Shown piece by piece: positions 1 through 31,940 of a stretch of 31,940 nt of DNA. The stretch comes from a virus. The stretch lies in IMG/VR virus record IMGVR_UViG_3300048625_000193, positions 1 through 31,940 of that record; one strand, given 5' to 3'. The notes under the pieces are model-generated. The model was not told the origin of the DNA. It searched no databases and saw nothing but the letters and a program-made list of their open reading frames with translations. The translations under genes and the position numbers were made by a program. The first letter of the stretch is position 1; every line of letters starts with the position of its first letter.

Positions 1-18
1 CTCCCTTGATAAGCGCGA
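1..18. repeat. Direct repeat, left copy
   Basis: CTCCCTTGATAAGCGCGA is identical to 264-281. Both encode the ALIKGG C-terminal segment of adjacent early proteins on the minus strand. Confidence 0.7.
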
Positions 19-256
19 AGTGGTCACACATTGCCTCGTATAGCTTTCCGACCTTATCGTCGTGAAATGCCATGTGAAGCTCGGAGTCGGGGTCTGCCTC
101 ATCCCCAGCGATATAGGCAAGGTCAAGTTCGTGAAGCCAATCGTGTAATACTTCAAGAAACTCTTCTGCGCCCTCTATATGCGCTACTATCCAAGCCTCT
201 TTAAGCACTTCTTTAATTGCTGTACCTGCGTCAATTTCATCTTTAATCTCGCTCAC
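1..256 (-). CDS. Hypothetical early protein, 3' end cut by window edge
   Basis: The frame is open from a GTG at 256 to the window edge (85 codons), so the C-terminus is missing. The GTG lies in a GTGA overlap with the stop of the upstream gene, which supports this start. The peptide begins VSEIKDEIDAG, is acidic, and shows no domain I recognise. Its last visible residues, ALIKGG, and the DNA at 1-18 repeat the end of the upstream gene (264-281), so the two neighbours share a C-terminal segment. It is probably the next gene of a leftward early operon. Function unknown. Confidence 0.7.
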   Translation of the reverse strand, partial: MSEIKDEIDAGTAIKEVLKEAWIVAHIEGAEEFLEVLHDWLHELDLAYIAGDEADPDSELHMAFHDDKVGKLYEAMCDHFALIKG

Positions 257-513
257 TTGTCGCCTCCCTTGATAAGCGCGATGACCTCGGCCGCGTCGTA
301 GTCACATAGCGAGCACTTGCCCGCGATGGGTTCTAGTAGCGCGACGATGCGCTCTCGCTCATAAGCGACGCCGGACTCGAAGCCTTGGACGTGGTGGTAT
401 TCCCCGCCCTCATCCCATGCGTTGAGGAGACGTGTCCGATAAGTCTTCACGCTCATCGTCATCGTGACGTCATCCCGCTCCGCATTGTTAGCGGTCGAGT
501 CGAGGACGCTCAT
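253..513 (-). CDS. Hypothetical small early protein with CxxC
   Basis: 86 residues. An AGGAGG at 526-521 sits 7 bases before the ATG, and ATGA overlaps the upstream stop. The middle reads GVAYERERIVALLEP, followed by CSLC and a helical tail ending VIALIKGGDK. The layout of a G-rich helix, ER-E/K-RI-x-x-L, Cys pair and closing helix recurs in the partial gene at the right edge (31692-31940), so both look like members of one family of small actinophage proteins. No function can be assigned. The CxxC could bind metal with a partner but is too little to call a zinc finger. Confidence 0.75.
   Translation of the reverse strand: MSVLDSTANNAERDDVTMTMSVKTYRTRLLNAWDEGGEYHHVQGFESGVAYERERIVALLEPIAGKCSLCDYDAAEVIALIKGGDK
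264..281. repeat. Direct repeat, right copy
   Basis: Identical to 1-18; end of the 86-residue gene. Suggests duplication or recombination between neighbouring small early genes. Confidence 0.7.
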
Positions 514-830
514 GCCTTATCCTCCTGTTCGAGGACTACGGCGTGAGCTTTCGTCGCGGACTCGTCACGCACTCCCGCGGCGTACCTTCCGGCGTGGAAG
601 TAGAGCTTGCGAGTGTTCTGAAGGCGAGAGTCGAAGCGTTTACGCTCCCGGCTCATGACGACGTCCACGCGAGCCTTCACCATCTCCTCAGAGATGAGCT
701 GAGCCCGTGCCTGAACGTCGATACTGTTCTGACGTGCCTGACGTCCGTGGTCGAGGTAGGACGTGTCGAGACGCTCCTTCTCGAGCATCGCGAGACGCTC
801 CGCCAGGGGGATCGGTTTCGTCCTAGCCAT
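510..830 (-). CDS. Hypothetical charged alpha-helical protein
   Basis: 106 residues starting MARTKPIPLAERLAM. The ATG at 830 follows a GGGGAC ribosome site and overlaps the upstream stop by a few bases. A longer in-frame start exists upstream but would run into the HTH gene. The sequence is rich in Arg, Glu and Gln, lacks hydrophobic segments and is predicted mostly helical by composition. Its ATGA overlap with the next gene indicates translational coupling. No family recognised; its place among early genes suggests a regulatory or host-takeover role, which is inference only. Confidence 0.7.
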   Translation of the reverse strand: MARTKPIPLAERLAMLEKERLDTSYLDHGRQARQNSIDVQARAQLISEEMVKARVDVVMSRERKRFDSRLQNTRKLYFHAGRYAAGVRDESATKAHAVVLEQEDKA

Positions 831-1113
831 TCGTCCGTCCCCAAACAATCGCGCGACGGCCAGACGGGAGGACAACCTTGAGTCCGGTGTCATGGACGAG
901 ACCGAGACGGACGAGCTCGGCGCGACGGGAACGGATTCCGCTCTCAGAGGCGACGGGTGCGAGCTTCGTCTTGCGGTACGCCTCGACGAGCTGAACGTCC
1001 GTACGGGGCTTTTGAAGGGCTTTGAGGACGTACTCCTGAGTCAGCGTGACGTCTCCGATGGAGTGCGCAGCATCGTGGGAGGTGATGGGGTCGGTCTTAC
1101 GGGCGTGAGCCAT
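823..1113 (-). CDS. Small winged-helix DNA-binding protein (putative)
   Basis: 96 residues. It opens with DPITSHDAAH, a signature seen in small actinophage HTH proteins. A helix-turn-helix-like segment follows (about residues 24-72: TLTQEYVLKALQKP, then SGIRSRRAELVRLGLVHDTG) and a basic beta-hairpin-like tail ends RRAIVWGR. The SGIRSRRAELVRLGLV stretch looks like a recognition helix plus wing. Start at the ATG at 1113 behind a GAGAGAAG purine tract. Likely a local transcription regulator; target unknown. Confidence 0.7.
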   Translation of the reverse strand: MAHARKTDPITSHDAAHSIGDVTLTQEYVLKALQKPRTDVQLVEAYRKTKLAPVASESGIRSRRAELVRLGLVHDTGLKVVLPSGRRAIVWGRTNG

Positions 1114-1127
1114 GTTCTTCTTCTCTC

Positions 1128-1331
1128 TTAGTTGGTTAGTGCTACAACGACGGCGACGATGCCGAGGATGACGGTTCCGATAGCCATGACGGTCGCCATG
1201 TAGAAGAGCTTCAGCTCATCTCGATAGTCCGACGGGTCGGTGGTCGGGAATAAGCGGTCGAGCTCTTCGCGATAGTCGGCGAGCGCTTGCGCCTTGAGGT
1301 GCGTGTAGTCGTATGTCTCGTCGTGTGTCAT
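1128..1331 (-). CDS. Small C-terminal-anchored membrane protein
   Basis: 67 residues with a charged, aspartate-rich cytoplasmic N-terminus (MTHDETYDYTHLKAQ) and one hydrophobic C-terminal segment (about residues 44-65, MATVMAIGTVILGIVAVVVAL). It probably sits in the host membrane with the N-terminus inside. The ATG at 1331 is embedded in the repeated GCAACATGACAC element, shared with two other gene starts, and there is no clear Shine-Dalgarno site. It follows the 39-residue membrane gene, so two membrane miniproteins are adjacent. Function unknown. Confidence 0.7.
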   Translation of the reverse strand: MTHDETYDYTHLKAQALADYREELDRLFPTTDPSDYRDELKLFYMATVMAIGTVILGIVAVVVALTN

Positions 1332-1336
1332 GTTGC
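1325..1336 (-). repeat. GCAACATGACAC element, copy 1
   Basis: Overlaps the start codon of the membrane protein gene at 1128-1331. Extended 17-bp identity (GATAGCAACATGACACA) with copy 2. Confidence 0.75.
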
Positions 1337-1455
1337 TATCCGAGGACACTCGGGGCGAATGAACACGCAAGAGCCCATCCTCCGACGATGAAGGTCGTCC
1401 AAAAGATGATGCGGACGACGGTGCGGACGCGGTAGTAGGTCTTCGAGCGGTTCAT
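1336..1455 (-). CDS. Membrane miniprotein, 39 residues
   Basis: A very short gene starting MNRSKTYYRVRTVVR, with a single hydrophobic segment (about IIFWTTFIVGGWALAC) and the tail SFAPSVLG. It has a GAAGGAC ribosome site 9-10 bases before the ATG at 1455, and ATGA overlaps the stop of the preceding gene. The basic N-terminus and single membrane span suggest an inner-membrane peptide. Its TAG stop lies just before the start of the next gene. Confidence 0.65.
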   Translation of the reverse strand: MNRSKTYYRVRTVVRIIFWTTFIVGGWALACSFAPSVLG

Positions 1456-1601
1456 GCGACGGAGTCCTTCGTGATGACCGAGATGACCCGGTGGTCGTTC
1501 AGCCACGGACGGGCTTCAGCCCATGCCCACGCTTCCTCGACGGTGTCGAAGATGATGGCGTGGTCGTCGTAGGTTCCTCCGTCAATGATGAGTGCAAACA
1601 T
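1452..1601 (-). CDS. Hypothetical protein, 49 residues
   Basis: Translation MFALIIDGGTYDDHAIIF and onward, ending VISVITKDSVA. The start ATG at 1601 overlaps the stop of the upstream gene by one base (TAATG), and the stop overlaps the next start (ATGA), so it sits in a coupled chain. A tryptophan-rich patch (EEAWAWAEARPWL) in the middle suggests a compact fold. Function unknown. Confidence 0.65.
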   Translation of the reverse strand: MFALIIDGGTYDDHAIIFDTVEEAWAWAEARPWLNDHRVISVITKDSVA

Positions 1602-1855
1602 TAGGAAGCCATCACCATCTCGAAGGTGTCGGCGAGGTTAGCCCATCCACCATCGGCGAAACGGATACGGACGGGCTTCCTGTTGGTGAACTTGCTTCCT
1701 TCAGCGTCCTCAATGACTCCGATGAGCTTCTTGCCGTCGGTCGCCGTGTAGACGACTCGGCAACCGATGAGCGTGTTGAGGTAGCGGTACTCGTACAAGT
1801 CCAACGCTTCCCAATTGAAGGTGACGGTCTCGGTCTTGATGTCGGTGGTGTTCAT
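1601..1855 (-). CDS. Hypothetical SH3-like small protein
   Basis: 84 residues, mostly beta by pattern. The segment LIGCRVVYTATDGKKLIGVIEDAEG (residues 29-53) resembles the first strands of SH3-like or KOW-like barrels and is followed by a second strand pair, KPVRIRFADGGWANL. A strong AGAGAGGAAAC site precedes the ATG at 1855. It is the first gene after a 70-base gap holding a candidate promoter and a hairpin, so it may head its own transcript. The fold is an inference from pattern; no function is claimed. Confidence 0.7.
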   Translation of the reverse strand: MNTTDIKTETVTFNWEALDLYEYRYLNTLIGCRVVYTATDGKKLIGVIEDAEGSKFTNRKPVRIRFADGGWANLADTFEMVMAS

Positions 1856-1928
1856 TGTTTCCTCTCTTCGGCGGGAACCTCCCGCTCGGTGATACTTCTA
1901 TTCTTGTCCCATTTAGTTGAATGTCAAA
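1856..1928 (-). promoter_or_regulatory. Candidate promoter with downstream hairpin
   Basis: This is the only real gap in the left early block. Read on the minus strand it has a perfect TTGACA (1927-1922), then 16 bases, then AAGAAT (four of six bases match a -10 box). Between there and the ribosome site lies a perfect inverted repeat, GCGGGA-ACC-TCCCGC (1871-1885), which could be an operator or a leader hairpin. Promoter activity is inferred. Confidence 0.4.
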
Positions 1929-2381
1929 CTAAAGTTTCTTCGGCGTGTCGAGAATTGCCATCGGAACCTCGTCGACCTCGGTGATGGTGACGTCAGCGCC
2001 CATCGGATTCGTGTCCGCGTAATACTTCTTCGTATTCCACTTCACAATGAGGGAGTCGTCCGCGAGGAACGTGACCCCTTCATCGTTGCGGGCGTTTATG
2101 GAGAGCCCGTCGCCGAGGGATCGCTGAAGCTTGTCCAAGTCCGGGGCGACCGACGGCAGCGCTCGTTTCACCGACGGGGGACGACGAAGGTAGAACGTCG
2201 CCGTCACCTCGACGGGGTTCGTGAATTGTTCCCACTCCCCGAGGAGAGAGACGGCCTTAGCGACCGCCTCCCGCCAGGGGGCGACCTTCTTCGACGACTC
2301 GACGAAGCGACCGTTTCCGACGTACTTCTTAGAGCCTTGAGGAGCGGGCTCCCCATGAATGAAGAAGGTGATGGAGCGCAC
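1929..2381 (-). CDS. RusA-like Holliday junction resolvase
   Basis: 150 residues from a GTG at 2381, two bases after the SSB stop; an earlier ATG at 2438 would run inside the SSB gene. RusA-family enzymes are dimeric Mg-dependent nucleases that cut four-way DNA junctions. Visible features are the N-terminal strand ITFFIHGEPAPQGSKK, typical of the family, the acidic motif PDLDKLQRSLGDGL and a second acidic site FLADDSLIV. These supply the aspartates expected in the active site. It lies directly behind SSB, Erf and the replication gene, fitting a role in resolving recombination or replication intermediates before packaging. Confidence 0.85.
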   Translation of the reverse strand: MRSITFFIHGEPAPQGSKKYVGNGRFVESSKKVAPWREAVAKAVSLLGEWEQFTNPVEVTATFYLRRPPSVKRALPSVAPDLDKLQRSLGDGLSINARNDEGVTFLADDSLIVKWNTKKYYADTNPMGADVTITEVDEVPMAILDTPKKL

Positions 2382-2383
2382 GG

Positions 2384-2764
2384 TTAGAACGGAGCCGATG
2401 GGTCGAGCTCGGTAGCTCCGAGCGCGGAGGTAGCCCACTCGCCGGCGTCAACCTTCGGCTCGCCCTTCGTGACGATGCTGATCGACTCGGCGTTCACGAC
2501 GAGGTCGTAGTAGGTCTTCCCGTCATAGTCGCGGGACTCGGTCTTCTGCTTGCCGGAGACCTCCACCTTGTCGCCCGGTGCGAACGCCGCGAGGTCGAAC
2601 TCTGCGCCCCACCCGCGCATGACCTTGAAGAACGTGCGACCGTTCGAGATGAACTCGTCGCCGTCCTTCTTGTAGTGAGGCTCGGCGACCTTCAACGCGA
2701 AGACCTCACCTGCCTTCGAGGTGATGACGTCGTCGACGAACCCCGTGAATGTAATAGTTGCCAT
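2384..2764 (-). CDS. ssb: Single-stranded DNA-binding protein
   Basis: 126 residues. An OB-fold-like beta pattern (residues 1-95: ITFTGFVDDVITSKAGEVFALKVAEP, then GDKVEVSGKQKTESRDYDGKTYYDLVVNAESI) matches phage SSB proteins, including the KVEVSG...YYDLVVNA strand pair. The C-terminus ends in DPSAPF, like the acidic tip of SSB that docks repair and replication partners. Start at the ATG at 2764 behind AGGAGAGG; a longer in-frame start just upstream would swallow that ribosome site. It probably coats ssDNA made during phage replication and recombination. Confidence 0.85.
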   Translation of the reverse strand: MATITFTGFVDDVITSKAGEVFALKVAEPHYKKDGDEFISNGRTFFKVMRGWGAEFDLAAFAPGDKVEVSGKQKTESRDYDGKTYYDLVVNAESISIVTKGEPKVDAGEWATSALGATELDPSAPF

Positions 2765-2790
2765 GTTGCCCTCTCCTTTCAAGAGTCTCT

Positions 2791-2804
2791 TTGAGCCTAA
2801 AGGC
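2791..2804. other. Short perfect hairpin between replication gene and ssb
   Basis: The palindrome GAGCC-TAAA-GGCTC lies in the 44-base gap between the replication initiator stop and the ssb ribosome site. No T tract follows on the minus strand, so it is more likely an mRNA processing or stabilising hairpin than a terminator. Confidence 0.4.
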
Positions 2805-2808
2805 TCGG

Positions 2809-3645
2809 TTAGTCCTCGACCGAAGCGGTTTCGGCGAGTTTCTTAGAGCACGGGAGGCACGTCGCGATGTTCTTCCCGTGTTCGCAGCGTGGAGCCTCCG
2901 AAGCGTTCTCCCGAGCGAGACGCATCTCCTCAGACAACGCCCTAGAAGCCTCTAGAGCCCTCTCTCGCGCCTTTTCAGCGCGTTCCCGTGCCAGAGCCTC
3001 AAGCTCCTCTTTCGTGCGCTCACGGGGCGGATAGGGCTCGTTCGTCCATCCCCCCGCACGAAGCCACGAAGCCGGGTACGGGATGAATTGCTTCGGTGGG
3101 AGGTTCGGGTCTTCGCTGAGAGCGATCGCCCCACCGATGACGACGTGACCGTGCTCCTTGAACGCCTTGTCGAACGCCTTACGGGCGTCGAGCTTCTCGA
3201 CCTTCTTCGGATAGACCTTCCAAAAAGCCTCGAACAAGCCCTCGAGCTCCGCTTGAGGATGTTCTTTAACTTGGTCTTCTTTAGTAATGGTCTTCTTATA
3301 GGCCGGATTATCCGGTGACGGGTTTTCCGGCAACGGTTTATCCGTCACGGTGGGGTCGCACGTCTCCCACACGGTCTCCGAGAAGCGTCCGTCGTCTGTT
3401 CGCTCCTGCCGGCGCTTGAGATAACGGTGCTCCTCGAGCTCCGCGATGGCTCCCGCGATGAGGTCACGGCCGCAGAGGTTCGCCTCGGCGAGAGAACGAA
3501 TCGTGACGCTCCATCCGGGCGTGTGGCTCATGAGCTGAGCGAGGAGACCCTTCGCCTTGAGTGATAGCTTCGGGTCTCGAATCCACGTGTTCGGGATGGT
3601 CGTGTATTGCTCGTCGAACGAGTGTCGGCTTCTAACGATCGGCAA
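2809..3645 (-). CDS. Replication initiator / replisome organiser with winged helix
   Basis: 278 residues. The N-terminus (about 10-80), with YTTIPNTWIRDPKLSLKAKG and SVTIRSLAEANLCGRD...AIAELEEHRYLKRR, is the winged helix of DnaD/replication-initiator-like phage proteins. A second helical part (about 130-205, FEAFWKVYPKKVEKLDARKAFDKA...) is typical of the helicase-loading half of such proteins. A long Arg/Glu coiled coil (about 210-250) leads to a C-terminal zinc-like cluster, CEHGKNIATCLPC. The start is a TTG at 3645 chosen because AGGAG lies 7 bases before it; it overlaps the upstream gene by 14 bases. Likely binds the phage origin and recruits host helicase. Confidence 0.8.
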   Translation of the reverse strand: MPIVRSRHSFDEQYTTIPNTWIRDPKLSLKAKGLLAQLMSHTPGWSVTIRSLAEANLCGRDLIAGAIAELEEHRYLKRRQERTDDGRFSETVWETCDPTVTDKPLPENPSPDNPAYKKTITKEDQVKEHPQAELEGLFEAFWKVYPKKVEKLDARKAFDKAFKEHGHVVIGGAIALSEDPNLPPKQFIPYPASWLRAGGWTNEPYPPRERTKEELEALARERAEKARERALEASRALSEEMRLARENASEAPRCEHGKNIATCLPCSKKLAETASVED

Positions 3646-3967
3646 CGGTCAACTCCTCTCTCTTGAAGTCGTCGGTGAGTAAGAACCATGCGCCGAGGTT
3701 CGCGTCGTAGACGGGGGAGTCCTCGGGGTTCGCATGAGTGGAGAGCTTCCATCCCTTGTCGAGCGCAGCGCGCGCATAATGCGCGTTCGACTCGATGAGC
3801 GAATTGAGCTCGGAGCATAGGACGATGATGTTCGAGGGGACGTCGCGCTTCTTGCTTCCGCCCATCCCACGATTCGCCCGATGCTGAGGAGAGACCGCGT
3901 CGCGTTCCCCGCAATGAAGACACCCGCCATCGCGGGCGAGGTACTTGGAGAAGGTCTTAGCGTTCAC
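3632..3967 (-). CDS. Small HNH-like zinc protein
   Basis: 111 residues from a GTG at 3967 behind GGGGAGCGGG, overlapping the upstream stop by 11 bases. Residues 16-55 read CLHCG, then SPQHRANRGMGGSKKRDVPSN, then IIVLC: a CxxC, a His-centred loop and an Asn-containing helix arranged as in small HNH/treble-clef nucleases of actinophages. The second Cys pair is incomplete (one C), so metal binding may be weaker than in classic HNH proteins. It lies between replication and recombination genes. It may nick DNA, or may be a non-catalytic DNA-binding relative. Confidence 0.7.
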   Translation of the reverse strand: MNAKTFSKYLARDGGCLHCGERDAVSPQHRANRGMGGSKKRDVPSNIIVLCSELNSLIESNAHYARAALDKGWKLSTHANPEDSPVYDANLGAWFLLTDDFKREELTVADR

Positions 3968-4313
3968 CTTGACCCGCTCCCCGATACATGGACTCGACGA
4001 GGCGCGCCTGAGTCTGAACGCTCATCTGCGAGCGCTCGAGAGCCTTCAAGTGCTCCTTGATGTAGTCGACCTTCTTCTTCGCTTCCTCAGCGGATCGGCG
4101 AGCATCCTCGGACTTCAGCTTGGCGACCGCGTTCCGGTCTCCCATCGTTCCTTGAGCCTCGAGGTAGACGGTGAGCTCCATCCTCTCGGCGGTGAACTTC
4201 GCGTCGGTCGCTTCGGCCTCCGCCAGGCGGAGAGCTTCAAGCCCGCGCGTCGTCCGGTCACGAATCTCGACGAGCTCCCGGATGATTCCGTCGGGGGTTC
4301 TCAGCTCGGTCAT
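3957..4313 (-). CDS. Coiled-coil protein paired with Erf (putative recombination accessory)
   Basis: 118 residues, almost wholly helical and charged (TELRTPDGIIRELVEIRDR, then repeated EA/AE heptads and a KKKVDYIKEHLKALERSQ stretch). Similar coiled-coil proteins often sit beside Erf or YqaJ genes in phages. Start at the ATG at 4313, in ATGA overlap with the 50-residue gene upstream. No catalytic motifs are visible. A role helping the annealing protein is inferred from position only. Confidence 0.7.
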   Translation of the reverse strand: MTELRTPDGIIRELVEIRDRTTRGLEALRLAEAEATDAKFTAERMELTVYLEAQGTMGDRNAVAKLKSEDARRSAEEAKKKVDYIKEHLKALERSQMSVQTQARLVESMYRGAGQGER

Positions 4314-4462
4314 GCGCGAGCCAACTTCGTCGCGAGGAGACGGAGGTGAGCCTCCACGGCGGTCGAGTCCTTACCTCCCCGACGCATCTCCCACATAAGC
4401 TCGGTGAGTTGGATGACGGCGGCGTGAATGATGGCTCGGTCGGCGGCACTTGAGGGGCTCAT
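4310..4462 (-). CDS. Hypothetical helical protein, 50 residues
   Basis: Begins MSPSSAADRAIIHAAV and ends LRLLATKLARA. Both ends use ATGA overlaps, with Erf upstream and the coiled-coil gene downstream, so it is translated as part of that set. The peptide is one or two amphipathic helices with WEMRRGGKD at the turn. Function unknown. Confidence 0.7.
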   Translation of the reverse strand: MSPSSAADRAIIHAAVIQLTELMWEMRRGGKDSTAVEAHLRLLATKLARA

Positions 4463-5031
4463 AGTGTCTTCCCCTTGGCTTCGATGGCTTCGAGAACCTT
4501 CTTCGGGGCTCGAGCCGACTTCGCCTCTCCCCAAAGCTTGAGGAGGTCGTCACGGGTCGATGCGGTCTCGAGAGCGCTCGACCAATCAGCGAGCACCTCA
4601 CCCATCTCGTACGAGAACGAGTCCGGGTCGGGCTCATCGGTGGGGAGGCAGAGGAGCTGAAGGAGAAACGTGCGGTAGGCGACGCTCATCGCCTTCGCGG
4701 TTGCCTTGTCTCCGGAGTCGAACGCTTCCGCGACGACCGTCCCGATGATGGGCTCGCCGGTCTGTCCGTAGACGGAGAAGGAGACCTCGAGGTGGGCGAC
4801 GTTGAGGCTTCCCCCGGACTTCGACGGGATGGCTTGGTAGTCGGCCTTCTCGACGGTCGGGACGATGAAGCCTCCCGCCTTGCGCAGCGCGGGACCTACG
4901 GCGTTCATGACGGCGTCGATGCCTCGGAAGTTGAACTTCTGAGACTCGTTCCTGTCCTTCTTCGCGACGGACTGAACGTCGCGCATGACCGAGGCGATGA
5001 CCTCGCCGGCGGTGAGTGTGTTCTCTGTCAT
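4459..5031 (-). CDS. erf: Erf-family single-strand annealing protein
   Basis: 190 residues. It contains the core pattern of the ERF superfamily: FNFRGIDAVMNAVGPALRKAGGFIVP (about 34-59), a beta region ending SFSVYGQTGEPIIG, then the signature AFDSGDKATAKAMSVAYRTFLLQLLCLPT (about 103-131). ERF proteins form rings that anneal complementary ssDNA in phage recombination and in circularisation of linear DNA. The C-terminal tail resembles the small helical module seen at the end of other ERF proteins. It forms a pathway with the YqaJ exonuclease, SSB and RusA nearby. Confidence 0.88.
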   Translation of the reverse strand: MTENTLTAGEVIASVMRDVQSVAKKDRNESQKFNFRGIDAVMNAVGPALRKAGGFIVPTVEKADYQAIPSKSGGSLNVAHLEVSFSVYGQTGEPIIGTVVAEAFDSGDKATAKAMSVAYRTFLLQLLCLPTDEPDPDSFSYEMGEVLADWSSALETASTRDDLLKLWGEAKSARAPKKVLEAIEAKGKTL

Positions 5032-5038
5032 TAGTTTG

Positions 5039-6190
5039 TTACCTCTCTGTGTCTTGTTGCGGTGGTGTGATCATTGCTATCGCTTGAGGGAGTGTCACGG
5101 AGTGGAGCGAGCCCTCTTTCTGTTGAGTGCTCTTGAGCTTCCCCGTGAACGTGTCGGAGACCATCGGAGTCGGGAGAACATTCCCCTCGGGACGCTCGAA
5201 CGTCACCGTCCCCCCCCCTAGGAGGAGGCGGAGCGCGTATTCCGCTTGCTGAGGGACGACACCGTTCCCGCAAGCCTTGAGCTCTTCGGTGCGGGTGAGG
5301 CCGACGTCGGTGACCCATCCGTCGGGGAGTCCCATCATCCATTCGGTGAAGCGTGAACTCAGTCGGTGAGCTCCGTCCTTCCCGTCGGGCTTGGTGGGTT
5401 CCGGTGCGGGTCGTCCGAGGACGTTCTCCCACCTGCGGATGGCGGGCTCGAAGCGTCCCCATGAGATGACGTCCTGAGCGACCGTCCGGAGGTTGTCCCC
5501 GCCGTCGCCGTGCTTGCCGGCTCCCGTCGCTTCTGACGTCGTCACGGTCGGGAGGAGAACCTCGCCGGAGTTGAAGATGGCACGGGCGACCGTGTCGGCC
5601 TGAACTCCGCCGCGCTCGTCACGAGTGACCGCCGAGCTCCCGTCCTTGTAGTCGCGGACGATAGGCGTGGGGAGGAGGTCGAGGATGTCTTCCCGGAGGT
5701 TCCCGGTCGACGATCGACGACTATCCGACCCGCCACGGTGAAGCTGACGCTCACGCGCCTCACCGTCGCGAGGAGCCAACGAGTCCATCGTGTTCGGCGT
5801 CGGAAGAAGCTCGTTCCGTTCGGCACGGCTCACCTTCTGGCCTTGCTCCGCCAGGAGGTCGAGAACTTGGTCACGCACTCCGACCGTGTTCCCGCGGCGC
5901 AGAGCCTCAGCCTCACCGAGAGCTCCGCCCTGACCCTCGCTAGCCTTCGGCGAACGGAGAAGACTCTCCTCGGGGATAGGCGACGATGAAGACACGGAAC
6001 CGGTTGTGAGGAGCTCCCGCATCGGCAGCTCGAACACCGACCCATCGCGCATCCATCCCGAGGGAATCCAAGTCTCCGAGTACGGCTCCCAATGCTCGCA
6101 AAGGAGACTCGCCGTCCCCGGCCTCTCCCATACACCACGGGCATCGTTCCACGTCGCTATGGGCGTTCGCTGATAGTAGTCCTCTGACAT
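5039..6190 (-). CDS. C-terminal half of split C5 methyltransferase, with LLPTP repeats
   Basis: 383 residues from the ATG at 6190 (a TTG two codons earlier is possible; the ribosome site is weak). Residues 1-84 are read from DNA that also encodes the end of the N-terminal methyltransferase gene in another frame. The N-terminus has a proline- and tryptophan-rich segment (CEHWEPYSETWIPSGW). The centre carries spaced LLPTP-type repeats at about 128, 172, 212 and 338. Residues 280-324 (RFTEWMMGLPDGWVTD, KACGNGVVPQQAEYALRLLL) are the target-recognition end and motifs IX/X of C5 methyltransferases. It likely completes the enzyme as a second subunit or by frameshift fusion. Confidence 0.75.
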   Translation of the reverse strand: MSEDYYQRTPIATWNDARGVWERPGTASLLCEHWEPYSETWIPSGWMRDGSVFELPMRELLTTGSVSSSSPIPEESLLRSPKASEGQGGALGEAEALRRGNTVGVRDQVLDLLAEQGQKVSRAERNELLPTPNTMDSLAPRDGEARERQLHRGGSDSRRSSTGNLREDILDLLPTPIVRDYKDGSSAVTRDERGGVQADTVARAIFNSGEVLLPTVTTSEATGAGKHGDGGDNLRTVAQDVISWGRFEPAIRRWENVLGRPAPEPTKPDGKDGAHRLSSRFTEWMMGLPDGWVTDVGLTRTEELKACGNGVVPQQAEYALRLLLGGGTVTFERPEGNVLPTPMVSDTFTGKLKSTQQKEGSLHSVTLPQAIAMITPPQQDTER

Positions 6191-6536
6191 TTTCAATTAC
6201 CACGAAGCGGGGCTTGAGCACGTCGATCGCTTCGACGAACTCCGACCAAAGTCCACTCCTTGTCCCTTCTCTTAGTCCTGCCCGCTTACCTGCGAGCGAT
6301 AGGTCTTGGCACGGGAACCCTCCCGTGAGGATGTCGACCGGCTCAACCGAAGCCCAATCGACCTTGGAGACGTCCCGATAATTCGGTACGCCGGGGAAGT
6401 TGCGCTCGAGAATCGCAGAGGGAGCGTCGTCCCATTCGCAATCCCAAACGACTTCGGCGTCGAAGACCTTCGCGACGGCAAGGTCGAGCCCTCCGTAACC
6501 GGAGAACAAAGACCCAATGCGAAGCTTCTGTGTCAT
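5940..6536 (-). CDS. C5 cytosine methyltransferase, catalytic N-terminal half
   Basis: 198 residues from the ATG at 6536, which lies in the GCAACATGACAC element right after the stop of the exonuclease gene. Motif I (SAM binding) FSGYGGLDLA at 10-20, motif IV GGFPCQDLS with catalytic Cys76, motif VI ENV at 115-117 and motif VIII APHNRFRVFIVAYP at 175-188 are all present. Motifs IX and X are absent: the frame stops at 5940, and they lie in the overlapping gene 5039-6190. Single-chain relatives are about 350-420 residues. Product: 5-methylcytosine in phage DNA, probably protecting against host restriction. Confidence 0.85.
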   Translation of the reverse strand: MTQKLRIGSLFSGYGGLDLAVAKVFDAEVVWDCEWDDAPSAILERNFPGVPNYRDVSKVDWASVEPVDILTGGFPCQDLSLAGKRAGLREGTRSGLWSEFVEAIDVLKPRFVVIENVRGLLSANAHSDVERCPWCMGEAGDGESPLRALGAVLGDLDSLGMDARWVGVRAADAGAPHNRFRVFIVAYPRGESSPFAEG

Positions 6537-6541
6537 GTTGC
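6530..6541 (-). repeat. GCAACATGACAC element, copy 2
   Basis: Contains the ATG of the methyltransferase gene; directly follows the exonuclease stop codon. Shares 17 bases with copy 1. Confidence 0.75.
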
Positions 6542-7428
6542 TATCGGCGCTTGGTGACAAGGTAAGGGTCTCCCTGACCGCGAGCCTGACGCGTGAAGAC
6601 CCACTCGCCCTCGACGAGACCGCGCTTGGCGGTTCCCATGCCGTCGAGAATGTAGGACTTCACCTTGTTCAGCTCCGACTCGGCTTCGCGATACTTGCCT
6701 TCGGCGGTGAAGTATTCGACACCGAGCCATCCGAGCTCCACCTCTTCGTCCTCGATAGCCGGGTGAAGGGCGCGGACGGTCGTGTAGGTGGAGAGCGCAC
6801 CGTCGAACTCGGGTTGAGTGTCCGAGGCGACGAGCTCGAGGAACTCCGTCGCACGTTCCACCGAGAGCTCTTGGAAGAGCGGGTTCGCTTCGAGCTCGTA
6901 CTCACGCCAACGGTTCCCGTGGAAGAGGACGACGACGTAGGCGCGGGCATAGCCGAACACGTTGAGGTAATGCTGAACCTGAGCCTCGTAATGCGCCGGG
7001 ACTCCCGCACTCCATGCGTCCTCGTACTGAGCGGTCTTCACCTCCACGATTCCGAACTCGTCCCCACGTTGGAAGATGGCGTCCGGGTTGGCGATAGCCC
7101 ACTCGAGCTCCGGATGAGCCCACGTCCCCACGTTGCGGTGGACGACGACCTCCGGGTGCTCGTCGGCGAACTTGTCGAGGACGACCGGCTCGAGACGGTT
7201 CCCCCACTCCATCGCCTCGTTCATGGGGACGGCGTCGTCGATGCGACCCGTCTTCTTCGCCCAACGCGTGAACGCGGACTCGTAAGGATTCAGCCCCATG
7301 ATGGTTCCGATATCCGATCCGCCGAGACCCGTGCTCCGCAGCGCGAGCCATTCCGGCGAACCATTCTCGAGACTCGCCAAGAAGCGAGCCTTCGTCCCGT
7401 AGTCATCGGGTAGTGTTTTATCTGTCAT
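6541..7428 (-). CDS. YqaJ-family viral recombinase exonuclease
   Basis: 295 residues from the ATG at 7428 behind AGAGAGGG; the frame is open further upstream but that part covers leader DNA. PD-(D/E)XK nuclease motifs are clear: Arg31 and GGSDIG at 36-41, Glu80 in GNRLEP, NPDA with Asp116, EVK at 129-131, then HYEAQVQHYL. YqaJ exonucleases digest one strand of duplex ends and hand ssDNA to a partner annealing protein, here Erf. The C-terminus (about 230-295) is helical with a short extension. The gene leads the leftward block after the WhiB divergent region. Confidence 0.88.
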   Translation of the reverse strand: MTDKTLPDDYGTKARFLASLENGSPEWLALRSTGLGGSDIGTIMGLNPYESAFTRWAKKTGRIDDAVPMNEAMEWGNRLEPVVLDKFADEHPEVVVHRNVGTWAHPELEWAIANPDAIFQRGDEFGIVEVKTAQYEDAWSAGVPAHYEAQVQHYLNVFGYARAYVVVLFHGNRWREYELEANPLFQELSVERATEFLELVASDTQPEFDGALSTYTTVRALHPAIEDEEVELGWLGVEYFTAEGKYREAESELNKVKSYILDGMGTAKRGLVEGEWVFTRQARGQGDPYLVTKRR

Positions 7429-7452
7429 CGGTTTCCCTCTCTTACCGGTGGC

Positions 7453-7503
7453 ACGAAAGCCCCCGACGTTCTTCTCCCCCGAAGATTTCCGGGGGTTTTT
7501 CGT
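7453..7503 (+). terminator. Rho-independent terminator with alternative stems
   Basis: On the plus strand, CCCCCG (7476-7481) pairs with CGGGGG (7490-7495), followed by TTTTT. A second CCCCCG (7460-7465) can pair with the same CGGGGG and is extended by ACGAAA (7453-7458) against TTTCGT (7498-7503). The two pairings exclude each other. The plus-strand T tract makes it a rightward terminator placed upstream of the WhiB-like gene. On the minus strand it is the leader of the exonuclease transcript, where it could act as a weak terminator or attenuator. Confidence 0.65.
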
Positions 7504-7562
7504 TTCTATCATTTCGACTATAGTCATAGTGTCCGACATTGAACAACATTGAAGAGGGTATT
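7504..7562. promoter_or_regulatory. Divergent promoter region with palindrome
   Basis: The perfect palindrome GACTATAGTC (7516-7525) provides a TATAGT box on both strands. On the minus strand TTGTTC lies 18 bases upstream; the plus -35 is poor. Next to it is a direct repeat, ACATTGAACA followed by ACATTGAAGA (7536-7555), one helical turn apart. The layout suggests a regulated divergent promoter for the WhiB-like gene and the exonuclease operon. No experiment-grade promoter call is possible from sequence alone. Confidence 0.4.
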
Positions 7563-7838
7563 TTGATAACCACACTTGACGACCTGAACAAGGCCATTGA
7601 ATTGACCAACGGAACGCCATGCCAGGGAGCACCGGACTTATTCGTCAACGATGCGGAGGACACCAATTCGATTTTGATGACCCGCTACGCCAAGATTCTT
7701 TGCTTGGAGTGTCCCGTTCTCGAGCTATGCGCGTCCTACGCGATGGACAACCGGGAGACGTTCGGAGTATGGGGAGGGACGAGCCCTAACGACCGACGTA
7801 AGACTCGCCTGACAAGTAGTCCCGCATCGTCTCGATAG
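7563..7838 (+). CDS. WhiB-family Fe-S transcription regulator
   Basis: 91 residues from a TTG at 7563 behind GAAGAGGG; an upstream in-frame TTG at 7539 lacks a ribosome site. The four iron-sulfur ligands are Cys20 (NGTPCQGAPDLF), Cys47 and Cys50 (CLECP) and Cys56 (LELC), in the CxxCx5C arrangement, followed by the GVWGGT turn (68-73) and a basic tail (NDRRKTR). Wbl proteins carry a 4Fe-4S cluster and bind region 4 of the primary sigma factor. This is the only plus-strand gene in the early block, and its 3' end overlaps the sigma-like gene by 53 bases. Likely redirects or blocks host transcription or affects the lysogeny decision. Confidence 0.88.
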   Translation: MITTLDDLNKAIELTNGTPCQGAPDLFVNDAEDTNSILMTRYAKILCLECPVLELCASYAMDNRETFGVWGGTSPNDRRKTRLTSSPASSR

Positions 7839-8370
7839 CTCGAGCGACCCGCTTGAACGCTCCCATCTCGGAGACGTCCATGAGGGACGCGATGGTGTGG
7901 AACGTCTCCCCGTCGCGGAAGCGCAACGTGAGCGTCGTCTTGAGGACGTCGGGGAGCTGAGAGAACGCGTCCCGAAGGTCGATGAGAATCGCCTGAGCGA
8001 GACCGAACTCCGACGGGATGGACTGAGCCGGACGGTTCCCCACCTCGAGGACGAGAGTCTCCGGCGTCGACTCCCACATGAACGGGAGAGCGCGCTCAAT
8101 CTGCGCGAACGTGTAAGGCGCGTCCTGCGTGATGAGACCGCCCGCACGATGCTCCTGTTGCCTCACCGAATACGATGCCGCGACCCGGCGCAGAGCCACG
8201 CCGAGCTTGCCCTCGTCACCGTTACGACGGTACTCGCCGACCTTCCCCGGATGCTCGTAGAGCCAGAGGATGAGCTCGGACGTGAGGTCTTCAATCTCGA
8301 CCGCCGACCACTTCGAGCCGATACGGTAAGCAACCTTCCGAGCGAGGTCGATATCGGCCTCAGTAACCAA
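7786..8370 (-). CDS. Sigma-70-like transcription factor (putative)
   Basis: 194 residues. Residues 8-40 (DLARKVAYRIG...VEIEDLTSELILWLYEHPGK) resemble sigma region 2.1-2.2, and 137-185 (SQLPDVLKTTLTLRF...ETFHTIASLMDVS...AFKRVARAIETM) fit a region 4 helix-turn-helix. The middle is a poor match, so it may be a diverged or anti-host sigma relative. The TTG start at 8370 abuts the TAG of the phosphoesterase gene and has GAAGG 8 bases upstream. Probably directs RNA polymerase to phage promoters; it could instead be only a DNA-binding protein. Confidence 0.65.
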   Translation of the reverse strand: MVTEADIDLARKVAYRIGSKWSAVEIEDLTSELILWLYEHPGKVGEYRRNGDEGKLGVALRRVAASYSVRQQEHRAGGLITQDAPYTFAQIERALPFMWESTPETLVLEVGNRPAQSIPSEFGLAQAILIDLRDAFSQLPDVLKTTLTLRFRDGETFHTIASLMDVSEMGAFKRVARAIETMRDYLSGESYVGR

Positions 8371-9630
8371 CTAGAGCACCTTCGTTTCTTCGACTGTCCG
8401 CGCCCATGAGTGCGGGAGAATTGTTTCGACCGCGCGCTCGCGGGTGATCGTCCCCTTCATCACGACGGGGTCCGACACCAAGCCGGCGGTCTGAGAGAAC
8501 CAAGAGGACGCGTCGCACAACGCCCCGCCCTGAATCCATTGCGTGTCACCGACGAGCTGTTGGAAGCGGGCGTGATGGTAGTGACCGGTAAAGAGGAGGT
8601 CGGAGTCGCCGACCGGGTCACGGGTCGCGGCCATCGCCTTGAACCATGCGAGAATCTTCCCCTCGGTTCCCGTGCCTCCACGGGCGACGTGACCATGCGT
8701 GAGACCCACGACGTGACCGAGGACGTCAACGGTGAGGGAGAGACGTTCCTTCGACGGGAACGAGAACGTCACCTCGTCATGTCCCGCCAGGGCGAACGCT
8801 TCGGCGACCTGTTCCACGACGGCGACGTCGTCGTTGTCTCCGAGAGTGGTGAACGCCTTCCCGCCCATACGGTTCTCGCCGTGATTGCCGGGGACGACGG
8901 CGACGTGGATCGGCAGACCGAACGAGGCGACCTCGAGGAGGAACTCGGTGAGGAGTCGTCGGACGAGTTTCACTTGGTCGCGTCGGTCGAGCTGAACGCT
9001 GAAGGTCTGAGTGGCGTACCATCCGTCAATCCCCTCGACGAGGTCTCCGGTGATGGGGATGAACACGGCCGACGCGGGATGCCCGGACTTCGCGAGCATC
9101 TTAAGGTCGCCCAAAGCGAGGCGACCCAATTCGAGAGCCTTCTCCACCATTCCCTCGACACCCCTACCGTCGGACTGTCCTGCCTGTAGGTCGGTAATCT
9201 GTAAGAAGTAGACGCGCTCAGCGTCGACCTCGAGCGTCTTCTTGACCGGGCGCTTGCGCGCAGCGTCCACGAGGTCGTCGATGTTGACGCCGGGGACGAG
9301 CTCATGACGACGCCTGACGCGAGCCTTGAAGTAGTAGAGACGGGTCGTCTCGCCGTCGCCGACGTTCGCGTCCCACGCGCGCACCTCAACGGAATCACCT
9401 TCCACCTCGAAGTCTTCGGGGTTCATGCCCGCCGGGAGGAGCTCGACGAGGAGGGAGTCCCAATCATCGGGAGCCGATGCCCGAGGTTCGGAGACAATCG
9501 CTCCGCCGTCACGGGAGAGAGACACTCCGGGAGTCCATCCGGAGGGATGCTTGTGTTTCTTGCCGTGCCTGACTTCGGTCGCGTGACCGTTGACGCCTAC
9601 GGCGAGGAGCCGTTCTAGTGATGAGGTCAT
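8371..9630 (-). CDS. Metallophosphoesterase (Mre11/SbcD-like)
   Basis: 419 residues from the ATG at 9630 behind AAAGG; the frame is open upstream, but that part overlaps the next gene. Calcineurin-like motifs appear in order: ITDLQAG at 145-151 (D-x-Q in place of the usual D-x-H), GDLVEG at 195-200, GNHGEN at 248-253, THGH at 311-314 and GHYHH at 349-353. The first 140 residues are a separate, poorly recognisable domain. Such enzymes hydrolyse phosphodiesters or DNA ends with two metal ions. Presence in the replication block suggests DNA-end processing; cyclic nucleotide cleavage is an alternative. Confidence 0.8.
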   Translation of the reverse strand: MTSSLERLLAVGVNGHATEVRHGKKHKHPSGWTPGVSLSRDGGAIVSEPRASAPDDWDSLLVELLPAGMNPEDFEVEGDSVEVRAWDANVGDGETTRLYYFKARVRRRHELVPGVNIDDLVDAARKRPVKKTLEVDAERVYFLQITDLQAGQSDGRGVEGMVEKALELGRLALGDLKMLAKSGHPASAVFIPITGDLVEGIDGWYATQTFSVQLDRRDQVKLVRRLLTEFLLEVASFGLPIHVAVVPGNHGENRMGGKAFTTLGDNDDVAVVEQVAEAFALAGHDEVTFSFPSKERLSLTVDVLGHVVGLTHGHVARGGTGTEGKILAWFKAMAATRDPVGDSDLLFTGHYHHARFQQLVGDTQWIQGGALCDASSWFSQTAGLVSDPVVMKGTITRERAVETILPHSWARTVEETKVL

Positions 9631-9938
9631 GTAGTGCCTTTCGATAGGTGACAGACGCACTCCCCTCGACGGTGCGAGCGGATGGCGGAGGCGGAGCCGG
9701 GGATGGCTTCGTCGCGCATGGCGACGGCGAGCTTGTCCGCCGACACCGGCGAGTCGACGAGCGTGGCGAACATTCCACGCGTCGGCTCGGGGAGTGTCGC
9801 GATGGACTGACCGATGACGCACCCGTGAGACGGGGCTTCGATGAGTGCCATGAGCACCTCCAACAGAATGAGGTCTACCAAGTCCAAGCCTAGAGACTCC
9901 GAGAGCCCGTGAGTCATATCCCCGTCCCGGCGTGTCAT
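9627..9938 (-). CDS. Small HTH-like protein, putative
   Basis: 103 residues from the ATG at 9938 (AAGGAC 10 bases upstream; a second in-frame ATG at 9917 is possible). The C-terminal half, MFATLVDSPVSADKLAVAMRDEA and then SASAIRSHRRGECVC, has the look of small actinophage DNA-binding proteins in which a helix-turn-helix ends in SHRRG and a Cys pair. The N-terminus is a hydrophobic helix (LDLVDLILLEVLMALIEA). ATGA overlap with the phosphoesterase gene indicates co-translation. Confidence 0.65.
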   Translation of the reverse strand: MTRRDGDMTHGLSESLGLDLVDLILLEVLMALIEAPSHGCVIGQSIATLPEPTRGMFATLVDSPVSADKLAVAMRDEAIPGSASAIRSHRRGECVCHLSKGTT

Positions 9939-9945
9939 ATCTCAA

Positions 9946-10254
9946 TCAGTCCTTGAAGGTTGCGTGGAGGGAACGCGAGACGAAAAAGTTGTGCTCGCGG
10001 ATCGCTGAGGCGAGCGTCTGAAGCCGGTGCTCGCGACGCATGAGGAAGAGGTCACGCCCGTCGGGCAGCGCATACGCCTCCTCGAGGTAGGTGGAGTCCT
10101 GACCGAGGAGCCACGACACGACGGCATCCTCTCCGGGCGTGAACGGCTTGGAGATGACCACGACGTCGGTCGCCCCGACGTAGGCCTCGGAGTCGCCGGC
10201 ACGGAACTTACGGGAGAACGCGTCCGAGAAGGGCAGCGTCCAACGGGTTCCCAT
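9946..10254 (-). CDS. Hypothetical protein, 102 residues
   Basis: Starts MGTRWTLPFSDAFSRKFRAG; the ATG at 10254 overlaps the stop of the HTH gene (TAATG), which fixes the start. No known domain is visible. The C-terminal part is basic (FLMRREHRLQTLASAIREHNFFVSRS). It sits between two predicted DNA-binding proteins in the operon that begins at the divergent control region. Confidence 0.65.
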   Translation of the reverse strand: MGTRWTLPFSDAFSRKFRAGDSEAYVGATDVVVISKPFTPGEDAVVSWLLGQDSTYLEEAYALPDGRDLFLMRREHRLQTLASAIREHNFFVSRSLHATFKD

Positions 10255-10712
10255 TACTCTTCGAGCTCCTCTAGGTCGATGGGGCGGGTGCGGATGGGGA
10301 TGCCGTTCTTGCCGTCGCCGACCTCGTCGGCGGTGACGTAGATGAACCCCGAACCTGCGGGGACGTAGGCGACGACGAGACCTTGCTCCTCTAACCCCTC
10401 GAGCCACGCGTCGAGCCGGATGACGTCCTCACGTCCGAGCTCGATGCCCGCGCGACGACGACCGAGGAGGCGGAGCATCCGCGCCGGGTACTGAGTGAGG
10501 TGCTCGGCGCGCACCCGCCAGGGGAGCTCGTCCTTGTACCGTGGAGCCTCAGCGGTCAGCCCCGCCCGGTGGAGTGCGCTCGACACGGCGGAGCGTGACA
10601 CGATGAGACCCGTGTGCTCCTTGACCCACTCCGCTATCTCGGCGTGTGTCAGCCCCGCGTCGACGAGCTTGCGGAGCTCCTGCGTCGGAGGCAGAAGCCG
10701 AGGCGCAGCCAT
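10254..10712 (-). CDS. HTH DNA-binding regulator, divergent from integrase
   Basis: 152 residues. A helix-turn-helix occupies about residues 10-52: ELRKLVDAGLTHAEIAEWVKEHTG, then the recognition helix SRSAVSSALHRAGLT. It is followed by PWRVRAEHLTQYPARMLRLLGRRR, a module common to actinophage HTH proteins. Start at the ATG at 10712 with GGAAGGAC upstream. It is the first leftward gene opposite the integrase, the usual place for a lysogeny regulator. It may act as repressor or as an early activator; no cleavage or dimerisation domain is visible to decide. Confidence 0.75.
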   Translation of the reverse strand: MAAPRLLPPTQELRKLVDAGLTHAEIAEWVKEHTGLIVSRSAVSSALHRAGLTAEAPRYKDELPWRVRAEHLTQYPARMLRLLGRRRAGIELGREDVIRLDAWLEGLEEQGLVVAYVPAGSGFIYVTADEVGDGKNGIPIRTRPIDLEELEE

Positions 10713-10777
10713 GCCCGTCCTTCCCTCGTTCGGCGTAACGCTGAGGAGGCTAGCGGTTACTCAACGCGAGCGCAACC

Positions 10778-10793
10778 GTGACACGTTGCTATC
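10778..10793 (-). repeat. Variant GATAGCAACGTGTCAC
   Basis: In the HTH/integrase control region. It matches copies 1 and 2 in GATAGCAAC and then diverges, forming GTGTCAC where they have ATGACAC. Confidence 0.5.
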
Positions 10794-10855
10794 GGACACC
10801 CACACGAAAGCGCAGGTCAGAGCCATTGGCTGAATTCATCTTCATTGCCGCCAAC

Positions 10856-10867
10856 GCAACATGACAC
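10856..10867 (+). repeat. GCAACATGACAC element, copy 3
   Basis: Non-coding copy, 38 bases upstream of the integrase start and just upstream of the TATCCT box. Opposite strand to copies 1, 2 and 5. Confidence 0.75.
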
Positions 10868-10904
10868 ACGGCGCTATCCTGAACCTCCGACGAAGGAGGA
10901 CTAG

Positions 10905-11912
10905 GTGTCGAGCACCGTTGAAGAGGCCGTGGCGGCGTTCCTCGAGGACTGTCGCGCGGTAGGTCTGGCAGAGGGAACCATCCGGGGGAGAGAGTCGACG
11001 CTCGGGATGCTCGCGAGGTCATGCGGTCGCATCCAAGTCCGCAAGCTCGGACGCCCGGAGCTCGTCACGTTCTTCAACGAGATGGCATGGTCGCCCCGTA
11101 CCCGGTACGAGCGCATCGGTCAGCTCAAGACGTTCTTCGCATGGTGTCGGGGGAGCGGGCTCATGCCTCCGGACTCCGACCCCTTCTTCCAATGGCGACG
11201 TGTCGTCCCCGCCGAGGCGACGCGTACCCGCATCCCGTTCGAGGAGTGGGCTACTCTGCTAGGCGCGTGTCGCACCGTCCGAGAGCGGAGCGTCATCGCG
11301 ACCGGGTTGTTCCTCTTCCTCCGCGCGTCGGAACAGAAGGAGCTCCGCGTGAAGGACGTTCACCTCGACCGAGATGAGATAGATATTTTCAGAGTGAAGA
11401 CGGGTAAGCGTGATGCGATGCCCATCGTCTCAGAACTGAGGCCTTATCTTGCCGATCAGCTCGAATACACGTCTTCGCTTTTTGCCATCTCGCCCGAGCA
11501 TTACTTGATTCCTGCCGGGACTGTTCCGAAGAAGCGTGAACCGAACGGTCGGCTTATTGCGGGCTCGGCGCATATCGACCCGACGAATCCCATCGGGCAT
11601 CCTCACCGGGTCGTTCAGTCCGTGCTCAAGAGGTGCGGATACGAGACCGCAGGAGAAGGAGAACACACCCTCCGACGCTCCGGAGCTCGAGCCTACTTCG
11701 ACTCGCTCGTAGACATGGGCTACGACGGCGCACTACGCCGGATTCAAGTGATGCTCGGTCACAAGAACTCCATCACGACGGAGCTTTACCTCGGTCTCGA
11801 CGTGGAGCGCTACGCCCGGAACCGTGACCTTCGGGGGAAGCCAATGTTCGCCTCTCGTGCTACGCCCGCCAACGTCATCCCGTTCGGACGAAGGGATACC
11901 CGTGCGAATTGA
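10905..11912 (+). CDS. int: Tyrosine site-specific integrase
   Basis: 335 residues from a GTG at 10905 with GAAGGAGG 5 bases upstream. The N-terminal SAM-like core-binding domain spans about 5-95 and the catalytic domain about 105-305. The catalytic set is visible: Arg140 in FLRASEQKEL, Lys165/168 region, H254-x-x-R257 in HTLRRSGARAY, His286 in MLGHK and the nucleophile Tyr295 in TTELYLGL. There is no arm-binding AP2 domain of obvious type, and length is normal for small actinophage integrases. It integrates and, with a directionality factor, excises the phage. The only genes co-directional and downstream are two small ones. Confidence 0.92.
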   Translation: MSSTVEEAVAAFLEDCRAVGLAEGTIRGRESTLGMLARSCGRIQVRKLGRPELVTFFNEMAWSPRTRYERIGQLKTFFAWCRGSGLMPPDSDPFFQWRRVVPAEATRTRIPFEEWATLLGACRTVRERSVIATGLFLFLRASEQKELRVKDVHLDRDEIDIFRVKTGKRDAMPIVSELRPYLADQLEYTSSLFAISPEHYLIPAGTVPKKREPNGRLIAGSAHIDPTNPIGHPHRVVQSVLKRCGYETAGEGEHTLRRSGARAYFDSLVDMGYDGALRRIQVMLGHKNSITTELYLGLDVERYARNRDLRGKPMFASRATPANVIPFGRRDTRAN

Positions 11913-12183
11913 GTCTTTAGTCTGTGACTTCCACAATGCCCGGACTTGCGTTGGTGACGTTACCACGCTGATCATCTTTACGGATGGAGACCGTCAAGCC
12001 ACGGCGGTCGACCTCTGTCAGCATCACGCAGCCCCGGTGAAGAAGGTCTTCGCCAAGGGGACACCCGTCGACTTGCCCACCCGTCCGCGAGCGCGGATGG
12101 AGCCGACGAAGCTCCGAACAACCGGCAAGACTCAGAGGCTCAAGAAGCGAGGACACGATGGCCAGAAGGACGAAAGCTCATAA
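11902..12183 (+). CDS. Small Cys/His protein with basic tail, downstream of integrase
   Basis: 93 residues from a GTG at 11902 (AAGGG upstream), overlapping the integrase end by 11 bases. Residues 1-45 carry cysteines and histidines (VCDFHNARTC, then AVDLCQHHAAPVKK), a layout like N-terminal domains of phage Lsr2-like or small zinc proteins. The last 40 residues are strongly basic (RPRARMEPTKLRTTGKTQRLKKR). It probably binds DNA. Being second in the integrase operon it is a candidate excision factor or nucleoid-type regulator, but no excisionase signature is present. Confidence 0.65.
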   Translation: MRIESLVCDFHNARTCVGDVTTLIIFTDGDRQATAVDLCQHHAAPVKKVFAKGTPVDLPTRPRARMEPTKLRTTGKTQRLKKRGHDGQKDESS

Positions 12184-12337
12184 CCCGGAGGCGCGGACGC
12201 GTCGCAAGCCTGAACCGGTAGAGACGCGTCAGATAGCGAACGACCGTATTTGGAAGACGGTCACGGCGTTGGCTGAAGGCAACATGACACGCGTGGAGGT
12301 TGTGTCATACACGCACGTCACGGTCGTCATCCCGTAA
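12158..12337 (+). CDS. Hypothetical basic protein, 59 residues
   Basis: Begins MARRTKAHNPEARTRRKPEP and ends THVTVVIP. It starts at the ATG at 12158 after GAGGAC and overlaps the previous gene by 26 bases. The N-terminus is very basic, the C-terminus beta-like. Its stop lies 5 bases before the terminator stem, so it is the last gene of the integrase transcript. A copy of GCAACATGACAC occurs inside it (12279-12290). Confidence 0.6.
   Translation: MARRTKAHNPEARTRRKPEPVETRQIANDRIWKTVTALAEGNMTRVEVVSYTHVTVVIP
12279..12290 (+). repeat. GCAACATGACAC element, copy 4
   Basis: Lies inside the 59-residue gene at 12158-12337, about 50 bases before the bidirectional terminator. Confidence 0.7.
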
Positions 12338-12342
12338 GACGC

Positions 12343-12385
12343 AAAGAAGCCCCGTCTCCTCGAGCTGAGGGGGCGGGGCTTCTTT
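12343..12385. terminator. Strong bidirectional rho-independent terminator
   Basis: A perfect 12-bp stem, AAAGAAGCCCCG (12343-12354) against CGGGGCTTCTTT (12374-12385), with an inner CCTC/GAGG pairing in the loop. On the plus strand it is followed by TGTTTTGT; the A/T-rich outer end also serves the minus strand. It lies where the rightward integrase transcript meets the leftward late operon. Confidence 0.9.
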
Positions 12386-12401
12386 GTTTTGTAAGACTAG
12401 C

Positions 12402-12482
12402 TTACTGACACGAGTCGCATTGGAACGCATCCATCGGGTCAACGGGAACGGAGTAACCTCCGATAGTGTCGCGAGGGTCCAC
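12402..12482 (-). CDS. Possible miniprotein with C-terminal CxxC, 26 residues
   Basis: A GTG at 12482, two bases after the stop of the membrane protein, is preceded by GAGG 7 bases upstream. Translation runs VDPRDTIGGYSVPVDPMD and ends CDSCQ. The good ribosome site and position as the last gene before the terminator support it, but at 26 residues coding cannot be proven by eye. Confidence 0.45.
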   Translation of the reverse strand: MDPRDTIGGYSVPVDPMDAFQCDSCQ

Positions 12483-12484
12483 GC

Positions 12485-12667
12485 TTAGTCCTCTTCCTTC
12501 GTCGACGTGTTAGCGACGGGGAGGATGTTGAGGACGACGCCGGCAAGACCGAGCCATGTCGCGACCTGAGCATCCGTCAAAAGACCGTAAGCGCCGACGA
12601 CGACACCGATCGCCATGAGGACGCGGTAGATGTAAGCGCGCACCGGAGCGGTGAGGAGCTTCTTCAT
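12485..12667 (-). CDS. Small membrane protein of lysis module (holin candidate)
   Basis: 60 residues: a basic start (MKKLLTAPVRAYIYR), a first hydrophobic segment (about 16-30, VLMAIGVVVGAYGLL), a second (about 36-51, VATWLGLAGVVLNIL) and the charged tail TSTKEED. Two membrane spans, a basic N-terminus and position directly after the endolysin are what is expected of a small class II holin. AAAGGAAAC precedes the ATG at 12667. The other candidate is the coiled-coil membrane protein at 13809-14096. Confidence 0.7.
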   Translation of the reverse strand: MKKLLTAPVRAYIYRVLMAIGVVVGAYGLLTDAQVATWLGLAGVVLNILPVANTSTKEED

Positions 12668-12685
12668 GCTTGTTTCCTTTACTTG

Positions 12686-13522
12686 TTAGCGGAGTGAGGA
12701 ACCGGCTCGCTTGAGCGCGGCGTAAGTGAGAGGTCCGGGGATACCATCGGTGACACCCGTATAGCCGTGAGAGGCTTTGAGCCACTTCTGAACGGCCGTC
12801 CATGTCTTCGGTCCAGGGATGCCGTCAACGACTCCCGTGTAACCGAAGCTTGCCTTGAGGAATGTCTGAAGAGACTTCCAATCGTTGACGTTCACGGACG
12901 AGCTCGGCGCGACGGGACCCTGACGCAAGGCGGCAAGAGTGAGAGGTCCGGCGACACCATCCACGGCGAGACCATGCTTGGACTGAAAGTCCCTTACGGC
13001 AGCGATAGTTTTCGGACCCGCGACACCGTCAACGGTAAGTCCGTAGCCGAACCGGTTGAGGAGTGCCTGAAGCTCCGTGCTACTCGAAGAGGTGGGAGCT
13101 CCAACGTAGTCGCAATGCCAAGACTCGGAAGCGATGGTGAAGCTGAATCCGTGCTTCGCGAAGATGCTCTTCACGGTCGGGTTCCCACGTCCGGGGTTCA
13201 CGTCTGCGCTGATACCCCACCCGTGATTCGAGAATTTGGGAGTCGCAGCGAGGGGACCTCCGCGCTTGTGGACGCCGTAGACGTAATGCTGATTAGAGCC
13301 ACCGGTCGAAGTCTTGCGTTCGTCCCGGACGTTCTGATCGGCGGGGACGCCAAGGGGGCGAAAACCCTCGTTGACTGTGATGGGGAACCCGGCTCGTTCG
13401 CACTCGGCGATAGCGTTCGCGAGCGCCTTCCCGACCTCGGGCTTGAACCAATCGTTCTTGACGCGAATCATCGCGCTCTTAGGGATAGCGCCGTTGGCGT
13501 ATCCACCCCATGCGTTGCTCAA
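12686..13522 (-). CDS. Endolysin: M15 peptidase with repeated peptidoglycan-binding motifs
   Basis: 278 residues. The N-terminal catalytic domain (about 1-142) is an M15/VanY-type zinc peptidase: GFRPLG at 53-58, H100 and D107 in SNHGWGISADV, and H136 in ESWHCDYV are the metal and catalytic residues. It cleaves peptide bonds in the cell-wall stem peptide. The C-terminus has four DGxxGPxTxxA motifs (164-176, 187-199, 232-244, 258-270), i.e. two duplicated peptidoglycan-binding units of differing type (VDGVAG versus DGIPG). Start is a TTG at 13522 in a TTGA overlap with the LysM gene. No signal peptide, so export depends on a holin. Confidence 0.88.
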   Translation of the reverse strand: MSNAWGGYANGAIPKSAMIRVKNDWFKPEVGKALANAIAECERAGFPITVNEGFRPLGVPADQNVRDERKTSTGGSNQHYVYGVHKRGGPLAATPKFSNHGWGISADVNPGRGNPTVKSIFAKHGFSFTIASESWHCDYVGAPTSSSSTELQALLNRFGYGLTVDGVAGPKTIAAVRDFQSKHGLAVDGVAGPLTLAALRQGPVAPSSSVNVNDWKSLQTFLKASFGYTGVVDGIPGPKTWTAVQKWLKASHGYTGVTDGIPGPLTYAALKRAGSSLR

Positions 13523-13797
13523 GGTAGAAGAACCTTCGTTCCGGTCGAGATGGGTGAGTGGGAGTTGAGCTCGATGAGCTCATAGGCGTTCACGCCGTGG
13601 CGCTCAGCGATTGAGACGTAGCTGTCGCCAGGCAGAGCACGAACCGATGAGGGGCGTTCTGCGGGATCGGCGATGACCGCCGGGACAATATCCGGTGCGA
13701 CCTCTACGGGAGCTTCTAAGGGCTCCTCTACGGTCTCCACGACGGGAGTCTCAGCCTGTTCGGCGACGAGTGTCTCGGCTGACTTCTTGCTTGCCAT
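13519..13797 (-). CDS. LysM-domain protein of the lysis module
   Basis: 92 residues from the ATG at 13797 behind AAAGGAG. The first 50 residues are a low-complexity Glu/Pro/Val linker (EQAETPVVETVEEPLEAPVE). Residues 53-92 (ALPGDSYVSIAERHGVNAYELI...STGTKVLLP) are a LysM fold, which binds GlcNAc in peptidoglycan. It has no catalytic domain and is translated just before the endolysin with a TTGA overlap. It could be a detached wall-binding subunit of the endolysin, or a virion wall-binding protein. Confidence 0.78.
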   Translation of the reverse strand: MASKKSAETLVAEQAETPVVETVEEPLEAPVEVAPDIVPAVIADPAERPSSVRALPGDSYVSIAERHGVNAYELIELNSHSPISTGTKVLLP

Positions 13798-13808
13798 AGT
13801 TGGCTCCT

Positions 13809-14096
13809 TTACTTGACGATGTAGGTGACGAAGGCGGCGATGAATCCGGCGACGGCGATAGCCATAGCTACCCATGTCGTGAAGTGAACCTTCGGACCCT
13901 GACGTTCCTGAAGGACACGAATCGCCGACTCGTGCTCGTTGAGCTTCTTCCATTGACGATCGGACTGAACGTCCACGCGGTTGAACTTCTCCTCAGTTTG
14001 AGACTCGAGCTTGTCAAGCTTGTCGTTCATTGCCTTAATCATTTCCTCAATGCGGCCGATGGCGACGAGAACCTCGGTCATGCTTGGCTCACTCAT
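13809..14096 (-). CDS. Coiled-coil protein with C-terminal membrane anchor
   Basis: 95 residues: a heptad-rich coiled coil (about 5-65, IGRIEEMIKAMNDKLDKLE...) and one membrane span near the end (about 72-92, WVAMAIAVAGFIAAFVTYIV). ATGA overlaps the tail gene upstream. Proteins of this layout sit next to endolysins in many actinophages and are called holin-like or accessory lysis membrane proteins. With the 60-residue protein it gives the lysis set two membrane partners. Confidence 0.72.
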   Translation of the reverse strand: MSEPSMTEVLVAIGRIEEMIKAMNDKLDKLESQTEEKFNRVDVQSDRQWKKLNEHESAIRVLQERQGPKVHFTTWVAMAIAVAGFIAAFVTYIVK

Positions 14097-15193
14097 GAGA
14101 GCTCAATCCATGCCGAGCCGTTCCATCGCTTCGCACTCGAGACGTCAACCCATGAGCTTCCGTCCCATCGCTTGACGGTCGTCGCGGTAGCCCACGCCGA
14201 ACCCGTCCAACGCTTACCTCCCGCCGGTACGAAGACGCCCGAGCTCGTGGTGTACGCCGAGTTTCCGATGGCGTTAGTGGAGTAGACGCGGAAGATATAG
14301 GTGAGCGCCGGTGGAAGATTCGTATAGGTATAGGTACCCGTTCCGCTCCCGCTCATTGCCACGGTGGTCGACCACGTCAATCCTCCGTTGGTAGAGTATT
14401 GAGCGGAGTATGGGATGGCGGGGTTAGCGCCTTCCGATTGTCCAGCGAGGACAATGACGTCATGCCCGACGCGAGTCGCGGCGATAGCCGTCGGAGCTAC
14501 GGGTACTCCGATGATGCTCGCGGTCGTCGAGTAGGCGCTGGAGCCTTCCGAGTCGGTCGCGAGGACCTTGACGAGTGCCGTCGCCGTAGTGCTCCCGCAA
14601 TCAAACGTGACGCTTGACGTGTGAGGAGTGGAGATGGTCGTCCACGTCGCTCCGGCGTCGATGCTGTACGCCCACGAATAGGGCAGCGAGCTCGAGCCGT
14701 AGAACGTCGACCCGCTCGTCGTCGCGGTGATGGAGCTACCGGTGCGGGTGAGCGTCGGGGTTCCCGGAACCGTAGGGACACGGGTGAAGTTGGTGAGGTT
14801 GATAGTCACCGCGGCCGTCGTTCCGACCGGGACGTAGGACGCGTTCGTAACCGAGTCACAATAACAAGTGATAGTGACGGACTGAGCGCCGTTCGTATCG
14901 TGGGGGATGTCGAACATTCCCGTCCCGAAGGTGAGGGATGTTCCGCTCATCGTCTGTTGCCCGGTTGTGCCTTGGTAGACGTATTGCGTGACCGCGGCTC
15001 CGGAGTCGATGGTGTAAACGTACTTCGTGTAAACGCTCATTGAGTAGCCGGCAAACATTCCGGCGTTGTCGTGGCGGAGGTTGAAGTAGGTCGTCAGCCG
15101 GGAGGTGTTGGCCGCCGTGTTGAGCGTCCCCTCTGAGTAGACGACGTCTAGCCAGAAGCCGTTAGCGTCCTTAGCGCCTGAGTAGGTCGCCAT
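14093..15193 (-). CDS. Minor tail protein, DUF859-like with Fn3 domains and KRWxGSxW repeats
   Basis: 366 residues. The first 130 (SGAKDANGFWLDVVYSEG...TAANTSRLT) match the DUF859 type of phage tail proteins. Two fibronectin-III-like domains follow (about 138-232 and 233-320), with PTVPGTPTLTRTGSS and YSTNGGLTWS strands. The C-terminus has three copies of a short Trp repeat: KRWTGSAW, KRWDGSSW, KRWNGSAW. The gene lies between the tail fibre genes and lysis. It probably decorates the tail tip and contacts the host surface. Confidence 0.78.
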   Translation of the reverse strand: MATYSGAKDANGFWLDVVYSEGTLNTAANTSRLTTYFNLRHDNAGMFAGYSMSVYTKYVYTIDSGAAVTQYVYQGTTGQQTMSGTSLTFGTGMFDIPHDTNGAQSVTITCYCDSVTNASYVPVGTTAAVTINLTNFTRVPTVPGTPTLTRTGSSITATTSGSTFYGSSSLPYSWAYSIDAGATWTTISTPHTSSVTFDCGSTTATALVKVLATDSEGSSAYSTTASIIGVPVAPTAIAATRVGHDVIVLAGQSEGANPAIPYSAQYSTNGGLTWSTTVAMSGSGTGTYTYTNLPPALTYIFRVYSTNAIGNSAYTTSSGVFVPAGGKRWTGSAWATATTVKRWDGSSWVDVSSAKRWNGSAWIELS

Positions 15194-15196
15194 CGT

Positions 15197-15934
15197 TTAC
15201 CAGAACCAAAGGTCGCCGGTTGCGTTGGCGGTCGGAGTTGCGGACTGAACGAATATAGTAGTCGCAGCTCCGGACGAGGTTCCGCCCGCACGAATCTTGC
15301 CCGCGACGATGTTCGCTTGTTCCGTCGAGCTGATGTTGGACGCGCTGACGCCGTCGTTGAAGCCCTGCCAGGCGGAGCCATTCCATACTTCGGGGATGCC
15401 CGTCGACGTGTTGAAGCCGGAGAGACCAAGCTCGGGAGAGCTCGGGCGGAGAGCCGTCGTCCAACGACCGAACGGTGCGCCCATGAACTGACGAAGGTCT
15501 TCTACGTTGCCCGCTGAGATGGTTGTCGCCGAGCCCGCAATGTTCACGCGGGCGATAGGGAACTCATAGATTCCCTCGTCGGTCTGAGTGAGTGATGGAT
15601 CGGTAGGGGTCGAGGCGGCGGTTCCTGCCTTCACGACGAGCGTGATGGAGTTGGCCGTCGGGTCGAGCTTGAGAACGATGAGGTCACGTCGCGGGTTCGA
15701 GGAGGCCGCCGAGATGGTGAGCGTGACGATGGCGTCGTTCTTGTAGAAGTGACCGCGCACCATCGCATAGCCGACGGCGACCTTGACGTTCATGCCGGAC
15801 GAGTCGCCCGTGACCTTGACGTTCGAGTCGCCGACCGTGCCGGCGATGCCCGTGAAGTTGAGTCGACGGAAGAGCTGAGAATACTGAGCTTCCGTGGTAT
15901 CAGTGGAGTCGAACGGATAGGAGGTCTGTGTCAT
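15197..15934 (-). CDS. Minor tail / tip protein
   Basis: 245 residues from the ATG at 15934 (AAGGAAAG upstream, start codon inside the repeated GCAACATGACAC). The N-terminus SYPFDSTDTTEAQYSQLFRRL and the VKVAVGYAMVRGHFYKND...RRDLIVLKLDP pattern are typical of siphophage tip proteins that form a beta-rich receptor-binding trimer (baseplate upper-protein type). The C-terminal third is Ser/Thr/Gly-rich with ATGDLWFW at the end. Likely part of the adsorption apparatus with its two neighbours. Confidence 0.75.
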   Translation of the reverse strand: MTQTSYPFDSTDTTEAQYSQLFRRLNFTGIAGTVGDSNVKVTGDSSGMNVKVAVGYAMVRGHFYKNDAIVTLTISAASSNPRRDLIVLKLDPTANSITLVVKAGTAASTPTDPSLTQTDEGIYEFPIARVNIAGSATTISAGNVEDLRQFMGAPFGRWTTALRPSSPELGLSGFNTSTGIPEVWNGSAWQGFNDGVSASNISSTEQANIVAGKIRAGGTSSGAATTIFVQSATPTANATGDLWFW

Positions 15935-15939
15935 GTTGC
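15928..15939 (-). repeat. GCAACATGACAC element, copy 5
   Basis: Contains the ATG of the tail tip protein at 15197-15934; preceded by GGAAA instead of GAT. Confidence 0.75.
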
Positions 15940-15944
15940 TTTCC

Positions 15945-16103
15945 TTACTTGGCTAGAGTGACGTCGGTAATGAAGTGAGCGCAAGGCCCGCAAACGATTT
16001 TGGGGTTCTCCGCGTCCGCTGAGATGGTGATAGGGATGTCCTCGTTTTGACATCCGTCTGTGTGACACGTCACGATGAAGTCGGAGAATACGATGTCGCT
16101 CAT
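15945..16103 (-). CDS. Small zinc-ribbon-like protein in tail operon, 52 residues
   Basis: MSDIVFSDFIVTCHTDGCQNEDIP then VCGPCAHFITDVTLAK. Cysteines occur as C-x4-C and C-x2-C, the pattern of a minimal zinc ribbon. It fits exactly between two tail genes (starting 4 bases after the stop of the tail fibre gene), and proteins of this kind recur in the tail regions of actinophages. It may be a small structural or assembly factor. Confidence 0.7.
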   Translation of the reverse strand: MSDIVFSDFIVTCHTDGCQNEDIPITISADAENPKIVCGPCAHFITDVTLAK

Positions 16104-16107
16104 AGGA

Positions 16108-17973
16108 CTAGCCTGCCCCTGTTGTAGAGGTCATCTGTACCGCATGCCAGTGAAAGCTCGCGACGAACGTCGTGACCGTGTTATTTCCTGAGTAGATGTA
16201 GGCGCTAAACCCGGAGCTCGTCATGCCGATAGCCCGGGGGACGAACGTCTGAGAGTTTGCGGGCGCGGCGCTCTGAGTAATCGTCACGATGGGCGTCGCG
16301 GTGAAGCGCCCTGAGGGGAACGTGATTGCGACGTTTGCCTGACTAGATGAGGAGACCGAGACCGACGCTGTACCGGCAGACATTGCGTAGGGGTAATGGT
16401 CGGCTGTCATACGGCTCGCGTTGAGGTTCACCGTCGCCGCGGTCGTTCCGCCGATGTTTAGCGTTCCGCCGTCAGCTTGAAGGTTTAAAGAAGCGACGAC
16501 GCCGTTGTTCACGGCGAGGATTTCATTCCCGTCGATGCGGACGTTCGCTCCTGCCGAGTCACCAATTTGTAGCGCGTGGAGCGTCGAAGAGGCAGACGCG
16601 TCGTCTGTATTCGTTAGGCGTAGAAGGGGAGCGGTAGTTGTCCCTGTGAACGTGGGGCTCGCCAGGGGAGCCTTGGCAGCGAGCGCCGTGTCAAGACCGG
16701 TTACCTTCGACGTGGCGATTCCGCCCGCGTCAATCTTTGCCGACGTGACCGAGCCATCGGCAAGCTTCGCCGTCGTCACCTGAGAATCATTCACGGTCGT
16801 CGTATCGTTACGCTCAAGCGCCGAGATGCGGTCATCCTGCGAGGACTGAGTCTCGAGAACCTGCGTCTCAGTATCGTCCGAAGAGGCGGCGACCGCCGGG
16901 TCTCCGACCGTAGCGCCGACCTTGACGCCGTCCTCGGTGATGACGATGGCGACCTCGGTGACAATCTGAGAGACCTGAGAAGAACCGACGACGATAGTGA
17001 CCTTGTCGCCGAGACCCCAGTCGACGCCGTAACGCATCGTCTGATCGTCCGACGGCTTGACCGAGATTCCCTCGACCGTGCGTCCCTTATCGGCGAGGAG
17101 CTCGTCGCCGGCTTGCTGAAGCGCCGTCGTGTTCGTTGTAGAACGCTCATCCTTGAAGACCTCGATGCGTCGACCCCACGCGGTCTCTGCCGTAGTGGAG
17201 TCCGTCGAGGAACGTTCGATGAGGACACGCTGAGAGCCGGAGCCCTGACCTGCCACGATGACGCGGGTAGCGTCCGGGCGAGTGTAAGAGTACGACGACG
17301 ACTCGAGGCGAAGGTTATCGACGTCCATGCGGATATCGCCGGAGCGGTCGGTCGGTGCGAACACCTTGAAGACAAGGGTCGAGCCGGACTGAACAACGTC
17401 GAAGCCAAGGCCTGAAGTGAGAAGGAGAGACTCGGCGAGCGCACCGAGCGACTCGAAGCGGGCGTTGCCGGTGACGGTAGCTCCACGTCCGAGGTCGGTG
17501 TCGATGGTGAGACCGGTAATCTTGCGAGCCGTCGGAGCGGACGGTCCAATGTTCGCGTTGACGTACGCCTTCACGACGGTCTCCGCCGCACCCGTGCGAG
17601 TGTCGTAAGCAGATGTCTGAAGATAGAGGTCATCGGTCGAAGGAACGGGGTACGCCAGGCGCTCGCCTAGAACGACCGAGTCATCCGCGCCGACAATATC
17701 CCACGAACCCACCGGGTCATCGGACGACTTGTTGTTAGTCGCCGAGGTCGTAGGGCCAGAGAGGATTACACCCGTCGGAGCCGTGACGATCAGCCCCGCA
17801 CCGGGAGCACGGAGCGTATCGACGAGGGGATGGTCGGAGCGCAGCGTAATCTTCCATGCGCCCACCTTGTTGAATCGGAGGGCTAGCTGAAGCCCGATGA
17901 GGTCGGCGGGGAGAATCTGTCCGACGCGTGTGAGCCCCGAGCGAACCTCAACGGTTAGGTCGCTTACCTTCAT
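16108..17973 (-). CDS. Minor tail protein (Gp37-like) with H-type-lectin-like fibre tip
   Basis: 621 residues. The N-terminal 370 residues match the ReqiPepy6 Gp37-like tail family that forms the tail hub/tip (LIGLQLALRFNKVGAWKITL, DIVGADDSVVLGERLAYP, then a WGLGDKVTIVVG strand). A spacer with SVTSAKIDAGGIATSKV-type collagen-like/phage-fibre repeats spans about 390-450. The last 80 residues (FPSGRFTATPIVTITQS...FVASFHWHAVQM) resemble an H-type lectin domain that binds sugars. The start overlaps the upstream stop (TAATG). Likely cell-wall recognition. Confidence 0.8.
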   Translation of the reverse strand: MKVSDLTVEVRSGLTRVGQILPADLIGLQLALRFNKVGAWKITLRSDHPLVDTLRAPGAGLIVTAPTGVILSGPTTSATNNKSSDDPVGSWDIVGADDSVVLGERLAYPVPSTDDLYLQTSAYDTRTGAAETVVKAYVNANIGPSAPTARKITGLTIDTDLGRGATVTGNARFESLGALAESLLLTSGLGFDVVQSGSTLVFKVFAPTDRSGDIRMDVDNLRLESSSYSYTRPDATRVIVAGQGSGSQRVLIERSSTDSTTAETAWGRRIEVFKDERSTTNTTALQQAGDELLADKGRTVEGISVKPSDDQTMRYGVDWGLGDKVTIVVGSSQVSQIVTEVAIVITEDGVKVGATVGDPAVAASSDDTETQVLETQSSQDDRISALERNDTTTVNDSQVTTAKLADGSVTSAKIDAGGIATSKVTGLDTALAAKAPLASPTFTGTTTAPLLRLTNTDDASASSTLHALQIGDSAGANVRIDGNEILAVNNGVVASLNLQADGGTLNIGGTTAATVNLNASRMTADHYPYAMSAGTASVSVSSSSQANVAITFPSGRFTATPIVTITQSAAPANSQTFVPRAIGMTSSGFSAYIYSGNNTVTTFVASFHWHAVQMTSTTGAG

Positions 17974-18830
17974 TAGTGGAGAACCTCACGTCGTGGGTTG
18001 AAGTAGCCGCTGATTCGGGTCGTTGTGTCTGAGCCGGTAGCGGTGATGCTCATCGTCGACGAGCCCGGTGGGATGGAGAAGAGTTTCGGCGCGCTACCGA
18101 GGTAGGCGTACTTGTTCACGTTGGACGCATCCTTGACGGTCGCGTCCTTCGTGTTCACGATGACTTTGCCGGTCGTGCCGAGGGTTTCTGTGTAGGAGAA
18201 GCCGACACCCTTGAGGGTCACGCTGATTCCTGTCGATGTTCCCTCGAACGTCCACACGGGGAACGCGTCCACGTCGCCGGGGTTCTCCACGCTGAACGAG
18301 CCGAGGAGCTGAGAGGTCTGAACAAGCATCCGGTCAAGCTCCGGGAGAAGACCCTTCGTTCCTGAAGACGCACCGAGGGAGAAGAGCACGGACTGTTGAG
18401 AAGTCCAATACGGGTCGGGAGCTTGAAGAGCAATGTTCCAATTGGCGAACGTGGAGCCAGCCTCGGAACCGAACGTCGTCTCCGCTCCGCCCGCGTAGTG
18501 AACCTCAATCTCATAGGATGCTCCGTCGCTATAGAGAGCGAGAAGCTTCGGGGTTCCGTAACGGTCAGACATAGCCGACGCCAGGCGACGAAGTTTAGAC
18601 TCGACGTCGCTCCGGTCTGAACCGACGACAACGATGGGGAGGTCGAGCTCGCGGATTCCGCGACGAGTTGATCGCCACGTTGAACCGTCACCGGCGGACG
18701 GTGTCAGCTTCAAGTCCGTCGAAGGAATACCGAGACCGGTGAATCCCTTCGTGAGGTAGAAGTCCACCGAGCCGTCAAGGCGAATAGTGTCCCCGTTAGC
18801 GCCGAGGAGAGCGAAGTCTAGCGTTACCAT
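17973..18830 (-). CDS. Distal tail (Dit-like) protein
   Basis: 285 residues right after the tape measure gene and before the tail hub, the standard place of the distal tail protein. The N-terminal domain has RGIRELDLPIVVVGSDRSDVESKLRRLASAMSD, the belt-forming beta/helix part of Dit proteins. A beta-sandwich C-terminal half follows (FPVWTFEGTSTGISVTLKG...SGYFNPR). It joins the tail tube to the adsorption tip. The start overlaps the tape measure stop by 7 bases. Confidence 0.8.
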   Translation of the reverse strand: MVTLDFALLGANGDTIRLDGSVDFYLTKGFTGLGIPSTDLKLTPSAGDGSTWRSTRRGIRELDLPIVVVGSDRSDVESKLRRLASAMSDRYGTPKLLALYSDGASYEIEVHYAGGAETTFGSEAGSTFANWNIALQAPDPYWTSQQSVLFSLGASSGTKGLLPELDRMLVQTSQLLGSFSVENPGDVDAFPVWTFEGTSTGISVTLKGVGFSYTETLGTTGKVIVNTKDATVKDASNVNKYAYLGSAPKLFSIPPGSSTMSITATGSDTTTRISGYFNPRREVLH

Positions 18831-20671
18831 GCGGCGATTACCTTTGCGCGCTTGAGGGCTTGAGTGAGAGCTTGCTCGGAATCGAGCGACGTGTTCGGCG
18901 CGGCGTAGTAGTTGACCGTCTGCCCGGAACCGTTACCCATGCCCATCATTCGCTCAAAGTCTTTCAGAGGAGTGACAACCTCGGGACCCGCCTCGCCGAT
19001 GAGAGCCGTAGTCGGCTTGTCGACGAAGCCTCCCTTCGCGAGCGCGGGAATGTGGGGGATGCTGAAGCCGAACTTCTTACCTCCGACGAGGGGAACCCAA
19101 TCGGGGATGTCGACGTGGATGGCGTTGAGCCCGTCAATCATTCCGTTGATGAGTCCGATGAGGCCGTTGATGGGAGCCTTGACGACGTTGAGCACGTTGA
19201 CGAAGGTGTCGCGAATGAAGTTTTTGACGTTGGTGAACGTGGAGACGATGCCGTTCCAGATGTTCATCCCGGCGTCCGTGAAGAACTTGATGATTCCATT
19301 CCACGCGTCACCGAAGAACTTGACGATGGCATCCCAATTTTTGATGATGATGCCGTAGATAGTCCAATCGAGGAACATTTGGACGAGCCATCCGAGGGCG
19401 TCACCGAACCACTTGGTGATACGGTTCCACACTCCGACGACAAACTCCCACACGCCCGTCCACAAGTCATTCCACCATTTCATGACGGCGTTGAAACCAT
19501 CGGCGAAGAACTTGGAGATGTTCGCCCACGCCTCACCAATCCACTTGACGACGGCGTCCCAATTCATCGCGAGGAAGATGATGGCAGCGACGAGCGCCGC
19601 GATGCCGAGGATAATCCAAGTAATCGGGTTAGCGAGGAGAGCAACCGTCCACGCCCACGTTGAAGCGATGATGGCAGCCATACCACCCGCGGCGGTAATG
19701 GCAGCGACGACGTTGAGGACGCCCATGTAGATAGCGATTCCGAGGAGCGCCGTACCAATAGCGCCGAGCACCGGAAGAATCCAAGCTTGATTATCGGAGA
19801 ACCATTGGAACGCGCCCTTGATGCCCGCACCGAGTCCGCTCATGGCGGGGATGACGTTCGTCGTGATAAACGTGGCAATGCCTGAGATGACCGGCTGAAG
19901 CTCCGTACCGATGGCCTGAGTGAGGTCATCCCATTGAGCCTTCATCTTTGCGAGAGGAGTCGCCGACGCGGCAGCGGTTCCGCCGACCTGACGCTCGACC
20001 TCGCCGAGGATGACCTTCTGAGCGGATGCCACGTCATTGACCGCCATGAAGTCCTTGACTTGCTTCTTCTGGTCTTCTGAGAGCGACACACCTACACGCT
20101 GAAGCGCGGTGATTCCCTTGAGCGGGTCTTGGAGAGCCTTACCGAGCATGACCGAGGCGGAGTCCACCGAGCCGAAACCGGCAGCGGACAAGTCCATCGC
20201 GAGGGTCGTCGCCTTGTCGAACGCTCCGCCCATCGTGCCGGCGCTCTTCGCGACGTTCGAGAACGTCATGAGCTTCGCCTGACCTGCCTTGATGACGTCG
20301 TCGTCGATGCCCGTCATCTTCATCTGTTCGGTCGCGAAGTCCTGAAGGCGAGTGACGACCGTTCCGGTTGCGCCTCCGAAGATGTTCATCTGTTTCGTAA
20401 TGTTGCTGAGAGTCGCGTCGACCTTCGCGCCTTCCTCAGCGGATCGAATCATGTCGCCCGTGAAGGACGCGATTCCGACCGCAGAGAACGCGACCGCCAG
20501 GGGACCGAGTGCGCTCTTGAGACCGCCGAGCATCCCTCCACCGAGACGAGAGCTTGAAGTCTTGCCCGCCTCGTCGGCAGCGTCGGGAAGCCCCTTCTTC
20601 ATCCAAAGCTCGAGGTCTTTAGTACCCGGAACAATGTTCACGAAGGCGGTCGCGAGAGCGCGTTCTGCCAT
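18824..20671 (-). CDS. Tail tape measure protein
   Basis: 615 residues, the longest frame between the tail tube and tip genes apart from the 621-residue hub. The N-terminal third is helical with the TMP-type start (FVNIVPGTKDLELWMKKG). A central block of hydrophobic segments (about 275-360, AWILPVLGAIGTALLGIAIYM...) is followed by Trp/Phe repeats (WDAVVKWIGEAWANISKFF, WDAIVKFFGDAW). It ends in the usual GGFVDKPTTALIGEAGPEVV. It sets tail length: about 0.15 nm per residue suggests a tail near 90 nm, an inference. TAATG overlap with the chaperone frame. Confidence 0.92.
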   Translation of the reverse strand: MAERALATAFVNIVPGTKDLELWMKKGLPDAADEAGKTSSSRLGGGMLGGLKSALGPLAVAFSAVGIASFTGDMIRSAEEGAKVDATLSNITKQMNIFGGATGTVVTRLQDFATEQMKMTGIDDDVIKAGQAKLMTFSNVAKSAGTMGGAFDKATTLAMDLSAAGFGSVDSASVMLGKALQDPLKGITALQRVGVSLSEDQKKQVKDFMAVNDVASAQKVILGEVERQVGGTAAASATPLAKMKAQWDDLTQAIGTELQPVISGIATFITTNVIPAMSGLGAGIKGAFQWFSDNQAWILPVLGAIGTALLGIAIYMGVLNVVAAITAAGGMAAIIASTWAWTVALLANPITWIILGIAALVAAIIFLAMNWDAVVKWIGEAWANISKFFADGFNAVMKWWNDLWTGVWEFVVGVWNRITKWFGDALGWLVQMFLDWTIYGIIIKNWDAIVKFFGDAWNGIIKFFTDAGMNIWNGIVSTFTNVKNFIRDTFVNVLNVVKAPINGLIGLINGMIDGLNAIHVDIPDWVPLVGGKKFGFSIPHIPALAKGGFVDKPTTALIGEAGPEVVTPLKDFERMMGMGNGSGQTVNYYAAPNTSLDSEQALTQALKRAKVIAAW

Positions 20672-21293
20672 TAGGTTATCTCCTTGGGGTTCATCTTCGC
20701 GAGTAGTCGCTTCACCTCTTCCGGAGACTTATCTGTCTTGCCGGTGCGTGTGACGTCCTTGTTCGGGAACGGGTTCGGGTACGGCTTAGGCTTCTTGCCC
20801 TTGCCGGAATTGAGTGACGCGTGAAGGTCGAAGGTGTGCGATGCGACAATCCATTCACGCGAGACGGGATAATTCCATCCGCTGAACGCGGCGGTCGTCC
20901 ACGATGAAGGGTCACGCATGAGAATTGACACGAGGTAGACGGCGTCTAGGTAGGTGACGCTCGAGCCGATGTCGGTCAGCGTGAGGCCGAAGCGTTCCCG
21001 TAGGTCATAGGTGAGCTCGGCGGGATGCTCCTCGATTAGCTCTCGGAGCTTGAGGATTCCCCCATCGGCGCTCCCTGAGTCCATCCCTCGATGAACTTCT
21101 GAAACTCGGTAGAGCTCATGTCGTCGATGGCGTCGAGCTCCGGTGAGCCTTCGCCCATGACGGTCTCGAGGATGGTGAAGGCACGGTCGCCGTCATCGGT
21201 CGCCTTGCGCGACTTGCGGATGACACCGACGGGAATGTCTGAGAAGGAGGGGACGGTGAAGTCGGTTCCCTTGTGAGTGAATGAAAAAGCCAT
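20671..21293 (-). CDS. Tail assembly chaperone, frameshifted long form (G-GT type)
   Basis: A -1 ribosomal frameshift at GGGGGAA (21063-21057) joins 78 residues of the upstream frame (through GAPMG) to 129 residues of the next frame (GILKLRELIEEHPAELTYD...), giving 207 residues. The second frame has no plausible start of its own. Paired short and long chaperones made by frameshift, located between tail tube and tape measure genes, are conserved in long-tailed phages; they wrap the tape measure during tail assembly. The C-terminus is basic (GKGKKPKPYPNPFPNKD). Confidence 0.9.
21036..21293 (-). CDS. Tail assembly chaperone, short form (G type)
   Basis: 85 residues from the ATG at 21293: MAFSFTHKGTDFTVPSFSDIP, then helical GVIRKSRKATDDGDRAFTILETV and TEFQKFIEGWTQGAPMGESSSSES. 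It is translated when ribosomes do not slip at GGGGGAA; it then ends at the TAA 21 bases past the site. It is expected to be in excess over the long form. Confidence 0.88.
   Translation of the reverse strand: MAFSFTHKGTDFTVPSFSDIPVGVIRKSRKATDDGDRAFTILETVMGEGSPELDAIDDMSSTEFQKFIEGWTQGAPMGESSSSES
21057..21063 (-). promoter_or_regulatory. -1 programmed frameshift slippery site
   Basis: GGGGGAA on the minus strand, read G-GGG-GAA in the zero frame. GGG re-pairs with GGG and GAA slips to GGA. GGGGGAA is a slippery sequence often used by actinophage tail chaperones. The shifted frame continues without a break into the 129-residue extension. Confidence 0.88.
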
Positions 21294-21325
21294 AGCGGTC
21301 TCCTTGGTTAGCGGTGCGGAAGTGT

Positions 21326-21380
21326 GAGCGGTCGAAGTGAGTGGAGCCGGGGAGAGACGACCGCTCTATCCCTCCCCGGC
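21326..21380 (-). other. Interleaved inverted repeats, H-type pseudoknot geometry
   Basis: Two perfect 9-bp inverted repeats are interlaced: GAGCGGTCG (21326-21334) with CGACCGCTC (21358-21366), and GCCGGGGAG (21346-21354) with CTCCCCGGC (21372-21380). The order A1-B1-A2-B2 cannot form two separate hairpins. It is either a pseudoknot (loops 5, 3 and 11 nt in the minus-strand RNA) or a two-state switch. There is no T tract. It fills the 100-base gap between the major tail gene and the chaperones. Confidence 0.75.
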
Positions 21381-21393
21381 GGCTTAGGGGTTC

Positions 21394-21927
21394 TTAGTCG
21401 ACGAGAGCCGAGTAGAACTTCTTGAACGAGAAGCCGTCAGCCGAGGCGTAAGCGGTGATGGTCACGTCGTAACCGATCGCCTCGCCGTTCTGGTAGACCT
21501 GTTCACCGACGGAGAGAATCTCACCGGCGGGGATGTAGGTACGGATGGCGTCCGTGCCGTCAATGAGGTCGATGACGAACGACTTGCGTCCACCGGTCGA
21601 AGCGGGGTTGACCTCGATGGAACCGTCAGCGACGTCAACGGCTGAGCCGTAGTAGGCCGCGAGAGTATCGAGCGAGGTCTCCAAGAGAGTCGCCTGAAAA
21701 GTAGCGGTAGCTTCGGTGACAACCTCGCGGACGAGGTCGCTGTTCTGCCATGCGCGAATCTGGTTGGTGGAGCGGTCACGCGTTTCGGTGATGCCGTCCG
21801 AGTGGATGTAGCCGAGAGCGGTGAAACCGGTCAGCGACGTGGTAGCGCCGGTCGGGGCGGTTGCTCCGGTCGAGCCAACGTAGAGAGCGCCGGTCGTTCC
21901 GACGCGCACGTTAGTTGCTGTAGACAT
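21394..21927 (-). CDS. Major tail (tube) protein
   Basis: 177 residues from the ATG at 21927 behind AAAGGAAAC; the extra 12 residues upstream cover leader sequence. It has the beta-rich pattern of siphophage tube proteins: NVRVGTTGALYVGS...TGFTALGYIHSDGITETRDRSTNQIRAWQNSD (about 5-65), then TEATATFQATLLETSLDTLAAYYGS and a C-terminal strand set ending SFKKFYSALVD. It is abundant in the virion. The leader carries two small hairpins and the downstream gap a larger element, consistent with separate control of its expression. Confidence 0.87.
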   Translation of the reverse strand: MSTATNVRVGTTGALYVGSTGATAPTGATTSLTGFTALGYIHSDGITETRDRSTNQIRAWQNSDLVREVVTEATATFQATLLETSLDTLAAYYGSAVDVADGSIEVNPASTGGRKSFVIDLIDGTDAIRTYIPAGEILSVGEQVYQNGEAIGYDVTITAYASADGFSFKKFYSALVD

Positions 21928-21955
21928 TCTTTTGTTTCCTTTTGTTGAAGGGGGG

Positions 21956-21990
21956 TGAGGCAAGCGCCTCGGTATTCAGCGCGTCGGCTG
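21956..21990. other. Two short hairpins upstream of major tail gene
   Basis: GAGGC-AAGC-GCCTC (21957-21970) and TTCAGC-GCGTCG-GCTGAA (about 21975-21992) lie back to back in the 68-base gap between the tail terminator stop and the tail tube ribosome site. Neither is followed by a T tract on the minus strand. They may shape mRNA ends or stability. Confidence 0.4.
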
Positions 21991-21995
21991 AAGCT

Positions 21996-22391
21996 TTAGG
22001 GGTTCGTTCCCTTGACGGTCATGTCGACCGAGATGGAACGCTTCTCCTGAATGGATTCCTCTTGAGTCCTGACGGGACCGAGAGTTACGACCGCCCGCTT
22101 GATGACGTCGCGGGGAACCTCGACGACGAGGGCAGCGACGAGAAGGCTCGCCTCGTTAGCTACGCCATACTCCGAGGCATAGACCTCGATGACGGCGCTC
22201 GCTTCCTGAAGGATTTCGTTCACCGTCTGTTGGTACTGAACCAAGACGACGACCTCGACCTCGACCGGGGGAGACCCGGCGGGAAGCTTCTTCGTACCTA
22301 CCCGGCAAGTGCCGGAGCCGTAGATGGAGTCGAGCGACTCCTGAAGGTGAGAGACGAGGATGGGCTCGACGTCGGGGAAGATGACCGTCAT
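21996..22391 (-). CDS. Tail terminator / tail completion protein
   Basis: 131 residues between the gp10-like gene and the tail tube gene, the place of the tail terminator. An N-terminal helix, IFPDVEPILVSHLQESLDSI, and beta strands PPVEVEVVVLVQYQQ...SAVIEVYASEYG match the small mixed alpha/beta fold of siphophage terminators (gpU/TrP1 type). It caps the tail tube and joins it to the head. The start is in ATGA overlap with the upstream gene. Confidence 0.75.
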   Translation of the reverse strand: MTVIFPDVEPILVSHLQESLDSIYGSGTCRVGTKKLPAGSPPVEVEVVVLVQYQQTVNEILQEASAVIEVYASEYGVANEASLLVAALVVEVPRDVIKRAVVTLGPVRTQEESIQEKRSISVDMTVKGTNP

Positions 22392-22723
22392 CGTGTGGCT
22401 CCGTCTCGTAGGGCTTTTCTAAGGTGCGCGATACCGTCGCGCTTCTGCGTGTAAAAGTGAACTCGGAGCGCCATCTCCGGGTCGGCGTCTGAAGTGATGA
22501 TGAGGCGGGGGCGTTTTCCGCGCGCTTGCCAGGAGACGGAGAATCCTGCCTCGGCGTATCCGTGGAGTGTTCCTCCCGCGCCGTTCTGAGCGTCCTGAGC
22601 GGTAGCTTCCGCAGCGCCTTTGACGTCGTTCGCGGTGGCCATCATGGCGTCGCGAATGTAGGGGTTCTTCATGAGGAGCTCGGTGAGAGCCCCGTTGTCC
22701 ACAACGACTCGAACCTTAGCCAC
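22388..22723 (-). CDS. HK97 gp10-like neck/tail-completion protein
   Basis: 111 residues: AKVRVVVDNGALTELLMKNPYIRDAMMATANDVKGAAEATAQ (helix 1-50), then a beta region SVSWQARGKRPRLIITSDADPEMALRVHFYTQKR. The helical start followed by a strand pair ending near a conserved aromatic tail is the gp10-like pattern. It is overlapped on both sides (8 bases upstream, ATGA downstream), as expected for a connector cassette. Confidence 0.72.
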   Translation of the reverse strand: MAKVRVVVDNGALTELLMKNPYIRDAMMATANDVKGAAEATAQDAQNGAGGTLHGYAEAGFSVSWQARGKRPRLIITSDADPEMALRVHFYTQKRDGIAHLRKALRDGATR

Positions 22724-23048
22724 GGCGACGCCTCACGTTCACGATGACGCCCACCTCGAAGGTTCCGATGGTGTCGTAGACGGAGGGGTCTCCGTCCTTC
22801 TCCCATATCTGTTCACGAATCTCGAAGCGGTCGCCCTCTTGAATGACCGTCCCGTGAGGGAAGTAGATGGTGAGCTTCGCGTCGATAGGGTCACGCGATA
22901 CGTCTACGGGTTCAGCCGATCCGCTGAAGCCGATGAGGCAATTACGGACGAGCTCTTGGCTAGCCGTGAAGGACGGGTTCCCGTAGGAGTCGACACCGTT
23001 AGCGGTGCGTCGGTGAATGTAGATGGGTTCGTCGCCGGCAAGAATCAT
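22716..23048 (-). CDS. Head-tail stopper protein
   Basis: 110 residues from the ATG at 23048, overlapping the upstream stop (TAATG). A mostly beta small protein (MILAGDEPIYIHRRTANGVDSYGN...DAKLTIYFPHGTVIQEGDRFEIREQIWEKDGDPS) typical of stopper/connector proteins (gp16-SPP1-like) that close the portal after packaging. Assignment rests on order: adaptor, stopper, gp10-like, terminator. Confidence 0.72.
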   Translation of the reverse strand: MILAGDEPIYIHRRTANGVDSYGNPSFTASQELVRNCLIGFSGSAEPVDVSRDPIDAKLTIYFPHGTVIQEGDRFEIREQIWEKDGDPSVYDTIGTFEVGVIVNVRRRRG

Positions 23049-23494
23049 TAGTCGTCGAGCTCCGGGAAGTTGACGGGCTCGGAAGTGGTGGGCTCGTCCC
23101 ACACGAATTCGCCCGTCGTTGCGTCCGGTGCGAGGTTCACGCTGAAGGCCTTGCCTCGAGCGTTAGGGGTGAGGAGTTTGCGCTCGTCATCGGTGAGCCA
23201 AATATCTGTCCCGTTGCCGAAGTTGCGAGCCTGACCGAACGGTCCCGTGTTCTGTTGGTGATAGCTGAGGTTCTCCGGGTTACGAAGGACACGCGTCACC
23301 ATGCGAGCCGTGACGAACCTGACGGTGTCTACGGAGAGAGTTGCTCCGTCGATGCGTTCCTGAATCCGAGGGAACTCGGAACGGATGACGGTCTCAGCGT
23401 CCGCCAGGAGAGCCTCTACAAGCGTCTCATCGGTTGGTGCGCCCGTTCCGACCCATCGGTCGATGACGTCTGAGAACGTCGTCCATGTAGCCAT
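23048..23494 (-). CDS. Head-tail adaptor protein
   Basis: 148 residues. The N-terminal helices (SDVIDRWVGTGAPTDETLVEALLADAETVIRSEFP) and RFVTARMVTRVLRNPENLSYHQQNTGPFGQ are the signature of the Gp19/Gp15/Gp42-type adaptor that docks on the portal ring. A loop (DIWLTDDERKLLTPNARGKAFSV) and a disordered acidic tail follow. It is the first gene after the coat protein, the usual position. Confidence 0.82.
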   Translation of the reverse strand: MATWTTFSDVIDRWVGTGAPTDETLVEALLADAETVIRSEFPRIQERIDGATLSVDTVRFVTARMVTRVLRNPENLSYHQQNTGPFGQARNFGNGTDIWLTDDERKLLTPNARGKAFSVNLAPDATTGEFVWDEPTTSEPVNFPELDD

Positions 23495-23526
23495 GAGAGC
23501 CTTTCAAGCTGTAAGTCTGAGGGGGT

Positions 23527-23556
23527 GAGCGAGGGGAACCGAAGTCCCCCTCGCTC
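23527..23556 (-). other. Very stable UUCG hairpin after coat gene
   Basis: GAGCGAGGGG (23527-23536) is complementary to CCCCTCGCTC (23547-23556). In the minus-strand RNA the stem extends inward through a G-U and an A-U pair to a C(UUCG)G tetraloop, 13 pairs in all. It lies in the 76-base gap behind the coat gene. No T tract follows, so transcript stabilisation or partial termination is more likely than a full stop. Confidence 0.8.
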
Positions 23557-23570
23557 GAGGGTGCTAGTGA

Positions 23571-24398
23571 TTAGCTAGCGGGGAGGTACGTCTGAACGGC
23601 GGTAGCGCGAAGAACCTTCGAGCCGTAGACGTTCAGCGAGCGGATGTAGTCCGCGAACGCGAGCTCCATGCGACCGGCTTCGGTCTTGGCAATCTGACCG
23701 ACGTAAGCGACGGACGGACCGTGGAAGCCGATGGCGGCGGGCTTGACGGCGCTCGAGACGACGTGGCTAAGGAGCGGGTGCTCGATAACCGTGAAGCCGA
23801 GGAGGTTTCCGAGGACACCATTACGGAGCTCTCCGGCGGTGGTGACGTCTGCCGAAGTGAGCTTGGAACCCTCAGCGAGGAGGAGCGAAGCGAACTCGGG
23901 GCTCACGGCGAGGTAACGCTGAGAAGCGGGAACCTTAGCCTTGGTGAGTGCCTGACGGATCGCTACGACCGCAGCGTAAGCGTGAGCCGCGGTGGTGATA
24001 GCGCCGGTTCCGGCAGAGGTTCCGCCAGACTTCAGCTGAGCGATGACGTAAGCCTCAGCGTCCTCAGCGAGAGCGCGACCGGCGTCCATAGTTACGGGCT
24101 CGAATGAACCGGCTCCCTGAACACGGTCAACGTCGTCAACCTTGAACGAGATGGCCTTCTCCTGGTTGATGCTCAGCGACTGAGTGGAGTCGCTCAGAGC
24201 GTCGATGGTGAGGACGCGGCTGTTGCCCGAGTAGTCCTGAACCGAAGGGGTGGTGATGCCCGTAATCTTGACCACGTTGCCGGTCGAGATTTCGCCCTCG
24301 TACTGCTTGTTCAGAACGGGGATGATGGCCTGTGAAGTCTTGAAGGCTTCAAGGATGGATGCCGACCAAAGAGTCGGGATGAAGTTAGAGATAGCCAT
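23571..24398 (-). CDS. Major capsid protein (P22 coat-like)
   Basis: 275 residues: the start MAISNFIPTLWSASILEAFKTSQ and the segment YEGEISTGNVVKITGITTPSVQDYSG are typical of the P22 coat-protein-like family common in actinophages. After a flexible Ser/Gly/Thr region (SGGTSAGTGAITTA, about 122-135) comes a helical/beta core (AVVAIRQALTKAKVPASQRYLAVSPEFASLLL). It has the HK97 fold by family. Shorter than P22 coat (430), as usual for these relatives. It is bounded downstream by a strong hairpin that may raise its expression relative to the genes behind it. Confidence 0.87.
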   Translation of the reverse strand: MAISNFIPTLWSASILEAFKTSQAIIPVLNKQYEGEISTGNVVKITGITTPSVQDYSGNSRVLTIDALSDSTQSLSINQEKAISFKVDDVDRVQGAGSFEPVTMDAGRALAEDAEAYVIAQLKSGGTSAGTGAITTAAHAYAAVVAIRQALTKAKVPASQRYLAVSPEFASLLLAEGSKLTSADVTTAGELRNGVLGNLLGFTVIEHPLLSHVVSSAVKPAAIGFHGPSVAYVGQIAKTEAGRMELAFADYIRSLNVYGSKVLRATAVQTYLPAS

Positions 24399-24435
24399 GT
24401 TGACTAGCTCCTTTCTTGGTTAGGTGTGTTTTGGT

Positions 24436-24978
24436 TTACTGACCGAGTACGTCGGACAAACGTCCGGCGCGCTTCGCTTCCATGATTTCGCTCGGGCTCA
24501 TATTGGCGAGGTCTTCCTTCGTCAACTGACCGGGCTTCTCGGTAGCGGGGCGACCCTGAGACGCGTCGGGCGTCGGGGTCTTCGGCTTCGACTGAGTCGC
24601 AATGAGTGCGATCAGCGCGTCCGCGTTCTCTTCGAGCTCCTCGCGAGTGGAGCCGGTGAGTAGGCGGAGAGCCTCGGTGGGAATGTTCTTCTCTGACGCG
24701 ACCTCGTAACGAAGGAGCGCCGTCCGTGCGGACTCTGCCTCTGCCTTCGTCGTGGCAAGCTCTTCAGCCATGCGCTCTTGCGCGGGCTTCTGAGCGGCCT
24801 CGTATTCGCGCCACTTGTTAGCGAGCTCCTTGTCCGCGTTAGCGTCCTTGGCTCGCTTCTCCCACTTGCGGGCTTCAGCCTTCCAATCGGTCGACTCCGG
24901 CTCACCCTGCGGTTCCGGAATAGCAACCTCATCGGTTGGCTCTACTGTGGTTTCGTTGACGGTAATGTCGTCACTCAT
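24436..24978 (-). CDS. Scaffolding protein
   Basis: 180 residues from the ATG at 24978 behind GGAAAGGAAC. It is acidic, helical and low-complexity: an N-terminal disordered stretch rich in E/P/T, a central Lys/Glu/Ala coiled coil (KAEARKWEKRAKDANADKELANKWREYEA...), and a Pro/Ser tail ending KAGRLSDVLGQ-like helix (MEAKRAGRLSDVL). Position just before the coat gene and composition fit a scaffold that guides procapsid assembly and is then removed. Confidence 0.82.
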   Translation of the reverse strand: MSDDITVNETTVEPTDEVAIPEPQGEPESTDWKAEARKWEKRAKDANADKELANKWREYEAAQKPAQERMAEELATTKAEAESARTALLRYEVASEKNIPTEALRLLTGSTREELEENADALIALIATQSKPKTPTPDASQGRPATEKPGQLTKEDLANMSPSEIMEAKRAGRLSDVLGQ

Positions 24979-25049
24979 AGCGGTTCCTTTCCCCATGCGG
25001 GGTTAGTTGTCAGCCGTGCGGCTGTTTCCCGGCAAGACGCCGGAAGATG
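24979..25049 (-). other. Three tandem hairpins before scaffold gene
   Basis: The 71-base gap holds CCCC-ATGC-GGGG (24992-25003 region), CAGCC-GTGC-GGCTG (25013-25026 region) and CCGGC-AAGAC-GCCGG (25029-25043 region), one after the other. Each is perfect. None has a T tract in the minus-strand direction. They probably mark an mRNA processing or control point between the MuF and scaffold genes. Confidence 0.55.
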
Positions 25050-25790
25050 TTAGGAGCGTCCCGAGATGGTTCGCATCGCCGAGAGAATGTCCTCAGCGGA
25101 AGAGGAGTTGACCGAGGCAAAAGCCTCCTCGTACTCACTCTGAAAATTGTCGTAGTAGTCCGGGCGGTACGCGTCGAGACCCTTGAAGATGGGGACGGTC
25201 GTACAACCGCAATGGTCGTGATAGCCGTCGTCGTCCTCGAAGCTCGTGTATTGGTTGAGGGCAACCGTCGCGCAGAACGCGCAAGCGCTAGCCGAAGCGA
25301 CCCGCTGATATCCGACGACCGCCGAATCCTGCGAGGCAGCGTTCGCCATCGTCTCGCGGAAGATGTTCGTCACCTCACGGCCGACCGTCGCGCCGAGGTC
25401 TGTCTCAGCCTCGAACGTGAAGCCCGCCGAGAACTTAGCCATTGACCGCCCGACCGCTTTACTCGTCCGCTCCGCCTTCGACTTGTCAACCTCAGCCGCC
25501 CACGCAAGGAACACCGGGTCGTTTTGACGGCGAGTCAACGCGACCGCTGTAGCCTCCGGAGTGCCGGATGCTCGGAGCTTCTTGTAGTAGTCCGACGCGG
25601 TGATGAGAGCGAGGTCTCCGAACTTGTCGATCACTCCACCCGCAACGACCCGAATAGCGCCACCCGCCGTCTGACGGTCGAGACCGTCGAGCGAAGGGAG
25701 AAGCCTTGAGACGGTAGCCACGGCCTTAGCAGCGATGCCGTTCTGAGCGACCGCTGTAGCGCGAATAACGTCCTTAGAGAGCTGAGCCAT
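25050..25790 (-). CDS. MuF-like minor head protein
   Basis: 246 residues directly behind the portal gene (TAATG overlap). The N-terminal half is helical. The C-terminal half has SASACAFCATVALNQYTSF, then DDDGYHDHCGCTTVPIF: Cys and His residues in a C-x2-C ... H-x-HCGC layout common to MuF/gp7-type head-morphogenesis proteins of actinophages, likely metal-binding. It becomes a minor virion component and may be ejected with the DNA. Confidence 0.78.
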   Translation of the reverse strand: MAQLSKDVIRATAVAQNGIAAKAVATVSRLLPSLDGLDRQTAGGAIRVVAGGVIDKFGDLALITASDYYKKLRASGTPEATAVALTRRQNDPVFLAWAAEVDKSKAERTSKAVGRSMAKFSAGFTFEAETDLGATVGREVTNIFRETMANAASQDSAVVGYQRVASASACAFCATVALNQYTSFEDDDGYHDHCGCTTVPIFKGLDAYRPDYYDNFQSEYEEAFASVNSSSAEDILSAMRTISGRS

Positions 25791-27133
25791 TACTGAGTAG
25801 GCGCACCGTTCAGAAGCGACGTGACGAGGTCACTAGCGGATGCTGTAGCCTTCTCCGCCTTGAGGGTCTGCTTGTCCGTGTCAGAGAGACCGATACGGTT
25901 GTACGTCACCTCGGAGTCCGGAGTGAGAACGCCGGCAGAGATGAGCTTGACCGCTTCGTCAGCCGATGCGGCACGGGTCGGAGTCGATGCGTCACGCCAT
26001 AGCGGGCGAATCTGCGAAGCCTCCGGAGGGATGACACCGTCACGGACGAGGAGCGCCAGGCGGGCGACCTCATTCCATCCGCGACCGAATTGCTTCTGAC
26101 GACGCTCGGCGCGCTTGACGAGACGAGCTTCCATCTGACGGATAGCGTCCGCGCTCGCGGGGTTGTCCGTCTGAAAACCGAGATACGACGCGGGGATGGC
26201 GGTCTCAGCGGAGAGCATCTGAGCGTAGGCCTTGACTTGGTCGAAGTAGGGGCGCGGGTCGTTCGCGGAGAATTGACCGACGGTCGGAATCTGCCCGTCC
26301 TGATTCGCGGGGATACCGAGGAGACGACCCTGATAGACCGTCCACGGGTTCACCGGGTTACCGTCAGCGTCGAGGAATACGTCCTCGTCAGCGCCGAGGA
26401 TGTAACGCTGAGGAGCGGAATAGAACTCGCGGGCGACCTCCGCACCGAGGAGAGTACGCATCGCGCTATCCGTGTAGGAGCGGACGGCTCGAGTAATCTC
26501 TGAACGACCGTGAGGGTTCGAGGAGCGTGGGTTGTTCGCGAGCGCGACGACCGGGAGACGTCCGAGGTTGTGCTCGTCACGGGCGACGTCGAACGCGTTG
26601 CCCTTCGAGTCGAACGCGAGCCATACGGTGACGTTCGGGAGGTAGAGCGTTCCCGAGCTCGGGTGACCTGAGTCGTGACGGTCGAGCGAGAGCGCAGCGG
26701 TGAGGCGACGAAGACGGAGGTCATAGATGCCCGTCATGCGCTTCGGCGATTCGATAGTGATCAGCGGGTCGGCTTCGCCTTCCATGCCACGACCGACGAC
26801 GACGAAGCCCGTCCCGTAGATGAGCGAGTCAAGGTGACCGAGCGAAGACTCGACGTCGAGGTCGTTGGCTCGGTAGATGTCCTGAAGTCCGAGCGTGTCG
26901 GGTGCGATGAAACCCTCGAAGTCGAGGCGCTCCTCGAGAACCTGAACCGAAGTCCCCGCCCATCCGACGACAGACTCCATCGTGCGGAGCTGAGGGGGGA
27001 TGGAGATTCTCATATCCTTGAGGCGGTTCTTGCCCTCGTAGTAGGACTCGAGAACGGCGTTCTTCAAGTCGTGGCCTTCAAGCTTCGCGCGTAGCGCCTT
27101 GATAAGGTCGAGCTCTTCGGGAGTGAGGCTCAT
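25790..27133 (-). CDS. Portal protein
   Basis: 447 residues. The segments ESYYEGKNRLKDMRISIPPQLR, SVVGWAGTSVQVLEERLDFEGF, IDGTGFVVVGRG-like LIYGTGFVVVGRGM and VVALANNPRSSNPHGRSEITRAV are hallmarks of the SPP1-type (DUF/phage_prot_Gp6) portal family. The C-terminal helix region carries ETAIPASYLGFQTDNPASADAIRQME, also diagnostic. Twelve copies form the packaging channel. ATGA overlap with the large terminase gene, TAATG overlap with the MuF gene. Confidence 0.9.
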   Translation of the reverse strand: MSLTPEELDLIKALRAKLEGHDLKNAVLESYYEGKNRLKDMRISIPPQLRTMESVVGWAGTSVQVLEERLDFEGFIAPDTLGLQDIYRANDLDVESSLGHLDSLIYGTGFVVVGRGMEGEADPLITIESPKRMTGIYDLRLRRLTAALSLDRHDSGHPSSGTLYLPNVTVWLAFDSKGNAFDVARDEHNLGRLPVVALANNPRSSNPHGRSEITRAVRSYTDSAMRTLLGAEVAREFYSAPQRYILGADEDVFLDADGNPVNPWTVYQGRLLGIPANQDGQIPTVGQFSANDPRPYFDQVKAYAQMLSAETAIPASYLGFQTDNPASADAIRQMEARLVKRAERRQKQFGRGWNEVARLALLVRDGVIPPEASQIRPLWRDASTPTRAASADEAVKLISAGVLTPDSEVTYNRIGLSDTDKQTLKAEKATASASDLVTSLLNGAPTQ

Positions 27134-28647
27134 AGGATGGTTGCCCTTCGTGGCTTAGGTGCGCGGTCTTTAGTGGCGTGTCGAGCGCCATTAGCTAGGA
27201 CGGCGCAAGCGAGGAGGTCAACCTTCCGAGGGGAGGCCTTCTTTTCCTTCTTGAAACTTCCGGCTTCCGTAGCGACCGCGTTGAGGACGTGGCGCTGAAG
27301 TCGTGGATCGCCGTCGTGACCAATCTCTTTGGCGACAAGGTCGGCGAGGAATTGTTGCGCCATAGGAGCGACGCGGTGGTTCGTGGGAGGGATACGCTCA
27401 ACCCGGCGACGCCATGTCTGCGACCAAGTGAGAATGTCCGGCTCATAGAACGACGGGTCTGCCCAAAGCATCCGCACGTCGTACTTATTGAAAAGCTTAG
27501 CGATGGCAGCGTTCACGTCGTCGCGCGACACGGTCCATTCCGGGTCATTAGGGTCGGGCTCCCAAACGGCATGAACGGCTAGCGTCCCGGTCTTTATGTC
27601 TTGGATGACGATGCCCGTCGCGTCTCCGCTAACCGAGCCGTCGAATCCTGCCGTGACCGAAGCGCCGAGAGGGATAGTCTCCTCACGTTGAGCCTCAGCC
27701 CAAAAGTGAGGGGAGACGAAGTCCTCGCCCGCCAGGCGAACCCATTGGTTCAGACGGTAACGCTGAAACCCTGCGAAGCCCGCCGAGCCCGCCGAAGCGA
27801 TCGCCGCCTCGAAGTCGCCAAGGTCAAGGAGACCCTCGGCAAGGTTTGGGTTAGCTACGCGCCACGTCTCCGGCTCGGTAGGGTCGGCATCTTGTGGAGC
27901 CTCCCACGACCAGAAGCCGTATTGAGGGTCGAGCTCGCCATTGGAATCCACGACCTTCTTGCCGTGCTCATAGAGTCGGCCTAGTAGCGTGTCGGTGTTT
28001 CCGCCGGCGGTAGTGATGCCCACGACGAGAGACTCGGGGCGGTCAGCCGAGCCCGTCGTGAGAGCTTCCCAAAGCTCATCCCCGCGATGATTCGACGGTG
28101 ATGAAGCCCATGAGTGGAGCTCGTCAGCGATGACGAGCGAAGGAGCGTAACCGTGAGCCCTCTGCGCATCGGCAGAGAGAGCACGATAGACCGCTCCATT
28201 GGACGGATTCTCGAGTGCGTCCCGGTAGACCTTGATAACTTTTGAGAGCTCCGGACTTGCGAGAATCTGATTCCTCACCTCGCCGAAGACGATGCGAGCC
28301 TGAGCTCGGTCTGAGGCGGCTGAGAAAACTTGAGCTCCGGCGGGACCGTTGAGGAGATGCTCGGCAGCGAGCGCGGAACCTAGGAGCGACTTCCCGTTCT
28401 TACGCGGGAGAAGAATGAGAGCGCGACGGTAGCGGAGGAGCTTCGTCACGGGGTCTTCCTCGAGGAGACGGTCGAGGAGCCAACGTTGCCAAGCGGTGAA
28501 CTCGAGCGGATCGCCCGCCTTGAACCCGCGAGACGCGGTCATGAGAGTCGACGCGAAGTCCGTGACGTCAGAGCCACGGGTCTCGGTCGAGAAGCTAGGG
28601 ACGAACCAAGAGGGAGCCCACTCGGGATTAGGGAGTGGAAGCGTCAA
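27130..28647 (-). CDS. terL: Terminase large subunit
   Basis: 505 residues. ATPase domain: Walker A LPRKNGKS at 80-87, Walker B LVIADE at 171-176, and coupling motif TTAGG at 212-216. The C-terminal nuclease domain has acidic centres in TAGFDGSVSGDATGIVI (Asp336 region), WADPSF (about 396-401) and near the end (DLLACAVLAN). It cuts concatemeric DNA and drives it through the portal. The type cannot be told from the sequence alone; candidate cos structure lies upstream of the small subunit. ATGA overlaps on both sides. Confidence 0.93.
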   Translation of the reverse strand: MTLPLPNPEWAPSWFVPSFSTETRGSDVTDFASTLMTASRGFKAGDPLEFTAWQRWLLDRLLEEDPVTKLLRYRRALILLPRKNGKSLLGSALAAEHLLNGPAGAQVFSAASDRAQARIVFGEVRNQILASPELSKVIKVYRDALENPSNGAVYRALSADAQRAHGYAPSLVIADELHSWASSPSNHRGDELWEALTTGSADRPESLVVGITTAGGNTDTLLGRLYEHGKKVVDSNGELDPQYGFWSWEAPQDADPTEPETWRVANPNLAEGLLDLGDFEAAIASAGSAGFAGFQRYRLNQWVRLAGEDFVSPHFWAEAQREETIPLGASVTAGFDGSVSGDATGIVIQDIKTGTLAVHAVWEPDPNDPEWTVSRDDVNAAIAKLFNKYDVRMLWADPSFYEPDILTWSQTWRRRVERIPPTNHRVAPMAQQFLADLVAKEIGHDGDPRLQRHVLNAVATEAGSFKKEKKASPRKVDLLACAVLANGARHATKDRAPKPRRATIL

Positions 28648-29156
28648 GCGTTAGCCCTACGTTCGGCACGGCGAGCCTGAAGCTCGTCGAGCTTGTCAGC
28701 CACACGAATCTCCGCGACGCCTAGACGAGCTCGGTCGGTCGGTGAATAGCCGAGGCTCGAGAACCATGCGGTCATCTGAACGCGAAGGTCCTTGAGCTGA
28801 GCGACGAGAGGGGACGTCACCTTCTGCCCGTTCGAGACGATGTAGTAACGCTCCTCGGTTCCATTGGCTAGGAGGGTTCGGATATCCTCCGCCTCGTCCT
28901 GCGCTTGGCAGAGCATGACGACAAGGGGATAGTCCACGGTCGGAGAGAGCCACGACTTGCCGGCACTCCACACCCGCTCCCACAACTCGAGCCCCGGCTC
29001 TCCAAGGGGAGGAGGAACGGGAACCGAGCTCATCGGAACAAGGCCATCACCGGGCATCGGAGCATTAGGGAGCGGACGCTTGCCGGGGTTGCCGAGCGCG
29101 CGCTTGACCTCGATAGGCTTAGGCGGTCGACCCTGCGGGCGTCCTGTAGTAGCCAT
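28644..29156 (-). CDS. terS: Terminase small subunit (P27-like)
   Basis: 170 residues from the ATG at 29156 (AAGGAG 10 bases upstream; an in-frame ATG at 29180 would run over this ribosome site). The N-terminus GRPQGRPPKPIEVKRALGNPGKRPLPN is the typical start of the P27/Terminase_4 small subunit. It continues with LELWERVWSAGKSWLSPTVDYPLVVMLCQAQDEAEDI and an Arg-rich C-terminal helix (ADKLDELQARRAERR). It recognises the packaging site, probably in the non-coding DNA just upstream. Confidence 0.85.
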   Translation of the reverse strand: MATTGRPQGRPPKPIEVKRALGNPGKRPLPNAPMPGDGLVPMSSVPVPPPLGEPGLELWERVWSAGKSWLSPTVDYPLVVMLCQAQDEAEDIRTLLANGTEERYYIVSNGQKVTSPLVAQLKDLRVQMTAWFSSLGYSPTDRARLGVAEIRVADKLDELQARRAERRANA

Positions 29157-29329
29157 GCGGCTCGTTCTCCTTATGACCATGCGGTCGAATGATTCCGACC
29201 CCCTTCTCGAGTTTCGCGATTCTGTGTATGGGCTAATCGCGCCGGGAGGGAGGAGCGGGGAGGGGAGGGGGTCTCCCCCGGTGAGGGGACTCGGGGCTCG
29301 CGGTTAGGTGTGCTCGAGTTTGAGTCTTC
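29157..29329. other. Candidate packaging (cos) region with G tracts and inverted repeats
   Basis: 173 non-coding bases between the HNH gene and the small terminase gene. They include GGTCG/CGACC (about 29183-29200), a perfect 7-bp repeat CGCGATT (29215-29221)/AATCGCG (29235-29241), a plus-strand run of five G tracts (29244-29271) and GGGGG-TCT-CCCCC at its end (29267-29279). Phages of this type often have cos here. The exact cut is not visible. Confidence 0.45.
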
Positions 29330-29334
29330 TCAAA
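29319..29334. other. Hairpin at the end of the HNH gene
   Basis: TTTGAG-TCTT-CTCAAA is a perfect inverted repeat overlapping the HNH stop codon. It could serve as a weak terminator or mRNA end for the HNH transcript. Confidence 0.4.
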
Positions 29335-29686
29335 GTTTTCGTTTGGTTCGGTTGCCTAGCTTCGCTTGATGACCTTCGTTCGAGCTTTTCGTTCGGTGAC
29401 AATGAGGTGCGAGGCGGTCGTGTACGGGTGCGAGGTTGGTGAGTGAGTGATCGTCGCCTTGGATGAGGTGGTCGATGGTGTCGGCTCCTGCGTTTCCGCA
29501 GAGGTGACAAATTCCTTTGTCTCTCTTGAGGACTATGAGGCGTCGGGTAGACCAGTCGGAGGGGAGGCGTTCTTTACGGGTGGAGCCTTGCCAAGGTGGA
29601 GGCTGATGTTCTTGACACTTACCCCTCCCGTTTGTTGTCGCGTACCCGTGGCATCCGGGAGTCGCGCATGGGGTGGGGGCTTTCAA
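29330..29686 (-). CDS. HNH endonuclease
   Basis: 118 residues from a TTG at 29686 with GAGG 7 bases upstream; TTGA overlaps the upstream stop. The N-terminus has a zinc-like cluster (PCATPGCHGYATTNGRGKCQEH). Then comes the HNH fold: LIVLKRDKGICHLCGNAGADTIDHLIQGDDHSLTNLAPVHDRLAPHCHRTKS, with IDH, the central Asn and the closing His. HNH proteins beside the terminase genes help the packaging terminase cut cos-type DNA in related phages, which fits this position. Confidence 0.85.
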   Translation of the reverse strand: MKAPTPCATPGCHGYATTNGRGKCQEHQPPPWQGSTRKERLPSDWSTRRLIVLKRDKGICHLCGNAGADTIDHLIQGDDHSLTNLAPVHDRLAPHCHRTKSSNEGHQAKLGNRTKRKL

Positions 29687-29859
29687 TTTTCTTCCTCGGC
29701 CGGGATGCTGAATCCGATGGGGAAGTCTCCGCCGAGCTCGAGGTCTGAGGTGAGGTCGGTGATGAGTTGGTCGCCGTGAAGGTGAGTCTCTCGCCAGGCG
29801 AGGGCTCTTCGATAGAACAAGGTATGAATGGCAGCGCCACAAGAGCATGACTCTCTCAT
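29683..29859 (-). CDS. Small CxC protein, 58 residues
   Basis: MRESCSCGAAIHTLFYRRALAW, then RETHLHGDQLITDLTSDLELGGDFPIGFSIPAEEEN. AGGAG lies 4 bases before the ATG at 29859, the best ribosome site in the neighbourhood. CxCG and later His residues suggest a small metal-binding protein; similar short proteins occur near the packaging genes of actinophages. It is translated just before HNH (TTGA overlap). Confidence 0.72.
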   Translation of the reverse strand: MRESCSCGAAIHTLFYRRALAWRETHLHGDQLITDLTSDLELGGDFPIGFSIPAEEEN

Positions 29860-30174
29860 GGGGCTCCTAAAGCTATGGGGCGAGTGACGCTACGGCTCGC
29901 CCTCCGTAGAACCTTTGCGCGAGGTTCCCCGCCTAAGTCCTCTTAGACGGCGGCGTATGATGCCCGTCGGCATCGTGGACGATGAGGGAATCGAACCCTC
30001 GTGCTACGGCTTCCCTCGTGGGGCTGTGACCGTAGACGACTACCTGAATCGCCCTCTTTATTGAGTTGTGAGAATGTAGAGAGCCCGCCACCGACCCCTC
30101 AACGACGGAACGTTGTCCGCCGGAGTCTCCCTATTGGTATGTAAAGGGTTTATGAGGGGCGTTTCTAAACTCTG
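29860..30174. other. Gap: tRNA-like gene, hairpins and possible promoter
   Basis: 315 bases without a protein gene. Besides the tRNA-like gene (29976-30054) it holds the hairpins GGGCGAG/CTCGCCC (about 29880-29905), CTAAG-TCCT-CTTAG (about 29933-29946) and GATGCC-CGTC-GGCATC (about 29959-29974). On the minus strand, upstream of the tRNA-like gene, TTGAGG and TACATT with an 18-base spacer could be a promoter for the tRNA and late transcript. Nothing else is recognised. Confidence 0.5.
29976..30054 (-). tRNA. tRNA-like gene, anticodon arm not canonical
   Basis: 79 nt. The acceptor stem is perfect (GGGCGAT with ATCGTCC, one G-U). The T arm is perfect (GAGGG-TTCGATT-CCCTC), with consensus TTCGA loop, directly adjoining the acceptor stem. 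The discriminator is A and CCA is not encoded. The 47 nt between do not form a normal D arm or a 5-bp/7-nt anticodon arm: the best stem is CTACGGT/GCCGTAG closing an 18-nt loop, in competition with GTAG-TCGT-CTAC. It may be a divergent or degenerate tRNA or a tRNA-mimic. Amino acid not assigned. Confidence 0.55.
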
Positions 30175-30375
30175 CTAGAGAAGAATGTTGACGAGGAGGA
30201 CGATGCCCGCTCCTACGATGCCACCTGAGAGCGCACCGAAAGCGACACCGATGAGGTTCCCGCGTCGTCGATCAGCATCGCCGAGCTTGAAACCTTCACC
30301 AAGGCCTTCCCAATAACCCTCCATGAAGGGGTCGGGCTTATGGTTGTCCACTCCGGGGAAGTTTATAACGCCCAC
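30175..30375 (-). CDS. Small single-span membrane protein
   Basis: 66 residues from a GTG at 30375 with AAGGAG 6 bases upstream; an upstream in-frame TTG has no ribosome site. A soluble N-terminal part (GVINFPGVDNHKPDPFMEGYWEGLGEGFKLGDADRRR) precedes one Gly-rich membrane segment (about 42-66, GVAFGALSGGIVGAGIVLLVNIL). Function unknown. First gene left of the gap on this side, so it ends the right-hand early block. Confidence 0.68.
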   Translation of the reverse strand: MGVINFPGVDNHKPDPFMEGYWEGLGEGFKLGDADRRRGNLIGVAFGALSGGIVGAGIVLLVNILL

Positions 30376-30432
30376 GCGGTGCTCCTTCAAGTAGAGGTTT
30401 ATGGTTTCTATTCTTTGCCTCGGCGCGCTTGG

Positions 30433-30969
30433 CTAGGATTCGCCACGCCGGACGCGGTCAATCTCACGCTCGACGTACCATCGCGCCTTCTCGAGGTCTT
30501 CGAGCTCGGTCGCGGCGTTCTTGACGCCGGCACGGCATAGGTACTTGACGGCGTTGCCTCGGCAGAAGTTGAGGTTCTCGGTGAGCTCGATGACCTCGAC
30601 GTTGAAGCGTGTGTAGTGCGCGGGATGGTTCACGGCATCCTCGAGGGGATGCTTGGCCTCCCACTCGGCAACGGGCGAGCCGGGGTCTTCGGCAAGGTTC
30701 GGGTCGTCGCTTCGGATGCCGAGGTGGGCGAGCGATGGCTTGACCCAATCGCCCATGAGGCGGTCGATGTAGGGCTGAGCCGTGGCAGAAGCTTCGGCAG
30801 CCTTCGCCCGGAGCTTGCGGTCGTGCTCCTCGAGGAACGTGAACGCCTTCTCTTCGACCTCTTCACGGGTCGATCCGTAGAGACGGACACGGTCGACCAT
30901 GCCCTCGGGCGTGAACTCGGAGTAGTAGCCGCCGTTTATGGAACCGATGGTGATGTTCGGGAGGGTCAT
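30433..30969 (-). CDS. DUF3310-domain protein
   Basis: 178 residues. The C-terminal 65 residues (VNHPAHYTRFNVEVIELTENLNFCRGNAVKYLCRAGVKNAATELEDLEKARWYVEREIDR) match the DUF3310 family of phage proteins, sometimes described as nucleotide-kinase-like without proof. The N-terminal 110 residues (GYYSEFTPEGMVDRVRLYGSTREEVEEKAFTFLEEHDRKLR) are a separate helical part. GAAGGAAGTAAGG precedes the ATG at 30969. Its role in nucleotide metabolism or in host interference is unproven. Confidence 0.8.
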   Translation of the reverse strand: MTLPNITIGSINGGYYSEFTPEGMVDRVRLYGSTREEVEEKAFTFLEEHDRKLRAKAAEASATAQPYIDRLMGDWVKPSLAHLGIRSDDPNLAEDPGSPVAEWEAKHPLEDAVNHPAHYTRFNVEVIELTENLNFCRGNAVKYLCRAGVKNAATELEDLEKARWYVEREIDRVRRGES

Positions 30970-31139
30970 GCCTTACTTCCTTCTTCTAGGGTTTCAATAG
31001 AGCCGAGGCGGTCGCGCCATAGGTAGACGACCTTCCCGTTATCGAGCTTGATTCTGAGGTTCGGTGAGCCGCGGAGAGCTTCTACGGTTCCGACGTAGGT
31101 AGCGCGTACTCGGTCACCGGGCTGAGGGTCAATCGTCAT
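30966..31139 (-). CDS. Hypothetical SH3-like protein, 57 residues
   Basis: MTIDPQPGDRVRATYVGTVEALRGSPNLRIKLDNGKVVYLWRDRL looks like a small beta-barrel (SH3/KOW-like, with GDRVRATY and GKVVYLW strands). The ATG at 31139 is chosen over a TTG three codons earlier; neither has a good ribosome site, so translation is probably coupled to the upstream zinc-ribbon gene, with which it overlaps by 11 bases. Confidence 0.65.
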   Translation of the reverse strand: MTIDPQPGDRVRATYVGTVEALRGSPNLRIKLDNGKVVYLWRDRLGSIETLEEGSKA

Positions 31140-31239
31140 CGTGGTCAAAGAAGTCGTTCGAGCATCCGAGGCACATTCCGAGCTCCTCGTTGTGGATATC
31201 CGTGGGGATTAGTGTCCCGCATACGTCGCACGGAGTCAT
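31129..31239 (-). CDS. Zinc-ribbon miniprotein, 36 residues
   Basis: MTPCDVCGTLIPTDI then NEELGMCLGCSNDFFDHDDD: two CxxC pairs 15 residues apart, a complete minimal zinc ribbon. AAGG lies 7 bases before the ATG at 31239, and ATGA overlaps the upstream gene. Too short for most gene finders but well supported by motif and position. Confidence 0.7.
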   Translation of the reverse strand: MTPCDVCGTLIPTDIHNEELGMCLGCSNDFFDHDDD

Positions 31240-31361
31240 CGGCGAGCCTTGAAGTCGCGTTTACACGTCGAGCGATGGAGGACGGTGTCGTATCCGTACT
31301 CGGAGCGGTCGATGCCGAAGAAGCGTCCGCAGCTCGGGCATGACACGTTATCGAGGCTCAA
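31236..31361 (-). CDS. Zinc-ribbon-like miniprotein, 41 residues
   Basis: Starts at a TTG at 31361 with AAGGAG 8 bases upstream, in TTGA overlap with the upstream gene. MSLDNVSCPSCGRFFGIDRSEYG, then STCKRDFKARR: a CPSCG knuckle plus one later Cys (His nearby, VLHRSTC) gives a possible CCHC site. Basic C-terminus. Probably nucleic-acid or protein binding. Confidence 0.68.
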   Translation of the reverse strand: MSLDNVSCPSCGRFFGIDRSEYGYDTVLHRSTCKRDFKARR

Positions 31362-31591
31362 GCGTCGCTCTCCTTGAGGAAGATGATGGGAGAACATTCT
31401 TCATCGTGGCCGTGGAAGTCGTAGTGGGCGTCGAACATAAAGACGGCTTCGTCTTCCGTGTCAGCGTTCCCGTGAGAGTCGTGCTCGTCGCAATACCAAA
31501 CCCATCCGCTGACGGTGGTCTCGCACACTCCGGGTGTGATGCCGAGGCTCGGGTCAATCAGCTCACCCTTGGCTAATGCTTCGAGGGTCAC
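31358..31591 (-). CDS. Hypothetical acidic His-rich protein, 77 residues
   Basis: Start at a GTG at 31591 behind GGGAGA, in GTGA overlap with the 33-residue gene; a longer in-frame start would overlap that gene fully. Sequence: VTLEALAKGELIDPSLGI, VCETTVSGWVWYCDEHDSHGNADTEDEAVFMFDAHYDFHGHDEEC. Two Cys and many His/Asp/Glu in the C-terminal half suggest metal binding. No family recognised. Confidence 0.65.
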   Translation of the reverse strand: MTLEALAKGELIDPSLGITPGVCETTVSGWVWYCDEHDSHGNADTEDEAVFMFDAHYDFHGHDEECSPIIFLKESDA

Positions 31592-31689
31592 TTGGTCTCT
31601 CCCATCATTCGGGAGGCTTGCGCGATGATGTCGACGCTTCCTCGAATCCACGGTTTAGGGGTGGGGAGTGGGATGTTCTTCTTGCTCAC
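31588..31689 (-). CDS. Miniprotein, 33 residues
   Basis: GTG at 31689 behind GGAGG at 7 bases spacing; GTGA overlaps the next gene. Translation VSKKNIPLPTPKPWIRG, then SVDIIAQASRMMGETK. Basic Pro-rich start followed by one helix. The strong ribosome site and overlaps support translation; function unknown. Confidence 0.6.
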   Translation of the reverse strand: MSKKNIPLPTPKPWIRGSVDIIAQASRMMGETK

Positions 31690-31691
31690 TT

Positions 31692-31940
31692 TTATTCCTC
31701 CTTGGTATATGTTGCGTCGTTATCCTGAACTATGGAATTCTCGTCTACCTCGATAAGGTCGATGAGACGGGTAACCCACTCGGGAGTTGGAGCTCCACAC
31801 TTACAAGGATTCGGGTAGTCGTAGTAATGACCTTCGCCCTCGAATAGCTCAATGATGCGTTTACGCTCAGCCATAGCCCCCGCCTCACGAGCCTCACCAA
31901 TCGCCAACATAAACGCGATAGGGAACGGTGTGTATTCGTC
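31692..31940 (-). CDS. Hypothetical protein, 5' end cut by window edge
   Basis: The frame is open to the edge (82 residues visible); an ATG at 31910 lacks a ribosome site, so the true start is probably outside. Visible: DEYTPFPIAFMLAIGEA, AGAMAERKRIIELFEG, PCKCGAPTPEWVTRLIDLIE, then a disordered acidic tail. It resembles the small protein at 253-513 (ERxRI helix, CxC or CxxC, closing helix). The DNA around 1-20 does not continue this frame, so the window ends are not joined directly. Confidence 0.6.
   Translation of the reverse strand, partial: DEYTPFPIAFMLAIGEAREAGAMAERKRIIELFEGEGHYYDYPNPCKCGAPTPEWVTRLIDLIEVDENSIVQDNDATYTKEE

Follow-up and report, generated by a model that had tools for sequence, protein, structure and literature searches.

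A candidate pseudoknot switch between the tail tube and tail assembly chaperone genes of long-tailed Actinobacteria phages

Tail assembly requires many tube subunits and few tail assembly chaperones, and the genes for both are neighbors on one late mRNA. The frameshift that yields the G and GT chaperones is known; upstream of this frameshift, the ratio may also be set in a 100-nt gap between these genes, examined here in IMG/VR virus record IMGVR_UViG_3300048625_000193, positions 1 to 31,940 of which are referred to here as the window. An earlier note on this DNA had described two interlaced perfect 9-bp repeats in the gap and had read them as a pseudoknot or a two-state RNA switch.

Results

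On the minus strand of the window, the gap is preceded by the major tail protein (tail tube) gene (21394..21927, stop codon 21394-21396; phrog_117, E 3.6e-43) and followed by the first tail assembly chaperone gene, the proposed target of the element (21036..21293; phrog_8595, E 2.6e-11). A second, overlapping chaperone ORF, which is gpT-like, lies further downstream on the same strand (20671..21084; phrog_4075, E 7.2e-11). The two chaperone ORFs share 49 nt (21036-21084), in keeping with programmed frameshifting of the gpG/gpGT type. The gap itself (21294-21393) extends from the tail protein stop to the chaperone ATG and is noncoding, as had been claimed, and all four arms of the interlaced repeats are present and perfectly complementary: GAGCGGTCG (21326-21334), GCCGGGGAG (21346-21354), CGACCGCTC (21358-21366), and CTCCCCGGC (21372-21380). 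No phage record matched the region in a DNA search.

The coding (minus) strand of the gap can be parsed as an H-type pseudoknot, composed of a 12-bp stem, S1, and a 9-bp stem, S2, the latter formed between the loop of S1 and an arm downstream. In the parse of both the window and its relatives, the loop pairs outside its own hairpin, and the arms follow in the order S1-5′, S2-5′, S1-3′, S2-3′. On the minus strand, the 5′ arm of S1, GCCGGGGAGGGA (21369..21380), is joined by the 2-nt L1 to the 5′ arm of S2, GAGCGGTCG (21358..21366), which is the loop strand and the proposed anti-RBS. The 3′ arm of S1, TCTCTCCCCGGC (21346..21357), L3 (11 nt, 21345-21335), and the 3′ arm of S2, CGACCGCTC (21326..21334), complete the fold; this last arm is referred to as the proximal arm and is the proposed decoy RBS. 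The arms are assigned by complementarity, by the parse, and by covariation, which is seen at all S1 pairs; the loops are assigned by the parse. The 3′ arm of S2 is present in three copies, two of which are missing from the earlier note: a middle copy, ACCGCT (21310..21315, minus), and a start copy, GACCGCT (21294..21300, minus), which abuts the ATG and overlaps by one base the Shine-Dalgarno (SD)-like sequence of the chaperone gene, AAGGAG (21300..21305, minus).

Interlaced perfect 9-bp repeat pairs within 60 nt occur once on the minus strand of the window. When the whole window (31.9 kb) was dinucleotide-shuffled 200 times, such a pair within 60 nt appeared in a single shuffle, and none of 100 local shuffles reproduced the element, in agreement with the earlier judgment that a chance origin is very unlikely. 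The energy of a nested-only fold of the 100-nt gap is not unusual (z −0.59) because pseudoknot-free folding sees S1 alone. Support for the putative element comes from the comparison between relatives, not from folding energy.

Relatives were gathered as 80 IMG/VR loci by a tail protein search and as 80 loci by a profile query, with partial overlap between the two sets, and the pseudoknot and the chaperone start were parsed in 76 loci, 45 of them non-redundant. In these loci, S1 is mostly 10-16 bp, L1 is 1-6 nt, S2 is 5-9 bp, and L2 is 0-4 nt, with the parser at times taking the start copy as S2 instead of the proximal arm. L3 spans ~6-19 nt or is longer where a hairpin is inserted (e.g. L051, L055, and L072). 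Such an extra GC-rich hairpin, placed between S1 and the S2 3′ arm, is found in the GCGGC class, to which these three loci and L118, L141, L143, L156, and others belong.

In an alignment of 30 divergent relatives, 90.2% of the cells pair compared with 69.4% after shuffling, the covariation score is 0.553 compared with 0.178 ± 0.016 for shuffled alignments, and both-sided changes are found in 17 of 21 pairs; the aligned sequences are related, and these counts are not numbers of independent events. Sliding the partner by 1-3 columns, a control that retains this relatedness, lowers pairing to 35-47%. Both-sided changes are visualized in all 14 pairs of S1 and in 3 of the 7 pairs of S2, the remaining four being invariant in the alignment; in other phages, S2 is swapped wholesale for another sequence. 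RNAalifold recovers S1 on its own. The paired substitutions that the earlier note had proposed to look for in related phages are therefore present in both stems, and the outcome that it had named as refuting, loss of both pairings without compensating changes, is not what is observed, as relatives keep the pairings with compensation. The comparison supports the existence of a real RNA structure.

The single locus from a named bacterium among the relatives, L084 of Aurantimicrobium minutum (NZ_JARXVT010000001.1), also contains the element. This phage-like locus sits in the genome of a freshwater member of the Microbacteriaceae, which points to the probable hosts of these uncultivated phages. 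In relatives from Curtobacterium and Frigoribacterium, the element is absent, and the next ORF begins immediately past the stop.

The geometry of S1 and S2 and their spacing to the stop codon are similar to those of frameshift pseudoknots, and the element was considered as a candidate stimulator, at the 3′ end of the tail tube gene, of programmed frameshifting or readthrough. In many relatives (e.g. L020, L032, L050, and L052), however, neither shifted frame stays open for more than about 30 nt, and several relatives carry the in-frame double stops TAATAG or TAGTAA. A conserved open extension frame past the stop is not present, which excludes such a stimulator and leaves it a negligible probability.

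In addition to the proximal arm, the loop strand has a complement in the SD/start region of the chaperone gene, and this alternative pairing is conserved. Of 43 loci, 36 carry at the chaperone start (−14 to +11) a complement of at least 5 nt to their own loop, compared with 6 of 177 other gene starts; in the remaining 7 of the 43 loci, a clear start copy is missing by this 5-mer test. Each locus holds 2-4 copies of the arm. Among the 45 non-redundant loci, pairing of a loop with its own start scores 18.48, compared with 15.25 ± 0.42 after exchange of loops among the loci (0/1000 exchanges reached the observed score) and 10.4 ± 0.3 for letter-shuffled loops. In 40 of the 45, the start duplex reaches at least 6 bp and is contained in the interval from −12 to +6 relative to the AUG. 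Where the S2 class changes (e.g. L004, L105, and L130), the loop, the proximal arm, and the start copy are altered jointly: GCGGAC/GUCCGC occurs with AUGUCCGC, GUGGACU/AGUCCAC with AGUCCACAAUG, and GGCGGGC/GCCCGCC with AUGCCCGCC. These comparisons support the view that one loop strand would have at least two conserved, mutually exclusive partners, one of which is the chaperone RBS. Taken with the paired substitutions, this second partner lends strong support to the original reading of a pseudoknot or two-state RNA switch.

Action of the loop in trans on other genes is unlikely, as complements are rare near other gene starts. Three of the six other starts that do carry a complement belong to the gene at the scaffold position. 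In the window, the ACCGC(T) motif with which the pseudoknot loop could pair also directly precedes the start of this gene (24976-24984, minus), and the same is seen in L016, L076, and L095. A second, recurrent RNA structure is predicted here: three hairpins (24979-25050, minus) precede the scaffold-position gene, which lies upstream of the major head protein gene, with counterparts in relatives such as L084:4731-4823, L147:4158-4250, L095:5797-5889, and L158:3732-3824. The last two hairpins have a common loop type within each phage, either CUCG[AC]AA[UC]GAG and UCCGAAA[CU]GGA or CCGCAUGG twice, and the final hairpin contains or abuts the SD. The three-hairpin structure looks like a set of tandem operator hairpins.

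Pairing of a loop near an RBS need not repress. In the IncIα/ColIb-P9 repZ system, translation of the downstream gene is controlled through pairing of a hairpin loop with a remote sequence next to the SD; this pairing is activating and is countered by an antisense RNA and a leader peptide. The proposed pairing in the tail gene gap is similar in that a loop reaches a distant sequence beside an SD, and by analogy it could activate the chaperone gene by drawing the chaperone start close to the tail stop codon, through termination-reinitiation or in the manner of repZ. In most relatives, S1 starts 5-17 nt past the tail stop, and in Leroy and MoxS-R1 it likewise follows small intervening ORFs, which would suit this reading, although compact genomes would also predict such short spacing. 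Unlike in repZ, the pairing here would lie across the SD/AUG and face competition in cis from a decoy copy. Among start duplexes of at least 6 bp, 28 overlap the AUG and 17 overlap the SD region (−12 to −6), which should block 30S binding, and activation is considered unlikely.

The GC-rich, 10-16-bp S1 stem stands directly past the tail gene, where it or the pseudoknot could cut read-through or halt 3′ exonucleases and so lower chaperone relative to tube mRNA, much as the earlier note had suggested. Cluster O mycobacteriophages have a hairpin in the corresponding place, next to the major tail gene; it is followed by TTTCT and was called a likely terminator (PMC4351075). In contrast, the element described here has no T tract and possesses S2 and the start complement in addition to the hairpin. 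A GC-rich hairpin with a U tract, the signature of an intrinsic terminator, is not found, nor was any terminator-like site detected in a scan; a terminator is unlikely, and the earlier statement that the missing T tract argues against an ordinary one holds. In the text of an RNA-seq study of L5 and D29, late transcripts extend as far as the gene 32-33 terminator, and no mention of a stop at the gap was found there (PMC5712189). Moreover, attenuation or 3′-end protection leaves S2 and the conserved chaperone-start complement unexplained. That the conserved third partner is the chaperone RBS/start points to control of translation instead; the suggested limit on read-through or protection of the upstream message is not supported, and this class of explanation appears very unlikely.

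Similar three-way complementarity is found in isolated phages with unrelated arm sequences. For isolates with tail proteins less than about 45% identical, strong hairpins in the gap were taken and their loops compared with the proximal and start regions. The arrangement was identified in phages of Mycobacterium, Gordonia, Microbacterium, Arthrobacter, and Rothia. The loop complements 8 bp proximally and 12 bp at the start in Leroy/Asapag (Gordonia), and 9 and 12 bp, respectively, in Confidence. Three-way complementarity is also present in CarolAnn, Ghobes, and Azira; in Bachaco and its IMG/VR relatives (Microbacterium) and MoxS-R1; and in Spartoi (Rothia), Kittykat (Arthrobacter), and LilSpotty and PGHhamlin (Mycobacterium). 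Brynnie (Arthrobacter) fits too once the strongest stem is chosen. The mean energy of the loop:chaperone-start duplex is −14.7 kcal/mol for 21 isolates, some of which are close relatives, compared with −8.6 kcal/mol at 43 other gene starts (Mann-Whitney p 0.005). Across 80 loci that resemble those of Cluster A mycobacteriophages, the loop TGGCGGGCC hardly varies and is followed by one or two proximal CCCGCC copies, and the starts read mainly GGUUCGCC, GGUCCGCU, or GGCCUGCC. The main variable start positions are C/U opposite a loop G, so that pairing is preserved via G-U. D29 carries the three-way complementarity as well, in the gap between its genes 23 and 24 (15582-15694). In BarrelRoll, Lego, CoffeeBean, and TinaLin, the proximal half alone is clear, and in the gap-hairpin search of isolates the element was unclear or absent in Catfish, Fryberger, and Lederberg. 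The element would not fit into the 15-nt V-G gap of lambda, into the 28-nt gap of Cutibacterium phage Solid, or into Streptococcus phage Javan155, where the next ORF follows after 10 nt.

The variety of these arms bears on a rival reading, in which the chaperone gene is repressed by a protein, from phage or host, that recognizes the pseudoknot or the arm copies. A precedent exists in T4, where gp32 binds a pseudoknot in the gene 32 leader and then spreads over the A+U-rich RBS region (PMC3014915). Like the element described here, the T4 structure is an H-type pseudoknot that precedes the RBS of a regulated gene in a phage leader mRNA, and the arm copies at each locus could serve as repeated binding sites. 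No second loop complement at the RBS is described for gene 32, however, and no protein is known to bind the present element. The arms are unrelated between phage groups while loop complementarity persists, so what the groups have in common is base pairing and not recognition of a sequence by a protein. A protein could instead sense the fold, whereas one that reads the sequence is hard to reconcile with unrelated arms; overall, a protein operator is given a modest chance, well below that of control by pairing in cis.

The gap is probably a cis-acting translational switch in the late mRNA, in which the loop acts as an anti-RBS and the proximal arm as a decoy RBS. S1 would present the loop strand, which would pair with the arm just downstream to form the H-type pseudoknot. 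As the loop strand would accommodate a single partner at a time, two mutually exclusive pseudoknots are predicted. With the loop on the decoy, the RBS would be open and the chaperone made; with the loop on the start copy, the SD or AUG would be masked and no chaperone made. The balance may be set during transcription, as the decoy is synthesized first, and the loop could be handed on by way of middle copies. The predicted outcome is chaperone output held low relative to that of the tube protein, whose gene lies just before the element on this mRNA.

In the window, the loop duplexes with the decoy, middle, and start copies have energies of −18.7, −11.9, and −13.7 kcal/mol, respectively, and among 46 loci the proximal arm is favored by >1 kcal/mol in 25 and the start in 8, with the two within 1 kcal/mol in 13, all as duplex energies without loop-closure costs. 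The stronger decoy duplex of the window implies an RBS that is open at equilibrium, so that a repressed state would need kinetics or a helper; we infer the OFF state and its trigger. The balance could possibly be struck by a fixed fractional output, by a co-transcriptional relay, or by help from the ribosome or a protein. One relative, L121, is without the pseudoknot and has in its place a long hairpin that pairs UAGUCCU of the tail gene stop region with the chaperone SD, AGGACUA (L121:7640-7700, −41.9 kcal/mol for the folded stretch). This hairpin suggests classical translational coupling and fits with RBS access being the controlled step.

Discussion

The proposed switch shares features with several further systems. 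In the type I toxin mRNA aapA3 of Helicobacter pylori, alternative pairings, also proposed to be cotranscriptional, hide or expose an SD; there, nested hairpins keep the toxin off (PMC6733600), whereas here a single loop strand would serve two pseudoknots, and the decoy mimics the RBS. The SAS/ESAS elements of Cluster K and EF phages similarly comprise a conserved start-site motif tied to sequence just upstream in intergenic gaps. These elements are repeated at several genes per genome (PMC7302621), whereas the present element appears to occupy one site per genome, with phage-specific sequence. The expression platform of a translational riboswitch works similarly, but no aptamer is evident in the gap.

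The proposed RNA switch looks undescribed. Rfam gave nothing above the gathering threshold in the window or in 16 relatives, and full-text searches of an open-access library turned up no description of the element, which is weak evidence as subscription papers fall mostly outside its scope. The earlier remark that no described element of this type was known agrees with both searches.

Taken more broadly, the comparison raises the prospect of a ligand-free, sequence-independent switch, in which an anti-RBS loop passes from a decoy to the true RBS and so fixes the tube:chaperone ratio from one mRNA, and which would be widely shared, and probably of ancient origin, among long-tailed phages of Actinobacteria. 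This wider proposal is tentative, its chance of being right falling a little short of even. The element is easily overlooked because complementarity alone, and not primary sequence, is conserved. If the proposal is true, well-studied laboratory phages such as D29 would contain a widespread regulatory RNA, and a second phage class of pseudoknot translational control would stand beside that of T4 gene 32. The arrangement of loop, decoy, and target would then represent a design principle that sequence-based RNA searches have missed.
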